From: Roseateles sp.
GTDB lineage: Bacteria > Pseudomonadota > Gammaproteobacteria > Burkholderiales > Burkholderiaceae_C
Reading direction: 5' to 3'
Length of the DNA: 64,000 nt
NCBI GenBank assembly: GCA_019234295.1
Contig: JAFALK010000046.1
Location: forward strand, 62,001 to 126,000
Shown here: positions 1 through 64,000 of the stretch, in pieces
Numbering within the stretch: position 1 is the stretch's first letter
How the letters are laid out: each line of letters begins with the position of its first letter
Position numbers and translations under genes: made by a program
Notes under the pieces: model-generated
The model's input: the letters and a program-made list of their open reading frames with translations, nothing else
What the model was told of the DNA's origin: nothing
Database searches by the model: none

Positions 1-593
1 GGGGAAAGGGCATAACCCGCAATTTCGACGCATTGCCCGGCGGCCAGTTGTTGGCGCATCTGTTCCATCAGACCCTTGGCTCCGCCACCCTGCATTTCGG
101 CAGCGAGCTTGAGGCGCAGGAACTGCTGCAGCAGCGTCTTGCCGGCCGCCGGCGGCTGCCAGAAGCAGAAGTGGGCAGGTTCTTGCAGTTGCCGGGCCGC
201 ATCCACGGCGACCAGGGCGCCGGCCCGGTGCCCCCAGAGCCACAAGGGGGCCGCGGCGTGATCGTCGTCGACTCGACGCAGCCAATCGCACGCTCTAAGC
301 ACGTCCGCGGCCCACGCGGCCCAACTCGCGTCGCCAAAATCACCCGAGCTGTCACCGCAGCCCAGAAGGTCGATCTGCAGCACGCTGTAGCCCGCCTCAG
401 CCAAGCCGCGCGACTGCAGCGCAACCATGCGGCGTGACTTGTGCATCTCTTCGGCCAGCGCATGGACATGCACGACGCGGCCCCGTGGCCTTGCGCCGTG
501 AGCGCGATGAAAGACGCAGAGGCGCTGGCCCCCGGGCCCCCCGCCGCCCGACTCAGCAACCTGCAGGAAGAAGGGCTGTGCGCGCGGCGTCAC
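1..593 (-). CDS. Exosortase A system-associated hydrolase 2 (partial, cut by left edge)
   Basis: Alpha/beta-hydrolase-like protein of the exosortase A-associated hydrolase 2 family (TIGR03101 type). The visible N-terminal ~197 residues begin with a GTG codon at 593 (VTPRAQPFFLQ), 17 nt after the acyl carrier protein stop. Family-like stretches are HVHALAEEMHKSRRM (oxyanion region), SVLQIDLLGCGDSSGDFGDA, and LWGHRAGALVAVD at the nucleophile-elbow position, where the usual Ser is replaced by Arg-Ala (GHRAG). No stop occurs before base 1, so the C-terminus lies outside the window. It follows the carrier-protein gene directly and is probably co-transcribed with it. The substrate is unknown; members occur in genomes with exosortase A and PEP-CTERM proteins. 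The family call is recognition from memory, not a search. Confidence 0.82.
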   Translation of the reverse strand, partial: MTPRAQPFFLQVAESGGGGPGGQRLCVFHRAHGARPRGRVVHVHALAEEMHKSRRMVALQSRGLAEAGYSVLQIDLLGCGDSSGDFGDASWAAWAADVLRACDWLRRVDDDHAAAPLWLWGHRAGALVAVDAARQLQEPAHFCFWQPPAAGKTLLQQFLRLKLAAEMQGGGAKGLMEQMRQQLAAGQCVEIAGYALS

Positions 594-610
594 GGGCAAG
601 CGACGCCGGC

Positions 611-862
611 TCAGGCCGCCAACTTGGAGGCGACAAAGTCGGTCAAGGAGCCGACGGTGGCGAAGATGTCGCCGCTCATCTCGTCGTCATCGATCATCAG
701 GCCCAGGCGGTCCTCGAGGCTGGTGATCAGGCTCACGACGGCCATGGAGTCAAACTCAGGCAGCGCGCCGAACAGCGGCGTGTCCCGCTTGAATGTGCTG
801 CTGCGCCCGCCTAGGCTCAGCACGTCGTCGAGGATACGGATGACTTCTTGTTGGGTGTCCAT
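611..862 (-). CDS. Acyl carrier protein, exosortase A system-associated
   Basis: An 83-residue acidic carrier protein. The motif EFDSMAVVSLI around residues 48-58 carries the Ser that would receive 4'-phosphopantetheine, and the C-terminal half has the acidic helix typical of acyl carrier proteins (LEDRLGLMIDDDE). It is divergent from the acyl-CoA ligase at 1014 and directly precedes the hydrolase on its own strand, matching the usual company of the exosortase A module, where a dedicated ACP, ligase and decarboxylase occur together. It probably accepts an acyl or aminoacyl group activated by the ligase. The actual cargo is not known. The ATG start at 862 is the only reasonable one. Confidence 0.87.
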   Translation of the reverse strand: MDTQQEVIRILDDVLSLGGRSSTFKRDTPLFGALPEFDSMAVVSLITSLEDRLGLMIDDDEMSGDIFATVGSLTDFVASKLAA

Positions 863-1013
863 CGGTCTTGAGTCCCAGCTGGGGCGGCAGGGCGCCCACG
901 CTTTTCATGGTGCCGCATCTTAGCCGCAGGCCCCTTGCTCCCCGGGGCGGGCGACCCCCGTGACGCAGGGGCTGTGAGATACTTTTTCGGCTCTCTCCCA
1001 ACACCTGCTTTCA
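863..1013. promoter_or_regulatory. Divergent promoter region between ACP and ligase
   Basis: About 150 bp separates the minus-strand ACP/hydrolase pair from the plus-strand ligase/decarboxylase pair, so both promoters must lie here or further inside the genes. No convincing -35/-10 pair was found on either strand, and no Shine-Dalgarno sequence is obvious before the ligase ATG. GC-rich inverted segments around 944-980 could fold but have no T-run. The regulatory role is inferred from gene orientation only. Confidence 0.3.
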
Positions 1014-2624
1014 ATGCCGACACGTCCGCTCGAATCGACCCTGTTGCATGAACTGATCCTGTTGGGGGCCGAGCGGCGTGGCGATGCGCTGGCCCTGACC
1101 CACGGCGGCGAACATCTGAGCTATGCGGATCTGGCGGCTGCCACGCGGTCATTCGCGAATGGTCTGCTCGATCTGGGCGTGCAGCGTGGCGAGCGCGTGG
1201 CCATCTACCTGGAGAAGCGTTTCGAGGCGGTGATCGCGAGCTTCGGCGCGCCGGCTGCTGGGGGCGTGTTCGTGCCGCTCAATCCGCTGCTCAAGCCCGA
1301 GCAGGTTGGCTTCATCCTTCGAGATTGCGGCGTGCGGGTGCTGGTCACTTCGCCGGAGCGCTACGCCCTGTTGACCGAGACACTCGGCGATTGCCCCGAG
1401 TTGCGCCACGTCGTGCTGACGGCCGCTGCGGCCGATGCCAAGCCCGTGGCCGGGCAGGCCATGCACGACTGGCGCGCGCTCCTGCAGGCATCAGGCCGGA
1501 CCGGCCACCGGGTGATCGACACCGACATGACTGCCATCCTCTACACCTCGGGCAGTACCGGCAAGCCCAAGGGCGTGGTGCTCTCGCATCGCAACATGGT
1601 GGCGGGCGGCAAGAGCGTGGCCAGCTACCTTGGCAACCATGAGCAAGACAGTCTGCTGGCGGCCTTGCCCCTGTCCTTCGACGCCGGCTTCTCGCAGCTG
1701 ACCACGGCCTTCCACGCGGGCGCGCGCGTTGTGCTCCTGAACTATCTGCTGCCGCGCGACGTGCTGCGCGCCCTGGAACGGGAACGGATCACCGGCCTGA
1801 CCGCCGTGCCCCCGCTGTACATCCAGCTGACCCAGAGCGAGTGGCCGGCCTCCATCGACTCGCACTTGCGCTACTTCGCCAACACCGGCGGCCGCATGCC
1901 GCGCGAGACGCTGGCCGCGCTGCGCGGCCGCGTGCCCTCGGCAAAGCCCTTCCTGATGTACGGCCTGACCGAGGCCTTCCGCTCGACCTATTTGCCGCCC
2001 GAGGAGGTGGACCGCCGTCCTGATTCGATCGGCAAGGCCATCCCCAACGCCGAGATCCTCGTGCTTCGCGAAGACGGCACGCCTTGCCGCCCCGATGAGC
2101 CCGGGGAACTGGTCCACCGCGGCGCCTTGGTCGGCATGGGCTATTGGAACGATGCCGAGAAGACCGCCGAGCGATACAAGGTCCTCATCCCCGGCGATGG
2201 CAGGCCGGGCGCCTTGCAGCAACCGGAATATGCCGTGTTCTCCGGCGATACGGTGCGGATGGACGCTGAGGGCTATCTGTATTTCATTGGCCGGCGCGAC
2301 GAGATGATGAAGACCTCCGGGTACCGGGTCAGTCCTACAGAGGTCGAAGAAGTGCTGTATGCCACCAAGCTGGTCGGCGAATGCGTCGCTTTCGGCGTCG
2401 AGCATGCGACGCTGGGTCAGGCGATCCAGGTCATCGCCACGCCGCCTGCCGGGAACGAAGAGATCGACCTGTCCGCCCTAGTCGCGCAGTGCAAGCAAAG
2501 GATGCCGGCCTACATGGTTCCCGCCGATATTGCGGTGCGCCCGGGCCCGCTGCCGCGCAACCCCAATGGCAAGATCGATCGCAAGCTGTTGTCGACAGAA
2601 TGGATGGAGCAGGACCGCTCATGA
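1014..2624 (+). CDS. Acyl-CoA ligase (AMP-forming), exosortase A system-associated
   Basis: A 536-residue member of the ANL adenylating superfamily, of the exosortase A-associated ligase type (TIGR03098). The P-loop-like AMP motif is YTSGSTGKPKGVVLSHRN near residues 178-195. The A5-like motif is LMYGLTEAFRSTYLP, the hinge region is SGDTVRMDAEGYLYFIGRRDEMMKTSGYRVSP, and the C-terminal lysine motif is LPRNPNGKIDRK. It probably adenylates a carboxylic acid and loads it onto the neighbouring acyl carrier protein. Its stop overlaps the decarboxylase start (ATGA at 2621-2624), so the two are translationally coupled. The natural substrate is unknown; a role in the polysaccharide linked to PEP-CTERM sorting is inferred from family context. 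Confidence 0.9.
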   Translation: MPTRPLESTLLHELILLGAERRGDALALTHGGEHLSYADLAAATRSFANGLLDLGVQRGERVAIYLEKRFEAVIASFGAPAAGGVFVPLNPLLKPEQVGFILRDCGVRVLVTSPERYALLTETLGDCPELRHVVLTAAAADAKPVAGQAMHDWRALLQASGRTGHRVIDTDMTAILYTSGSTGKPKGVVLSHRNMVAGGKSVASYLGNHEQDSLLAALPLSFDAGFSQLTTAFHAGARVVLLNYLLPRDVLRALERERITGLTAVPPLYIQLTQSEWPASIDSHLRYFANTGGRMPRETLAALRGRVPSAKPFLMYGLTEAFRSTYLPPEEVDRRPDSIGKAIPNAEILVLREDGTPCRPDEPGELVHRGALVGMGYWNDAEKTAERYKVLIPGDGRPGALQQPEYAVFSGDTVRMDAEGYLYFIGRRDEMMKTSGYRVSPTEVEEVLYATKLVGECVAFGVEHATLGQAIQVIATPPAGNEEIDLSALVAQCKQRMPAYMVPADIAVRPGPLPRNPNGKIDRKLLSTEWMEQDRS

Positions 2625-3862
2625 CCGAAGCCAAGAAGCTGCCCGTGCACACCCCCATGTCGCAGTTTCCTGTCGAGGGGGACGAGTTGATCGTTGGCGG
2701 TCAGCCGCTGAGCCGCCTCGCTGCGCGTGTCGGCAGCACGCCTTTTTATGCCTATGACCGGGGACTGCTGAAGGCGCGCGTCGCACAGTTGAGAAGCGTC
2801 CTGCCGCGCGAGGTCAAGCTTCATTACGCGATGAAGGCCAACCCGATGCCGGCCGTGGTCAGCTTGATGGCAAGCATGGTGGACGGTATCGACGTCGCTT
2901 CGGCCGGCGAGCTTCAGGTCGCCCTCGACGCGGGCGCCGATCCTGCCGAGGTCAGCTTCGCCGGGCCCGGCAAGCGCGACGCGGAACTGCGCCAGGCCGT
3001 GGCGGCCGGCGTGCTCGTCAACGTCGAATCGGAGCGCGAGTTGCCGGTGCTGGCGGCGGCTTCTCAGGCGCTTGGCGTGCCCGCTCGCGTCGCCTTGCGC
3101 GTCAACCCTGACTTCGAGCTCAAGGGCTCGGGCATGAAGATGGGCGGGGGGGCCAAACAGTTCGGCATCGATGCAGAGTCACTGCCCGAAGTCCTGCGCC
3201 ATATCGCGTCGATGGGGCTGGCCTTCGAGGGCTTTCATCTCTTCGCAGGCTCGCAGAACCTGCGTGCCGAATCGATCTGCGAGGCGCAGCAAAAATCCTA
3301 CGAGCTGGCCCTGCGGCTGGCCGAGCACGCGCCATCAGCTATCAAGTTCCTGAATCTGGGTGGAGGGTTCGGCATTCCGTATTTCCCGGGAGAACATCCT
3401 CTGGAGCTCGAGCCGATTGGGGCCAACCTTCGGTATCTGGTCGAACGAGCGCGTGGCGACCTTCCGCAGGCGCATTTGGTCATCGAGCTGGGGCGCTATC
3501 TCGTCGGTGAAGCGGGGATCTACGTCACTCGCATCGTGGACCGCAAGGTCTCGCGAGGTCAGGTGTTCCTCGTAGCGGACGGTGGCTTGAACCACCATCT
3601 GTCGGTCTCTGGCAATTTCGGACAGGTCATCCGAAAGAACTACCCCGTCACCGTCGGCACCAAGGCAGGCCACTCTGCGCGAGAAATCTCGTCCGTCGTG
3701 GGCCCCTTATGTACGCCGTTGGACTTGCTGGCCGACAAGATGGAACTGCCGGTGGCCGAGGTGGGCGACTTGGTCGTTGTCTTCCAGTCAGGAGCCTATG
3801 GCCGCAGCGCCAGTCCACAGGATTTTCTCGGCCATCCGCATTGCACCGAAGTGCTGACCTGA
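2621..3862 (+). CDS. Pyridoxal-dependent decarboxylase, exosortase A system-associated
   Basis: A 413-residue fold-III PLP decarboxylase (Orn/Lys/DAP decarboxylase family 2), of the exosortase A-associated type (TIGR03099). The PLP lysine lies in KLHYAMKANPMP near residue 69. Other family motifs are HLFAGSQN, the glycine-rich phosphate loop FLNLGGGFGIPYFPGE, ELGRYLVGEAGIYVTRIVDRK, and the C-terminal GAYGRSASPQDFLGHP. The ATG at 2621 was chosen because it overlaps the ligase stop by 4 nt and starts just before the conserved region; the reading frame is open further upstream, inside the ligase gene. It probably makes an amine from an amino acid for the ligase/ACP pathway. The substrate cannot be read from sequence; diaminopimelate and ornithine relatives share the same motifs. 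Confidence 0.9.
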   Translation: MTEAKKLPVHTPMSQFPVEGDELIVGGQPLSRLAARVGSTPFYAYDRGLLKARVAQLRSVLPREVKLHYAMKANPMPAVVSLMASMVDGIDVASAGELQVALDAGADPAEVSFAGPGKRDAELRQAVAAGVLVNVESERELPVLAAASQALGVPARVALRVNPDFELKGSGMKMGGGAKQFGIDAESLPEVLRHIASMGLAFEGFHLFAGSQNLRAESICEAQQKSYELALRLAEHAPSAIKFLNLGGGFGIPYFPGEHPLELEPIGANLRYLVERARGDLPQAHLVIELGRYLVGEAGIYVTRIVDRKVSRGQVFLVADGGLNHHLSVSGNFGQVIRKNYPVTVGTKAGHSAREISSVVGPLCTPLDLLADKMELPVAEVGDLVVVFQSGAYGRSASPQDFLGHPHCTEVLT

Positions 3863-3902
3863 CAACTCGCATTCCTGCGACTACCTCCAAAGGCCGACCG
3901 CC

Positions 3903-4874
3903 ATGCTCGTCCGCATTGAGAAGGACTGGGGATACCCGGATTTCCGTCGTCAGTCCCGGGGATTCAGCGCAACCTGGGACGGCATCAGGTTCACGGACGA
4001 GCCCGTGCGTGATTGCGATCTCCTGGTGGTCTTCAATAGTCCGGTGCGCGACATTCGCGTGAACTGTCCACCCGGCAATCGATGGCTGTTCACACAGGAG
4101 TCCCCCATCGAGATGTACCGTTGGCACACCGACTCGTTCAAGTACTTCGATCGCGTGTTCACTTACTGGGGGGACGAGATATCCCCCAATATCGAGCATG
4201 AGCAAACCTCGCTGCCCTGGCATGTGGGACGAAGCTACGACCAGTTGATGGCGCTGGGACGCGAGGAGGCGTTGGCCGCGAAGGTTCGCAACCTGTCGTG
4301 GGTGACCAGCAACGCGACTCACAAGGAAGGGCACAAGTTGCGGATGGCCTTAAAGAGCCATCTGGAGAGCTCGGGCATGCCCTTTGATCTGTTCGGCCGC
4401 GGTTTTTCTCCGATTGCTGACAAATTCGACGGCATCTTTCCGTACAAGTACAGCTTGGCGATCGAGAACTACCGGTGCGCCGACTACTGGACCGAAAAAA
4501 TTGCCGATTGCTTCCTAAGTTGGACCATGCCTGTCTACTGGGGGGCGAGCAACATTCGCGACTATTTTCCTGCTGAAGCGATGTTGGAAATCGACCCAGG
4601 CGATCCGGTGGCAGCCTTGCGTGTGATCCAGGAGGCAATCCAAAGTGGTCGGTACGAGAGGGGGCTTGACGCCATCGCGCACGCTCGGGATCTGGTGCTG
4701 AACAAGTATCAGTTGTTCCCCCACATTGTTCAGCTGCTCAGTCAACGAGAAGCCCCGTCACTGTCGTCGCGGCAGGCCGCGTTCATCCCTGCGCACCCTC
4801 ATCACTACAAAAACGAGACTCGCCTCGGCATGGTTCGCCGGTTGGTGAAACGCCAATTGTTGAAGCTCTCTTGA
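3903..4874 (+). CDS. Glycosyltransferase family 10 (alpha-fucosyltransferase-like)
   Basis: A 323-residue protein whose C-terminal half carries the GT10 signature: FDGIFPYKYSLAIENYRCADYWTEKIADCFLSWTMPVYWG, here split as YKYSLAIEN, DYWTEKIADCF and MPVYWGA, around residues 185-220. GT10 enzymes transfer fucose from GDP-fucose in alpha-1,3/1,4 linkage, but bacterial members of the wider family may use other donors. There is no signal peptide or membrane segment, so it is probably a cytoplasmic or peripheral enzyme acting on lipid-linked sugar. It lies 40 nt after the exosortase-associated decarboxylase on the same strand and converges on a GT2 gene, which suggests polysaccharide assembly. The GT10 fold call is firm; the fucose donor is an inference. 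Confidence 0.78.
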   Translation: MLVRIEKDWGYPDFRRQSRGFSATWDGIRFTDEPVRDCDLLVVFNSPVRDIRVNCPPGNRWLFTQESPIEMYRWHTDSFKYFDRVFTYWGDEISPNIEHEQTSLPWHVGRSYDQLMALGREEALAAKVRNLSWVTSNATHKEGHKLRMALKSHLESSGMPFDLFGRGFSPIADKFDGIFPYKYSLAIENYRCADYWTEKIADCFLSWTMPVYWGASNIRDYFPAEAMLEIDPGDPVAALRVIQEAIQSGRYERGLDAIAHARDLVLNKYQLFPHIVQLLSQREAPSLSSRQAAFIPAHPHHYKNETRLGMVRRLVKRQLLKLS

Positions 4875-4899
4875 GCGCGACTTGGCTGCGATTCGGGGC

Positions 4900-5874
4900 T
4901 CAGCTTCCTGCCGCGATCATGCTGCGTAGCAGATGGCGCAATCTCAGGGCTCGCCACGCCCCCGATGGGCGCAGGTCCAAGAGCACCAGTCGCAAGCCTC
5001 GAAAGTATTCGGCGAGCCCGGTCTGGCTGCAGCTATATAGGTATTCGACAGTGACTCGCTGCATCTGCTCTGTGCAGGCCCGCCGGTAGCCGCGGTCTAC
5101 GCGAACTTTTGGATGAGCGGCGATGACCAAGAGCGCGCGCAGCATGTTTTCACTGTTGCGCTGGGCGTTCTTGGGCTGCGTCATGTTTTCGGTATGCCAT
5201 CGGTACTTTGTGATGGGGTGGGGGCAGTAAATGAAGTCACCCTTGAAGAGCAGGCGAACAAGAAACTCGCGATCCTCCGATGTCCGCAGGGACTCGTTGA
5301 AAATGCCAACCTCATCGAGGACCTTCGCGGAAAACATCAGGCTGGATGGCTTGATGAAGTTGCCCTGAATCAGGCGGGGCATTGCATCTCGGCCAATACG
5401 AAGAAAGTCCGTGCCAGGAACAGGTTTACCAAACACCTGCGAGGGCCGGTCCCAGAAGTCGTCGTACAGCTGCGTCTGCAAGACGTTGTCAACGAACAAG
5501 CGACCAGCTCCGTAAGCGGCCACCACGTCAGGGGTACGCCGAATGGCTGACGCCAGTTGTTCAAGGTGTGTGGCCTCGAAAATGTCATCAGAGTCCAGGA
5601 GTGCGATCCAGTCGCCGGTCGCCCGCCGGATACCGGTGTTGCGTGCGCCTGGAGGCCCCTGGTTCACGATGTCTATGACGATGAACTCGAACGGCAAGTT
5701 GCGGCCGAGCGCCCACTGGCGAGCGATCGCGCTGGTGTGGTCCCTGGAGCCATCGTTGATCAGAATGAGTTCAACCGGCAGATGCGTCTGTGCCGCAACG
5801 CTCTCTAGAGCGTCGACGATGAATTCCGCCGCGTTGTATGCTGGGATGACAACGGAGATGCGGATGTCGTTCAT
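4900..5874 (-). CDS. Glycosyltransferase family 2
   Basis: A 324-residue GT-A fold enzyme. The N-terminus RISVVIPAYNAAEFIVDALES is the standard GT2 nucleotide-binding strand. ILINDGSRDHT follows, then ARNTGIRRATGDWIALLDSDD with the DxD motif near residues 95-97. The C-terminal part (TSEDREFLVRLLFKGDFIYCPHPITKYRWH) resembles family members that extend polysaccharide repeat units, with ED as the likely catalytic acid region. No membrane helix is evident, so it probably works on the inner membrane face. It converges with the GT10 gene (25-nt gap) and lies next to the exosortase A accessory module. Donor and acceptor cannot be deduced. Confidence 0.88.
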   Translation of the reverse strand: MNDIRISVVIPAYNAAEFIVDALESVAAQTHLPVELILINDGSRDHTSAIARQWALGRNLPFEFIVIDIVNQGPPGARNTGIRRATGDWIALLDSDDIFEATHLEQLASAIRRTPDVVAAYGAGRLFVDNVLQTQLYDDFWDRPSQVFGKPVPGTDFLRIGRDAMPRLIQGNFIKPSSLMFSAKVLDEVGIFNESLRTSEDREFLVRLLFKGDFIYCPHPITKYRWHTENMTQPKNAQRNSENMLRALLVIAAHPKVRVDRGYRRACTEQMQRVTVEYLYSCSQTGLAEYFRGLRLVLLDLRPSGAWRALRLRHLLRSMIAAGS

Positions 5875-6286
5875 GGGCTCTCGGTTGACGGTGTTGGGGT
5901 TGCGGCGACTCGGGGCGAATCGGATGCGATTGCCTCCGCCGCAGGGCCTTTATTGAGTGCCCGGAAATATAGCTTGACTCGCGGCGGTCCCGTCGCGGTT
6001 CGGCCACATCAGGCGCCTTCGATCCGGCGGCTCGCCAGTCCGATATTGCGAAGGACGGTGGGTAACGGGCTTGAGATGAACTCACCGAGAAAATGAGGGC
6101 CCGAACTCATGCAAGGGCGCACATTGCTTGTTCTTTGCGTTGCCGCAAGGTCTTTCAATCGTGCCATCAGCCCGGCTTCCGTTGCCACCTGAGCGGGCGA
6201 GTCGGCAGGGTGTTGAGTGTGTCGTTCATGCGGCCAGCAGGGGATTTTTGTCTCGCGGTCTGCCTTGCAGTGCGTGCCGACAATGC
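5875..6286. other. Intergenic stretch without a recognised gene
   Basis: About 410 bases between the GT2 start and the tRNA-Ser terminator. The short open frames here have no recognisable domain, no clear ribosome site and unusual composition for this genome. The promoter of the GT2 gene should lie in its left part. No tRNA-like fold or strong repeat was seen. Confidence 0.4.
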
Positions 6287-6312
6287 AAAAAGCCCCGGCT
6301 GACGGGGCTTTG
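6287..6312 (-). terminator. Intrinsic terminator after tRNA-Ser
   Basis: Read on the minus strand, a 9-bp perfect stem (AAAGCCCCG at 6289-6297 with CGGGGCTTT at 6303-6311, 5-nt loop) ends in a T-rich tail. It lies about 45 bases past the 3' end of the tRNA-Ser gene in its transcription direction. Confidence 0.8.
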
Positions 6313-6354
6313 CGTGGAATTCTAGGATCCTGCTGGACTCTAAAGACCTTGTCC

Positions 6355-6445
<91 letters not shown>

Positions 6446-6499
6446 AGGTGAGCCCGCGACTATAGCGTACTTTTGCGGAGCTCCCTGGAAATTCGCGAC

Positions 6500-6907
6500 T
6501 CAGTCGACGATCAAGTTGCCGTTGGTGTCAGGCTTGCGCTTGGCCAGGGTCAGCGCGAGGACGCCGTTATCGAGCTTAGCGCTCGATTCCGCCTGGCTGA
6601 TCTCCTGCGGCAGGCTCAGGCTGCGGGCGAACCGGGTGAGCGAGCGCTCGGCGTGCAACACGCGCTCGCCTTCAACGGTGGCGCGGGTCTGCTCCGCATC
6701 GACCGAGAGGCGGCGGCCGTCGATGGCGATCTTGACGGCCTGTTTGTCGACGCCGGGCAGGTCGAGGCGAACGACGTAGGAGGTGTCGGTCTCGCTGACG
6801 TCGATGGCGGGGCTTTGCAGGGCCACGGCCTCGGGATCAACGGCGAACAGGCGGTCCAGACGGCGATGCAGGTCGGCGGTCGAGCGGCTCAGAGGAATCA
6901 AGAACAT
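6500..6907 (-). CDS. Hsp20/alpha-crystallin family small heat-shock protein
   Basis: A 135-residue ATP-independent holdase chaperone of the Hsp20 family. The alpha-crystallin domain spans about residues 34-130: SPAIDVSETDTSYVVRLDLPGV at its start, and near the end the sequence SSAKLDNGVLALTLAKR, which contains the conserved GVL motif. The C-terminal tail is short and ends KPDTNGNLIVD; NLIVD resembles the I-x-I/V anchor of oligomeric sHsps, but imperfectly. An AGGAG ribosome site lies 6 nt before the ATG at 6907. A sigma-32-like promoter lies 50-80 bp upstream, which supports heat-inducible expression. It is monocistronic between tRNA-Ser and the divergent rpsO leader. Confidence 0.92.
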   Translation of the reverse strand: MFLIPLSRSTADLHRRLDRLFAVDPEAVALQSPAIDVSETDTSYVVRLDLPGVDKQAVKIAIDGRRLSVDAEQTRATVEGERVLHAERSLTRFARSLSLPQEISQAESSAKLDNGVLALTLAKRKPDTNGNLIVD

Positions 6908-6957
6908 GGCAATCTCCTATCGGTGGTGGGGTAGGGCGCTGTGCCCATGAATCCGAA

Positions 6958-6984
6958 TTTGGAGCGCCGGGCGGGGCTTCAAGA
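6958..6984 (-). promoter_or_regulatory. Sigma-32-like heat-shock promoter of the hsp20 gene
   Basis: On the minus strand a perfect CTTGAA (-35 element, 6979-6984) is followed after 13 nt by CTCCAAAT (6958-6965), close to the sigma-32 -10 consensus CCCCATnT. The distance to the hsp20 ATG (about 50 nt) is suitable. Sequence match only; expression was not tested. Confidence 0.5.
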
Positions 6985-7074
6985 GCGGGTGAAAATATGG
7001 TTCTCGGGGGCTTGAAGCGGCCTGCGCCGACCCGACATGGGCGCGCCTGCCTGGCTTGGGGCGCAAATCTGGGC

Positions 7075-7258
7075 TAAAATCACGCGTTCCCTGGCTCCAA
7101 AGCCTAGGAATGAAGAAGCAGCACGGCACGAGTCGGTTTCACTCGTGTCCGCAAGTCAAATCTGGAAACCGTCTCACGTGCGTCGTGGTCAGGGCATTGT
7201 CCTGCCATGCGTTCCGAGGGCGGAATCCGCATCGGGACACCGATCCCAGGAACGCACC
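7075..7258 (+). promoter_or_regulatory. rpsO promoter region and structured leader
   Basis: A -10-like TAAAAT lies at 7075-7080; a convincing -35 is not visible. The ~170-nt leader that follows holds two clear hairpins. The first is a perfect 7-bp stem CACGAGT/ACTCGTG (7127-7133 with 7141-7147). The second is a 10-bp stem with a 2-nt bulge (ATGCGTTCCG at 7207-7216, CGGAA at 7221-7225, CGCAT at 7228-7232), which ends 26 nt before the rpsO ATG. S15 represses its own translation through leader structures in several bacteria, so this is a candidate autoregulatory element. Confidence 0.4.
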
Positions 7259-7519
7259 ATGAGCATCAACAAGCAAGAAATCGTCGCCGCTAACGCCCGC
7301 GCCGCCAATGACACCGGTTCGCCGGAAGTCCAGGTGGCTCTGCTGACGGCCCGCATCAACGCGCTGACCCCCCACTTCAAGACCCACGCCAAGGATCACC
7401 ACGGCCGTCGCGGTCTGCTGAAGATGGTCAACTCGCGCAAGAGCCTGCTGGCCTACCTGAAGCGCACGGACGCTGATCGCTACACCGCGCTGATCCAGAA
7501 GCTGGGCCTGCGCAAGTAA
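7259..7519 (+). CDS. rpsO: 30S ribosomal protein S15
   Basis: An 86-residue primary 16S rRNA-binding protein of the 30S platform. Conserved S15 features are [45 protein letters not shown] (the HxxDHHSRRGL-type motif) and the C-terminal [14 protein letters not shown]. The ATG at 7259 was chosen because it gives the family-typical N-terminus; the frame is open further upstream, but that part has no S15 similarity. A hairpin with a T-rich tail follows directly, then pnp, the classical rpsO-pnp order of proteobacteria. Confidence 0.98.
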
Positions 7520-7535
7520 TTCTCGGCGACGAATG

Positions 7536-7573
7536 AAGAGCCTGTCTGGTCACCCCCAGTACAGGCTCTTTGC
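7536..7573 (+). terminator. Intrinsic terminator after rpsO
   Basis: A 10-bp perfect stem (AAGAGCCTGT at 7536-7545, ACAGGCTCTT at 7561-7570) with a 15-nt loop is followed by T-rich sequence. It starts 17 nt after the rpsO stop and would separate rpsO from pnp, perhaps with readthrough as in E. coli. Confidence 0.7.
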
Positions 7574-7616
7574 GTTTGAAGCATTTCATCGGAGTTGGGC
7601 TGACGTGACGCTGCTG

Positions 7617-7670
7617 TGTCATTCCAAGGACCCTGCGATCTACGGATCCGGCAGAGTCGTTGGAATGGCA
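7617..7670 (+). promoter_or_regulatory. Long hairpin in the pnp leader (candidate RNase III site)
   Basis: The arm at 7617-7636 pairs with 7651-7670 over 20 positions: 18 pairs including one G-U, two mismatches, and a 14-nt loop. The hairpin ends 56 nt before the pnp start codon. In E. coli the pnp mRNA leader forms a long hairpin that is cut by RNase III as the first step of PNPase autoregulation. Position and size match that model, but the sequence itself is different, so the function is inferred. Confidence 0.6.
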
Positions 7671-7726
7671 TTGCGTCAAACCCAGACTGCTCCCTTCAAT
7701 CAACAAGGACAAACTGGAGAGAAGCA

Positions 7727-9856
7727 ATGAGCATGTTCAACAAGATTACCAAGACCTTCCAATGGGGCCCGCATACCGTCAAGATGGAAACGGGGGAGAT
7801 CGCCCGCCAGTCCACCGGGGCCGTGCTGGTCGATATCGAAGGCACCGTGGTGCTGGCTACCGTTGTGGCCAAGACCGAAGCCAAGGCCGGCCAGGACTTT
7901 TTCCCCCTGACCGTTGACTACATCGAGAAGACCTACGCCGCGGGCAAGATCCCCGGCAGCTTCTTCAAGCGTGAGGGCCGCCCGAGCGAGCTCGAGACGC
8001 TGACCAGCCGCCTGATCGACCGTCCGATCCGCCCGCTGTTCCCCGAAGGCTTCTTCAATGAAGTGCAGGTGGTGATCCACGTCCTGTCGCTCAACCCCGA
8101 AGTGCAGGCCGACATCGCCGCCATGATCGCCTCGAGCGCCGCTCTTGCGGTCTCGGGTATCCCCTTCGCCGGCCCGATCGGCGCCGCTCGCGTGGGCTAT
8201 GTCAACGGCGAGTATGTGCTGAACCCCGGCAAGACCGAGCTGGCCAACTCCAAGATGGACCTGGTTGTCGCCGGTACCGAAGCGGCCGTGCTGATGGTGG
8301 AATCGGAAGCCGATGCCCTGTCGGAAGACGTCATGTTGGGCGCCGTGGTCTATGGCCACGACCAAGGCAAGATCGCCATCAACGCCATCCATGAGCTGGT
8401 GCGCGACGGCGGCAAGCCGGCCTGGAACTGGACCGCGCCGGCCAAGAACGAAGAGTTGATCGCCAAGGTCGGCACGCTGGCCAACGAGGCCCTGGCGGCC
8501 GCCTACCAGATCCGTAACAAGCAAGCCCGTACGCAAGCTTGCCGCGCCGCCTCGGCCGCTGTGTTCGCTGCGCTGACCGCTGAAGGCATCGCCTTCGACA
8601 AGGTGGAAGTGGAGGGCATGCTGTTCGAGATCGAAGCCCGCATCGTGCGTGGCCAGATCCTGGCGGGCGAGCCCCGCATCGACGGCCGCGACACCCGCAC
8701 TGTTCGCGCCATCGAGATCCGTAACGGCGTGCTGCCGCGCACCCACGGCTCGGCCCTGTTCACCCGCGGTGAAACCCAGGGCCTGGTCGTCGCCACGCTG
8801 GGCACCGACCGTGACGCCCAGCGCATCGACGCGCTGGCCGGCGAGTACGAAGATCGCTTCATGCTGCACTACAACATGCCCCCCTTCGCCACCGGCGAAA
8901 CGGGCCGCGTGGGCAGCCCCAAGCGTCGCGAGATCGGCCATGGTCGCCTGGCCAAGCGCGCCCTCGTGGCCGTGTTGCCGAGCAAGGAGGAGTTCCCCTA
9001 CACGATGCGCGTGGTCTCTGAGATCACCGAGTCGAACGGCTCCTCCTCGATGGCTTCGGTCTGCGGCGGCTGCCTGGCCCTGATGGACGCCGGCGTTCCG
9101 ATGAAGGCCCATGTGGCCGGCATCGCCATGGGCCTGATCAAGGACGGCAACCGCTTTGCCGTGCTGACCGACATCCTTGGTGATGAGGATCACCTCGGTG
9201 ACATGGACTTCAAGGTGGCCGGTACGACCAACGGCATCACCGCCCTACAGATGGACATCAAGATCCAGGGCATCACCAAGGAAATCATGCAGGTCGCCCT
9301 GGCGCAAGCCAAGGAAGCCCGCCTGCACATCCTGGGCAAGATGGTCGAGGCAATGGGCTCGGCCAACACTGAGGTCTCGCAGTTCGCGCCCCGTCTCTAC
9401 ACCATGAAGATCAATCCGGAGAAGATCCGCGACGTGATCGGCAAGGGCGGTGCCACCATCCGTGCGCTGACGGAAGAGACCGGCACCACGATCGACATCG
9501 CCGAAGACGGCACGATCACCATTGCCTCGACCGACGCCACCAAGGCCGAATTGGCCAAGAAGCGAATCGAGGAAATCACGGCCGAAGCCGAAGTGGGCAA
9601 GGTCTATGAAGGCCCGATCACCAAGATCCTGGACTTCGGTGCGCTCGTCAACATCCTTCCGGGCAAGGACGGCCTGCTGCACATCAGCCAGATCGCTCAC
9701 CAGCGCGTGGAGAAGGTGACCGACTTCCTACAAGAGGGCCAGATCGTCAAAGTCAAGGTCCTCGAGACTGACGAGAAGGGCCGCATCAAGCTGTCGATGA
9801 AGGCCCTGATGGAGCGCGATGCCGCTCCAGCCCATCAAGAGGCGGCTGCGGAGTAA
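7727..9856 (+). CDS. pnp: Polyribonucleotide nucleotidyltransferase (PNPase)
   Basis: A 709-residue phosphorolytic 3'-5' exoribonuclease of the RNA degradosome. Domain order is: first RNase PH domain (about 10-145, [31 protein letters not shown] split around [12 protein letters not shown]), helical linker, second RNase PH domain (about 320-460, with [16 protein letters not shown] and the catalytic [13 protein letters not shown] region), KH domain ([16 protein letters not shown]), and S1 domain near the C-terminus ([29 protein letters not shown]). The ATG at 7727 with GGAGAG upstream gives the standard N-terminus; the frame extends 37 codons upstream, but that lies in the leader hairpin. It follows rpsO as usual. 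Confidence 0.98.
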
Positions 9857-9866
9857 TTCGCCCACG

Positions 9867-10865
9867 ATGAAGGCCATCGCCATCACCCGCCCCGGCGGGC
9901 CCGAGGTGCTGCAAGTCGTCGAACGCGCCAGCCCAGTGGCTGGTGTCGGTGAATGCCTGATTGCCGTCGAGGCTTTCGGCATCAACCGTCCTGACGTGCT
10001 GCAACGCAAGGGCCTGTATCCGGCCCCTCCCGGCGCCAGCGATCTGCCTGGCCTGGAAGTGGCCGGGCGCATCGTCGCGGGTGATGAGTCGGCCCTCGCG
10101 GCTGCGGGGCTGCGTGTGGGCGATGCTGTCTGCGCATTGGTCACCGGCGGCGGTTATGCGCAGCAATGCGTCGCGCCCGTCGAGCAATGCCTGCCAGTGC
10201 CCGAGGGCTGGTCGATGGTCGAGGCGGCAAGCCTGCCAGAGACCTTCTTCACGGTCTGGGCCAATGTGTTCGGTCGCGCTCGCCTGCAGCCGGGTGAAAG
10301 CCTCCTGATCCATGGCGGCAGCAGCGGAATCGGCGTCGCGGCGATCCAGATCGCCAAGGCCTTTGGTGCCAAGGTGCTGGTGACGGTGGGGTCGAAGGAC
10401 AAGGCCGATGCCTGCCTGGCGCTCGGCGCCGACGTGGCGATCAACTACCGAGAGCAGGATTTCGTCATCGAAGCCAAGGCTGCCACGGGCGGGAAGGGCG
10501 TCGATGTCATCCTGGACATGGTGGCGGGTTCGTACATCGAGCGTGATGTGCAGGCGCTGGCCGATGACGGCCGCATCGCCATCATTGCCGTGCAAGGCGG
10601 GCTCGAAGCGAAGTTCAACGCGGGCGACGTGCTGCGCCGTCGTCTGACGATCAGCGGCTCCACGCTGCGTGCGCGGCCCGTGAGCTTCAAGGCGAGCGTG
10701 GCCCGCGAGCTGCGCGAAAAGGTCTGGCCTTTGTTGGCCGCTCGCAAGGTTCAGCCCGTCCTCTATCGACAACTGCCCGCCGAACAGGCCGATCAGGCGC
10801 ATGCCTTGATGGAGTCCGGTGAGCACATCGGCAAGATTGTTCTCAACTGGGAGTCCTCGCGATGA
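9867..10865 (+). CDS. NAD(P)H-quinone oxidoreductase (zinc-free MDR family, PIG3-like)
   Basis: A 332-residue medium-chain dehydrogenase/reductase without the structural zinc cysteines. An N-terminal GroES-like fold ([36 protein letters not shown]) is followed by the Rossmann domain with [23 protein letters not shown] near residue 150. The sequence resembles the TP53I3/PIG3-type quinone oxidoreductases that reduce quinones with NADPH. The second ATG was chosen because the first conserved residues start there; an upstream in-frame ATG at 9819 lies inside pnp. The gene is only 10 nt after pnp and overlaps the tpiA start by 4 nt, so it is part of a pnp-qor-tpiA-secG transcription unit. Confidence 0.88.
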
Positions 10866-11620
10866 GCCGTAAGCCCCTGGTCGTTGGCAACTGGAAGATG
10901 AACGGCAGCCGCGCCGCCAATGCGGTGCTGCTGGCCGGCTTGAAGGAGGCAGGCCCCTGGGCCGCCGAAGTGGCGGTCTGCGTGCCATTCCCATATATCG
11001 CCGAGACGGCGCTGGCCCTGACCGGCTTGTCGGTCGCCTACGGCTCGCAGGACTGCTCGGCACATGAGTCCGGCGCCTACACGGGCGAGGTGTCGAGCGC
11101 CATGCTCGCCGACCTCGGCTGCCGCTACGCCATCGTGGGCCACTCGGAGCGCCGCGCGTATCACCATGAGTCCGACCAGCTCGTGGCCGACAAGGCCAAG
11201 GCTGCATTGGCACATGGCGTGACGCCCATCGTCTGCGTAGGCGAGACACTGGCCGAGCGCGAGGCTGGTCAGGCCGAGACGGTGGTGCGTCGCCAGCTGG
11301 CTGCCGTCGTGCACACGCTCACGCACTGCATTGGTGAGATCGTGCTGGCGTACGAGCCCGTTTGGGCTATTGGCACGGGTCGCACTGCGACTCCCGCTGA
11401 TGCGCAAGCCATCCATGCCGTTCTTCGCATGCAGCTGCACGCGGCCACCAAGAAGGGCGATGCCATCCGTATCCTCTACGGCGGCAGCGTCAAGCCGGAC
11501 AACGCTGCTGAGCTGTTCGCACAAGCAGATATCGACGGCGGCCTGATCGGCGGCGCGTCCTTGAAGGCGGCTGATTTCGCCGCCATCTGCGCCGCAGCCA
11601 ACCGACGCGCCGCGAGCTAA
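10862..11620 (+). CDS. tpiA: Triose-phosphate isomerase
   Basis: A 252-residue TIM-barrel enzyme interconverting dihydroxyacetone phosphate and glyceraldehyde 3-phosphate. Active-site residues are visible: VGNWKMNGS with Lys near residue 12, the electrophilic His in IVGHSERR, and the catalytic Glu in [11 protein letters not shown]; the phosphate loop is [15 protein letters not shown]. The start overlaps the preceding oxidoreductase stop (ATGA), and secG follows 33 nt later, the usual tpiA-secG order of proteobacteria. Confidence 0.98.
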
Positions 11621-11653
11621 TTTGATTGAATTGAATCCACTTGGAGTTTTCTG

Positions 11654-12019
11654 ATGCAAATCTTTGCGAACCTGATCCTCGTCCTGCAACTGCTGAGCGC
11701 GTTGGTGATGATCGGCCTGGTGTTGGTGCAGCACGGCAAGGGCGCCGACATGGGCGCGTCCTTCGGCTCGGGCGCCTCTGGCAGCCTGTTCGGTGCCACG
11801 GGCAGTGCCAACTTCCTGTCGCGCAGCACGGCGGTGTGCGCCACCGTCTTCTTCGTCTGCACGCTGGCCCTGGCCTATTCGTCCAACCATCGCGGTGGCG
11901 TCAACGTCGATGACAAGCTGCTCGATAAGGCTCCGGCCGTTGCGGCTTCAGCTCCCGCTGTCGTCGCTTCCGGCGCCGCTGCGATTCCTGGTGCGGAGCC
12001 TGCTAGCGCCGCCAAGTAA
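11654..12019 (+). CDS. secG: Protein translocase subunit SecG
   Basis: A 121-residue accessory membrane subunit of the SecYEG protein-export channel. Two transmembrane helices are visible (LILVLQLLSALVMIGLVLV and AVCATVFFVCTLALAYSS). Between them lies the conserved cytoplasmic loop QHGKGADMGASFGSGASGSLFGATGSANFLSRSTA, with QHGKGADMGA and GSLFGATGSANFLSR as family signatures. The C-terminal tail is Ala/Pro-rich and non-conserved. It lies between tpiA and tRNA-Leu, as in many betaproteobacteria. Confidence 0.97.
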   Translation: MQIFANLILVLQLLSALVMIGLVLVQHGKGADMGASFGSGASGSLFGATGSANFLSRSTAVCATVFFVCTLALAYSSNHRGGVNVDDKLLDKAPAVAASAPAVVASGAAAIPGAEPASAAK

Positions 12020-12092
12020 AGGCGGTGCAAGTGCGGATGGAGATTCTTCCTGGAAAGTGCGTGAACTTCTCTGAGCTCTGAAGTTTTCGGTA

Positions 12093-12098
12093 TAGAAT
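12093..12098 (+). promoter_or_regulatory. -10-like element before tRNA-Leu
   Basis: TAGAAT (in TATAGAAT) lies about 70 bp before the tRNA-Leu gene. No good -35 hexamer is visible 16-18 bp upstream, so the tRNA may also be transcribed from the secG side. Confidence 0.3.
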
Positions 12099-12164
12099 CT
12101 TTGTCTGTTCCGAGACGCAGAAAGCAAGGCCTCAAGCGGCTGCGTCAGAGGCAAAAAAACACGA

Positions 12165-12249
12165 GCGGTCGTGGTGAAATTGGTAGACACGCTATCTTGA
12201 GGGGGTAGTGGCGAAAGCTGTGCGAGTTCGAGTCTCGCCGACCGCACCA
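12165..12249 (+). tRNA. tRNA-Leu (anticodon GAG)
   Basis: Class II tRNA with acceptor stem GCGGTCG/CGACCGC, anticodon stem CTATC/GGTAG and loop TTGAGGG giving anticodon GAG (CUC/CUU). It has a long variable arm, a T-arm with GAGTTCGAGTCTC, discriminator base A and an encoded CCA at 12247-12249. It lies between secG and nuoA, a common arrangement in Burkholderiales. Confidence 0.96.
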
Positions 12250-12436
12250 AATGACATCGGTTAGGATTCGCCGCTGTTCTCGAAACGAGTCAGCAGCAAT
12301 CCCGGTCGAAGCGACCTGTCGCGATATCGAGGCCAGCATGGAATTCGACATCGCAAGGGGCAAGACGGGCGCGTACCGCAGGCAACGAGAGTTGCAGACG
12401 GCGCGCCCTTTGCTTTGGGGTCGCGGGTTTTGAACC

Positions 12437-12463
12437 GTTCGCATTCACGTGTGGAGTGCGAAC
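12437..12463 (+). promoter_or_regulatory. Hairpin immediately upstream of nuoA
   Basis: GTTCGCATTC (12437-12446) pairs fully with GAGTGCGAAC (12454-12463), with one G-U pair and a 7-nt loop. The hairpin ends 18 nt before the nuoA ATG and has no T-run, so it is not a normal terminator. It could affect nuoA mRNA stability or translation. The rest of the 230-bp gap to tRNA-Leu should hold the nuo promoter, but I see no clear hexamers. Confidence 0.4.
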
Positions 12464-12481
12464 CTCGATAAGAGCGTCGCC

Positions 12482-12841
12482 ATGAATCTGGATCAGTACC
12501 TTCCCGTCATTCTCTTCATCCTCGTCGGGGTGGTCATCGGAGTGGCGCCTCAGGTACTCGGCTTTCTTGCCGGCCCGCGTCGTCCTGATGCGGCCAAGAA
12601 CTCCCCCTACGAATGCGGCTTTGAGGCCTTTGAAGACGCGCGCATGAAGTTCGACGTGCGCTACTACCTCATCGCCATTCTTTTCATTCTTTTCGACCTC
12701 GAAATTGCCTTCCTCTTCCCGTGGGCCGTGGCTCTGCGGGAAATCGGCTTCTGGGGTTTCTGGTCGATGATGACTTTCCTGGGCATCTTGGTGCTTGGTT
12801 TTGTCTATATGTGGAAAAAAGGCGCCCTTGATTGGGAGTGA
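12482..12841 (+). CDS. nuoA: NADH-quinone oxidoreductase subunit A
   Basis: A 119-residue membrane subunit of complex I with three transmembrane helices. Conserved parts are [39 protein letters not shown], here seen as [27 protein letters not shown] and FLFPWA, including the loop Cys used for active/deactive transitions in mitochondrial ND3. The second in-frame ATG (12482) gives the family N-terminus [12 protein letters not shown]; a GTG-type extension upstream to 12449 would overlap the leader hairpin. First gene of the nuo operon; nuoB follows 9 nt later. Confidence 0.97.
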
Positions 12842-12850
12842 GGCAAAGCC

Positions 12851-13327
12851 ATGGGTAATGAAGGAATGTTGAAAGAGGGCTTCGTCACCACGCAGGTGGA
12901 CAAGCTCGTGAACTGGTCCAAGACTGGTTCCCTGTGGCCGATGACCTTTGGTCTGGCTTGCTGCGCAGTGGAGATGATGCATGCCGGTGCGGCGCGCTAC
13001 GACATCGACCGCTTCGGCATGCTGTTCCGCCCGAGCCCGCGGCAAAGCGACCTGATGATCGTGGCCGGAACGCTTTGCAACAAGATGGCCCCGGCCCTGC
13101 GCAAGGTCTATGACCAGATGGCCGAGCCGCGCTGGGTGCTCTCCATGGGCTCCTGCGCCAACGGCGGTGGCTACTACCACTACAGCTACTCGGTCGTGCG
13201 GGGCTGCGATCGCATCGTGCCCGTCGACGTCTACGTGCCCGGCTGTCCGCCGACCGCCGAGGCGCTGCTCTACGGCATCTTGCAGCTGCAGCGCAAGATC
13301 CGCCGCGAAAACACCATCGCCCGCTAA
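12851..13327 (+). CDS. nuoB: NADH-quinone oxidoreductase subunit B
   Basis: A 158-residue peripheral-arm subunit that carries the terminal [4Fe-4S] cluster N2. The ligands are visible: tandem Cys in [12 protein letters not shown], Cys in [22 protein letters not shown], and Cys in [16 protein letters not shown]. It hands electrons to ubiquinone at the interface with NuoD and NuoH. The family length is typical. It is followed by nuoC after 14 nt. Confidence 0.98.
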
Positions 13328-13341
13328 GAGGTCGCACAAGA

Positions 13342-13935
13342 ATGAGCCATCTCGACACGCTCAAGGCCTCGCTCGAGGCCGCACTGGGCGAAAAGATCAA
13401 ATCCCTCGCGGTCGCGCTCGACGAAGTCACACTGACGGTTGACGCGGCAGACTACTTCGGCGTTGCCAAGATCCTGCGAGATCACTCGGAGCTGCGCTTC
13501 GAACAGCTGATAGACCTCTGTGGCGTCGACTACTCGGCCTACAAGGACGGTACTTACGAGGGCCCGCGCTTCGCCGTGGTCTCACACCTGCTGTCGGTCA
13601 CCAAGAACTGGCGCGTGCGCCTCGTGGTGTTCGCGCCGAACGACGAGCTGCCCATCGTGGCTGCCGTCACGCCGATCTGGAACGCCGCCAATTGGTTCGA
13701 ACGCGAAGCGTTCGACCTCTACGGCATCCTCTTCGAGGGCCACGAGGACCTGCGCCGCATCCTGACCGACTACGGCTTCATCGGCCACCCGATGCGCAAG
13801 GACTTCCCGACCTCGGGTCACGTCGAAATGCGCTACGACGCCGAGCAGAAGCGCGTGATCTATCAGCCCGTCTCCATCGAGCCGCGCGAGATCACGCCGC
13901 GCATCATCCGCGAAGAAAACTACGGCGGACTCTGA
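13342..13935 (+). CDS. nuoC: NADH-quinone oxidoreductase subunit C
   Basis: A 197-residue 30-kDa-type subunit of the complex I peripheral arm. The C-terminal signature is [44 protein letters not shown], seen in parts as [25 protein letters not shown] and GHPMRKDFP. It is separate from nuoD, not fused as in E. coli, which is the usual state in betaproteobacteria. The stop is 1 nt before the nuoD ATG. Confidence 0.98.
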
Positions 13936-13936
13936 A

Positions 13937-15190
13937 ATGGCAGAAATCAAGAACTACACGCTGAACTTCGGTCCCCAGCACCCATCCGCCCACGGCGTGC
14001 TGCGCCTGGTGCTGGAGCTGGACGGCGAAGTCATCCAGCGCGCCGACCCGCACATTGGCCTGCTGCACCGCGCCACCGAAAAACTGGCCGAGAGCAAGAC
14101 CTTCATCCAGTCGCTGCCCTACATGGATCGCCTCGACTACGTGTCGATGATGTCCAACGAGCATGCCTACTGCCTGGCGATCGAGAAGATGCTCGGCCTG
14201 GAAGTGCCGCTTCGCGCCCAGTACATCCGCACGATGTTCGGCGAGCTGACCCGCATCCTGAACCACCTGCTGTGGATCGGCGCGCACGGCCTCGACTGCG
14301 GCGCGATGAACATCCTGATCTACGCGTTCCGCGAGCGTGAAGATATCTTCGACATGTACGAAGCCGTCTCCGGCGCTCGCATGCACGCGGCCTACTTCCG
14401 TCCGGGCGGCGTCTACCGTGATCTGCCGGACTCGATGCCGCAGTATCAGGTCAGCAAGATCAAGAACGCCAAGACCATCGCGAAGCTGAACGAGAACCGC
14501 TCGGGCTCGCTGCTGGACTTCATCGAAGATTTCTGCAATCGCTTCCCCAAGAACGTCGACGACTACGAGACCTTGCTCACGGACAACCGCATCTGGAAGC
14601 AACGCACGGTTGGCATCGGCGTCGTGAGTCCGGAGCGCGCGCTGAATCTGGGCTTTTCCGGCCCCATGCTGCGTGGCTCGGGCATCGCCTGGGACCTGCG
14701 CAAGAAGCAGCCCTACGACGTCTACGGCCAGATGGACTTCGACGTGGCCATCGGCACGAACGGCGACACCTACGACCGCTACCTCGTGCGCGTTGAGGAA
14801 ATGCGCCAGGCCAACCGCATCGTCCAGCAGTGCGTGGCCTGGCTGCGCGCCAACCCGGGCCCGGTCATCACGGACAACCACAAGGTCGCCCCGCCGAGCC
14901 GCGAGTCGATGAAGTCCTCGATGGAAGAGCTGATCCACCATTTCAAGCTCTTCACCGAAGGATTCCGCGTGCCCGAAGGCCAGGCCTATGCCGCAGTCGA
15001 GCACCCGAAGGGTGAGTTTGGCATCTACATCGTCAGCGACGGTGCGAACAAGCCGTACCGGCTGAAGATCCGCGCTCCCGGCTATTCGCACCTTGCCGCG
15101 CTGGACGAAATGGCCAAGGGCCACATGATTGCCGACGCCGTGGCCGTGATCGGCACGATGGACATCGTTTTCGGTGAGATTGACCGATGA
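13937..15190 (+). CDS. nuoD: NADH-quinone oxidoreductase subunit D
   Basis: A 417-residue 49-kDa subunit that forms the quinone-binding cavity with NuoB. Markers are [22 protein letters not shown] at the N-terminus (quinone-site His and Tyr region), [29 protein letters not shown] (split here as [12 protein letters not shown]) and the C-terminal [10 protein letters not shown]. Its stop overlaps nuoE by 4 nt, which indicates translational coupling. Confidence 0.98.
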
Positions 15191-15690
15191 GTGAACAGTA
15201 CGTTTTGAGCGAAGCGACCGCGGCGCGGTTCGCGCGCGAGGTCGCCAAATACCCCGCCGAGATGAAGCAGTCAGCCGTTATGGCCTGTCTGTCCATCGTG
15301 CAGCAGGAGCAGGGCTACGTGTCCCGGGCCAGCGAGGACGTGATCGCCGAATACCTCGGCATGCCGGCCATCGCGGTGTACGAGGTCACGACCTTCTACA
15401 ACATGTACAACCAGAAGCCGGTCGGCCAGTTCAAGCTGAACGTGTGCACGAACCTGCCTTGCCAGCTGCGCGACGGCCAGAAGGCCCTGGAGCACCTGTG
15501 CACCAAGCTCGGCGTGGAGAAGGGCGGCACGACGACCGACGGCCTCTTCACTGTGCAGGAGAGCGAGTGCCTGGGCGCCTGTGCCGACGCACCGGTGATG
15601 CTGGTGAACGATCGCCAGATGTGCAGCTTCATGAGCCAGCAGCGCCTCGACGAACTCGTCGACGTGCTCAAGGCCAATGCCAAGAACTGA
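15187..15690 (+). CDS. nuoE: NADH-quinone oxidoreductase subunit E
   Basis: A 167-residue 24-kDa subunit with a thioredoxin-like [2Fe-2S] cluster N1a. Cluster ligands are Cys in [12 protein letters not shown] and Cys in [14 protein letters not shown], spaced as in the family. It pairs with NuoF and NuoG in the NADH-oxidising module. Its ATG lies inside the nuoD stop region, and nuoF starts 7 nt after its stop. Confidence 0.98.
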
Positions 15691-15697
15691 GGCCGCC

Positions 15698-17032
15698 ATG
15701 ATCGATCTTTCCAAGTTTCAATCGACGGGCACCGAGACCTGCTTTCACGACCGCCACGTCGGCGCGCAGATCTACGCCGGCCTGAACGGCAAGAACTGGT
15801 CGCTGCAGGACTACGTGGCCCGCGGTGGCTACCAGGCCTTGAAGAAGATCCTGGCCAAGGATGGCGGCGAAGGCATGACCCAGGATCAGGTCATCGCAGA
15901 AGTGAAGACCTCGGCCTTGCGCGGCCGCGGCGGCGCCGGCTTCCCCACCGGCCTGAAGTGGAGCTTCATGCCGCGCGCATTCCCAGGCCCCAAGTACCTC
16001 GTCTGCAATTCGGACGAAGGCGAGCCGGGTACCTGCAAGGACCGCGACATCCTCATGTTCAACCCGCACATCGTCATCGAAGGCATGGCGATCGCGGCGT
16101 ATGCCATGGGCATCAAGGTCGGCTACAACTACGTCCACGGCGAGATCTTCGAGGTCTACGAGCGCTTTGAGGCTGCACTGGAGGAGGCGCGCGCCGCCGG
16201 CTTCCTCGGCGACAACATCATGGGCTCGGACTTCAGCTTCCAGCTGCATGGCCACCACGGCTTCGGCGCCTACATCTGCGGTGAAGAAACCGCACTGCTC
16301 GAATCCTTGGAGGGCAAGAAGGGCCAGCCGCGCTTCAAGCCGCCGTTCCCAGCCAGCTTCGGCTACGCCGGCAAGCCCACGACGATCAACAACACCGAGA
16401 CCTTCGCGGCCGTGCCTTGGATCATCCGCAACGGCGGCCAGGCCTACCTCGAGATCGGCAAGCCCAACAACGGCGGCACCAAGATCTTCTCGGTCTCGGG
16501 CGACGTCGAGCGCCCAGGCAATTACGAGGTCCCCATGGGCACGCCCTTCGCCACCCTGCTGGAGATGGCAGGCGGTGTCCGCAAGGGCCGCACGCTCAAG
16601 GCCGTGATCCCTGGCGGTTCCTCCGCCCCGGTGCTGCCGGCCGAGATCATGATGAACTGCACGATGGACTATGACTCCATCGCCAAGGCCGGCTCCATGC
16701 TGGGCTCGGGCGCCGTCATCGTCATGGACGACACGCGCTGCATGGTCGAGAGCCTGCTGCGCCTGGCCTACTTCTATGCTCACGAGAGCTGTGGCCAGTG
16801 CACGCCGTGCCGCGAGGGCACGGGCTGGATGCATCGCGTGGTCGAGCGCATTTATCACGGCAAGGGTCGTACGGAAGACATCGAGCTGCTGAACTCGGTG
16901 GCCGACAACATCATGGGCCGCACGATCTGCGCGCTTGGTGATGCCGCGGCCATGCCGGTGCGAGCCATGCTCAAGCACTACAAGCACGAATTCGTGCAGA
17001 TGATCGAAGCTGCGACCGCCAAGGCGGCTTGA
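15698..17032 (+). CDS. nuoF: NADH-quinone oxidoreductase subunit F
   Basis: A 444-residue 51-kDa flavoprotein that oxidises NADH. The NADH-binding glycine-rich segment is [13 protein letters not shown], the FMN region includes [14 protein letters not shown] and [17 protein letters not shown], and cluster N3 is bound by [15 protein letters not shown] plus a later Cys in [10 protein letters not shown]. The ATG at 15698 was chosen over an in-frame ATG at 15677 that lies inside nuoE. nuoG follows after 13 nt. Confidence 0.98.
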
Positions 17033-17045
17033 GCGGAAGAGAAAA

Positions 17046-19376
17046 ATGGTTGAAATCGAACTCGACGGTCAGAAGGTAGAGGTCAAGGAAGGCAGCATGG
17101 TCATGCATGCTGCTGAAAAGGCCGGGACCTACATCCCTCACTTCTGCTATCACAAGAAGCTCTCCATCGCCGCCAACTGCCGCATGTGCCTGGTGGACGT
17201 GGAGAAGGCCCCCAAACCCATGCCCGCCTGCGCCACGCCGGTCACGCAGGGCATGATCGTGCGCACCAAGAGCGACAAGGCGGTCAAGGCCCAGCAGGGA
17301 GTCATGGAATTCCTGCTGATCAACCACCCTCTGGATTGCCCGATCTGCGACCAGGGCGGCGAGTGCCAGCTGCAGGATCTGGCCGTGGGCTACGGCGCCA
17401 GCAAGAGCCGCTACTCCGAAGAGAAGCGCGTGGTCTTCCATAAGAACGTGGGCCCGCTGATCTCCATGGAGGAGATGAGCCGTTGCATCCACTGCACCCG
17501 CTGCGTGCGCTTTGGCCAGGAGATTGCCGGTCAGATGGAGCTGGGCATGGCCCACCGCGGCGAGCACAGTGAGATCCAGACCTTCGTCGGCCGTACGGTT
17601 GATTCGGAGCTTTCGGGCAACATGATCGATGTCTGCCCGGTCGGCGCGCTGACCAGCAAGCCCTTCCGCTACAGCGCCCGTACCTGGGAACTGTCGCGCC
17701 GCAAGAGCGTCTCGCCGCATGACTCCACCGGTGCCAACCTGATCGTCCAGGTCAAGGGCAACCAGGTGCTGCGTGTCGTGCCGCTGGAGAACGAAGAGGT
17801 CAACGAATGCTGGATCGCCGACCGCGACCGTTTCTCCTACGAGTCGCTCAACAGCGACCAGCGCGTCACGGCCCCGATGATCAAGCAGGGCGGCGCGTGG
17901 AAGACCGTGGACTGGACGACGGCGCTCGAGTACGTGGCCAACGGCCTCAAGAGCATCAAGAACGATCACGGCGCCGCCGCGATCGGTGGCCTGGGCTCTG
18001 CTCACAGCACCGTGGAAGAGCTGTTCCTGTTGGCCAAGCTCATGCGCGAGATGGGCAGCGAGAACATTGACACCCGCTTGCGCCACGCCGACTTCGCCAA
18101 TACGGCCGATGTTGGCAAGGCGCACTGGCTGGGGCTTCCCATCGCCGAGCTGTCCACGCTGGACCGCGCTTTTGTGATTGGTTCGTTCCTGCGCAAGGAC
18201 CACCCGCTGTTCGCCCAGCGCCTGCGCCAGGCCGCCCGCCGCGGCGCGCAGATCACGGCACTGTCGGCCCAGAACGACGACTGGCTGATGACGGTGAAGA
18301 GCCGCCAGATCGCCGCGCCGAGCGCTTGGGTGCCCGCACTGGCCGACGTGGCCACTGCGATCGCGGCCAGCACGGGTGCTGCGGCCCCGGTTGTCGGCAC
18401 CGCGACGGAAGCCGCTCAAGCCATCGCCAAGTCCCTGCTGTCCGGTCAGAAGAAGGCCGTGCTGCTCGGCAATGCGGCCGCCCAGCACCCGCAAGCCGGC
18501 AGTCTGCTGACCCTGGCCAACTGGATCGCTGCACAAACCGGCGCGAGCGTCGGCTACCTGAGCGAAGCCGCAAACACCGTTGGCGCCCAGCTCATCGGCG
18601 CACTGCCGCGTGCCGATGGCTTGAACGCCGGGCAGATGCTGAACGGTTCGGCGCTGAAGGCGATGCTGCTGCTTAACAACGATCCCGTGCTGGACAGCGC
18701 CAACGCCGCGGCGGCCTCCAAGGCGCTCGCCGCCGCCGAGATGGTCGTGGTGATGAGCCCCTTCAAGACCGGCATCGAGTACGCCGACGTGATCCTGCCG
18801 ATCGCTCCGTTCACCGAGACCTCGGGCAGCTTCGTCAATGCCGAGGGCCGCCTGCAGAGTTTCGTCGGCGTGGTCAAGCCCCTGGGCGAGACGCGTCCGG
18901 CCTGGAAGGTGCTGCGCGTGCTTGGCAATCTGTTGGGCCTCGACGGCTTCAACCAGGACTCTTCCGAACAGGTCAGGACCGAGGCCCTGGGTGTCGGTAC
19001 CGATCTGACGGGGCGCCTGTCGAACGCTTCGAACGCCGCCATCCAGCTGAGCGCGGTGAACGGCGTCGAGCGTCTGGCTCCTGTGCCGATCTACGCTACC
19101 GACGCGCTGGTGCGCCATTCCAGCTCGCTGCAGCTGACCACCGATGCACGCAAGGCCGCCATCGCCGCACTGCCGCAGGCGCTGTGGGATCAGCTGGGTC
19201 TGGGTGCTATGGGGGAGGGCGCTCGCGTGCTCGTCTCGCAGGACGGCGGCTCGGCCGAGCTGCCCGCCGTGCTGGACGCCTCGCTGCCCGCCAACGTCGT
19301 GCGCGTGCCAGCCGGCCTGGCTGAAACCGCATCCCTGGGCGCAGCCTTCGGTGCCCTGACCGTCGCGAAGGTGTAA
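17046..19376 (+). CDS. nuoG: NADH-quinone oxidoreductase subunit G
   Basis: A 776-residue 75-kDa subunit with several Fe-S clusters. The N-terminal [2Fe-2S] ferredoxin domain has HFCYHKKLSIAANCRMCLVD. The His-ligated cluster motif is HPLDCPICDQGGECQLQD, and cluster N4/N5 ligands are CIHCTRCVRF and DVCPVGAL. The C-terminal half is a molybdopterin-oxidoreductase-like domain without catalytic metal. The CxxCxxxC of cluster N7, present in E. coli NuoG, is not seen: the aligned segment reads SPHDSTGANLIV. nuoH starts 3 nt downstream. Confidence 0.97.
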   Translation: MVEIELDGQKVEVKEGSMVMHAAEKAGTYIPHFCYHKKLSIAANCRMCLVDVEKAPKPMPACATPVTQGMIVRTKSDKAVKAQQGVMEFLLINHPLDCPICDQGGECQLQDLAVGYGASKSRYSEEKRVVFHKNVGPLISMEEMSRCIHCTRCVRFGQEIAGQMELGMAHRGEHSEIQTFVGRTVDSELSGNMIDVCPVGALTSKPFRYSARTWELSRRKSVSPHDSTGANLIVQVKGNQVLRVVPLENEEVNECWIADRDRFSYESLNSDQRVTAPMIKQGGAWKTVDWTTALEYVANGLKSIKNDHGAAAIGGLGSAHSTVEELFLLAKLMREMGSENIDTRLRHADFANTADVGKAHWLGLPIAELSTLDRAFVIGSFLRKDHPLFAQRLRQAARRGAQITALSAQNDDWLMTVKSRQIAAPSAWVPALADVATAIAASTGAAAPVVGTATEAAQAIAKSLLSGQKKAVLLGNAAAQHPQAGSLLTLANWIAAQTGASVGYLSEAANTVGAQLIGALPRADGLNAGQMLNGSALKAMLLLNNDPVLDSANAAAASKALAAAEMVVVMSPFKTGIEYADVILPIAPFTETSGSFVNAEGRLQSFVGVVKPLGETRPAWKVLRVLGNLLGLDGFNQDSSEQVRTEALGVGTDLTGRLSNASNAAIQLSAVNGVERLAPVPIYATDALVRHSSSLQLTTDARKAAIAALPQALWDQLGLGAMGEGARVLVSQDGGSAELPAVLDASLPANVVRVPAGLAETASLGAAFGALTVAKV

Positions 19377-19379
19377 TCG

Positions 19380-20477
19380 ATGAATGCTCTGAACGACATC
19401 CTCGTCGCCGTGCAGGCCAGTGCCCTGTGGCCGCTGATCTGGAGCGTGCTCAAGATCGTCTTCGTGGTCCTGCCCCTGCTGGGCTGCGTGGCCTACCTGA
19501 CGCTGTGGGAGCGCAAGGCCATCGGCTGGTCGCAGATCCGCCCGGGTCCGAACCGCGTTGGCCCCTACGGCCTGCTGACGCCGATCGCAGATGCCGTGAA
19601 GCTGATCTTCAAGGAGATCATCTTCCCGAGCGCCGCCAACAAGGGTCTGTTCTTCCTCGGCCCCATCATGACCATCATGCCGGCCCTGGCCGCCTGGGCC
19701 GTGATGCCCTTCGGCCCGGAAGTGGCGGTGTCCAACATCAACGCCGGCCTGCTCTTCGTGATGGCCATCACCTCGCTCGAGGTGTACGGCGTGATCATCG
19801 CCGGCTGGGCCTCGAACTCGAAGTACGCCTTCCTCGGTGCGCTGCGTGCCTCGGCACAGATGGTCAGCTACGAGATCGCCATGGGCTTCGCCCTCGTGAT
19901 CGTGCTGATGGTGACCGGCAGCCTGAACATGACGGACATCGTCGTGAGCCAGCAAAAGGGCACCTTCGCCGCCATGGGCGTGAACTTTTTGTCCTGGAAC
20001 TGGCTGCCCCTGTTCCCGATCTTCATCATCTATTTCATCTCTGGCCTGGCGGAGACGAACCGGCACCCCTTCGACGTGGTCGAAGGTGAATCGGAGATCG
20101 TGGCCGGCCACATGATCGAGTACTCGGGCATGTCCTTCGCGATGTTCTTCCTGGCCGAGTACGCCAACATGATCCTCGTCTCGGCCCTGGCTGTGGTGAT
20201 GTTCCTGGGTGGCTGGTCTGCACCGATCTCCTGGAGTGCGCTCGGCATGAGCACTCCCGAGTTCATCAAGAACACGATGGGCTTCTGGAACTGGGGCTGG
20301 CTGTTCCTCAAGACCTTCTGCGTGGTCTCCATGTTCCTGTGGGTGCGCGCAACCTTCCCGCGCTATCGCTATGACCAGATCATGCGTCTGGGCTGGAAGA
20401 TCTTCATTCCTGTGACCCTGGTCTGGCTGTTCGTCGTCGGCCTGTGGATCCAGTCGCCGTACAACATCTGGAAGTAA
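19380..20477 (+). CDS. nuoH: NADH-quinone oxidoreductase subunit H
   Basis: A 365-residue membrane subunit (ND1 type) with about eight transmembrane helices that links the quinone cavity to the proton channels. Signatures are [27 protein letters not shown] (shown here as [19 protein letters not shown]), [10 protein letters not shown], and [20 protein letters not shown] around the conserved acidic loop. It is 3 nt after nuoG and 5 nt before nuoI. Confidence 0.98.
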
Positions 20478-20482
20478 GACCG

Positions 20483-20971
20483 ATGAGTGCCTTCAAAGAC
20501 TTCATCAAGAGTTTCATGCTCCTTGAGCTACTCAAGGGCATGAAGCTCACGGGCAAGCACTTCTTCTCTCCCAACATCACCGTGATGTTCCCGGAAGAGA
20601 AGACGCCGTTGTCCCCGCGTTTCCGTGGTCTGCACGCGCTGCGCCGCTATGAAAATGGCGAAGAGCGCTGCATTGCCTGCAAGCTCTGCGAGGCCGTGTG
20701 CCCGGCCATGGCCATCACGATCGAGTCCGACGTGCGTGCCGACGGTTCGCGCCGCACCACGCGTTACGACATCGACCTGACCAAGTGCATCTTCTGCGGC
20801 TTCTGCGAAGAAAGCTGCCCGGTGGACTCCATCGTCGAGACCGACATCTTCGAATATCACGGCGAGAAGCGCGGCGACCTGTATTTCACCAAGGACATGC
20901 TGCTTGCAGTGGGTGATCGCTACGAGCCCCGCATCGCTGCGCAAAAGGAGGCGGACGCCAAGTACCGCTGA
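20483..20971 (+). CDS. nuoI: NADH-quinone oxidoreductase subunit I
   Basis: A 162-residue ferredoxin-like subunit with two [4Fe-4S] clusters, N6a and N6b. The ligand motifs are [16 protein letters not shown] and [18 protein letters not shown]. The ATG at 20483 gives the family N-terminus; the frame extends upstream into nuoH without similarity. nuoJ follows after 42 nt, the largest gap inside the operon. Confidence 0.98.
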
Positions 20972-21013
20972 GGGTTTATGCAACCCGAAGCTGCTTGAGC
21001 CATAGGACACCCC

Positions 21014-21655
21014 ATGGAAATCACGACTGCTCTCTTCTACGCCTTCTCGGCCGTGCTGCTCGGCTCGTCGGTGCGCGTCATCACTGCGCGCTCCACGGTC
21101 CACTCGGCCCTGTTCCTGATCCTCGCCTTCTTCAGCGCCGCCTGCGTGTGGATGCTGCTCAAGGCCGAGTTCCTCGCCATCACCTTGGTCCTCGTCTACA
21201 TCGGCGCGGTCATGGTGCTCTTCCTCTTTGTAGTCATGATGCTGGACATCGAGACCAAGACGGTACGCGAGGACTTCTACAAGCACCTGCCGATGGCCGG
21301 CCTCGTGGGCGCTTTGATCGCGCTGGAAATGGCCGCCGTGCTGATGCAGGGCTTCCGCCTGACCGACGCCCCCGAGCTCTCGGCCGAAGCCGTCAAGCTG
21401 GGCAACACCAAGGTGCTGGGCATCGTCATCTACACCCAATACCTGTACCCGCTCGAAGTGGCCGCCGTGCTGCTGCTGGTGGCTGTTGTCGCCGCCATCG
21501 CGCTGACGCTGCGCCAGCGCAAGGACGCGCGCTCGCAGAAGCCCGCCGAGCAGGTCCGTGTCAAGAAGGCCGACCGCCTGAAGATCGTCAAGATGGCCCC
21601 CACCGTGCCCGAAGCGCCGGCCGCGCCTGCTGAAGAGAACAAGGGAGCCGCATGA
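21014..21655 (+). CDS. nuoJ: NADH-quinone oxidoreductase subunit J
   Basis: A 213-residue membrane subunit (ND6 type) with five transmembrane helices. Conserved parts are [40 protein letters not shown] (the pi-bulge helix TMH3) and VVMMLDIE. A charged, Lys/Arg- and Ala-rich C-terminal tail of about 50 residues extends beyond the last helix. The stop overlaps nuoK by 4 nt. Confidence 0.97.
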
Positions 21656-21966
21656 TGGGCGCACTGACCCTCGGACATTTTCTGACCCTGGGTGCGATTC
21701 TGTTCGCGCTCTCGGTGATCGGCATCTTCCTGAACCGCAAGAACCTCATCGTGCTGCTGATGGCTATCGAGCTGATGCTGCTGGCGGTGAACCTGAACTT
21801 CGTGGCCTTCTCGCACTACCTGGGCGACATGGCCGGTCAGGTTTTCGTGTTCTTCATCCTGACCGTGGCCGCTGCAGAAAGCGCCATCGGTCTGGCCATC
21901 CTGGTCGTGCTGTTCCGCAACCGCGCCACGATCAACGTGGATGAACTCGACGCGCTGAAGGGATAA
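21652..21966 (+). CDS. nuoK: NADH-quinone oxidoreductase subunit K
   Basis: A 104-residue membrane subunit (ND4L type) with three transmembrane helices and the two buried Glu residues used in proton transfer, in [18 protein letters not shown] and [11 protein letters not shown]. Two adjacent ATG codons (21652 and 21655) could start it; the first overlaps nuoJ. nuoL follows after 7 nt. Confidence 0.97.
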
Positions 21967-21973
21967 GAACAAG

Positions 21974-24043
21974 ATGTCCGCAACTCTCAACGCAAACCTG
22001 CTGCTCGCGGTGCCGATGGCACCGCTGGCCGGCGCCGTCATCGCCGGCTTCTTCGGCAAGCAGATCGGCCGTGCCGGCGCGCACTGGGCCACCATTCTGG
22101 GCGTGCTCGTGTCCTTCATTTTGTCGGCCATGACGCTGATGGATGTGCTGGACGGTGCCCGCTTCAATGCCACCATCTACGAATGGATGAACGTCGGCGG
22201 CCTGAAGATGGAAGTTGGCTTCCTCGTCGACGGCCTCACCGCCATGATGATGTGCGTGGTGACCTTCGTCTCGCTGATGGTGCACATCTACACCATCGGC
22301 TATATGGAGGAAGACCCGGGCTACCAGCGCTTCTTCAGCTACATCTCGCTGTTTACCTTCAGCATGTTGATGCTGGTGATGAGCAACAACTTCCTGCAGC
22401 TGTTCTTCGGCTGGGAAGCGGTGGGCCTCGTGTCCTACCTGCTGATCGGCTTCTGGTACACCAAGCCCACGGCCATCTTTGCCAACATGAAGGCCTTCGT
22501 GGTCAACCGCGTGGGTGACTTTGGCTTCATCCTCGGCATCGGCCTGCTGGTCGCCTACGGCGGCTCCCTGAGCTACGCGGAAACCTTCGCCAAGGCCGGC
22601 GAGCTCGCGCAGATCAAGTTCCCGCACCCCATCCTGACGGGCCTGTTCGGCAGCGACTGGATGATGCTGACCGTGGCCTGCATCTGCCTGTTCATCGGCG
22701 CCATGGGCAAGAGCGCGCAGTTCCCGCTGCACGTCTGGCTGCCCGATTCGATGGAGGGCCCGACCCCCATTTCCGCGCTGATCCACGCCGCCACCATGGT
22801 GACGGCTGGTATTTTCATGGTCACGCGCATGAGCCCGCTGTTCGAGCTCTCCGACACGGCGCTGAACTTCGTCATGGTGATCGGTGCCATCACGGCGCTC
22901 TTCATGGGCTTCCTGGGCATCATCCAAAACGACATCAAGCGCGTGGTGGCGTACTCCACGCTCTCGCAGCTGGGCTACATGACGGTCGCCCTTGGCGCCT
23001 CGGCCTACTCGGTCGCCGTGTTCCACCTGATGACGCACGCCTTCTTCAAGGCCCTGCTGTTCCTCGGCGCCGGCTCCGTGATCATCGGCATGCACCACGA
23101 CCAGGACATCCGCAACATGGGTGGCCTTTGGAAGTACATGAAGATCACCTGGATCACCTCGCTGCTGGGTTCGCTCGCGCTGATCGGCACGCCGTTCTTC
23201 GCCGGTTTCTATTCCAAGGACTCCATCATCGAGGCCGTGCACGCCAGCCACCTGCCGGGCGCGGGCTTCGCCTACTTCGCCGTCATCGCCGGCGTGTTCG
23301 TGACGGCCTTCTACTCGTTCCGGATGTATTTCCTCGTCTTCCATGGCAAGGAGAACTTCCACCACAAGCCCTTCCCGGGCGAGCACGACCATCACGACGA
23401 CCATGGCCACGGTCACGACCACACGCCGCACGAATCGCGCTGGGTTGTGACGGTGCCGCTGATCCTGCTGGCCATCCCCTCGGTGATCATCGGCGGCTGG
23501 ACCATCGGCCCGATGCTGTACGGCGACTTCTTCAAGGACTCGATCAGCTTCAACCTCGAAGCCCATCCGGCCATGGAAGAGCTGGCGCACGACTTCCACG
23601 AAGTGGGTGGCGCCCTGGGCATGGGGCTGCACTCTTTCACGAGCCTGCCGTTCGTGCTGGCGGCGCTGGGCGTGGCCTCGGCATTTGCCTGCTACATGGT
23701 CTGGCCGCAGATCCCGGCTACCTTCGCCCGCGTGTTGCGCCCGCTGATCGTCGTCCTGGAGAACAAGTACTTCATGGACTGGATCAACGAGAACATCCTC
23801 GCCCGCCTGGCCCGCGTGCTCGGCACTGTGGCCTGGAAGGCCGGCGACCAGGGCGTGATCGACGGCGTGATCATCAACGGCTCGGCCCGCACCATCGGCG
23901 GCATCGCCGGCCTGGTGCGCCGAGTGCAGACCGGCTTCTTGTACTGGTACGCACTGATGATGATTCTCGGCGTCATCGCCCTGATGACCTGGCAGCTCTG
24001 GCCTTATATCGGGCCTCAATTCAAGTCCCTGGTGGGCTTCTAA
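21974..24043 (+). CDS. nuoL: NADH-quinone oxidoreductase subunit L
   Basis: A 689-residue antiporter-like proton-pumping subunit (ND5 type). Conserved parts are FFGWEAVGLVSYLLIGFW, the proton-channel Lys/His segments GKSAQFPLHVWLPDSMEGPTP (seen here as QFPLHVWLPDSMEGPTP) and SALIHAATMVTAGIFMV, KRVVAYSTLSQLGYM, and the C-terminal lateral helix. An unusually His/Asp-rich loop (HDHHDDHGHGHDHTPH, around residues 472-487) interrupts the region before the last helices. nuoM follows after 18 nt. Confidence 0.98.
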   Translation: MSATLNANLLLAVPMAPLAGAVIAGFFGKQIGRAGAHWATILGVLVSFILSAMTLMDVLDGARFNATIYEWMNVGGLKMEVGFLVDGLTAMMMCVVTFVSLMVHIYTIGYMEEDPGYQRFFSYISLFTFSMLMLVMSNNFLQLFFGWEAVGLVSYLLIGFWYTKPTAIFANMKAFVVNRVGDFGFILGIGLLVAYGGSLSYAETFAKAGELAQIKFPHPILTGLFGSDWMMLTVACICLFIGAMGKSAQFPLHVWLPDSMEGPTPISALIHAATMVTAGIFMVTRMSPLFELSDTALNFVMVIGAITALFMGFLGIIQNDIKRVVAYSTLSQLGYMTVALGASAYSVAVFHLMTHAFFKALLFLGAGSVIIGMHHDQDIRNMGGLWKYMKITWITSLLGSLALIGTPFFAGFYSKDSIIEAVHASHLPGAGFAYFAVIAGVFVTAFYSFRMYFLVFHGKENFHHKPFPGEHDHHDDHGHGHDHTPHESRWVVTVPLILLAIPSVIIGGWTIGPMLYGDFFKDSISFNLEAHPAMEELAHDFHEVGGALGMGLHSFTSLPFVLAALGVASAFACYMVWPQIPATFARVLRPLIVVLENKYFMDWINENILARLARVLGTVAWKAGDQGVIDGVIINGSARTIGGIAGLVRRVQTGFLYWYALMMILGVIALMTWQLWPYIGPQFKSLVGF

Positions 24044-24061
24044 GCGAGGCGGAGAACAAGA

Positions 24062-25534
24062 ATGGGAATTTTGAGTCTTGCCATTTTCCTGCCCATCGTG
24101 GCGGGAGCTGCCTTGCTCTTGCTGGGCAAGGCCGAACAGGCCAAGCTGGTGCGCTGGCTTGCGCTGGGCGCCTCCATCGCGAGCTTCGTGGTGACGCTGC
24201 CGCTGATCAACAGCTTCGACCTCGGCACCGCGGCCATGCAGTTCGTCGAGAACTACGCCTGGATCGAGCGCTTCAACATCCACTACCACCTGGGCGTGGA
24301 CGGCATCTCCATGTGGTTCGTGCCGCTGACGGCCTTCATCACCGTGATCGTGGTGATCGCGGCCTGGGAGGTGATCGAGTCGCGCGTGAACCAGTACATG
24401 GGCGCCTTCTTGATCCTCTCCGGCCTGATGGTTGGCGTGTTCTCGGCGCTGGACGGCATGCTGTTCTACGTGTTCTTCGAGGCTACGCTGATCCCGATGT
24501 ACATCATCATCGGTGTCTGGGGCGGGCCGAACCGCGTCTACGCGGCCTTCAAGTTCTTCCTCTACACGCTGGCCGGCTCACTGCTGATGCTGATCGCGCT
24601 GCTGTACCTGTACGTGAAGTCCGCGGGCAGCTTCGAGATCCTCGAATGGCACAAGCTACCGCTGCCGATGGACGTGCAGACCCTGCTGTTCTTCGCCTTC
24701 CTGGCCGCGTTCTCGGTGAAGGTGCCGATGTGGCCGGTGCACACCTGGCTGCCGGACGCCCACGTCGAGGCGCCCACAGGTGGCTCGATGGTGCTGGCTG
24801 CCATCATGCTCAAGCTCGGCGCCTACGGTTTCCTGCGCTTCTCGCTGCCCATCGCGCCCGACGCCGCTCATCACTGGTCCTGGCTGATCATCGGCATGTC
24901 GCTGACGGCTGTGGTCTACGTGGGCCTGGTGGCCCTGGTGCAGAAGGACATGAAGAAGCTCGTGGCCTACTCCTCAGTGGCGCACATGGGCTTCGTGACC
25001 CTGGGGTTCTTCATCTTCAACGCACTCGGCGTTCAAGGAGCTCTTGTTCAGATGATCTCGCACGGCTTCGTGTCGGGCGCGATGTTCCTGTGCATCGGTG
25101 TGCTCTACGACCGCGTGCACAGCCGTGAGATCGCGGCCTACGGCGGCGTGGTCAACACCATGCCCAAGTTCGCCGCACTGGCCCTGTTCTTCGCCATGGC
25201 CAATTGCGGCCTGCCCGCCACGGCCGGCTTCGTGGGTGAGTGGATGGTGATTCTGGGCTCGGTGGGCTACCAGTTCTGGATCGGTGCCATCGCCGCCACC
25301 GCCCTGGTCTTCGGTGCGGCCTACACGCTGTGGATGTACAAGCGCGTCTACTTCGGCGGCGTCACGAACGACAACGTCAAGGAGCTCGCCGACATCAACG
25401 GCCGCGAATTCCTGATGCTCGCCGTGCTGGCCCTGGCCACGCTCTACATGGGTCTGTATCCCAAGCCCTTCACGGACGTGATGCAGGTCTCGGTCGCCGA
25501 GTTGCTCAAGCACGTGGCCCAAAGCAAGCTGTAA
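24062..25534 (+). CDS. nuoM: NADH-quinone oxidoreductase subunit M
   Basis: A 490-residue antiporter-like proton-pumping subunit (ND4 type). Family segments are FYVFFEATLIPMYIIIGVWGG with the key Glu, FSVKVPMWPVHTWLPDAHVEAP (core PMWPVHTWLPDAHVEAP), MKKLVAYSSVAHMGFV and SHGFVSGAMFLCIGVLYDR. The length and 14-helix layout are normal. nuoN follows after 17 nt. Confidence 0.98.
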   Translation: MGILSLAIFLPIVAGAALLLLGKAEQAKLVRWLALGASIASFVVTLPLINSFDLGTAAMQFVENYAWIERFNIHYHLGVDGISMWFVPLTAFITVIVVIAAWEVIESRVNQYMGAFLILSGLMVGVFSALDGMLFYVFFEATLIPMYIIIGVWGGPNRVYAAFKFFLYTLAGSLLMLIALLYLYVKSAGSFEILEWHKLPLPMDVQTLLFFAFLAAFSVKVPMWPVHTWLPDAHVEAPTGGSMVLAAIMLKLGAYGFLRFSLPIAPDAAHHWSWLIIGMSLTAVVYVGLVALVQKDMKKLVAYSSVAHMGFVTLGFFIFNALGVQGALVQMISHGFVSGAMFLCIGVLYDRVHSREIAAYGGVVNTMPKFAALALFFAMANCGLPATAGFVGEWMVILGSVGYQFWIGAIAATALVFGAAYTLWMYKRVYFGGVTNDNVKELADINGREFLMLAVLALATLYMGLYPKPFTDVMQVSVAELLKHVAQSKL

Positions 25535-25551
25535 ACAGGAGCCACAAGAAA

Positions 25552-27033
25552 ATGAACACCATGAACTGGCTCGCGGTCTACCCCGAAATCCTCCTGGTCT
25601 GCATGGCCTGCCTCGTGGCCATCGCCGACCTCTTCATCACCGACCCCGCCCGGCGCGTGACGTACTGGCTCACCCAGGCCTCGCTGGCCGTCGTGGCCGT
25701 CATGCACCTGGTCAACTTCGGCGACGGCCTGACGGTCTACGCCATGCAGGGCATGGTCGTGGCCGACCCCATGGGCCACCTGCTGGCCGTGTTCTCCTGC
25801 GTGGCCACGATGGCGACGCTGGTCTATGCGAGGCCTTACGCGGCCAGCCGCGAGATGCTCAAGGGGGAGCTCTTCACCCTCAGCATGTTCTCGCTGCTCG
25901 GCATCAACGTCATGCTGGCGGCCAACAACTTGCTCGTGGTCTACCTCGGCCTCGAGCTGATGACGCTGTCGCTGTACGCGCTCGTGGCCCTGCGCCGCGA
26001 CCACGCCGTCTCGACCGAAGCGGCGATGAAGTACTTTGTGCTCGGCGCGCTGGCCAGCGGGTTCTTGCTCTACGGCCTGTCGATGATGTACGGCGCCACC
26101 GGCTCGCTGTCCATCCCGGAAGTCTTCAAGGAGATCAGCCGCGGCGCGCCCAACATGGCCGTGCTCGTCTTTGGCATCGTCTTCGTCGTCGCCGGCCTGG
26201 CCTTCAAGCTCGGCGCCGCGCCTTTCCACATGTGGGTGCCCGACGTCTACACGGGCGCTCCCACGGCCGTCACGCTGCTGATCGGTGCGGCGCCCAAGCT
26301 GGCAGCCTTCGGCATCACCATGCGTTTGCTGGTGGAGGGCATGATGGGCCGCGCCGAGGAATGGCAGCAGATGCTGATCGTGCTGGCCGTCGCCTCGCTC
26401 GTCATCGGCAACCTGGCCGCGATCGCGCAGACCAACTTCAAACGTCTGCTGGCCTACTCGACCATCGCGCAGATGGGCTTCATGCTGCTGGCTCTGGCCT
26501 CCGGCGTGATCGACGGTAGCGGCGCCAACGGCCAGAACTCCTACAGCTCGGCCATGTTCTATGCGGTCACGTACGTGCTGACGACGCTGGGCACCTTCGG
26601 CATGGTCATGCTGATGTCTCGTGCCGGCCATGAGGCCGAGGAGATCAAGGACCTGGCCGGCCTGGGCAAGCGCAGCCCCTGGTTCGCGCTGGTGCTGACC
26701 ATCTTCATGTTCTCGCTCGCCGGCATTCCGCCGACGGCCGGCTTCTACGCCAAGCTCGCCGTGCTGCAGGCCGTCGTGGCTACGGGCTCGACCTTCTACC
26801 TGCAGCTGGCCGTCGGTGCCGTGGTGCTGTCGCTGATCGGTGCCTTCTACTACCTGCGCGTGGTCAAGGTCATGTTCTTCGACGAACCGCTCGACGGCCA
26901 GCCCCTGGCCGCCCCGGCCGACGCCAAGCTTGTCATGTCGCTCAACGGCGTGGCCGTGCTGGCCTTCGGCATTGTGCCCGGCGGCCTCATGGCTTGGTGC
27001 GTCTACGCAATCCGCCAGGCGCTCACCACCTGA
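25552..27033 (+). CDS. nuoN: NADH-quinone oxidoreductase subunit N
   Basis: A 493-residue antiporter-like subunit (ND2 type) and the last structural gene of complex I. Segments recognised are VYLGLELMTLSLYALVAL with the conserved Glu, FKLGAAPFHMWVPDVYTGAPT, FKRLLAYSTIAQMGFMLLAL and SLAGIPPTAGFYAKLAVLQA. The ATG at 25552 was chosen because it follows the nuoM stop at normal distance; the open frame upstream lies inside nuoM. The stop shares one base with the next ATG. Confidence 0.98.
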   Translation: MNTMNWLAVYPEILLVCMACLVAIADLFITDPARRVTYWLTQASLAVVAVMHLVNFGDGLTVYAMQGMVVADPMGHLLAVFSCVATMATLVYARPYAASREMLKGELFTLSMFSLLGINVMLAANNLLVVYLGLELMTLSLYALVALRRDHAVSTEAAMKYFVLGALASGFLLYGLSMMYGATGSLSIPEVFKEISRGAPNMAVLVFGIVFVVAGLAFKLGAAPFHMWVPDVYTGAPTAVTLLIGAAPKLAAFGITMRLLVEGMMGRAEEWQQMLIVLAVASLVIGNLAAIAQTNFKRLLAYSTIAQMGFMLLALASGVIDGSGANGQNSYSSAMFYAVTYVLTTLGTFGMVMLMSRAGHEAEEIKDLAGLGKRSPWFALVLTIFMFSLAGIPPTAGFYAKLAVLQAVVATGSTFYLQLAVGAVVLSLIGAFYYLRVVKVMFFDEPLDGQPLAAPADAKLVMSLNGVAVLAFGIVPGGLMAWCVYAIRQALTT

Positions 27034-27338
27034 TGGACCAATCGGCTGCGATCTGGGCGGTCCTCGTGGCCGCGGCGCTCGCGGCCAACTGGCCTTATTT
27101 CAGCGAGCGCGTCCTCCTGGTGGGGCCGCGCCGCGCGCCCAAGAATGCCTGGTGGCGCTTGCTGGAGCTGGTGCTGCTGGGCATTGCCACTCTGTGCCTG
27201 GGCTTCGGGCTGGAGTCCTACCTGGGCCAGCGCCAGTCGCAGGGCTGGGCGTTCTACGCAGCGGCCGGCTTCCTGTTCATCACGCTGGGATTCCCGGGCT
27301 TCGTATGGCGCTACTTGCGCAAGCACCGCGATGAGTGA
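27033..27338 (+). CDS. DUF2818 family membrane protein, distal gene of the nuo operon
   Basis: A 101-residue hydrophobic protein with about three predicted helices (AAIWAVLVAAALAANWPYF, LLELVLLGIATLCLGFGLES and AFYAAAGFLFITLGFPGFVW). It resembles the DUF2818 family, which sits after nuoN in betaproteobacteria. The conserved NWPYFSER motif is followed by a positively charged loop. The ATG overlaps the nuoN stop by one base, and its own stop overlaps the Nudix gene by 8 nt. The location suggests a role in complex I assembly or stability, but the function is unknown. Confidence 0.82.
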   Translation: MDQSAAIWAVLVAAALAANWPYFSERVLLVGPRRAPKNAWWRLLELVLLGIATLCLGFGLESYLGQRQSQGWAFYAAAGFLFITLGFPGFVWRYLRKHRDE

Positions 27339-27903
27339 CGAACACCTGACCGAGACGCTGCTGTCTTCGGAGTCGGTGTATGAGGGGAACTTCCTCAAGG
27401 TCCACCGTGACCGCGTTCGCCTGCCCAATGGCCGTGAGGCCAGCCGCGAGTTCATCCGCCACCCCGGCGCAGTCATGATCGTCCCGTTGATGGAGGACGG
27501 TTCGCTGCTGGTGGAGCGCCAGTACCGCTACCCGATGGGCCAAGTCATGCTTGAGTTCCCGGCCGGCAAGCTCGATCCCAACGAGACGCCCTTGGTCTGT
27601 GGCCAGCGCGAATTGTTGGAGGAAACAGGTTACTCGGCCCGTGAATGGGCCTACGCCGGGGTGCTGCACAACGCCATCGCCTACTCCGACGAAGGCATCC
27701 ACATCTTCTTCGCCCGTGGCCTGAGTGCCGGCGAGCGCCACCTGGACGAAGGCGAGTTCTTGGACATCGTCACACACACGCCGGCCGAGCTCGATGCCCT
27801 GGCCTGCGCGGGTTTGCTGACCGACGCCAAGACCTTGATCGGCCTGCTGTGGCTCAGCCGCTGGCAAAGCGGCCAATGGACTCTGCCGTGGCAATCGTCC
27901 TGA
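27331..27903 (+). CDS. Nudix hydrolase, ADP-ribose pyrophosphatase type
   Basis: A 190-residue enzyme that probably hydrolyses ADP-ribose to AMP and ribose 5-phosphate (NudF-like). The Nudix box GKLDPNETPLVCGQRELLEETGY has the GX5EX7REXXEEXG pattern (core RELLEETGY). ERQYRYPMGQVMLEFPAGK upstream is typical of ADP-ribose pyrophosphatases. The ATG at 27331 overlaps the DUF2818 stop. Housecleaning of ADP-ribose next to the NADH-using complex I operon is plausible, but the link is positional. Confidence 0.9.
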   Translation: MSDEHLTETLLSSESVYEGNFLKVHRDRVRLPNGREASREFIRHPGAVMIVPLMEDGSLLVERQYRYPMGQVMLEFPAGKLDPNETPLVCGQRELLEETGYSAREWAYAGVLHNAIAYSDEGIHIFFARGLSAGERHLDEGEFLDIVTHTPAELDALACAGLLTDAKTLIGLLWLSRWQSGQWTLPWQSS

Positions 27904-28274
27904 ACTTGCAATGCGCGGCCGGCCATGCCTTCGAGGGCTGGTTCGGATCTGCAGAGGACTGCGACGCCCAGCAGGCGAGGGGGCTGCTCAGCTGCCCGGT
28001 CTGCGCGAACGGCGAAGTCAAGCGCATGCCGAGCGCGCCGCGTATCCAGGTCGGCGCGCCAGCGCCCGATCCCCGGCAGTTGTTGCGGCAGCTCCGCAGC
28101 CAGTCGGAAGATGTGGGCGAGCGTTTCGCCGAAGAAGCGCGCCGCATCCACCACGGCAAGGCGCCCGAACGGGCCATCCGCGGCCAAGCCAGCCTCGACG
28201 AAACGCGCGACTTGCTGGAGGAGGGGATTGCGGTCCTACCGCTCCCGGCGCTGTCGGACGACTCGCTGCACTGA
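27888..28274 (+). CDS. DUF1178 family protein (Zn-ribbon-like)
   Basis: A small protein of about 128 residues resembling DUF1178. The N-terminus NLQCAAGHAFEGWFGSAEDC and the motif LLSCPVCANGEVKRMPSAPRI contain CxxGH and CPxC groups that could bind zinc. The middle is a basic, Arg/Gln-rich helical stretch, and the tail ends in LEEGIAVLPLPALSDD. The GTG at 27888 fits the family N-terminus; an in-frame ATG at 27876 is an alternative. It overlaps the Nudix gene end. Function unknown. Confidence 0.8.
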   Translation: MAIVLNLQCAAGHAFEGWFGSAEDCDAQQARGLLSCPVCANGEVKRMPSAPRIQVGAPAPDPRQLLRQLRSQSEDVGERFAEEARRIHHGKAPERAIRGQASLDETRDLLEEGIAVLPLPALSDDSLH

Positions 28275-28332
28275 CGTTTCGTCGCTCCCAGCTGCATCCC
28301 GTCGGCCCAATCCCCCGGTCGTCGCCCGACTT

Positions 28333-28361
28333 TTGGCATAGGGGGGGGGCCCCTTTAGGAT
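28333..28361 (+). promoter_or_regulatory. Candidate promoter with G9 tract in the spacer (RND operon)
   Basis: TTGGCA (28333-28338) and TAGGAT (28356-28361) are separated by exactly 17 bp. The spacer is TA, nine G (28341-28349), CCCC and TT. The -35 matches the sigma-70 consensus at 5 of 6 bases and the -10 at 4 of 6. Homopolymer slippage here would change the spacing and so the strength of the promoter for the efflux pair that follows. Seen directly; function is inferred. Confidence 0.5.
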
Positions 28362-28397
28362 GCTTGAGTTTTCACAAATCCGCCGTCTGGAGAAGAG

Positions 28398-29552
28398 ATG
28401 AATCACCGTCTGCGCGCCCCCATCGCCCGCCCTCTGCTTGCCTTGGCTGTCGTCGCCGCGCTCACGACTCTGGCCGGCTGCCAGAAGTCCGGCGCCAAGG
28501 AGGACAAGGACAAGCTGCCGCCCGCCCTGCAACTCGCCGCCGAGGACAAGCTTGTCATGGGCGAAAGCGAGTTCAGCGATGGTCCGTTGATCACGGGCTC
28601 CGTCCAGGCCGAGCGCCGCGCTGACCTGCGCGCTGAAGTGGCTGCGGTGGTCCAGCAGGTCTTCAAGGAGAACGGCGAGTTCGTCCACAAGGGCGATCTG
28701 CTGGTGCGCCTTGACGCCACCTCGATCCGCGACAGTCTGAACTCGGCCGAGGAAGCCGTGCGCGCAGCGCGCGAAACCTACGCGCAGGCCGATCGGCAGT
28801 ACCAGCGCCAGAAGACGCTCCAGGCCGAGGGCATGATCTCCCAGCAGGCCTTGGACGACGCCGCGAACCGCCGCACCACGGCCCAGAGCGACCGCGTGGC
28901 GGCCGAGGCGCGGCTGGTGGCAGCGCGCCAGCAGCTCGACCGCACCGAGGCCCGGGCCCCATTCGACGGCATCGTCAGCGAGCGCCAGGTCTCGGCCGGC
29001 GACACCGCCCAGGTGGGCAAGGCACTGCTCAAGGTGATCGACCCGTCGAGCATGCGATTCGAGGGTTACGTCTCGGCTGACCAGCGTGCCAACCTCAAGA
29101 TCGGCCAAGTGGTGGACCTCAAGGTCATCGGTCTCGCGCAAAGCCAGCTGGAAGGCAAGATTCGCCGCATCGACGTGGCCGCCGACCCGGTGAGCCGCCA
29201 GGTCGCCGTGATCGTCGACTTTGCCGATCCGCGCTTGGCCAACGTGGCCGGCCTCTACGGCGAAGGCCACGTGCGCACCACCAGCACCGCTGCCCTGATG
29301 CTCGGCGAATCCGACCTGCAGCGCGATGGCGACGCCGCTTTCGCTTGGGTCGTGAAGGACAGCAAGCTGCATCGCCAGCCGATCAAGCTTGGTGAGCGCG
29401 ATTCGCGCAGCGGCGCCTTTCTCGTGACCGCGGGCCTGGCAACCGGCGACACGCTGATCCGCAATCCCAGCCGCACCCTCGTCGAAGGCACACCGGTGCA
29501 GGCCTCGGCCCGCGCTTCGGCCCCGGCGGCCAGCGGCGCCAAGGGAGCCTGA
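28398..29552 (+). CDS. RND efflux periplasmic adaptor lipoprotein
   Basis: A 384-residue membrane-fusion protein. A signal peptide ends in a lipobox (LAGC, lipidated Cys28). The lipoyl/barrel-sandwich half is QAERRADLRAEVAAVVQQVF (about 72-90) and its partner APFDGIVSERQVSAGDTAQVG (about 193-213); a coiled-coil hairpin of about residues 115-190 lies between them, followed by a beta-barrel domain. It couples the inner-membrane RND pump to an outer-membrane channel, which is not encoded nearby. The pump gene follows 4 nt after the stop. GGAGAAGAG lies directly before the ATG. The substrate is unknown. Confidence 0.93.
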   Translation: MNHRLRAPIARPLLALAVVAALTTLAGCQKSGAKEDKDKLPPALQLAAEDKLVMGESEFSDGPLITGSVQAERRADLRAEVAAVVQQVFKENGEFVHKGDLLVRLDATSIRDSLNSAEEAVRAARETYAQADRQYQRQKTLQAEGMISQQALDDAANRRTTAQSDRVAAEARLVAARQQLDRTEARAPFDGIVSERQVSAGDTAQVGKALLKVIDPSSMRFEGYVSADQRANLKIGQVVDLKVIGLAQSQLEGKIRRIDVAADPVSRQVAVIVDFADPRLANVAGLYGEGHVRTTSTAALMLGESDLQRDGDAAFAWVVKDSKLHRQPIKLGERDSRSGAFLVTAGLATGDTLIRNPSRTLVEGTPVQASARASAPAASGAKGA

Positions 29553-29556
29553 TGCC

Positions 29557-32500
29557 ATGCTGATCTCAGATTTCGCCATCAAGAAGCCGCTGGCAACGGT
29601 GGTCTTCATCATCAGCATCATGGCCTTGGGCCTCCTGGCGCTGTCCAAGCTCAAGGTCAACCAGAACCCGGACGTCCAGATTCCCATCCTGGTCGTCATC
29701 GTTCCCTATCCGGGCGCCTCGCCCGAGACTGCGGAGCGCGAGATCGTGAACCGTCTGGAGCGGCCACTGCAGGCTGTTTCGGGCGTCACCGAAGTGCAGG
29801 CCAACGCCCAGGAAGGGCAGGCCGTCTTCGTCATGAAGTTCGACTTCAAGAAGAACCTGATCGAGGCCACAGACGACGTACGCAATGCGATCGCCCAAGT
29901 GCGCTACTACCTGCCTCAGGAGATGCGCGAGCCCATCGTCCAGCGCGTCGACCCTTCGGCCGACCCGATCATGCAGCTCTCGCTGGAATCCAGCACGCTG
30001 AGCCATGCCGAGATCTCGCGTATCGCCGAGGACGACCTGGCCGACAAGTTCCGCGCCATCAACGGCGTGGGCACGGTGGAAATCTACGGCTCGCTGAACC
30101 GCGAGCTGTCGGTGCTGCTGTCGGGCCAGAAGCTGCGGGAGTTCAACGTCTCGGTCACAGAGGTCGTCAGCGCGCTGCGCAACCAGAACATGTCGGCCCC
30201 GGTCGGCAAAGTCCGGGGCGAATTCGAAGACCAGAGCATCCGCCTGATCGGCCGCGTGCCCACGCCGGCGGAGTTCAACGCCATCGTCGTTCGCAAGAGC
30301 GCCACCGGTGAACTCGTGCGCCTGGGCCAAGTGGCCCAGATCGAAGACGGCTTCGCCGAGCGGGCCCATCTGTCGGTGCGCAACACACGCCCCAATGTCG
30401 GCATCAACATCACCCGTTCGCGTGAGGCGTCGACGGTCAGCGTGGCCAAGGCGGTGCGCAAGATCATCGAGGACACTCGCAAGACCCTGCCCCAGGGCAC
30501 GACGCTGGACATCATTGACGACGGCGGCGAGCACGCCCAGGACAGCCTGAACAACGTGGTGGACGCGCTCGCCCTGGGCGCAGGCCTGACCATCTTCGTT
30601 GTCTATGTGTTCCTGAACAGCTGGCGCTCGACGCTGATCACGGCCACGTCGCTGCCGACCTCGGTCATCGCCGCCTTCATCGCCGTCTGGCTGTGCGGAT
30701 TCACGCTCAACTTCATGAGCCTGCTGGGCCTGTCGCTGGCCATCGGCGTGTTGATTGATGACGCCATCGTGGTGCGCGAGAACATCGTGCGCCACATGGA
30801 GCGCGGTGCCGACCGCCGCACCGCCGCCTTCAAGGGCACGGCTGAGATCGGTCTGGCCGTCGCCGCCACCACCTTCTCCATCGTCGCCGTGTTCGTGCCC
30901 GTCGCCTTCATCCCCGGCATCTCGGGCGAGTGGTTCCGCCCGTTCGCGCTGACCGTCGTGGCCTCGGTGCTGGTGAGCCTGCTGATCTCCTTCACGCTCG
31001 ACCCCATGCTGTCGGCTTTCTGGGGCGACCCCCCGGGCCACCATTTGGCGCCCAAGAAGGGCATCTCGCTGTGGCTTCAGAAGTTCAACCACTGGTTCGA
31101 TCACCAAGCCGACCGCTACGGCGACGTGATCGCCTGGGCGCTCCATCATCGTCGCATCATGGGCGCGATCGCTGCACTCAGTTTCGTGGGCGCCATTGCA
31201 CTGCAGTACCAGTTCGGTGGCACCGAGTTCGTTCCGAAATCTGACTTCGGCTTCATCGCCGTCGATGTCCGCACGCCGCCCAGCGCCAGTCTCGAATATG
31301 CGCGCAAGAAGTTCGCCGCCGTCGAGGCAATCGCCCGCCAGGTCCCCGAGGTGAAGAGCACCGACAGCGGGATCAACAGCGTCGGCGGCAAGATCTGGAT
31401 CGGTCTTGGCAAGAGCACGGAGCGCAAGCGCAACGCCCAGGAGATCGCCGCCGACCTGCGCGAGCGCCTCAGGGTGCTGACGGGCGCCGAGTACGTGGTC
31501 CTGGATGACCTGAACAACGGTGCGCAAAAGCCCGTGCAGATCAACTTCTACGGCACCGACACGCGCACGCTGATGTCCATGACCGAGGACTATATGCAGC
31601 GCCTGCGCAAGGTGCCGGGTGCGGTGGACGTGGGCCTGTCGCGCCAGGACACGCAGGACGAAATCCAGATCGAGCTGCACCGCGGCCTGGCCAATGCCAT
31701 GGGCATTTCGGTCGGTGATGCTGCCAATGCGCTGCGCGTGGCCTTCGCCGGCCTGCAGGTCGGCGACTGGATCGACCCCACCGGCAAGACTCGCGACGTG
31801 TCCGTGCGCCTGCAGGCTTCCGACCGCGTGGACGCCGCCAATATCGAGCGCCTGCCCATCACCGTGGCCGGCACCGGCCAGATGGTGCCGCTGGGCCAGA
31901 TTGCCACCATCACCATGGGCAAGGGCCCGGCCGGCATCCAGCACCTGGACGGCAAGCGCACGGTCGGAGTCAGCGCCAACGTGCAGGGTCGGGCGGCCGG
32001 CGAAGTCTCCGCCGACGCCATGAAGTTGGCCCAGGCCATGAGCTTCCCGCCCGGATATGGCATCAAGCTCGGCGGCGCGTCCAAGGATCAGGAAGAGGTG
32101 TTCGGCTCGCTGGGCATCGGCCTGATCTCGGGCATTGGCCTGATGTACCTGGTGCTCGTGATCCAGTTCAACTCGTTCACCGCACCACTGGCCGTGATGC
32201 TCTCGCAGCCCCTGTCGCTGATCGGCGTGGTGCTGGCGCTCCTGATCACGAAGGGCACGCTGAACCTGATGAGCCTGATCGGCATCGTGATGCTGGCAGG
32301 CCTGGTCGCCAAGAACGCCATCCTGCTGCTCGACGCCGCGCGCGCCGAGGAGAGGGCCGGCGTACCGCGCGAGGAGGCCCTGATGCACGCGGGCCGCAAG
32401 CGTTTCCGCCCGATCCTGATGACGACCTTTGCGCTGATCGCTGGCATGCTGCCGGTGGCTATCGGCATGGGCGAGGGCGGCGAGTTCTACCGTCCGATGG

Positions 32501-32781
32501 CTGTGGCCATCATCGGCGGCACGATCACCTCGACCTTCCTCACGCTGCTGATGGTGCCCAGCTTCTACGACAGCATCGAGATCGCGCGCGACCGCATGTT
32601 CGCCAAATTCAATCGGCGTGCCGAGCGCTGGACGGCGCTCCCGGCCTTCTTCGTGACCTTCGTCGAGGCTATTCTGACGCTGGTGCTCGTGCGCTTCGGG
32701 TTCCGCTCGATCCTGCGTGGCTGGCACTGGCTGCGCCGCGGCAACGAAGTGCCCGTCACCAAGACTGCCGGCGCCGACTGA
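29557..32781 (+). CDS. RND efflux permease (HAE1/AcrB-like)
   Basis: A 1074-residue inner-membrane proton/drug antiporter of the RND superfamily, with 12 helices in two homologous halves and two large periplasmic loops. TM1 is residues ~12-32. The proton-relay Asp pair is D401-D402 in [14 protein letters not shown] second relay Lys region is LAGLVAKNAILLLDAAR in the C-terminal half. The periplasmic entry PYPGASPETAEREIVNRLE is typical of HAE1 pumps. It forms a pair with the adaptor upstream; no outer-membrane factor is adjacent. The length is normal, unlike the second RND locus in this window. Confidence 0.94.
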   Translation: MLISDFAIKKPLATVVFIISIMALGLLALSKLKVNQNPDVQIPILVVIVPYPGASPETAEREIVNRLERPLQAVSGVTEVQANAQEGQAVFVMKFDFKKNLIEATDDVRNAIAQVRYYLPQEMREPIVQRVDPSADPIMQLSLESSTLSHAEISRIAEDDLADKFRAINGVGTVEIYGSLNRELSVLLSGQKLREFNVSVTEVVSALRNQNMSAPVGKVRGEFEDQSIRLIGRVPTPAEFNAIVVRKSATGELVRLGQVAQIEDGFAERAHLSVRNTRPNVGINITRSREASTVSVAKAVRKIIEDTRKTLPQGTTLDIIDDGGEHAQDSLNNVVDALALGAGLTIFVVYVFLNSWRSTLITATSLPTSVIAAFIAVWLCGFTLNFMSLLGLSLAIGVLIDDAIVVRENIVRHMERGADRRTAAFKGTAEIGLAVAATTFSIVAVFVPVAFIPGISGEWFRPFALTVVASVLVSLLISFTLDPMLSAFWGDPPGHHLAPKKGISLWLQKFNHWFDHQADRYGDVIAWALHHRRIMGAIAALSFVGAIALQYQFGGTEFVPKSDFGFIAVDVRTPPSASLEYARKKFAAVEAIARQVPEVKSTDSGINSVGGKIWIGLGKSTERKRNAQEIAADLRERLRVLTGAEYVVLDDLNNGAQKPVQINFYGTDTRTLMSMTEDYMQRLRKVPGAVDVGLSRQDTQDEIQIELHRGLANAMGISVGDAANALRVAFAGLQVGDWIDPTGKTRDVSVRLQASDRVDAANIERLPITVAGTGQMVPLGQIATITMGKGPAGIQHLDGKRTVGVSANVQGRAAGEVSADAMKLAQAMSFPPGYGIKLGGASKDQEEVFGSLGIGLISGIGLMYLVLVIQFNSFTAPLAVMLSQPLSLIGVVLALLITKGTLNLMSLIGIVMLAGLVAKNAILLLDAARAEERAGVPREEALMHAGRKRFRPILMTTFALIAGMLPVAIGMGEGGEFYRPMAVAIIGGTITSTFLTLLMVPSFYDSIEIARDRMFAKFNRRAERWTALPAFFVTFVEAILTLVLVRFGFRSILRGWHWLRRGNEVPVTKTAGAD

Positions 32782-32782
32782 C

Positions 32783-34180
32783 TCAGATCAGCTTGTCCGG
32801 ATTCATGAGGCCCTGGGGATCCAGGGCCTTTTTTATTTGGCGCATCAGCGCCAGCGCCACCGGATCCTTGCGCGCCGCGAGTTCATCGCGTTTGAGCTGG
32901 CCAATGCCGTGCTCGGCCGAGAAGCTGCCGCCTCGCGCTGCCACGCGGTCGAAGACCAGGGCATTCGCCAGCGGCTCGTGCGCGCTCAGGAAAGCTGGCG
33001 CCTCAGCCCCTTCGGGCGCCTGCACGTTGTAGTGCAGATTGCCGTCGCCCATGTGGCCGAAGGTCACGAGGCGGCAGCCGGGGAGGGCGCTGGCCAGCGC
33101 TGCATCACAGTCCGCCACGAAGGCAGGAATGGCCGAGATCGGCAGCGAGATGTCGTGCTTGATGTTCAGTCCCTCCTGGCTCTGGGCCAGCGGGATGTGC
33201 TCGCGCAGGGCCCACATCGAGCGGGCCTGGCCCTGGTTCTGCGCCACGGCGGCATCGCTCGCCGCGCCGTTCTCCAGCGCCGATTCCAGCAATGACTCGA
33301 ACAGCCTGACCGCGTGCGCTTCGCCCTCGGCGTCCGAGAGCTCCAGCAGCACCGTCCAGGGGCCGGCCGGCAACGGCTGGGGCAGGGCGGGGAACTGCTT
33401 GCGCACCAGAGCCAGCGAGTTCGCGTTCATCAACTCGAAGGCCGTCAGCGACGCGCCGGCGCGGCTGCGCGCCAGCGTCAGCAGGCGCAAGGCCGCGTCG
33501 AGGCTTTCGCAGGCGGCCAGGGCCGTGGACTGCGCCGCAGGGGCCGGATGCAGACGCAGCGTGGCCGCCGTGATGATGCCCAGGGTGCCTTCGCTGCCGA
33601 TGAAGAGATCGCGCAGGTCGTAGCCGGTGTTGTCCTTGCGAAGGCCGGAAAGGCCATGCCAGATATCGCCGGCCGCTGTCACCACCTCGAGCCCTAGGCA
33701 CAGGTCGCGCGCATTGCCGTAGCGCAGCACCTGCGTGCCGCCGGCATTCGTGGCCAAGTTACCGCCGATCGTGCAGGAGCCTTCCGCGGCCAGGCTCAAG
33801 GGCAACAGCAGGCCGGCGTCGGCAGCGGCCTGCTGCAAGGCTTGCAGCACGCAACCGGCCTCGGCCGTCAGCGTGAGGTTGGCGGCGTCGACGGCGCGGA
33901 TGCGCTGGAGCCTCGAAGTGCAGAGCACGAGCTGGCGGCCCGAGTGGTCGGGCGTGGCTCCGCCGACCAGGCCGGTGTTTCCGCCCTGCGGCACGATGGC
34001 CACGCCATGCTCGGCACACAGGCGCACAACAGCCGCCACCTCATCGGTCGAAGCTGGCCTCGCGACGGCGAGTGCGCGGCCACGATAGCGGCGGCGCCAG
34101 TCGGTCTCGAAGGCCTCGAGCCCCTCGCTGAGCACGCCGACGTCGCCGAGGCGCGCGCGCAGGGCTTCGAGAAAGTTCAT
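32783..34180 (-). CDS. FAD-binding oxidase (D-lactate/2-hydroxyacid dehydrogenase type)
   Basis: A 465-residue flavoenzyme of the GlcD/Dld/D2HGDH type. An N-terminal PCMH FAD-binding domain carries VPQGGNTGLVGGATP, GSCTIGGNLATNAGGTQVLRYG (core GGNLATNAGG) and SEGTLGIITAATLRL. The C-terminal FAD-oxidase domain has the catalytic His region TFGHMGDGNLHYNV and GSFSAEHGIGQLKRDEL. It probably oxidises D-lactate, D-2-hydroxyglutarate or glycolate to the 2-oxoacid. The ATG at 34180 was chosen over an upstream extension because it overlaps the DUF2069 stop by 4 nt and gives the family N-terminus. Confidence 0.9.
   Translation of the reverse strand: MNFLEALRARLGDVGVLSEGLEAFETDWRRRYRGRALAVARPASTDEVAAVVRLCAEHGVAIVPQGGNTGLVGGATPDHSGRQLVLCTSRLQRIRAVDAANLTLTAEAGCVLQALQQAAADAGLLLPLSLAAEGSCTIGGNLATNAGGTQVLRYGNARDLCLGLEVVTAAGDIWHGLSGLRKDNTGYDLRDLFIGSEGTLGIITAATLRLHPAPAAQSTALAACESLDAALRLLTLARSRAGASLTAFELMNANSLALVRKQFPALPQPLPAGPWTVLLELSDAEGEAHAVRLFESLLESALENGAASDAAVAQNQGQARSMWALREHIPLAQSQEGLNIKHDISLPISAIPAFVADCDAALASALPGCRLVTFGHMGDGNLHYNVQAPEGAEAPAFLSAHEPLANALVFDRVAARGGSFSAEHGIGQLKRDELAARKDPVALALMRQIKKALDPQGLMNPDKLI
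32808..32834 (+). terminator. Intrinsic terminator of the RND operon, inside the 3' end of the opposite gene
   Basis: A perfect 9-bp stem (AGGCCCTGG at 32808-32816, CCAGGGCCT at 32821-32829) with a GGAT loop and six T follows the permease stop. It lies within the last codons of the minus-strand FAD oxidase (its ALDPQGLM residues), so one sequence encodes protein on one strand and stops transcription on the other. Confidence 0.85.
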
Positions 34181-34572
34181 GCCTTCCCAGCCGCCAGCCG
34201 TTGCCGCACGTGCAGCGTACACGCCGTGAAGACCAGCAGGCACAGCGCAACCTCGATCGCCGCGAGCCAGGATCCCGGCGGCTTCTCGCTGGTGGCGCGC
34301 ACGGCGCCCTCCAGGAAGTAGAGCCAGACCATCAGCGAGAGCCAGCGGAAGGTGTAGAGCCGCCAGCGCCACAGGCCGGACATTGGTGCCAGCAAGGGCA
34401 GGGCCTTGATCGCCAGCGTGCCGCTGCCCGTCGGCGCCAGCCACAGCTCCCAGGCCAGGCACAGCACGAACAGGCCGATCAGCCCGGCCAGCGCGAGGCG
34501 GCGGGAGAGGGTCTCGGCGGGGCTCGGTTCGGTGCGTGGCGAGGGCGTTGTTTCAGGGGCGGGCAGGGTCAT
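34177..34572 (-). CDS. DUF2069 family membrane protein
   Basis: A 131-residue protein with several hydrophobic helices (LALAGLIGLFVLCLAWELWL, LAIKALPLLAPMSGLW, WLSLMVWLYFLEGAVRA, WLAAIEVALCLLVFTACTL), resembling the DUF2069 family of small inner-membrane proteins. The LPLLAPMSGLWRWRLYTFRWLSLM region is the most conserved part. Its stop overlaps the FAD oxidase start (ATGA). The function is unknown. Confidence 0.8.
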   Translation of the reverse strand: MTLPAPETTPSPRTEPSPAETLSRRLALAGLIGLFVLCLAWELWLAPTGSGTLAIKALPLLAPMSGLWRWRLYTFRWLSLMVWLYFLEGAVRATSEKPPGSWLAAIEVALCLLVFTACTLHVRQRLAAGKA

Positions 34573-34590
34573 GCTGGCATGATACCGGCC

Positions 34591-35766
34591 ATGATTTCCG
34601 ACTCTCTCGACACGCTGCGAGGCGTCGTGCACACGCTGCGCGAACGCTTTCGTGAAGGGCGGCTGGGCCAGACGGCCGGCAGCCTGACCTTCACGACCCT
34701 GATCTCCCTGGTGCCCCTGATCACTGTCGGCCTGGCCCTGTTCTCGGCCTTCCCGATGTTCAAGTCTTTTCAGGCGGCTTTGGAACAGTACTTTCTCAAG
34801 AGCCTGGTGCCCGACACCATCGCCAAGCCCGTATTGGCTTCACTCACGCTCTTCGCCTCCAAGGCCAGCCGGCTCGGGACGCTGGGACTCGTGCTGCTTG
34901 GCGTGTCGGCGCTTGCCATGGTGTTCACCATCGATCGCACGCTCAACACCATCTGGCAGGTGCAGCGCCCACGACCGCTCGCGCAACGCGTGCTCGTCTA
35001 CTGGGCCGCGCTGACGCTGGGCCCGCTGGCCCTGGGCGGTAGCCTCGCCGTCACGAGCTATGCCATTTCGGCCAGCGGTGGCCTCGTGCAGCAGATGCCG
35101 GGCGGACTGGCGATGCTGCTGGAAATGATCGAGTTCGTGCTCCTGCTGTGCGGCGTGGCCGGGCTCTTCCACTACGTGCCCAACACCCATGTGCGCTGGC
35201 GGCATGCCTTTTTCGGCGCGGGCTTCGTGGCCGTGGTGTTTACGGGAGCGAAGAGCGGGCTGGCCTGGTACGTCAAGAGTGTGCCGACCTATTCAACGCT
35301 CTACGGTGCCTTCGCCACCGTACCCATCTTCTTGATCTGGCTGTATCTGGGCTGGATCATCATGCTCGTCGGCGCCGTGCTGGCGGCGAGTGCGCCAAGC
35401 CTGGTCCTGGGCCTGCATCGGCGGCGCGAGGCGCCAGGCTTGGCGCTGGCGCTGGCCGTCGAGGTGCTGCGGGCGCTGGACGACCTCAAAGGGAAGGGCG
35501 TGCACGGGCTGCCGCAACTCGAGCTGGCTCAGCATCTGCGCATTGATCCGCTGCAGCTCGAGCCTGTCCTCGACAGGCTGCTCTCTCTGGACCTGATCGG
35601 CCGGCTGGAGGAAGAGGGGGCGCAGCGTCTCGTGCTGCTGTGCGACCCCGCCAAGACGCCCGCGGCGCCGCTGCTGCGGCGCCTGCTCGCGCGCCGCTCA
35701 GGCACGCTGCAAAGGCTTTGGGATCGATCGAACTGGGAAACGCTGAAGCTCGCCGAATTGTTCTAG
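34591..35766 (+). CDS. YihY/BrkB family inner-membrane protein
   Basis: A 391-residue membrane protein of the YihY (virulence factor BrkB, formerly RNase BN) family. The first helix LTFTTLISLVPLITVGLALF is a family signature; further parts are ALAMVFTIDRTLNTIWQV, FHYVPNTHVRWRHAFFGAGF and WLYLGWIIMLVGAVLAA. About six transmembrane helices are followed by a cytoplasmic C-terminal domain of ~120 residues. It is not a ribonuclease despite older names; the substrate or partner is unknown. The ATG at 34591 is an assumption; 34579 is also in frame. It converges with the XRE-cupin gene, whose last codons overlap. Confidence 0.88.
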   Translation: MISDSLDTLRGVVHTLRERFREGRLGQTAGSLTFTTLISLVPLITVGLALFSAFPMFKSFQAALEQYFLKSLVPDTIAKPVLASLTLFASKASRLGTLGLVLLGVSALAMVFTIDRTLNTIWQVQRPRPLAQRVLVYWAALTLGPLALGGSLAVTSYAISASGGLVQQMPGGLAMLLEMIEFVLLLCGVAGLFHYVPNTHVRWRHAFFGAGFVAVVFTGAKSGLAWYVKSVPTYSTLYGAFATVPIFLIWLYLGWIIMLVGAVLAASAPSLVLGLHRRREAPGLALALAVEVLRALDDLKGKGVHGLPQLELAQHLRIDPLQLEPVLDRLLSLDLIGRLEEEGAQRLVLLCDPAKTPAAPLLRRLLARRSGTLQRLWDRSNWETLKLAELF

Positions 35767-36341
35767 GCGTGCAGCACCACGAGCAGTGCCGTAGCCACCG
35801 TCTTGCCCGTATTTCGGATCGCGTGAGGGCCGTCCACCGCATAACGCGCAGTTTCACCTGACTGCAGTTGTCGGCTGGTCCCACTGGCGGTGACTTCAAC
35901 ATGGCCGCTGAGCACACTCAGATGCTCGCGCGAGCCAGGCTCGTGGGCGGCCGATTCGAGTGCGCCGCCGGGCTGCATGCTCAGCTCGTACCACTCGAAC
36001 TGGCCGGCCAGCTCGATCGGGCCGAGGATGCGCAGGCTGCACAGGCCGTCGGGCGTGGCCAGCAAGGGCGTGGCGTGGGCGGGCACGGTCTGGATGGTCG
36101 GGGCAGCGGTCTTCTCGCCACCCAGCAGCTCGGCCATGTCCACCCGCAGGGCATTCGCGAGTCGCCAGACCACGGCCACGGTCGGATTGGCCTGGTTGCG
36201 TTCGATCTGCGAGAGCATGGATTTGGATACGCCAGCCCGCCGAGACAACTCGTCCAGGGACAGTCCCTGCGCCTGACGGAGCGATTGCAGCGTGGCGCCC
36301 ACCTGGGGCGGCGCGGAAGACTCGGGAGACGCAATGGACAT
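35763..36341 (-). CDS. XRE-cupin transcriptional regulator
   Basis: A 192-residue regulator with an N-terminal XRE helix-turn-helix (LRQAQGLSLDELSRRAGVSKSMLSQIERNQANPTVAVVWRLANAL, core LSRRAGVSKSMLSQIERNQ, about residues 23-60) and a C-terminal cupin domain (about 120-190, MQPGGALESAAHEPGSREHLSVLSG and ARYAVDGPHAIRNTG). Such proteins repress or activate amino-acid catabolism genes and sense a small molecule in the cupin. It is divergent from kbl-tdh, with a strong palindrome in the shared intergenic region. The ATG at 36341 is chosen by family N-terminus. Confidence 0.9.
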   Translation of the reverse strand: MSIASPESSAPPQVGATLQSLRQAQGLSLDELSRRAGVSKSMLSQIERNQANPTVAVVWRLANALRVDMAELLGGEKTAAPTIQTVPAHATPLLATPDGLCSLRILGPIELAGQFEWYELSMQPGGALESAAHEPGSREHLSVLSGHVEVTASGTSRQLQSGETARYAVDGPHAIRNTGKTVATALLVVLHA

Positions 36342-36364
36342 GCTTGACCTGGCTGCTTGATTCC

Positions 36365-36392
36365 TTGATACTGCACAAAAGTTCGATATATC
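36365..36392 (+). promoter_or_regulatory. Candidate kbl-tdh promoter
   Basis: TTGATA (36365-36370) and TATATC (36387-36392) are spaced by 16 bp upstream of kbl. The -10 overlaps the palindromic operator at 36378-36399, as expected for a repressed promoter. Four of six -10 bases match the consensus. Confidence 0.4.
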
Positions 36393-36399
36393 GAACTTT
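36378..36399. promoter_or_regulatory. Palindromic operator between the XRE-cupin regulator and kbl
   Basis: A perfect 22-bp inverted repeat with half-site AAAGTTCGATA, extended by CAC/GTG flanks to 14 bp per arm apart from one extra A on the left. It lies centrally between the divergent regulator and the kbl-tdh genes, so it is the likely binding site of the XRE-cupin dimer. Confidence 0.75.
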
Positions 36400-36435
36400 G
36401 TGTAATTTGATGGATTGTGCACCAGGAGTAGAGCG

Positions 36436-37632
36436 ATGACCACCGCCTTTTACGAGCATCTGCAAGCCGAACTGGCGGGCATCCGCGAAGCGGGTCTGTA
36501 CAAGACCGAACGCCTGATCGCCTCGCCCCAGGGCGCCACCGTGCGCCTGGCCGACGGCCGCGAGCTGATCAATCTGTGCGCTAACAACTACCTGGGCTTG
36601 TCCTCGCACCCCGACGTCGTGGAAGCTGCGCACGAGGCGCTGCGAACCCATGGCTACGGCCTGTCGTCGGTGCGCTTCATCTGCGGCACGCAGGACCTGC
36701 ACAAGCAGCTCGAGGCGCGCATTTCCGGGTTCCTGGGCACCGAGGACACCATCCTCTACGCCGCCGCCTTCGACGCCAATGGCGGCCTCTTCGAGCCACT
36801 GCTGCAGGAGCAGGACGCCGTCATCAGTGACGAGCTCAACCACGCCTCCATCATCGACGGCATCCGCCTGTGCAAGGCCAAGCGCTTTCGCTACAAGCAC
36901 AACGACATGGCGGATCTGGAGCGTTGCCTCCAGGAAGCGAGGGCTGCCGCGGCCCGCTTCACGATGGTGTTCACCGACGGTGTGTTCTCCATGGACGGCA
37001 CCATCGCCCAGCTCGACAAGATCCGCGCGCTGTGCGATCAGTACGGTGCATTGCTCGGCGTGGACGAATGCCACGCCAGTGGCTTCATGGGCAAGCGCGG
37101 CCGCGGCACGCATGAGGAGCGCGGCGTGTTCGGCAAGATCGACATCATCACCGGCACGCTGGGTAAGGCCCTGGGCGGCGCCTCGGGCGGCTTCACCTCC
37201 GGCCGCAAGGAAGTGATCGAGCTGCTGCGCCAGCGCTCGCGCCCCTACCTGTTCTCCAACACCGTGGCACCGAGCATCGTCGGCGCCTCGATCAAGGTGC
37301 TGGACCTGCTGGAGGCCTCCACGGCACTGCGCGACAAGCTCGAGGTGAATACGCGCTACTTCCGCGCCGCCATCCAGGAGGCCGGTTTCGAGATCAAGCC
37401 CGGGACCCACCCCATCGTGCCCATCATGGTGTACGACGCCGCGCTGGCCCAAAAGCTGAGCGCGCGCCTGCTGGAGCTTGGCGTCTACGCGGTCGGCTTC
37501 TTTTTTCCCGTCGTGCCCAAGGGGCAGGCCCGCATCCGCACACAGATGTCGGCCGGTCTCGATCGTCATCACCTCGAAAAAGCCGTCGCCGCATTCAAGC
37601 AGGCCGGCACCGAACTCGGCATCCTGAAATAA
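36436..37632 (+). CDS. kbl: Glycine C-acetyltransferase (2-amino-3-ketobutyrate CoA ligase)
   Basis: A 398-residue fold-I PLP enzyme that cleaves 2-amino-3-ketobutyrate with CoA into glycine and acetyl-CoA. The PLP Lys is K244 in [14 protein letters not shown], the same number as in E. coli Kbl. Other markers are [30 protein letters not shown] and [10 protein letters not shown]. The ATG at 36436 has AGGAG upstream; an in-frame start at 36415 gives a non-conserved extension. It is followed after 8 nt by tdh; together they form the threonine-to-glycine route. Confidence 0.97.
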
Positions 37633-37640
37633 GAAGCACC

Positions 37641-38582
37641 ATGCCCAAGATCCTCATCATCGGGGCCAACGGCCAGATCGGCACGGAGCTCGCCCTCGAA
37701 CTCGCCAAGCTGCACGGCGATACCAACGTCATCACCAGCGACCTCTCGCCCGAGGGCCGCGTGCCGCAGCTCGTGCACGAGATGCTCGACTGCACCGACG
37801 CCGCCGGTCTGGCCACCGTGGTCGAGCGCCATGGCGTCACCCAGATTTACCACCTGGCCGCTGCGCTCTCGGCCACTGGCGAGAAGCACCCGATGTGGGC
37901 TTGGGACCTGAACATGAAGGGCCTGCTCAACGTACTGGAGCTGGCCCGCACCAAGAAGCTCGAGCGCATCTTCTGGCCCAGCTCCATTGCCGCCTTCGGC
38001 CCCTGTACGCCGCAGTTGGATACACCGCAGACCACGGTCATGGATCCGACCACGATCTACGGAATCTCCAAGCTGGCTGGCGAGCGCTGGTGCGCCTGGT
38101 ACCACGCCAAGCACGGCGTGGACGTGCGCAGCCTGCGCTATCCGGGCCTGATCAGCTGGAAGACCCCGCCTGGCGGCGGCACGACCGACTACGCCGTGGA
38201 GATCTTCCACGCCGCGCTGAAGGAGGGCCGCTACACCTGCTTCCTCGAGGAGAGCCAGGCCCTGCCGATGATGTACATGCCCGACGCGCTGCGCGCCACC
38301 CTCGAGCTGATGCAAGCCCCGGCCGACAGCATCAGGCAGCGCGGCAGCTACAACCTCGGCGGCGTGAGCTTCACGCCGGCCGGCATCGCGGCGGCCATCG
38401 CCAAGCACATTCCCGGCTTCACGATGGACTGCAAGCCCGACTTCCGCCAGGCCATCGCCGCCAGCTGGCCCCAGCGCATCGACGATCGCGAGGCGAGCCG
38501 CGACTGGGGCTGGAAGCTCCAATACGACCTCGATGCCATGGTGGCGGACATGCTGTCCAACCTGCGCGCCGTGGTGCGCTAA
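37641..38582 (+). CDS. L-threonine 3-dehydrogenase (SDR type)
   Basis: A 313-residue short-chain dehydrogenase/epimerase-fold protein. The Rossmann motif GANGQIGTELALEL is at the N-terminus, and the catalytic Tyr-Lys pair is YGISKLAGERW near residues 139-149, with Ser in WPSSIAAFG. Such SDR-type TDHs oxidise threonine to 2-amino-3-ketobutyrate using NAD and are typical partners of Kbl in bacteria that lack the zinc-dependent Tdh. Operon position directly after kbl supports the call. The family also contains UDP-sugar epimerases, but HPMWAWDLNMKG and GGTTDYAVEIFH fit the TDH subgroup. Confidence 0.9.
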   Translation: MPKILIIGANGQIGTELALELAKLHGDTNVITSDLSPEGRVPQLVHEMLDCTDAAGLATVVERHGVTQIYHLAAALSATGEKHPMWAWDLNMKGLLNVLELARTKKLERIFWPSSIAAFGPCTPQLDTPQTTVMDPTTIYGISKLAGERWCAWYHAKHGVDVRSLRYPGLISWKTPPGGGTTDYAVEIFHAALKEGRYTCFLEESQALPMMYMPDALRATLELMQAPADSIRQRGSYNLGGVSFTPAGIAAAIAKHIPGFTMDCKPDFRQAIAASWPQRIDDREASRDWGWKLQYDLDAMVADMLSNLRAVVR

Positions 38583-38642
38583 TTCACAAAGCCTTTCAGA
38601 TCCGGCGGTGCGCCCGGTTCGTTCCGGGCTAGGCTCAGGAGC

Positions 38643-39443
38643 ATGAACACGCTGCGCCCGCTGTTGTTGCTGATCGCTGTCCTGCTGGGCAGTCCTGCAG
38701 CGCGGGCGGACGAAGACGACTTCAACTACGCACTGGGCCTGCAATTGGCGAACCGGCCCCAGTATCCGGGCTCCAGCGTTCGCGAGACCCGCGTTTCACC
38801 GGTCTGGGCCCTGCACTGGCGACGTCTGCGGATCTCGACAGGCGGCGGCAGCATGCTGATGGGATTCGGGAGCACCGTCTACGGCCCGGGCGCCAGTGCC
38901 GATCTGCTCACCAGCGGCCGCTTGCGCGTGGGTATCTCGCTGCGTTTCGACAACGGCCGCAAGAGCAGCGACTCTGAGTCCACGCGCAACCTGCCCGACG
39001 TGCGGCGCACGCTGCGCGGGCGGCTGTTCGCGAGCTACGCGCTCGACGAAGACCTGCAATGGTCGGCCTCACTCTCGCAGGATCTGCTGGGCCGGGGCGG
39101 GGGTCTGATCCTGGGCTCCGAGCTCAGCAAGAGACTCTATCGTGACGAGCGCAGCGAGTGGTCAGCGGGCGTGGGCGTGACGGCCAGTGACGCCACCCAG
39201 ATGCGCAGTTATTTCGGCGTACGGCCCGAGGACGTGCAGGCCAGCGGACTGCCGGCCTATGCGCCGGGAGCGGGTTTCCGGGACGTCTGGGCCGGCGTCA
39301 GCTACACCCGGCTGATCGACCACCACTGGATCATGCAGGCCACGGCCAACGGTTCGCGACTGCTGGGCCCAGCAGCCGACAGCCCCCTGACGGTGCGCCC
39401 GGCCGCGGCGTCCTTCACGATCAGCCTGGCCTACCGGCGCTAG
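38643..39443 (+). CDS. MipA/OmpV family outer-membrane protein
   Basis: A 266-residue beta-barrel protein. A cleavable signal peptide (MNTLRPLLLLIAVLLGSPAA, cleavage near ARADEDD) is followed by the family start LGLQLANRPQYPGS and the alternating strands of an OmpV/MipA barrel, ending in the aromatic-terminated strand SFTISLAYRR. MipA-like proteins scaffold murein synthases or form porins; the role here is not determined. It converges with the DUF962 gene, and the two stop codons overlap. Confidence 0.85.
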   Translation: MNTLRPLLLLIAVLLGSPAARADEDDFNYALGLQLANRPQYPGSSVRETRVSPVWALHWRRLRISTGGGSMLMGFGSTVYGPGASADLLTSGRLRVGISLRFDNGRKSSDSESTRNLPDVRRTLRGRLFASYALDEDLQWSASLSQDLLGRGGGLILGSELSKRLYRDERSEWSAGVGVTASDATQMRSYFGVRPEDVQASGLPAYAPGAGFRDVWAGVSYTRLIDHHWIMQATANGSRLLGPAADSPLTVRPAAASFTISLAYRR

Positions 39444-39763
39444 AACGCAATCTTGCCCGTCCAGATCTGCCAGTACATGACCCAGTCGCCCATGAAGCTG
39501 TAGAGCGGGCGCGAGAACGAGGCGGGCTTGTTCTTCTCGAAGCCGAAATGCCCGATCCACGCGCAACCATAGCCGCAAAGCAGGCCCAGCAGGATGAAGC
39601 CGGGCGCGCCGCTGTAGATCGCCCAGCCCAGGCACAGCAGGCCTAGAGAGGAGCCGGCAAAATGCAGGCGCCGGCAGGTCCGGTTGCGGTGTTCGCCGAG
39701 GTAGTAGGGGTAGAACTCGGCAAAACTCTTCATCTGCTTGACGTCCTCGACGGTGGTGCTCAT
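39440..39763 (-). CDS. DUF962/Mpo1-like membrane protein
   Basis: A 107-residue protein of the Mpo1/YGL010w-like family (DUF962). The N-terminal FAEFYPYYLGEHRNRTCRRLHFAG has the conserved histidines (core YLGEHRNRTCRRLHF), followed by two hydrophobic helices and WIGHFGFEKNKPASFSRPLYSFMGDWVMY (core GHFGFEKNKPASF). Yeast Mpo1 is a 2-hydroxy fatty-acid dioxygenase; the bacterial role is untested. It overlaps the alpha/beta hydrolase by 4 nt. Confidence 0.87.
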   Translation of the reverse strand: MSTTVEDVKQMKSFAEFYPYYLGEHRNRTCRRLHFAGSSLGLLCLGWAIYSGAPGFILLGLLCGYGCAWIGHFGFEKNKPASFSRPLYSFMGDWVMYWQIWTGKIAF

Positions 39764-40452
39764 GGCCGGGTCTCCTTCAGAATCTGCGCCACTGTAGCCG
39801 TGGCCTCGCTCATCAATGCGTGGCCGGCCTTCAAAACATGCACGCGGGCCTTCAGCGCCTCGGCCAGCGTCTCGGCCTTGCGGGGTGGTGTCATGCGGTC
39901 GATCTCGCCGAGGATCAGCTGTACGGGGCAGCGCACGCGGGCCGCGGCTTCCAGCGCGTCGGCGTAGCCATTGCACAGACCGAGGTCCAGGGCGAGCAGG
40001 CCCGGATCGCGGGCGTGCTCGCGCTGCATCAGCTGCAGCAGTTGCTGCCCCAGGTCGGGCAGGGAGCGCGAGTAGTCGTCGATCAGGGCGAGAGCCTGTG
40101 CCGGGTTCTGCGCAGCCATTTCCAGCAAGGCAGGCGACACCCGCATGGGAAACGCCGTGCCGACCATCACCAGGCCCATCGCCCGCTCCGGCTGCCGCGC
40201 CGCAGCTTCCAGAGCGATCAACGAGCCCATGCTGTGGCCGACCAGCACCGCCGTGGTGATCGAGCGACGATCGAGCTCGGTCCAGACCCAGTCCGCGAGC
40301 GCGGCAATGGAGCCCAGCGGCGGCTCGTGGTTGGCGCCATGGCCGGGCAGGTCCAGCGCAAGGGCCGATGGCAGCTGTGCAAGCACGGGCCGCCAGACGC
40401 TGGCGTTGTTGAGTGCACCGTGCAGCAGCACGGTCGGGGCAGTGGTGTTCAT
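39760..40452 (-). CDS. Alpha/beta hydrolase
   Basis: A 230-residue hydrolase of the alpha/beta fold. The oxyanion segment is LLHGALNNASVW, the nucleophile elbow GHSMGSLIAL has the catalytic Ser near residue 83, the acid lies in LGEIDRMTPP, and the His is in LKAGHALMSE. The sequence resembles the MhpC/BioH-like group of small-molecule hydrolases without substrate signature. The ATG at 40452 fits the fold; the stop overlaps the DUF962 start (ATGA), so the two form an operon. Confidence 0.86.
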   Translation of the reverse strand: MNTTAPTVLLHGALNNASVWRPVLAQLPSALALDLPGHGANHEPPLGSIAALADWVWTELDRRSITTAVLVGHSMGSLIALEAAARQPERAMGLVMVGTAFPMRVSPALLEMAAQNPAQALALIDDYSRSLPDLGQQLLQLMQREHARDPGLLALDLGLCNGYADALEAAARVRCPVQLILGEIDRMTPPRKAETLAEALKARVHVLKAGHALMSEATATVAQILKETRP

Positions 40453-40522
40453 GGTGATTACTGCTGTCTCCTTCTCGGGATTGTGTGCTATGTTTTGAGC
40501 CAGTAAATTCCAGGAGACACCC

Positions 40523-40996
40523 ATGAAGGTCATCGACATTCTGCGCGTCAAGGACGGCAAGGGCGGCACGCTGTTCACGGCCTCGCCCGACGAGCCCCTG
40601 AGCAGTGCCATCACCGTCATGAGCGAGCGCGACATCGGCTCGCTGGTCGTGATGGAGCATGGCGAACTCGTGGGCATGCTGACCTTTCGCGAAGTGATCC
40701 AGGCCGTGGTCAAGAATGGCGGCAGCGTGGGGACGACGCTCGTGCGATCGGTGATGGAAGACCACCCGCTGACCGTCACGCCCGAGACCCAGATCGATGA
40801 AGTGCGCCGCATGATGCTGGGCCGCCATGCGCGCTACATGCCCGTACTCAACGGCCGCACGCTGATGGGCGTGATCTCCTTCTACGACGTGGCCAAGGCC
40901 GTGGTCGATGGCCAGGATTTCGAGAACCGCATGCTCAAGGCCTACATCCGCGACTGGCCGGTCGAAGAGAACCCGGAGCCTGAAGCCAAGCTTTGA
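40523..40996 (+). CDS. CBS domain-containing protein
   Basis: A 157-residue protein that consists mainly of two CBS repeats (about residues 12-65 and 80-140), forming one Bateman module that binds adenosyl nucleotides. The repeats are recognised by SPDEPLSSAITVMSERDIGSLVV and TPETQIDEVRRMMLGRHARYMPVL, with GVISFYDVAKAVV at the second end. Such stand-alone proteins regulate partner enzymes by energy state. It ends with an intrinsic terminator and lies 70 bp from the divergent alpha/beta hydrolase. Confidence 0.9.
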   Translation: MKVIDILRVKDGKGGTLFTASPDEPLSSAITVMSERDIGSLVVMEHGELVGMLTFREVIQAVVKNGGSVGTTLVRSVMEDHPLTVTPETQIDEVRRMMLGRHARYMPVLNGRTLMGVISFYDVAKAVVDGQDFENRMLKAYIRDWPVEENPEPEAKL

Positions 40997-41016
40997 TTGC
41001 CCGATGACGAAGCGAG

Positions 41017-41043
41017 AACGGCCCCGAGGGGCCGTTTTCTCTT
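41017..41043 (+). terminator. Intrinsic terminator after the CBS gene
   Basis: The stem AACGGCCC (41017-41024) pairs with GGGCCGTT (41029-41036) with a CGAG loop, followed by a T-rich tail. It lies 20 nt after the CBS stop and isolates it from aroC. Confidence 0.8.
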
Positions 41044-41085
41044 CTGCCCTCCTAGAATCACTGCCTCAACTCGCCCCTCACTCTC

Positions 41086-42183
41086 ATGTCCGGCAGCACC
41101 TTCGGCCACCTGTTCACCGTTACCAACTTCGGCGAGAGCCACGGTCCGGCCATCGGATGCGTGATCGACGGCTGCCCGCCGGGCATGGAGCTGTCCGAGG
41201 CCGACATCCAGCCAGAGCTCGACCGCCGCCGCCCCGGCACCTCGCGCCACGTGACCCAGCGCAACGAACCCGATGCCGTCGAGATCCTCTCAGGCGTTTA
41301 CGAGGGCAGGACCACCGGCGCGCCCATCTGCTTGCTGATCCGAAACACCGACCAGCGCAGCAAGGACTACGGCAACATCCTTGACACCTTCCGCCCCGGC
41401 CACGCCGACTACACCTACTGGCGCAAGTACGGCCTGCGCGATCCGCGCGGCGGAGGCCGTTCCTCGGCGCGCCTGACCGCACCCATGGTCGGCGCCGGCG
41501 CGGTGGCCCGCAAATGGCTGAAGGAGCAGTACGGCACGAGTTTTCGCGGCTGCATGGTCCAGCTCGGGGATACCAGGATCGCGCACGAGGGCTGGGAGCA
41601 CGTGGGCAACAACCCCTTCTTCGCGGCCAACGTGAGCCAAATCGAAGCGCTGGAAGCGCAGATGGATGCGCTGCGCAAGGCCGGCGACTCGGTTGGCGCG
41701 CGCATCCGGGTGGAAGCGCAGAACGTACCCGTGGGCCTGGGTGACCCGCTGTTCGACAAGCTCGATGCCGACATCGCCTACGCGCTCATGGGTATCAACG
41801 CCGTCAAGGGCGTGGAGATCGGCGCTGGCTTCGGCGCGGTGGCCCAGCGGGGCAGCGAGCATGGCGACGAACTCACACCGCAAGGCTTCGCCTCCAACAA
41901 TGCCGGCGGCGTGCTCGGCGGCGTCTCGACCGGGCAGGACCTGGTGGCAGAAATCGCCATCAAGCCGACGAGCTCAATCCGCCTGCCCAAAAACTCGATC
42001 AACCGTGCGGGTGAGCCCACCGTGGTGGAGACCTTCGGCCGCCACGATCCCTGCGTGGGCATCCGTGCCACGCCCATTGCCGAGGCCATGCTGGCCCTTG
42101 TGCTGATGGACCACGCCCTTCGCCATCGCGCGCAATGCGGTGACGTGCGCCACGAACTGCCGCCCATCCCGGGGCAGCGTTGA
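41086..42183 (+). CDS. aroC: Chorismate synthase
   Basis: A 365-residue FMN-dependent enzyme making chorismate from EPSP, the last common step of aromatic amino-acid synthesis. Signatures are [14 protein letters not shown] at the N-terminus, [21 protein letters not shown] (core [16 protein letters not shown]) and [27 protein letters not shown] (core [18 protein letters not shown]). The length is normal. The MFS gene starts within its stop codon by a TTG. Confidence 0.98.
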
Positions 42184-43361
42184 ATCGCAGCAAGCGGATG
42201 TTGAGCGCTTGCGCAGCGCTCTATGCGGCCTATTTCATCACGGCCGGCCTTTATGGCACCTACGTGCCGCTGTGGTTCGAATCCCTGGGCCTGCCCATTG
42301 TCACCATCGGCTTCCTGATGTCGCTGCCGAGCTGGACGAGGCTCTACGCCTCTTTCGCCTGGGGCTGGCTCGCCGACCGCGACGGGGGCCATGTGCGGCT
42401 GCTGCGCGTGGCTGGCACATTGAGCCTGGTCACGGCCTTTGCCTTGCTGATCGATTCGAGCACGGCCGTGATGGCAGTGGCCATCTTTGCCTACTTCAGC
42501 TTCAACGCCGCCTTCACGCCGCTGACCGACACGGTGGTGTCGGCCGAACTGGCCACGGCCGAAGGCGGCGTGGACGCACGGCGTTACGGTCGCGTGCGAC
42601 TCTGGGGCTCGCTGGGCTACCTGGGTGCCGTGCTCGGCTTCGGATGGCTGTTCGACCACGCGGGCATGGGCGCTTTCGTGCCGGCCCTGCTGGTGTCGCT
42701 CGTCTTGCTCCTGCTTGCGAGCCTGGCGCTACCCACCCGCCGCCTGGCTGCGCACACACACGAGAAAGGTCCGCCTCTGGGTGAGGTGCTGAGCCGGCCC
42801 GACGTGCGCTGGTTCCTGGCCGGGATCTTCCTGACGGTGCTGGCCCATCAGGCGCTGTACTGCTTCTACAGTCTCTTCCTGGCCGCCCAGGGTCATTCCA
42901 AGTCCACCGTTGGTTTGCTCTGGGGCGTGGGCGTGATGGCTGAGATCGGCTGGTTTGCGCTGCAGGGGCGGATGATGGAGCGCGGCACGGTGCACCATTG
43001 GCTGATCGCGTCGGCGGGCGTCGCGGCCTTGCGCTTTGCCGTGACAGCGGCGTTTCCCAGCATATTTTGGCTGCAGACCCTCATGCAGACCACCCACGCC
43101 ATCAGCTTCGCGGCCCAGCACCTGGCCTGCCTGGCGCTGATCACGCGCTACTTCCCGGGGCGGCTGCGCGGCCGCGGCCAGGCGCTGTACCTCGTGATCG
43201 GCTACGGCCTCTCGGGCGTGGTCGCGGCGCTGGGCGGGGCCTGGCTGGTGGACGCCTGGGGCCTGGCGAGCGCCTTCTGGGCGGCGAGCCTGGCTGCGGT
43301 CGCCGGCGCCTGGTGCTGCTTGAAGAGCCATCGCCACACGGTGCAGGTCGTCACTCACTAG
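42180..43361 (+). CDS. MFS transporter (HcaT-like, MFS_1-like family)
   Basis: A 393-residue major-facilitator protein with about 12 helices. The N-terminal part [20 protein letters not shown] and [15 protein letters not shown]-like loop [15 protein letters not shown] resemble the HcaT/nucleoside-permease-like subfamily (PF12832). Later parts are [20 protein letters not shown] and [17 protein letters not shown]. The TTG start at 42180 overlaps the aroC stop; ATG at 42198 is an alternative. The substrate is unknown. Confidence 0.85.
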
Positions 43362-43442
43362 ACGCATTTCGTCGCATGGTCCTGCGAGCGCCGCGGGGCG
43401 CTGCCTAGACTTGCTGCATTCAGTCGGGTCGTGGAGGAAACC

Positions 43443-44603
43443 ATGCGCAAGCAATGGTGGATCGGTGGTGCAGCGATGGCCATGCTGGCCACAGGTGCCG
43501 CGGTCGCGGTGTACGCGAGCAAGGGTGACGAGGTCAAGCACAAGGACGGCGAACCGGCCAAGGTCGCGCTGGAATTCCAGCAGAAGGAGATCACCCGGCC
43601 CATCGTGAGTCCCATGCCCGACGAGATCGAGTTCTCTGGGCCCCTGGTGGCGCCGGGCACGGTGACGGTCAAGTCCAAGGCCGCGGGCACCCTCGTGAGC
43701 CTGAGCGTGAGCGAAGGCAGCCGCGTGCAGGCGGGCCAGGCCCTGGGCCAGCTTGACCTCGAAGAACTGCGCGCCCGGGTTGCCGAACGCCACGCCACGG
43801 TGGCGTCCGTCAAGGCACAGTTCGACCAGGCCGAGCGCACCTACCGCACGAACGAGGCGCTGGCTGCCAAGAACTTCATCGCCACCACGGCCCTGGACAA
43901 CTCGCGCGCCGCCATGGAAACCGCGCGTGCCCAGTGGCAGGCAGCGCAGGCCCAGCTCGACACCATGCAGGTGAGCCTGCGCCAGGCAGCGCTGGTTGCT
44001 CCCATCAACGGCGTGGTCGCCAAGCGGCTGACGCTGCCGGGCGAGAAGGTGGCGCCCGAGCAGGCCCTGCTGACGATCGTCGACCTGAGCAAGCTCGAAC
44101 TGGCTGGCCTGGTCGGCACGCACGAGGTGAGCCGCCTTACCCCCGGCATGCCCGCCAACCTTCGCGTGGAAGGCTTCGACCAGCCCGTACGGGCCCGCAT
44201 CGCCCGCATCAATCCGGCCGCCGAACCCGGCACACGCTCGATCGGCGTGGTGCTGGCCCTGGACAACCCCGGCGAACGCTTCCGCGCCGGCCAGTACGGC
44301 GTGGCCAAGGTGGAGCTCGCGGACAAGGCTGAACGGCTGACCCTGCCCGAGACCGCCATCAGCAACAATTCTGGCCAGGAGCAAGTCTGGCTGATCGAAG
44401 ACGGCAAGCTGGCGCGCCGCATCGTGACCACGGGCCGCCGCGACGCCCGTGAGGGGCGCGTTGAGATCCTCAAGGGTGTGAACGCTGATGCGCAAGTACT
44501 GGCCGCCCGCTTCGACAATCTGCGCGACGGCGACAAGGTGGCGGTGGTCAGCACCAAGGCCAGGATCGCCAGCAGCGCGGCCTCGGTCCCTGTGGTGCGC
44601 TGA
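43443..44603 (+). CDS. RND efflux periplasmic adaptor subunit
   Basis: A 386-residue membrane-fusion protein with an N-terminal membrane segment (WWIGGAAMAMLATGAAVAVY). The barrel-sandwich hybrid halves are KSKAAGTLVSLSVSEGSRV and APINGVVAKRLTLPGEKVA, with a short coiled-coil hairpin between them; a beta-barrel and a membrane-proximal domain follow. GGAGGAAA precedes the ATG at 43443. The permease gene follows 11 nt later but carries an internal stop, so this adaptor may have no functional pump unless the stop is read through. Confidence 0.92.
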   Translation: MRKQWWIGGAAMAMLATGAAVAVYASKGDEVKHKDGEPAKVALEFQQKEITRPIVSPMPDEIEFSGPLVAPGTVTVKSKAAGTLVSLSVSEGSRVQAGQALGQLDLEELRARVAERHATVASVKAQFDQAERTYRTNEALAAKNFIATTALDNSRAAMETARAQWQAAQAQLDTMQVSLRQAALVAPINGVVAKRLTLPGEKVAPEQALLTIVDLSKLELAGLVGTHEVSRLTPGMPANLRVEGFDQPVRARIARINPAAEPGTRSIGVVLALDNPGERFRAGQYGVAKVELADKAERLTLPETAISNNSGQEQVWLIEDGKLARRIVTTGRRDAREGRVEILKGVNADAQVLAARFDNLRDGDKVAVVSTKARIASSAASVPVVR

Positions 44604-44614
44604 AGGAGAACACC

Positions 44615-47011
44615 ATGTGGATGACCCGCGTCTCCATCCAAAACCCGGTCTTCGCGACCATGGTGACAGTGGCCCTGTGCGTGCTTGGCCTGTTCTCCTA
44701 CGCACGGCTGGGCGTCGAGCAGATGCCCGACATCAGCCTGCCCGGCGCGTGGATCGACGTGCGCTACCCGGGTGCCAGCCCCGAGGCCGTCGAGCGCTCG
44801 GTGGCCAAGCCGCTGGAAGAAGCGATGAACTCCATCGCCGGCGTGCGCCGCATCCAGTCCCGCTCGTTTGAGGGTCGGGTGCAGGCCAACGTCGAATTCG
44901 CGCTGGACACCGACATGGCCCGCGCCATGCAGGACCTGCGTGACCGCGTGGCCGCCGTGCAAGCCTCGTTTCCAGTTGATGTGAAGCCGGCCACGATGAT
45001 GCGCTACGAGGGGGAGAACGCGCAGCCCGTGGTCGTGATGGCGCTGCTGTCCGATCAGCGCTCCACTCGCGAGCTGTCGATGATGGCCGAGCTCGACGTC
45101 TCCAAGCGGCTCGCACGCGTGGACGGCGTGGCTCGCGTGGACATCGGCGGCATGGTGCCGCGCGAGGTGCGCATCGATCTGGATCCGGCCCGCCTGCGCG
45201 CCTATGCCGTCACGCCGGCCGAGATTTCGGCGGCCCTGGCCAAGGCCAATGCGGACCAGCCCGTCGGCCTGCTCACCGACCGCTACACCGACGCCACGCT
45301 GCGCGTGGAAGGCCGCATCAAGGACCCGAAGCAGTTCGCCAACGTCGTGGTGGCGCGGCGTGGCGACCTGGCCCTGACCCTGGGCGACCTCGGCGTGCTC
45401 GTCGAGCGCGAGCGCGAGCCCGACACACTGGCCCGCATCAACGGCAAACCTGCCGTCAATTTCAGCGTCTTCAAGCAGCAGGACGCCAACGTCGTCGCCA
45501 CTGGCGAAGCGGTGAAGGCCGCGATGGCAGAGTTGCGCGACACCTTGCCCAAGGACGTCGAGCTGCGCATGATCTATGCGTCCAGCGACTTCACCAAGCA
45601 GTCGCTCGAAGGCCTGCGCCACACCCTGATCGAAGGTGCGCTGCTCACCGTGGCCATGGTCTTCCTCTTCCTGCACAGCTGGCGCTCGACCATCATCACC
45701 GGCCTCACACTGCCCATCGCCGTCATCAGCAGCTTCATCGCGGTCCATGCCTTTGGCTTCACGCTGAACTTCATGACCATGATGGCGCTGTCGCTGTGCA
45801 TCGGTCTGCTGATCGATGATGCCATCGTGGTCCGCGAGAACATCGTGCGCCACGTCAGCATGGGCAAGGATCACTATCGCGCGGCGCAAGACGGCACGAA
45901 CGAGATCGGTCTGGCCGTGATGGCGACGACCTTTGCCATCTGCGCCGTATTCGTGCCCGTGGCCTTCATGGGCGGCATCATCGGCAAGTTCTTCTATCCC
46001 TTCGGCATCACCGTCGTGGTGGCCGTTCTGGTGAGCCTGTTCGTGAGCTTCACGCTGGACCCCATGCTCTCCAGCATCTGGGCCGACCCGCCGTCGACCT
46101 ATCTGCGCCGCATCCCGGTGCTGCGCCAGTTGATCAACGGGACCGACGCCGCGCTGGAGCTGCTGCACCGGGTCTACGAGAGGCTGATTCGCTGGGCCTT
46201 CTCGGGCCGGCACTACCGCGTCTTCCTGCCGGTGTTTGCCCGGCCCATCAAGCTTGACGGCACACGCGACCGGCAGGCAGCCCGCCGCTGGCGCAGCGCC
46301 ACGATCTCGCCACGTGGCATCGTGCTGTGGGTGGCGGCGGCCAGTTTCGCCGTGGCCATCGTGCTGGCTGGCGTGGTCGGCAGCGAGTTCGTTCCGCAGA
46401 CCGACCAGGGCTTCACCTCCCTGGCCCTGCGCATGCCGGTGGGCACGAGCCTGGAACGCGGCGATGCCAAGGTGGCGCAGGTCGAGGAGATCGTGCGCAG
46501 CTTCCCCGAGGTCGTGACGGTCGCCACCACGGTGGGCTCCACCGGCGAGGGCATGGCGCTGGGCCGGAACTCGGCCCAGCTCAATATCAAGCTCACCGAG
46601 CGCAAGCAGCGCCAGCGCTCACAGGTCGAGATCGAGAACGCCATGCGCGCCCAGCTGGCCAAGGTCCCGGGCGTGGAGTTGTCGGTGGGCTTCAATCGCC
46701 CGGTCTGGGTGACGCTGCTGGGCAATGACCCGGAGGTGCTCACCCAGACCGCCAAAGATTTTGCCGAACGCGTCAAAAAGATCCGGGGCGTGGTGGACGT
46801 GGACAGCACAGTCAAGCCCGGCCTGCCGGCCTTCGCCGTGCGGCTCAAGGATTCCGCGGCCCGCGAACTGGGCCTGACCGGTGCGCAGGTGGCCGCTTCG
46901 CTGCGCGCCTACGTCAACGGCGAGGTGGCGACCTATTGGACCACCCCCGACGGCAATCAGGTGGAAGTACTGCTGCGCCTGCCCGAGGGTCAGCGCCAAC
47001 GCGTCGAGTAG
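44615..47011 (+). CDS. RND efflux permease, N-terminal part (798 aa)
   Basis: Contains TM1, the first periplasmic loop ([20 protein letters not shown]), TM2-TM6 with the proton-relay pair D401-D402 in [14 protein letters not shown]7 and most of the second periplasmic (docking) loop, ending at [10 protein letters not shown]. The fragment lacks TM8-TM12 and the second-half relay, so it should not pump by itself. A GGAGAACACC ribosome site lies before ATG 44615. Confidence 0.85.
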
Positions 47012-47821
47012 ATGAACCGCCTGCCGGTGGCCTTCGCGCGTGACGGCTCGCCGATCACGCTGGACCAAGTGGCGACCGTCGAATCGGTGTTCAACCCCGA
47101 GGTCATCCGCCGCCAGAACCTCCAGCGCCGCGAGGCCGTCTATGCCGGCGTGCAGGGCCGCCCGGCCGGCGACGTGAACGCCGACGTGCAAAAGCTCATC
47201 GACGGCTACCAGCTCCCGCCGGGCGTGAGCTTCATGGTTGACGGCCAAGGCAAGGACCAGGACGAGGCCTTCAAGGGTTTGCTCGGCGCCATGGGCCTGG
47301 CAGTGATCTTTATCTACATCGTGCTGGCCAGCCAGTTCGGCAGCTTCTTGCAGCCCATCGCCATCATGGCCTCGCTGCCGCTCTCGCTGATCGGCGTGAT
47401 GCTGGCCCTGCTGGTCACGCGCTCCACGCTCAATGTGTTTTCGATGATCGGCCTGGTGATGCTCATGGGCCTGGTCACCAAGAACGCCATCTTGCTGGTG
47501 GACTTCGCCAACCATGCGCGAAAGGCCGGGGCCAGCTTGGCCGACGCGCTGCGCGAAGCCGGCCTGATCCGCATGCGGCCCATCATCATGACCACGGCGG
47601 CAATGATCTTCGGCATGCTGCCCATGGCCATCGCCCTGAACGAGGGCGGCGAGATCCAGGCACCCATGGGCCGCGCCATCATCGGCGGCGTGATCACGTC
47701 CACGCTGCTGACGCTGGTCGTGGTGCCAGTGCTTTACAGCTACCTCGTGCGTGAGAAGAAGCCGGTGCAGGTGGAAAGGGATACGGCCATTGCAGCGGAG
47801 GACATCATCCCGGCCAAATGA
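47012..47821 (+). CDS. RND efflux permease, C-terminal part (269 aa)
   Basis: Starts with ATG directly after the amber codon (TAGATG), continues with MNRLPVAFARDGSPITLDQVA, then TM8-TM12 with GLVTKNAILLVDFANHARKAG (relay Lys region) and IMTTAAMIFGMLPMAI. No Shine-Dalgarno sequence precedes its ATG, so separate translation would need reinitiation at the stop-start. It cannot insert or work as a normal RND pump alone. Confidence 0.75.
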   Translation: MNRLPVAFARDGSPITLDQVATVESVFNPEVIRRQNLQRREAVYAGVQGRPAGDVNADVQKLIDGYQLPPGVSFMVDGQGKDQDEAFKGLLGAMGLAVIFIYIVLASQFGSFLQPIAIMASLPLSLIGVMLALLVTRSTLNVFSMIGLVMLMGLVTKNAILLVDFANHARKAGASLADALREAGLIRMRPIIMTTAAMIFGMLPMAIALNEGGEIQAPMGRAIIGGVITSTLLTLVVVPVLYSYLVREKKPVQVERDTAIAAEDIIPAK

Positions 47822-47903
47822 CACGGAATGCAGGCCTCGCGCTCTTGCACGGCGGTCTAGCACCGCGCATGATGCTCGGCACTCCATTCCCAAGAGGTAT
47901 CCC

Positions 47904-48842
47904 ATGAGTGCCACGCCCAAGAAGTTCCGTCTCGTGACCCGCAGCGACTTCGACGGTCTTGTCTGTGCCGTGCTTCTCAAGGAGCTCGACCTGATCGACG
48001 ACATCTTGTTCGTTCACCCGAAGGACATGCAGGACGGCAAGGTCGCGATCACGGCACACGACATCACGACAAATCTTCCCTATGTGCCGGGCGCCCATCT
48101 GTCCTTTGACCACCACGCGTCTGAGCTGATCCGCAATGCCACCCTGCCGGACAATCACATCATTGACGCCGAGGCGCCTTCGGCTGCCCGCGTGGTCTAC
48201 AAGCACTACGGAGGCAAGGCCACCTTCCCGCGCATCTCTGACGAAATGATGGAGGCCGTTGACAAGGCCGACGCCGCCCAGTTCAGCCGCGAGGAAATCA
48301 TCGACGCCAATGGCTGGCCGCTGCTGAACTACCTGATGGACTCGCGCACGGGCCTGGGGCGCTTCCGCAATTTCCGCATCAGCAACTACCAGCTGATGAT
48401 GGAGCTGATCGACCACTGCCTCGAATACGACATCGACGAAATCCTGAACCTGCCCGACGTGAAGGAGCGGGTGGACGTCTACTTCGAACATGGCCCCAAG
48501 GCGCGCGAGCAGATCCTGCGCTGTGGCAGGCAGCACGGGAACCTGCTCGTGCTGGATCTGCGCCAAGAAGAGACGATCTGGGCCACGAACCGCTTCATGT
48601 GCTATGCGCTCTTCCCACGCACCAACATCTCGATCCACGTGATGTGGGGCGTGCAGAAGCAAAACACCGTGATGGCCTGCGGCAAGTCCATCCTCGACCG
48701 CAGCAGCAAGACCGACGTCGGCGCGCTGATGTTGCAGTACGGCGGCGGTGGCCACCATGCGGCCGGCACCTGCCAGGTGGCCAACGACAAGGCCGACGAA
48801 GTGCTGCAGGCACTGATCACCAGAATCAACCAAGACGGCTAA
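47904..48842 (+). CDS. DHH family phosphoesterase
   Basis: A 312-residue protein of the DHH superfamily (exopolyphosphatase/oligoribonuclease-like). The N-terminal metal motifs are TRSDFDGLVCAVLL and SFDHHASE, and the C-terminal DHHA1-like motif is QYGGGGHHAAGTCQV. The start RLVTRSDFDGL is typical of the exopolyphosphatase-related group. The ATG at 47904 gives this N-terminus. The substrate (polyphosphate, pAp, c-di-nucleotide products or nanoRNA) cannot be chosen from sequence. Confidence 0.85.
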   Translation: MSATPKKFRLVTRSDFDGLVCAVLLKELDLIDDILFVHPKDMQDGKVAITAHDITTNLPYVPGAHLSFDHHASELIRNATLPDNHIIDAEAPSAARVVYKHYGGKATFPRISDEMMEAVDKADAAQFSREEIIDANGWPLLNYLMDSRTGLGRFRNFRISNYQLMMELIDHCLEYDIDEILNLPDVKERVDVYFEHGPKAREQILRCGRQHGNLLVLDLRQEETIWATNRFMCYALFPRTNISIHVMWGVQKQNTVMACGKSILDRSSKTDVGALMLQYGGGGHHAAGTCQVANDKADEVLQALITRINQDG

Positions 48843-48879
48843 AGCGCGGGAGAGGGGCTGGCGCGGTAAGCTCCAGCCC

Positions 48880-50115
48880 ATGAAGAACAAGCCTGCCCTC
48901 TCCACGCTGCTCGCCCACGCCGACCGCGACTTCGGTGCCGAACATGGCGCCATCCACAAGCCCATCCACACCTCGGTCCAGTACGGCTTCGAGAAGGTGG
49001 AGGACCTGATTGGCGTGTTCCAGGGCACGATCAAGGGCGGCTTCAATTACGCCCGCCAGGGCACACCCACCACGGCCGCACTGGAGGCCCGCATCACGGC
49101 GCTCGAAGGCGGCGTGGGCTCTATCTGTTTCGCCACCGGCATGGCGGGCATCTGCGCCACCTTCCTCACCCTGCTCAAGGCCGGCGACCACCTCGTGTGC
49201 AGCCAGTTCGTGTTCGGCAATACGAACAGCGTGCTGGGCACCTTGCGCGGTCTGGGCATCGAGGTCACCACTGTGGATCCTGGCCAGGTCAGTGCGGTCG
49301 AAGCGGCGCTGCAGCCGAACACGCGCATGGTCTTCGTGGAGACGATCGCCAATCCTGGCACGCAGATTCCCGACCTCGAAGGCATCGGTGCGCTGTGCAA
49401 GACGCGCGGTCTCGTCTACGTCGTCGACAACACCATCACCTCGCCCGCGCTGTTCCAGCCCAAAGCGGTCGGCGCCAGCCTCTCGATCAACTCACTGACC
49501 AAGACCATTGCTGGCCACGGTGCGGCGCTGGGTGGCTCGGTGACCGACACCGGGCTCTTCGACTGGGCCAGCTACCCGAACATCTTCGCGGCCTACCGCA
49601 AGGGCGACGCCAGGCAGTGGGGCCTGCAGCAGATCCGCAAGAAGGGTCTGCGCGACATGGGCGGAGCGCTGTCCAGCGAGCACGCGCACCAGATCGCCGT
49701 GGGCAGCGAGACGCTTAGCCTGCGCGTGCAGCACAGCAGCGCCACGGCCCAAGGCCTGGCGCAGTGGATGAGCGCGCACCCCGCCATCGCCAAGGTGCAC
49801 TACCCCGGTCTGGCCTCGCATCCTCAGCATGCACTGGCGAAGAAACTCTTCGGTGCTGCCTCGTGGCTGATGGCCTTCGAGCTGCGCGACGCCTCGCGCC
49901 TGAACGCCGTGATCAACGCACTGCAACTGCCCATCAAGGCTACGGGCCTGGGCGACACGCGCACGCTGATCATCCCCGTGGCGCCAACCATTTTCTGGGA
50001 GGCCGGCCCGCAGGTACGTGCCCAGATGGGCATCGCCGATGGCATGGTCCGCCTCTCGCTGGGCCTCGAAGCCCTGGACGACCTGATCGCCGACTTCGCT
50101 CAGGCCCTGGCCTGA
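48880..50115 (+). CDS. Cys/Met-metabolism PLP-dependent enzyme
   Basis: A 411-residue fold-I PLP enzyme of the trans-sulfuration family. The PLP Lys is K208 in SLTKTIAGHG, with the substrate-side FNYARQGTPTTAALE and phosphate loop TGMAGICA. The family includes cystathionine gamma-synthase, O-acetyl/O-succinylhomoserine sulfhydrylase and methionine gamma-lyase. KTIAGHG (rather than KYLGGHS-type) and the GALSSEHAHQIAVGSETLSLRV region suggest the sulfhydrylase/lyase branch, but the exact reaction is not certain. Confidence 0.85.
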   Translation: MKNKPALSTLLAHADRDFGAEHGAIHKPIHTSVQYGFEKVEDLIGVFQGTIKGGFNYARQGTPTTAALEARITALEGGVGSICFATGMAGICATFLTLLKAGDHLVCSQFVFGNTNSVLGTLRGLGIEVTTVDPGQVSAVEAALQPNTRMVFVETIANPGTQIPDLEGIGALCKTRGLVYVVDNTITSPALFQPKAVGASLSINSLTKTIAGHGAALGGSVTDTGLFDWASYPNIFAAYRKGDARQWGLQQIRKKGLRDMGGALSSEHAHQIAVGSETLSLRVQHSSATAQGLAQWMSAHPAIAKVHYPGLASHPQHALAKKLFGAASWLMAFELRDASRLNAVINALQLPIKATGLGDTRTLIIPVAPTIFWEAGPQVRAQMGIADGMVRLSLGLEALDDLIADFAQALA

Positions 50116-50149
50116 ACCGGGCCCGGCCGCGCCCGCGCCCGCGCCGGGC

Positions 50150-51541
50150 TCACCACTTGCAGCCCTTGTCGCGCACGGCGTCCGCGGCCAGCGGCACGGC
50201 GGCCAGGAGGCCGTCGCCAGCATGGGCGTCTCGGCAGTCTGCCCGCTCGCCTTGCTTCACGGCCTTTTCCATGGCCGTCTTGGTGTCCGGCGGCTTTGGC
50301 ATGACGGGCAGGATGCCGCTGCCATCACCCCGCGAGGCCATGGGCCCGCGCGAAGGAAGGTTGAGATTGAGAGGCTTCTTCGAGTCGGGCGCCGACGGCG
50401 CGGTGGCCACATCGTGGCCCTGCTGAGCACCGGCATTCGGCGATCCGCCCGGCGCACGTGACCCGGTGCCGGGCACGGGGCTTGCAGCCACCGGTGCCAC
50501 GGCATCCACGGCTGGCGCCGACCCGATCTCGGGCAGCTTGTTTGGCTGCAGTTTCTGCGGCGCCGCAGCTTCCTGCGGCCTGGGCAGGGATTCGGCAGCG
50601 CTGCTGCCCGCGTTCATCGTGGCTGTGCTCATCGGTTTGAGGCTGTCCAGGCTCGGCAGGGGCATGTTCGGCAGCTCTGCCGCTTGTGTCGGCGCCAGCT
50701 TGGCGGGCGCCGCAAGACTTGTCTGGCGTTGCAATTCCGGCCGGCCTGCCGTCTCAGTCATGCGGGATGTGCTCATGGGTTGGGCGCCTTCGAGGCTGGG
50801 GGCGGCCATTCCGGAAAGCTCGCTCGGCTGTACAGGCGCGAGCTTGGCCGGTGCGGCGCTCGTCTGGCGCGGCAGATCGGGCCGGGTGGGGCTGTCCGTC
50901 ATCCGAGAGGTACTCATCGGTCTCACACCCTCGAGGCTGGGCACGGCCATGCCGGCAAGATCATTCGGCGGGCCGGGCATCAGCTTGGCGGGCGCCGCAC
51001 TGGTCTGGCGCGGCAGCTCGGCCCGGCTCACGCTGTCGGTCATGCGCGAGGTGCTCATGGGCTTGAGCTGATCCAGATTGCTCAAAGGTACCGCGGGTAC
51101 TTGGACTGCCTGCTGCGCCTCCAGCGGAGTCACGGGCGCGGCCTCCGGCAGCATGGGCTCGTTTGGATTGTCCATGGCGCGCCAGGCCCCCGTCTTTTCC
51201 GCGCCGGGCTGCTCCTGCTGCTGCGACTCCACGGGCCTGACCGTGCCGCCGAAGCGCTGCTGCGCCGCCTTGCCCGGTGGGCCGGCGTCCGGCACGGCCG
51301 TGGCACTGCTGCTACCGGTCCGCGCGGGACCCTCGAGCAGCACGCTCAGCCGGCCCCAGGCACCTTCACCAGGCTTGGCGGCGCCCCCGGGAGCGGAACC
51401 GAACATCACGATCAGCCATACGTGCAGCAGCACGGCCAGCAAAAGGTACTGGCGCATGCGTTCGCGGCTCGCCCCTTGCGCTTTGTCGAGCGCGGACGGG
51501 TAGTTCAGGAATTCCTGGGCCAGGGCGAGGGCAGGGTGCAC
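50150..51541 (-). CDS. Proline-rich repeat protein with single N-terminal membrane helix
   Basis: A 463-residue protein with no recognised domain. A GTG start is used (51541); an ATG at residue 29 is an alternative. One membrane helix (QYLLLAVLLHVWLIVMFG, about 31-48) is followed by a long Pro/Ala/Ser-rich, low-complexity periplasmic part. Residues ~156-344 hold four repeats of about 47 residues with core PMSTSRMTDS, LPRQTSAAPAKL and GMAxPS; the last copy is degraded. The C-terminal 30 residues are compact and contain two Cys (ADCRDAHAGDGLLAAV and DKGCKW). The layout recalls TonB-like or cell-envelope-spanning proteins, but that is only an impression. It is the last gene after sdaA on this strand. 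Confidence 0.7.
   Translation of the reverse strand: MHPALALAQEFLNYPSALDKAQGASRERMRQYLLLAVLLHVWLIVMFGSAPGGAAKPGEGAWGRLSVLLEGPARTGSSSATAVPDAGPPGKAAQQRFGGTVRPVESQQQEQPGAEKTGAWRAMDNPNEPMLPEAAPVTPLEAQQAVQVPAVPLSNLDQLKPMSTSRMTDSVSRAELPRQTSAAPAKLMPGPPNDLAGMAVPSLEGVRPMSTSRMTDSPTRPDLPRQTSAAPAKLAPVQPSELSGMAAPSLEGAQPMSTSRMTETAGRPELQRQTSLAAPAKLAPTQAAELPNMPLPSLDSLKPMSTATMNAGSSAAESLPRPQEAAAPQKLQPNKLPEIGSAPAVDAVAPVAASPVPGTGSRAPGGSPNAGAQQGHDVATAPSAPDSKKPLNLNLPSRGPMASRGDGSGILPVMPKPPDTKTAMEKAVKQGERADCRDAHAGDGLLAAVPLAADAVRDKGCKW
50510..51076 (-). repeat. Four in-frame ~141-bp coding repeats
   Basis: Tandem copies of about 141 bp (47 codons; the third has one extra codon) encode the PMSTSRMTD/RQTSAAPAKL units of the proline-rich protein at 50150-51541. 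The first two are closest to each other, the fourth has diverged. Being in frame, copy-number change would lengthen or shorten the protein without a frameshift. Confidence 0.75.
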
Positions 51542-51665
51542 AGGGATGATTCTGCCGCCGGCCGACCCAGCTCGAAGCCAGGGAAACGCCTGGAATCATG
51601 CCGCGAGTTCGCGGCGACAGACACATTCGGGTGTCTGGGCCGAGCTCAACCAGGCCCCGGAGCGC

Positions 51666-53054
51666 TCAACACTCGACGATATTGACCGCCAGACCGCCGC
51701 GGGCCGTTTCCTTGTACTTGGTCATCATGTCCGCACCGGTGTCTCGCATGGTCTTGATGACCTTGTCCAGGCTCACGTAGTGCGTGCCATCACCGCGCAG
51801 AGCCATGCGGGCGGCGTTGATCGCCTTGACCGAGGCGATGGCATTGCGCTCGATGCAGGGGATCTGCACGAGGCCGCCCACGGGGTCGCAGGTCAGGCCC
51901 AGGTGGTGCTCCATCCCGATCTCGGCGGCGTTCTCCACCTGCGCCGGCGTGCCGCCCATGACTTGGCACAGCGCCGCAGCGGCCATGGAGCAGGCCACGC
52001 CGACCTCGCCCTGGCATCCCACTTCCGCGCCGCTGATGCTGGCGTTTTCTTTATAGAGGATGCCAATGGCAGCGGCGGTCAGCAAAAAGTCGACCACGCC
52101 GTCCTCGTTGGCACCATGGACGAAGCGGCTGTAGTAGTGCAGCACCGCAGGAACGATGCCGGCCGCGCCGTTGGTCGGCGCGGTCACGACACGGCCGCCG
52201 GCAGCGTTTTCCTCGTTGACGGCGAGGGCGTAGAGATTGACCCAGTCCATGACCTGCAGCGGGTCGCGCAGGGCCTGCTCGGGGTTGCTCGTGAGGGCAC
52301 GGAACAGGTCCGGTGCGCGGCGTTTGACCTTGAATCCACCGGGCAGGATGCCTTCGGTCTTCAGGCCGCGCTGCACGCAGTCCTGCATGACCTGCCAGAT
52401 CTTCAGCAGCCCGGAACGGGTGTCGGCCTCGGGACGCCAGTGGACTTCATTGCGGCGCATGACTTCAGCGATGCTGATGCCGTAGCGCTGGGTCTGCTGC
52501 AGCAGCTCGTCGCCGGTCTTGAAGGGGTAGGGCAGCACGGTGGCATCGGGCGCAATGACCTTTTGCTTGGATCCATCGGCCAGCACCTCCTCGCTGACGA
52601 CGAAGCCGCCGCCGACCGAGTAGAAGGTCTTCTCTGTCAGCAACTCGCCCGCCACGTCGTAGGCGGCGAACTTCATGCCGTTGGCGTGCAGGGGCAGGCT
52701 CTGGCGGCGGAAGAAGGTCAGGTCCTTGGCTTCGTTGAAGGCCACGGGCTTTTCGCCGAGCAGCTTCAGGTCGCCCGCGCGGATGACGCTCAGGTAACTC
52801 TCCACCTGCTCGACATCCACCGTGTCCGGCTCATGGCCGGCCAGGCCCAGCAGCACGGCCTTGTCGCTGCCGTGGCCCTTGCCGGTGGCGCCGAGCGAGC
52901 CGAAGAGCTGCGAGACGACGCGGTTGGTCTTCTCGAGCAGGCCCTCGTGCTTGAGGCGCAGCACGAAGAGCCGCGCTGCCCTCATCGGGCCCACGGTGTG
53001 CGAGCTCGAGGGGCCGATGCCGATCTTGAAGAGGTCGAATACCGAAACTGCCAT
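51666..53054 (-). CDS. sdaA: L-serine ammonia-lyase
   Basis: A 462-residue single-chain, iron-sulfur L-serine dehydratase that converts serine to pyruvate and ammonia. The N-terminal beta domain begins [21 protein letters not shown]; the catalytic alpha domain has [23 protein letters not shown] and [20 protein letters not shown], whose Cys bind the [4Fe-4S] cluster. The C-terminal [16 protein letters not shown] ends with the Cys-tail typical of bacterial SdaA. It lies 18 nt after gcvP on the same strand, so it is probably within the glycine-riboswitch operon. Confidence 0.96.
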
Positions 53055-53072
53055 GGCCTGGAGCCTCGCGGT

Positions 53073-55943
<2,871 letters not shown>

Positions 55944-55962
55944 GGCGGGTCGCTTCGAAAAA

Positions 55963-56334
55963 TTACAGGGACTTCAGCAGGGCGTCGTAGGCGGTCGCGT
56001 CCATCAGGGCGCCCAGCTCGGCCGGGTTGGAGAGCTTGACCTTGAAGAACCAGCCCGTCTTGAGCGGGTCGGTATTGGCCAGAGCTGGTTCGTCGCGCAG
56101 GCCCTCGTTCACCTCGACGATCTCGCCCGAGACGGGCATGTAGACGTCTGCTGCGGCCTTGACGGACTCGACCACGCCGGCCACTTCCTTCTCGGCCAGG
56201 GTCTTGCCGACCGCGGGCAGGTCCACGAAGACGATGTCGCCCAGCGCGTCTTGCGCGTGCACGGTGATGCCCACGGTGGCGATGTCGCCGTTGACTTCGA
56301 TCCACTCGTGGTCGGCGGTGTACTTGATGCTCAT
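55963..56334 (-). CDS. gcvH: Glycine cleavage system H protein
   Basis: A 123-residue lipoyl carrier of the glycine cleavage system. The lipoylated Lys is K59 in [17 protein letters not shown]. The N-terminal [20 protein letters not shown] (core ADHEWIE) is family-typical. It shuttles the aminomethyl group between GcvP and GcvT. It lies between gcvT and gcvP with 26- and 19-nt gaps. Confidence 0.98.
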
Positions 56335-56360
56335 TGCAAAGGCTCCGTTGTGATTGCGGG

Positions 56361-57476
56361 TTAGCCGCGGAAGTAGTTGTTGGGCGTGAAGGGTGTGGGC
56401 GAGACCGTCATTGGCGTGCGCTTGTCACGCACGATGGCGAAGACCTCGGTGCCGGCCTTGGCAAAGGCCGCGCCAATGTAGGCGAGGGCGATGGGCTTGC
56501 CGACCGTCGGGCCGACCGTGCCGCTGGTGACGATGCCGATCTCGGTGCCGTCGGCGTCAACGAGCTTGCTGCCTTCGCGCACCGGCATGCGCTCACTGCT
56601 GACGAGGCCGACGCGCTTGCGCGACGCGCCTTCGGCCAGCTGCCGGTCGATCACCGAGGCACCGGGATAGCCGCCGGCACGCGCGCCACCGGAGCGGCGC
56701 ACCTTCTGAATCGCCCAGGTCAGCGAGGCCTCGACGGGCGTGGTCGTCGCGTCGATGTCGTGGCCGTAGAGGCATAGGCCCGCTTCCAGGCGCAACGAGT
56801 CGCGTGCGCCCAGGCCGATGGGCTTGACTTCCTCATGCGCCAGCAGCTTTCGGGCCAGCGCCTCGGCCTGGTCTGCGGCCACCGAGATTTCGTAGCCGTC
56901 TTCGCCGGTATAGCCCGAACGGGTCAGGAAGGTGGGGATGCCGTCGAGTTCGAAGAAGCCGCCAGTCATGAAAACGAGCTGGGCGACGCCGGGGTTCAGG
57001 CGTGAGAGCACCGTCACGGCTTTCGGGCCTTGCAGGGCCAGCAGGGCCTGGTCGGGCAGGGGCCGCACCTCGCACTTGTCCGAGAGGTGCCTCTGCATGT
57101 GGGCAATGTCCTGGTCTTTGCAGCCGGCGTTGACGACGACGAAGAGCTCATGCTCGCGGCGGCAGACCATCAGATCGTCGAGGATGCAGCCCTTGTCGTC
57201 GGTGAACAGGGCGTAGCGCTGCTTGTTGACGCCGAGATCCACGATGTCCACGGGAACCAGGGTTTCGAGCGCGGCGTCGGCACCGGCGCCGATCAGCAGC
57301 ACCTGGCCCATGTGCGACACGTCAAACAGGCCGCAGGCGGCACGCGTGTGCTTGTGCTCGGCCATCAGGCCCATGGGATATTGCACCGGCATGTCGTAGC
57401 CGCCGAAGGGCACCATCTTGGCGCCGAGTTCAAGGTGCAGGGCGTGCAGCGGGGTTTTCTTGAGGACAGCGGACAT
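56361..57476 (-). CDS. gcvT: Glycine cleavage system T protein (aminomethyltransferase)
   Basis: A 371-residue tetrahydrofolate-dependent enzyme that releases ammonia and forms 5,10-methylene-THF from the lipoyl-bound intermediate. Markers are KMVPFGGYDMPVQYPMGLMAEHKHTR (core VPFGGYDMPVQY), FDVSHMGQV with the catalytic Asp region, TRSGYTGEDGYEI, and GARDSLRLEAGLCLYGHDID. The ATG at 57476 fits the family N-terminus; a TTG at 57491 is in frame upstream. It is the first gene after the riboswitch. Confidence 0.97.
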   Translation of the reverse strand: MSAVLKKTPLHALHLELGAKMVPFGGYDMPVQYPMGLMAEHKHTRAACGLFDVSHMGQVLLIGAGADAALETLVPVDIVDLGVNKQRYALFTDDKGCILDDLMVCRREHELFVVVNAGCKDQDIAHMQRHLSDKCEVRPLPDQALLALQGPKAVTVLSRLNPGVAQLVFMTGGFFELDGIPTFLTRSGYTGEDGYEISVAADQAEALARKLLAHEEVKPIGLGARDSLRLEAGLCLYGHDIDATTTPVEASLTWAIQKVRRSGGARAGGYPGASVIDRQLAEGASRKRVGLVSSERMPVREGSKLVDADGTEIGIVTSGTVGPTVGKPIALAYIGAAFAKAGTEVFAIVRDKRTPMTVSPTPFTPNNYFRG

Positions 57477-57516
57477 GCGAAGAGGCTCCAAGGGTGTGAT
57501 TCGACCGTTGATGCCT

Positions 57517-57719
57517 CGCTGTCCGGTTTACTTGAGAGATTGACCGCTAGACTCAGCGGCTTGCCCCTTCAGTGGACAGGCTCGATCGTTAGCCGATCCA
57601 CCCGCCTCTCTCCAGTGAGGAACGCATCCTGAGGACGCGTCTTGTCAGTCCTTTTGCCTGAGCGTTGCATCGCCTTCGGCGGCCCTCTTCGTGGGAAGAG
57701 GACTCTCTCCTGACAGGCG
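57517..57719 (-). ncRNA. Tandem glycine riboswitch
   Basis: The ~200-nt minus-strand leader upstream of gcvT has two glycine aptamers in series. Aptamer 1 (about 57642-57717) starts CTGTCAGGAGAGAG and closes with AAAGGACTGAC; its core includes GCCGCCGAAGG. Aptamer 2 (about 57519-57615) starts CTGGAGAGAG and closes with TCTCTCAAGTAAACCGGACAG (core CAAGTAAACCGGACAG), with core GAAGGGGCAAGCCGC. GGAGAGA elements and the paired core motifs of both copies match the gcvT-type riboswitch. The expression platform towards gcvT is short (about 40 nt). It should switch the gcv operon on when glycine is high. Confidence 0.93.
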
Positions 57720-57722
57720 TGC

Positions 57723-57728
57723 ATTCTA
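57723..57728 (-). promoter_or_regulatory. -10-like element of the gcv operon
   Basis: On the minus strand TAGAAT lies just upstream of riboswitch aptamer 1. The -35 region (about 57745-57751) is weak (TTCTTA) and overlaps the response-regulator box at 57733-57748. Confidence 0.4.
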
Positions 57729-57732
57729 GCCA

Positions 57733-57748
57733 TTAAGAAGTGGTTAAG
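57733..57748. promoter_or_regulatory. PmrA/QseB-like direct repeat between gcv and the two-component genes
   Basis: TTAAG occurs twice with an 11-nt period (57733-57737 and 57744-57748, both in TTAAGAAG). On the other strand it reads CTTAAC-N5-CTTAAT, which fits the YTTAAT-N5-YTTAAK box of PmrA/QseB-type regulators. It is about 25 bp upstream of the response-regulator start and may serve for autoregulation. Confidence 0.55.
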
Positions 57749-57770
57749 AAGCAGTTGCAGAATCCCTAGG

Positions 57771-58436
57771 ATGAGAATCCTTTTGGTTGAAGACGATCAC
57801 ATGATCGGCGAGCAGATGCTCGACCTGCTGCGCGACGAGAAATACGCCGTGGACTGGGTGCGTGACGGCGAGATGGCCGACACGGCCCTGCTGGGCCAGA
57901 GCTACGACCTGGTGCTGTTGGACCTGGGCCTGCCCAAGCGCGATGGCATGAGCGTGCTGCGGGCCCTGCGCGCCCGCAAGGACCGCACACCGGTGCTGAT
58001 CGCCACGGCCCGGGACGCCGTGAGCCAGCGAATCGAGGGCCTCGATGCCGGGGCCGATGACTATGTGCTCAAGCCCTTCGAGCTCGACGAGTTGCTCGCG
58101 CGCATCCGCGCCCTGATCCGCCGCGCCCAGGGTCGCGCGGAGCCGGTCTACGAACACATGGGCGTGACCATCAACCCGGTCACGCACGAGGCCACGGTCG
58201 ATGGCCGGCCCGTGCAGCTTTCCGCCCGCGAATGGTCGGTGCTGGAGCCGCTGATCGCGCGGCCCGGTCTCGTGCTCTCGCGCCAGCAACTGGAGGAAAA
58301 GCTCTACGGCTGGAAGGACGAGATCAGCAGCAATGCCGTCGAGGTGTACGTGCACGGCCTGCGCAAGAAGCTCGGCCCCAAGCTGATCCAGAACGTGCGC
58401 GGGCTCGGCTACATGGTGCCCAAGGCCCAAGCATGA
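57771..58436 (+). CDS. OmpR-family response regulator (QseB/PmrA/TctD type)
   Basis: A 221-residue response regulator. The receiver domain (about 1-115) has acidic pocket EDD, phospho-acceptor D51 in LVLLDLGLPKRDG, Thr in LIATARDAV and Lys in DDYVLKPFEL. The C-terminal winged helix (about 125-218) has EWSVLEPLIARPGLVLSRQQLEEKLY and VYVHGLRKKLG. A direct-repeat box typical of this regulator group lies just upstream. The stop overlaps the kinase ATG by 4 nt. The signal is unknown. Confidence 0.94.
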   Translation: MRILLVEDDHMIGEQMLDLLRDEKYAVDWVRDGEMADTALLGQSYDLVLLDLGLPKRDGMSVLRALRARKDRTPVLIATARDAVSQRIEGLDAGADDYVLKPFELDELLARIRALIRRAQGRAEPVYEHMGVTINPVTHEATVDGRPVQLSAREWSVLEPLIARPGLVLSRQQLEEKLYGWKDEISSNAVEVYVHGLRKKLGPKLIQNVRGLGYMVPKAQA

Positions 58437-59755
58437 GGGCCGGCCTGCGTTGGCTGGTTGCGTCGTTGCGACGGCGGCTGCTGCTCTTCTTGTCGGCCGC
58501 CGTTGTCGTGGCGGCCCTCCTGCAGGGCTGGACCAGCTACCGCACGGCGCTGGCCGAGGCCGACCAGATCTTCGATCACCAGATGCAGCAGGTGGCGGTC
58601 TCGCTGGGCGGCGGTCTGGGCGGCGGGGTCCTGCACACGGAAGACGATCTGGAGCTGATGGTCCAGGCCTGGTCGGAACAGGGGCTGCAGGTTTTCCAGT
58701 CGGCTGGCCGCGCGCGGCTGCCGGCCCGAGCCGTGCTGGGCTTTGCGAACGTGAACTCGGACGGGCATGAGTACCGCGTGCTCTCGGCTCAGGCGGGCGG
58801 ACAGATCGTGCAAGTGGCGCAGGACATGGCGGTTCGCCGACGCCTGGCGGGCACGCTGGCCCTGCGCACGATCACGCCCATCGCGGTGATGTTGCCGCTT
58901 CTGATGTTGGTGGTGGGCTGGGTGGTGAGCAGCTCGCTGGCACCGGTCGAACGCGTGCGCAGGCAACTGGCCCAGCGCGAGGCCCAGGACTTGGCGCCGG
59001 TCAGCTCGCAAGACCTGCCGGCGGAGCTGCAGCCGATGGTGGGCGAATTCAACGAACTGCTGGGCCGCGTGCAGCGCTCTTTCGAGGCGCAGCAGCATTT
59101 CGTGGCCGACGCGGCGCACGAGCTGCGCTCGCCGCTCACGGCCTTGAAACTCCAGCTCCAGGGTCTGCAACGTGCGGGCGATGAAGCAACCCGGGGCAAG
59201 GCGCTCGCGCGCCTGGATGCCGGCATCGAGCGCGCCAGCCGCCTCGTCGAGCAGCTCCTGCTGCTGGCCCGGGAAGAGGCCGCACGGCCCCGGGTGCAGG
59301 CCGTGGCCATGGAGCCGCTGATGCGCCAGGCCGTTGCCGAGCAGGCCGCGGCGGCACGCGAGCGCGACATCGATCTTGGGCTCGTCCACGCCGACCCGGC
59401 CAGCGTCGACGGACAGGCGGACGCCCTGGCCGTGCTGGTGCGCAACCTGCTGGAGAATGCCATCAAGTACTCGCCCCGAGGCGGCAAGGTAGATGCGAGT
59501 CTCACGCAGCAGGCGCAGGCTGTGCAGATCCGCGTGGAGGACAGCGGCCCCGGCATTGCGCCCGAGGAGCGCGCGCGCGTGTTCGACCGCTTCTATCGCA
59601 GCGTTGACACGGCTGCCGCAGCCGGTGGCAGCGGCCTGGGCCTGGCCATCGTCAAGTCGATCGCGCAACGTCATGGCGCCACGCTGCGCCTGGACAGCTC
59701 GCCGCGCCTGGGCGGTTTGCGCGTCGAGGTGAGCTTTCCACTGCATCTGCGTTAA
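58433..59755 (+). CDS. Sensor histidine kinase (QseC/PmrB-like)
   Basis: A 440-residue membrane kinase partner of the preceding regulator. TM1 (LLLFLSAAVVVAALLQG) and TM2 (ITPIAVMLPLLMLVVGWVV) enclose a periplasmic sensor of about 120 residues. A HAMP-like linker, then the dimerisation domain with phospho-acceptor H229 in FVADAAHELRSPLTALKLQL, and an ATPase domain with N box NLLENAIKYSP and G boxes VEDSGPGIAP and GGSGLGLAIVKSIA follow. The ATG at 58433 overlaps the regulator stop. A relative of the upstream regulator box covers its stop codon. Confidence 0.94.
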   Translation: MRAGLRWLVASLRRRLLLFLSAAVVVAALLQGWTSYRTALAEADQIFDHQMQQVAVSLGGGLGGGVLHTEDDLELMVQAWSEQGLQVFQSAGRARLPARAVLGFANVNSDGHEYRVLSAQAGGQIVQVAQDMAVRRRLAGTLALRTITPIAVMLPLLMLVVGWVVSSSLAPVERVRRQLAQREAQDLAPVSSQDLPAELQPMVGEFNELLGRVQRSFEAQQHFVADAAHELRSPLTALKLQLQGLQRAGDEATRGKALARLDAGIERASRLVEQLLLLAREEAARPRVQAVAMEPLMRQAVAEQAAAARERDIDLGLVHADPASVDGQADALAVLVRNLLENAIKYSPRGGKVDASLTQQAQAVQIRVEDSGPGIAPEERARVFDRFYRSVDTAAAAGGSGLGLAIVKSIAQRHGATLRLDSSPRLGGLRVEVSFPLHLR

Positions 59756-59767
59756 GAGCGTTCTAAG
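59752..59767. promoter_or_regulatory. Second response-regulator-like repeat before the protease gene
   Basis: TTAAG (59752-59756) and CTAAG (59763-59767) have the same 11-nt period as the box at 57733. The site covers the kinase stop codon and lies 56 bp before the DegQ-like gene. One half-site differs by one base, so the match is weaker. Confidence 0.4.
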
Positions 59768-59822
59768 CGCGGGACTGCACAGTCCTTGCCATCGAACAAC
59801 CCCTGCCTGAAAGGAGTCGAAC

Positions 59823-61328
59823 ATGGCTGAAGAAACCCTCATCTCTGTAAAGCGCCTGAGCTGGATCCTTGCCAGCGTCGGCGTGCTGGGCCTGGGCGGT
59901 GGCGCCCTGGCTGCGGCCGCCTTGCAAAAGACCTCGACCGCGGCGCCGGTGGATGCCGTTACCGCGCCTGCCGTGGTCACGAGTACTGCCGCCACTGCGG
60001 CGCCTGCGGCCGCGCCTACCGTGCTGCCCGATTTCGCGGCGATCACCGAGCAGATGGGGCCGGCAGTGGTCAACATCAGCGTCACCGGCTCGGTCAAGGT
60101 CGGCAACCGCGTGCAGCTGCCGCCCGGCATCGACGAAGACGATCCCTTCTTCCAGTTCTTTCGCCGATTCCAGACGCCGCAAGGTCCGCAGCAACGCGAG
60201 ATCCACGGCCAGGGCTCCGGTTTCATCATCAGCGCGGACGGCGTCATCCTCACCAACGCCCATGTGGTACGCGATGCGAGCGAGGTCACCGTCAAGCTGA
60301 CCGATCGCCGTGAGTTCAAGGCCAAGGTGCTGGGCAGCGACCCTAAGACGGACGTGGCCGTGCTGCGCATTGAGGCCAAAAACCTTCCCACCGTGAAGCT
60401 CGGCGACGCCAAGGCGCTGCGCGTGGGCGAATGGGTGCTGGCCATCGGCTCGCCCTTCGGCTTCGAGAACAGCGTGACGGCCGGCGTGGTCAGCGCCAAG
60501 GGCCGCGCCTTGCCGGACGAGAACGGCAATCTCGTGCCCTTCATCCAGACCGACGTGGCGGTGAATCCCGGCAACTCGGGAGGCCCGCTGTTCAACGCGC
60601 GCGGCGAGGTCGTGGGCATCAACTCGCAGATCTTCAGCCAGACCGGCGGCTACCAGGGCCTGTCCTTCGCCATTCCCATCGACGTGGCGCGCCGCGTGGA
60701 GCAGCAGATCGTCTCGACCGGTCACGCCCAACATGCACGACTGGGCGTGACCATCCAGAACGTGGATCAGGCCTTCGCCGATTCGTTCAAGCTCGACCGG
60801 CCCGCCGGTGCCCTGATCTCCAGCGTGGAGGAGGGCAGCGCCGGTGCCAAGGCTGGGCTCAAGCCGGGCGACGTGGTCCTGGAGCTCAACGGCAAACCCA
60901 TCATTGCGTCGACCGAGTTGCCGGCACTGCTGGGCGAGAGCCAGCCCGGTGATACCGTGAAGCTGACCGTCTGGCGCAACAACCATCGTGAGACGCTGAC
61001 GGCAAAGCTCGGTGCTTCGGCGGACAAGGTCGTGCAGGTCGCCGAAGACAAGGCGGGCAAGGGCGGCAAGCTGGGACTGGCGCTGCGCGAGCTTCAGCCC
61101 GAGGAGATGCGTGGTACGGGCCTGCGTGAAGGCCTGGTCGTCGAAGAAGCCAGCGGCGCTGCGGCGCGGGCCGGCGTGCAGCCCGGCGACGTGCTGCTGG
61201 CGGTCAACGGCACGCCGGTGAGCTCGGTGGAGCAGGTGCGCGGCGCGGTCGAGGGCGCGGACAAGTCCGTCGCCCTGCTGGTTCAGCGCGGCAAGCAGCG
61301 CATCTTCGTGCCGGTGCGGATCGGCTGA
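59823..61328 (+). CDS. Do/DegQ-family periplasmic serine protease (MucD-like)
   Basis: A 501-residue HtrA protease. An N-terminal membrane anchor or signal segment (ILASVGVLGLGGGALAAAAL) precedes an Ala/Thr-rich linker. The trypsin-like domain has triad H147 (LTNAHVV), D177 (KTDVAVLRI) and S252 (NPGNSGGPLF). Two PDZ domains follow (about 300-395 and 405-495, with AGLKPGDVVLELNGKPI and AGVQPGDVLLAVNGTPV). It degrades or refolds misfolded envelope proteins. It lies downstream of the two-component system with a possible regulator box between, and ends in a strong terminator. Confidence 0.95.
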   Translation: MAEETLISVKRLSWILASVGVLGLGGGALAAAALQKTSTAAPVDAVTAPAVVTSTAATAAPAAAPTVLPDFAAITEQMGPAVVNISVTGSVKVGNRVQLPPGIDEDDPFFQFFRRFQTPQGPQQREIHGQGSGFIISADGVILTNAHVVRDASEVTVKLTDRREFKAKVLGSDPKTDVAVLRIEAKNLPTVKLGDAKALRVGEWVLAIGSPFGFENSVTAGVVSAKGRALPDENGNLVPFIQTDVAVNPGNSGGPLFNARGEVVGINSQIFSQTGGYQGLSFAIPIDVARRVEQQIVSTGHAQHARLGVTIQNVDQAFADSFKLDRPAGALISSVEEGSAGAKAGLKPGDVVLELNGKPIIASTELPALLGESQPGDTVKLTVWRNNHRETLTAKLGASADKVVQVAEDKAGKGGKLGLALRELQPEEMRGTGLREGLVVEEASGAAARAGVQPGDVLLAVNGTPVSSVEQVRGAVEGADKSVALLVQRGKQRIFVPVRIG

Positions 61329-61350
61329 AACCCGCCGGGCAGAAGTGCGG

Positions 61351-61380
61351 CAGGCCGGGCTCGCCCCGGCCTGTTTTTTT
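61351..61380 (+). terminator. Strong intrinsic terminator after the DegQ-like gene
   Basis: The stem CAGGCCGGG (61351-61359) pairs with CCCGGCCTG (61365-61373) with a short loop, followed by eight T. It lies 22 nt after the stop. Confidence 0.92.
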
Positions 61381-61487
61381 GGATGCGAAATTGCGGCGCA
61401 GGATCTGCCACACGCAGCAAAAACATTGCTTCACTTTTGCACTGTCCGTTACGACGTGCGCGGGAGTGCGGTGCTAGGGTTGGTGGC

Positions 61488-61856
61488 TTGACGTTCGAGG
61501 CTGTAGTAGAGGCAGCAGTAGAGGCAAGCGTGCAGAGTGATGAGATGCGCAAGTTGAGGCGCGACCTTGACAACGCTTCGATTCCTGACGGGACGAAGGG
61601 GCGCGAAGTGCTGCTCGGATTCGCGATGCGGTTCTGCGAGGTGATGCAGGTCGAGGGCCGCGAGCCGGACCAGTGGGAGTCGGAGTTCGTGATAACGGCC
61701 ATCGGCGCGTTGCGCAAGGGCCTGAACCGATATGCGACCACCTGCCTTAAGAAAGCGCTGACCGACCCTGCCCACAGCGAGCAAGGCGTGCGCGGCCACG
61801 GGGGGACCAGCCGCCAGGAGCTCGAACAGATGATCGCCGCAGCGCGCTCACTCTGA
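61488..61856 (+). CDS. Small uncharacterised protein
   Basis: A protein of about 122 residues without recognised domain. Start candidates are TTG at 61488, GTG at 61530 and ATG at 61545; the part from EMRKLRRDLDNASIPDGTKGREVLLGFAMRFCEVMQVEGREP on looks like a folded, mostly helical domain (EVLLGFAMRFCEVMQ, WESEFVITAIGALRKGLNRYA), while codons before it include repeated GTAGAGGCA segments. It lies alone between the DegQ terminator and the phosphatase 3' end (minus strand), with its own transcription. It is probably real because coding bias is kept, but its function is unknown. Confidence 0.55.
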   Translation: MTFEAVVEAAVEASVQSDEMRKLRRDLDNASIPDGTKGREVLLGFAMRFCEVMQVEGREPDQWESEFVITAIGALRKGLNRYATTCLKKALTDPAHSEQGVRGHGGTSRQELEQMIAAARSL

Positions 61857-61863
61857 CCCCGGG

Positions 61864-63531
61864 CTAGGGCAGCGGCAGCGGCAGCGGGTGTCCTTCAGAG
61901 CGATCTGGCAGCTGCAGGCTGAGGATGCCGGCGATCGTCGGCGCGACATCAACCACCTCGACCCGCGCCTTCACTTCGCCGCGTCCGAGCCAAGCCGGGC
62001 CCCAGCCGAGAAGCGGCACGTGCTGGTCGTACTCCCACGGCGTGCCGTGGCTCGTGCCGCGGTTGCTGCTGGTGAGCAGCCAGCGGGGCTTCATGACAAG
62101 CTGCAGCGGCGCGGCACGCTCCGGATCCCAGGACTTGCGCATGGCCGTCAGCACAGGGTCCTTGGTGCCCGTGCCGACGAGCTCAGTGCGCGTGAACGCG
62201 GTGAAGATGCCGGGCACGGTCTTGGCGGCGTCGCGCGCGACGGCGTAGACGGCGTCGCGGTCTAGGCCGGCCTGGGAGATCTTCTGCTCGTCGAACAGGT
62301 AGCCCATGGCCGACATGCCACGCAGCCAGGGACCGGGTCCGAAGCGGGCGGCCAGCGCATCTTCCATGGCCTTGTTCAAGATCGCCGGCGCCAGCCGGCC
62401 CGCGTCGAGACCTTGGCGCTGGCTCCACTCCGGTGAATCGGCGAAGCCATGGTCGGCGGTTAGCAGGACCATGTAGTTGGCACGGCCGATGCGCTGGTCC
62501 AGGTCGCGGAGGAAGTCCTGCAACAGCAGATCCAGTTGTAGCAGGTGCTCCTGCGACATGCGCGACTCGGGGCCGAAGCTGTGGTTGATGTAGTCGTGGC
62601 CGGAGAGGCTGACCGCGAGGATGTCCGTCCTGCCTTCAGCGCCGAGTTGTTCACCTGCAATCGCTGCGCGGGCGAACTCTAGCGTTAGCGCATCGGCGTA
62701 AGGGGAGGGCAGCAAGGCGGCGTAGAACTTCGGGCCCGGCGCGCTGAGGCCGCCGGTCACGGACACCGGCAGGCGGCGGCCATTGCCTGCGTCGTTCTGC
62801 CAGGGCTGGTCCCAGCCGGCGGCCGGGCTCTCGGCCAGCAGCGGCGCCCAGGTCTTGCCGAAGTACTTCTCAGCGGCACCAGAGCCGTTGAAGCTGTCCA
62901 CCCACTGCGGATGCTTGGCCATGTAATAGGTGCTGGACGCGAAATGCCCCGTGGCACTCATGTACATGTACGCCGTGCCGGCGTGGCCTCCTGGCAGGAT
63001 GGCGCCGCGGTCCTTGCCCGAGACGCTGACGACCTTGGACTCCGGATGCACGCGGCGCAGCACATCGCCGACGGTCTCGGCCTTGAGATTGCGCGGGCTG
63101 GTGCCGGCCAGCGGCGCGGTCTCCTCGCCGATGTACTTGTACGCGGCATCGCCCGTGTTGTAGACGGGCTCGTAGGTGACTGGATTGCGCCACTCGTTGC
63201 CGATGATGCCGCTGCGGTAGGGTGGCGCGCCGGTCAGCATGGTGGCGTGGCCGGCGGCGGTGACGGTGTAGCCGTGCGAGTAATGAGCATCGGAGAACCA
63301 AGCGCCCTGATCCAGGAAGCGGCGGAAACCGTCGGGCGCGAAGCGTTCACGCTCGCCCATCACCTGGCGCATGGGCAGGCCGTCGACGGCGATGAAGACC
63401 ACGAGTCTCGGTTTGGCCGGCGTTGCGTCGGGTGGGACCTGTTGGACCTGTAGGACCTGTGCGACGAGGGGTGTTTGTGTACAGCCGGCCAGAACGGCAG
63501 CGGCCACCAAGAGCAGGCGGCGCTTCATCAT
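61864..63531 (-). CDS. Alkaline phosphatase superfamily lipoprotein (PafA/phosphodiesterase-like)
   Basis: A 555-residue secreted protein of the alkaline-phosphatase superfamily. A lipobox LAGC (Cys17) ends the signal peptide. The first metal Asp is in VVFIAVDGLPMRQ, the nucleophile Thr in GYTVTAAGHATMLTG, and the second metal cluster in SLSGHDYINHSFGPES and LLTADHGFAD. The C-terminal DQHVPLLGWGPAWL supplies a further His. The AEGxTAxGHxTLLTG-like nucleophile region fits the PafA-type phosphatases. A short Gln/Val linker made by a 9-bp triplication follows the lipobox. The start ATG overlaps the amidohydrolase stop by 1 nt. Confidence 0.88.
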   Translation of the reverse strand: MMKRRLLLVAAAVLAGCTQTPLVAQVLQVQQVPPDATPAKPRLVVFIAVDGLPMRQVMGERERFAPDGFRRFLDQGAWFSDAHYSHGYTVTAAGHATMLTGAPPYRSGIIGNEWRNPVTYEPVYNTGDAAYKYIGEETAPLAGTSPRNLKAETVGDVLRRVHPESKVVSVSGKDRGAILPGGHAGTAYMYMSATGHFASSTYYMAKHPQWVDSFNGSGAAEKYFGKTWAPLLAESPAAGWDQPWQNDAGNGRRLPVSVTGGLSAPGPKFYAALLPSPYADALTLEFARAAIAGEQLGAEGRTDILAVSLSGHDYINHSFGPESRMSQEHLLQLDLLLQDFLRDLDQRIGRANYMVLLTADHGFADSPEWSQRQGLDAGRLAPAILNKAMEDALAARFGPGPWLRGMSAMGYLFDEQKISQAGLDRDAVYAVARDAAKTVPGIFTAFTRTELVGTGTKDPVLTAMRKSWDPERAAPLQLVMKPRWLLTSSNRGTSHGTPWEYDQHVPLLGWGPAWLGRGEVKARVEVVDVAPTIAGILSLQLPDRSEGHPLPLPLP

Positions 63532-64000
63532 CAATCCTCTCCGTGGGTGTCGCCGAGGCGGGCATCGACCGGCATGCCGGCTCCTTGCGGACCTTCAAAA
63601 TATAGCGGCTTGCGCGCAGTCTGCAGCGGTGCCACCTGGTTCATCGTGGCGGCGTCAAAGACGCGGCCGTTTTGCATCACGTACTGGATGCGATCGCTCT
63701 GGCGGATATCCTTGAGCACGTCTCCGTCGATCACGACCAGGTCGGCGAGCTTGCCGACTTCGAGTGATCCGATGTCCGCATCCAAGCCCAGGTAATGCGC
63801 CGAGTTCAGCGTGGCCGTGCGGATGGCCTGCAGTGGCGTCATGCCGCCCAGCACCTCGGTCCACAACTCCCAGTGCGAGCCCAGGCCTTCGCGCTGACCA
63901 TGGGCGCCGATGTGGACCTCGACGCCGGCCTTGGACAGCTCGTTGGCGGTGGCGGCCACTTGCAGCACGTTGTAGTCCTCTTCCGGCGCGGTCTCGCGCC
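63531..64000 (-). CDS. Amidohydrolase family protein (partial, cut by right edge)
   Basis: C-terminal ~155 residues of an amidohydrolase of the imidazolonepropionase/dihydroorotase-like superfamily; the start lies beyond base 64000. Visible parts are GVEVHIGAHGQREGLGSHWELW (with AHGQ), GMTPLQAIRTATLNSAHYLGLDADIGSLEVGKLADLVVIDGDVL (core GSLEVGKLADLVVIDGD), and VMQNGRVFD. The metal-site HxH is not in the visible part. It is the upstream neighbour of the phosphatase with overlapping stop and start, so both probably form an operon. Substrate unknown. Confidence 0.87.
   Translation of the reverse strand, partial: RETAPEEDYNVLQVAATANELSKAGVEVHIGAHGQREGLGSHWELWTEVLGGMTPLQAIRTATLNSAHYLGLDADIGSLEVGKLADLVVIDGDVLKDIRQSDRIQYVMQNGRVFDAATMNQVAPLQTARKPLYFEGPQGAGMPVDARLGDTHGED

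Follow-up and report, generated by a model that had tools for sequence, protein, structure and literature searches.

The RND efflux operon in the window, i.e. the whole 64,000-nt stretch of Roseateles sp. DNA that was analysed, is very probably preceded by a real promoter, as judged from its letters and their conservation. The explanation that we favour, and consider reasonably probable, is that of a conserved, genuine promoter whose spacer drifts freely in sequence and has acquired a slippage-prone run of nine G residues (G9), with tuning of pump expression rather than a switch as the expected effect. The features concerned are given below in coordinates of the window.

27334-27903, forward strand: NUDIX hydrolase gene, conserved upstream neighbour (domain search, neighbourhoods of relatives)
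27888-28274, forward strand: DUF1178 gene between the NUDIX gene and the operon (domain search; detected in 3 of 28 relatives)
28326-28332, forward strand: upstream half of the conserved block, CCGACTT here and ATGACCT or similar in relatives (alignment and column profile; GAC is retained in the window)
28333-28338, forward strand: putative -35 hexamer TTGGCA (letters and scan; aligned with CTGGCG, CCGGCA, CCAGCA or ATGGCA of relatives)
28339-28355, forward strand: putative 17-nt promoter spacer, conserved in length and mostly not in sequence
28341-28349, forward strand: G9 homopolymer (letters; missing from all 28 relatives compared)
28356-28361, forward strand: putative -10 hexamer TAGGAT (letters and scan; set on TATGCT of close relatives by ungapped alignment)
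28359-28364, forward strand: alternative -10 GATGCT, 20 nt from -35 (resembles TATGCTTG of relatives, three bases further out)
28398-29552, forward strand: RND periplasmic adaptor (membrane fusion) gene (Pfam HlyD_D23/HlyD_3; NCBIfam RND_mfp above cut-off)
29557-32781, forward strand: RND inner-membrane permease gene, AcrB superfamily (Pfam ACR_tran; best-scoring solved chain MdtB)

The adaptor and permease carry the domains of an RND efflux pair, scoring 819.3 bits for PF00873 and 200.8 bits for RND_mfp, both over cut-off. No named NCBIfam RND permease subfamily was reached by the permease, the best being RND_permease_2 at 773.7 bits vs. a cut-off of 1250. A search of the nearest neighbours (NUDIX, DUF1178 and FAD-linked oxidase) revealed no regulator gene. 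A gene for an HTH-cupin regulator is located on the opposite strand at 35763-36443, approximately 3 kb downstream of the pump operon, with no evidence tying both together.

Direct reading of the letters confirmed the claim of the initial annotation that nine Gs lie exactly inside the 17-bp spacer between TTGGCA and TAGGAT, the gap reading T A G9 CCCC TT. TAGGAT is followed at 36 nt by the adaptor ATG, with GGAG five bases 5' of this start codon. Using a consensus scan of both strands of 27800-28600 (801 bases), TTGGCA-17-TAGGAT was obtained as the sole promoter-like site, with 9 of 12 matches; 50 dinucleotide shuffles of the same region contained a mean of 0.0 such sites. The site has the layout of a sigma-70-type promoter, i.e. 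hexamers near consensus at 16-18 nt from each other, and carries a G/C homopolymer between -35 and -10, as promoters of the porA type do.

Regions upstream of the adaptor gene were collected from 32 related loci (L010-L012, L039-L045, L049-L051 and L052-L070), which were reduced to 28 by removing four duplicates: L049, L052, L053 and L054 equal L042, L040, L039 and L041, respectively, with exact common upstream stretches of at least 370 nt. L010-L012 were taken at 50-58% identity and other loci from the same search, at 32% or less, were left out, as were L046-L048 (25-26% identity; 3 of the 10 loci in their search). Named relatives include Roseateles caseinilyticus, R. saccharophilus and Pelomonas aquatica. 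Genus g47 contributes, from its more distant part, 16 loci with 50-53% adaptor identity, and the source genome is the single representative of its genus in the comparison. The permease gene is located downstream in all 28 relatives.

Upstream of 25 of the 28 related operons, a finder that favours 17 nt located a block resembling CATGACCTCTGGC-N17-TAAGCT, in exact or degenerate form; 16 of these 25 belong to one part of one genus (g47), so that rows are not independent. The 25 operons are exactly those that retain the upstream NUDIX gene. With the same finder, the three exceptions gave a spacing of 18 (L044), a spacing of 20 (L045) and nothing (L043). The 16 distant g47 loci mostly carry CATGACCTCTGGC and the closer relatives CACGACTTCCGGCA, CAGGACTTCCAGCA or CATGACTGATGGC, followed by TAAGCT, TATGCT or a near form.

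Since this first finder penalised spacings other than 17, the test was repeated without spacing weight. In this unweighted test, in which the block sought was itself derived from the same sequences, 21 of 29 rows could be scored and all 21 had a spacing of 17 nt; in 200 dinucleotide-shuffled sets, never more than two rows agreed on one spacing. The eight rows that could not be scored are L012, L042, L043, L044, L045, L057, L060 and the window. Outside g47, the unweighted test gave 17 nt in g127 (L050, L051), g14 (L010) and g8 (L011), and the 17 nt of g22 (L012) comes from the weighted finder only. The candidate RND-operon promoter of the initial annotation is thereby supported as the operon's own conserved promoter, with a 17-nt spacing held in relatives.

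Searching 20 g47 genomes for GACCTCTGGC, a gap of 15-21 and TAAGCT returned one match in each of 14 genomes, always just upstream of the RND operon and at one spacing, and a reversed control returned none; the exact g47 string is absent from the other six. When 399 sampled genomes of the family were searched with a gap of 12-24, the exact string was found in four, all of g47 and all at the RND operon, with 12 chance matches for the reversed control. The exact string is thus confined to g47 in this sample, and the wider family shares the degenerate form only. A genome-wide regulon of the motif was rejected, the exact g47 string occurring once per genome and at the RND operon only (14 of 20 g47 genomes).

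A column profile was derived from the 25 relatives with the block, excluding L043-L045, in which the motif is missing, and numbering columns from the first base of -10. At least 1 bit is held by columns -31 to -19, by -3 and -2, and by five of the six -10 columns. Columns -17 to -4 hold 0.17-0.78 bits, and G9 occupies -15 to -7, wholly within these weakly conserved columns. At conserved columns, the window deviates three times: it has C at -30 and T at -2, where 96% of relatives have A and G, respectively, and A at the fifth base of -10, where C is found in 25 of 25 relatives.

Following alignment by MAFFT, the window and seven of the nearer relatives line up without internal gap and TAGGAT falls on TATGCT. 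In addition, GGATGCTTG of the window resembles TATGCTTG of relatives, shifted by 3 nt away from -35, which would place GATGCT at 20 nt from -35. The -10 could therefore be mis-assigned. TAGGAT is preferred over GATGCT because it keeps the conserved distance.

According to the favoured explanation, RNA polymerase with a housekeeping sigma factor would read TTGGCA-17-TAGGAT and start transcription near 28368, some 30 nt upstream of the ATG. Across several genera, selection would preserve the -10, the -35-like block and the 17 nt that separate them, with almost no constraint on the centre of the spacer; in the source lineage, this free spacer would have drifted to TA-G9-C4-TT with retention of the 17-nt length. 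G9 is presumably long enough to slip at replication, giving rise to a minority of cells with a spacer of 16 or 18 nt. A one-base slip would probably cause modest changes in expression, so that tuning rather than on/off behaviour is expected. In E. coli library promoters with a consensus backbone, the maximum strength reached is similar for spacers of 16, 17 and 18 bp, and high expression extends over 15-19 bp (PMC8695583, in the part of the source available); a one-base slip thus need not be on/off. Where hexamers are weaker, sensitivity to spacer length may be greater than in this consensus-backbone library. The comparison gives no sign that instability was selected as a switch, and evolved phase variation is possible, not indicated by the comparison. 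The G9 run may also be harmless or an artefact, a caveat of the initial annotation that stands.

Comparison of the tract across relatives, suggested earlier as a check, did not bear out a shared repeat: G9 is absent from all 28, in which G/C runs reach a length of 4 at most within the 25 spacers identified and of 6 at most anywhere in the 300 nt preceding the matched portion of the gene. Retention of the tract as a repeat in relatives, which is typical of porA-type promoters and not strictly required, was thus not observed. Elsewhere in the relatives' genomes, G/C runs of at least 9 do occur among the matches listed for a variable-gap pattern, in which one tract is counted repeatedly.

Expected numbers of G/C runs were calculated with a second-order Markov model. 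The 64-kb window contains one run of at least 9 vs. 0.07 expected. For the 4.47-Mb genome, to which the model trained on the window only was scaled, 27 runs of at least 8 were seen vs. 27.1 expected, 8 of at least 9 vs. 5.1, and 5 of at least 10 vs. 0.9, the last being an excess (19 runs of exactly 8, three of 9, four of 10 and one of 11). G9 is rare, yet there is no genome-level anomaly; runs of at least 10 exceed expectation, a hint that the source genome tolerates or favours long tracts. That the genome is rich in contingency tracts was rejected, runs of at least 9 being about as frequent as expected, though those of at least 10 are in excess.

The 123-nt gap at 28275-28397 offers 115 places to a 9-mer, of which 9 (8%) lie wholly in the spacer. 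Taken with approximately six intergenic tracts in the genome, this placement makes one tract in some promoter spacer not very unlikely. Two of the other seven tracts are located in genes with Pfam domains (holin-X-like and radical SAM) and five are apparently intergenic, adjoining argJ, the gene of an NMT1-type binding protein, phosphatidylserine decarboxylase (downstream of the stop) and two ORFs without Pfam match.

Two of the tracts deserve a separate description. A G10 tract at 2213-2222 of L075 is situated some 18 codons past an in-frame ATG, within an ORF that has a Phage_holin_3_6 domain; slippage would shift the frame here, which makes this tract a candidate coding contingency tract. 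The longest G/C run found, with 11 bases, is located at 2005-2015 of L071, about 130 nt before the ORF of an NMT1-type substrate-binding protein.

True phase variation is the rival that survives best, and we consider it unlikely. G9 would then be a contingency locus, at which slipped-strand mispairing gives 16 or 18 nt and pump expression differs among cells of one population. A little more doubtful is the fuller proposal that the RND pump operon is phase-variable through G9 in the conserved spacer, with the slippage site exactly where relatives fix 17 nt, and that reversible efflux bet-hedging results.

Bordetella pertussis belongs to the same order as the source organism. In an available excerpt on this species (PMC1891110), C/G tracts longer than 8 bases are more frequent than chance predicts, G9 and G10 alleles occur as a mixture ahead of BP3651 in strain 18323, mixed profiles were obtained from single colonies of two variable strains and the fimX transcript is 3.8-fold lower with the longer allele. 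The G9/G10 mixture and the mixed colonies make slippage at G9 plausible (PMC1891110, same excerpt). With its position at 49-57 nt before the ATG, the tract also falls in the 21-80 nt class which, by the rule given in that excerpt, is likeliest to overlap a promoter. In Neisseria meningitidis, unstable homopolymers between -10 and -35 of porA, opc and fetA alter expression, as described in the accessible part of PMC2791445, and such known phase variation in spacers makes switching at G9 plausible. The excess of runs of at least 10 in the source genome is a further point on this side. From the phase-variation reading of the initial annotation, what held up is therefore the position of the tract, which lies wholly inside the spacer of a promoter with conserved 17-nt spacing, as in the known phase-variable promoters of that source. 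Variation of tract length or of expression from cell to cell has no support so far: the tract occurs in 0 of 28 relatives, and spacers of 16-18 bp perform alike in E. coli (PMC8695583, available part). Further counter-evidence comes from the source genome, where runs of at least 9 are near expectation, no recognisable surface antigen is encoded at any of the other seven tracts (two of the genes have no Pfam match), and scanning each of the five other intergenic tracts revealed no promoter-like site at any of them.

Alternatively, the conserved block could mainly be the operator of a regulator and overlap the promoter, half of it being missing in the source lineage, with altered regulation and no slippage switch as the outcome. 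Conservation indeed reaches CATGACC upstream of -35, and a dyad CTGGC-N8-GCCAG, present in nine of the 16 distant g47 operons (L056, L058, L059, L061, L062 and L066-L069), extends across -35 and spacer; of this dyad, the window has the left-arm-like TTGGC without the right arm. The remaining 12 relatives, with the closest among them, likewise have no such dyad, and a loss in the window is therefore not required. As the nearest neighbours searched include no regulator gene and the HTH-cupin gene is not linked to the operon by evidence, we regard an operator as improbable.

The assembled length of G9 might also be wrong and the true spacer have another number of Gs. The genome consists of 97 contigs with 86.74% completeness and homopolymers are prone to artefacts (PMC8808543, in the portion available), but an erroneous length would match the 17-nt spacing of relatives exactly by luck only, and an assembly error is accordingly the least likely of the rivals considered so far. 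A terminator or RNA element was rejected, given that scanning revealed no terminator-like site, the DNA fold had a z of 0.00 vs. shuffles and no Rfam match was obtained at E up to 1.

Should the tract switch, efflux capacity would be varied reversibly between cells without a dedicated regulator, providing a route to transient tolerance. To our knowledge, such switching is known mainly for surface proteins of host-adapted bacteria. With the conserved promoter and drifting spacer that we prefer, the locus would be of value even without switching, as a clean natural case of conserved spacing combined with a drifting spacer sequence. A literature search on phase variation combined with efflux or homopolymeric promoters returned, judged by titles and the beginnings of abstracts, nothing on a homopolymer in an RND promoter spacer, and none was found on Roseateles RND efflux.

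Three known systems can be set beside the G9 locus. At mtrR/mtrCDE of Neisseria gonorrhoeae, a 13-bp inverted repeat lies between -10 and -35, and deletion of one of its bases changes expression of the RND pump (PMC6692510, in the section available). A spacer change of one base bears on RND efflux in the gonococcus and may do so at the G9 locus; the gonococcal spacer belongs to the repressor gene mtrR, whereas the nearest neighbours searched at the G9 locus include no repressor gene. The C-stretch promoters of fim2, fim3 and fimX of Bordetella likewise have a G/C tract at the promoter, and its length affects transcription in Bordetella (PMC1891110, excerpt); variation across strains was shown there, whereas G9 was seen in one genome, with relatives lacking the tract. 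The porA, opc and fetA promoters share with the G9 locus a homopolymer inside the promoter spacer; their tracts are unstable, alter expression and belong to surface antigens (PMC2791445, accessible part), whereas the G9 tract, which may be unstable, belongs to an efflux pump.
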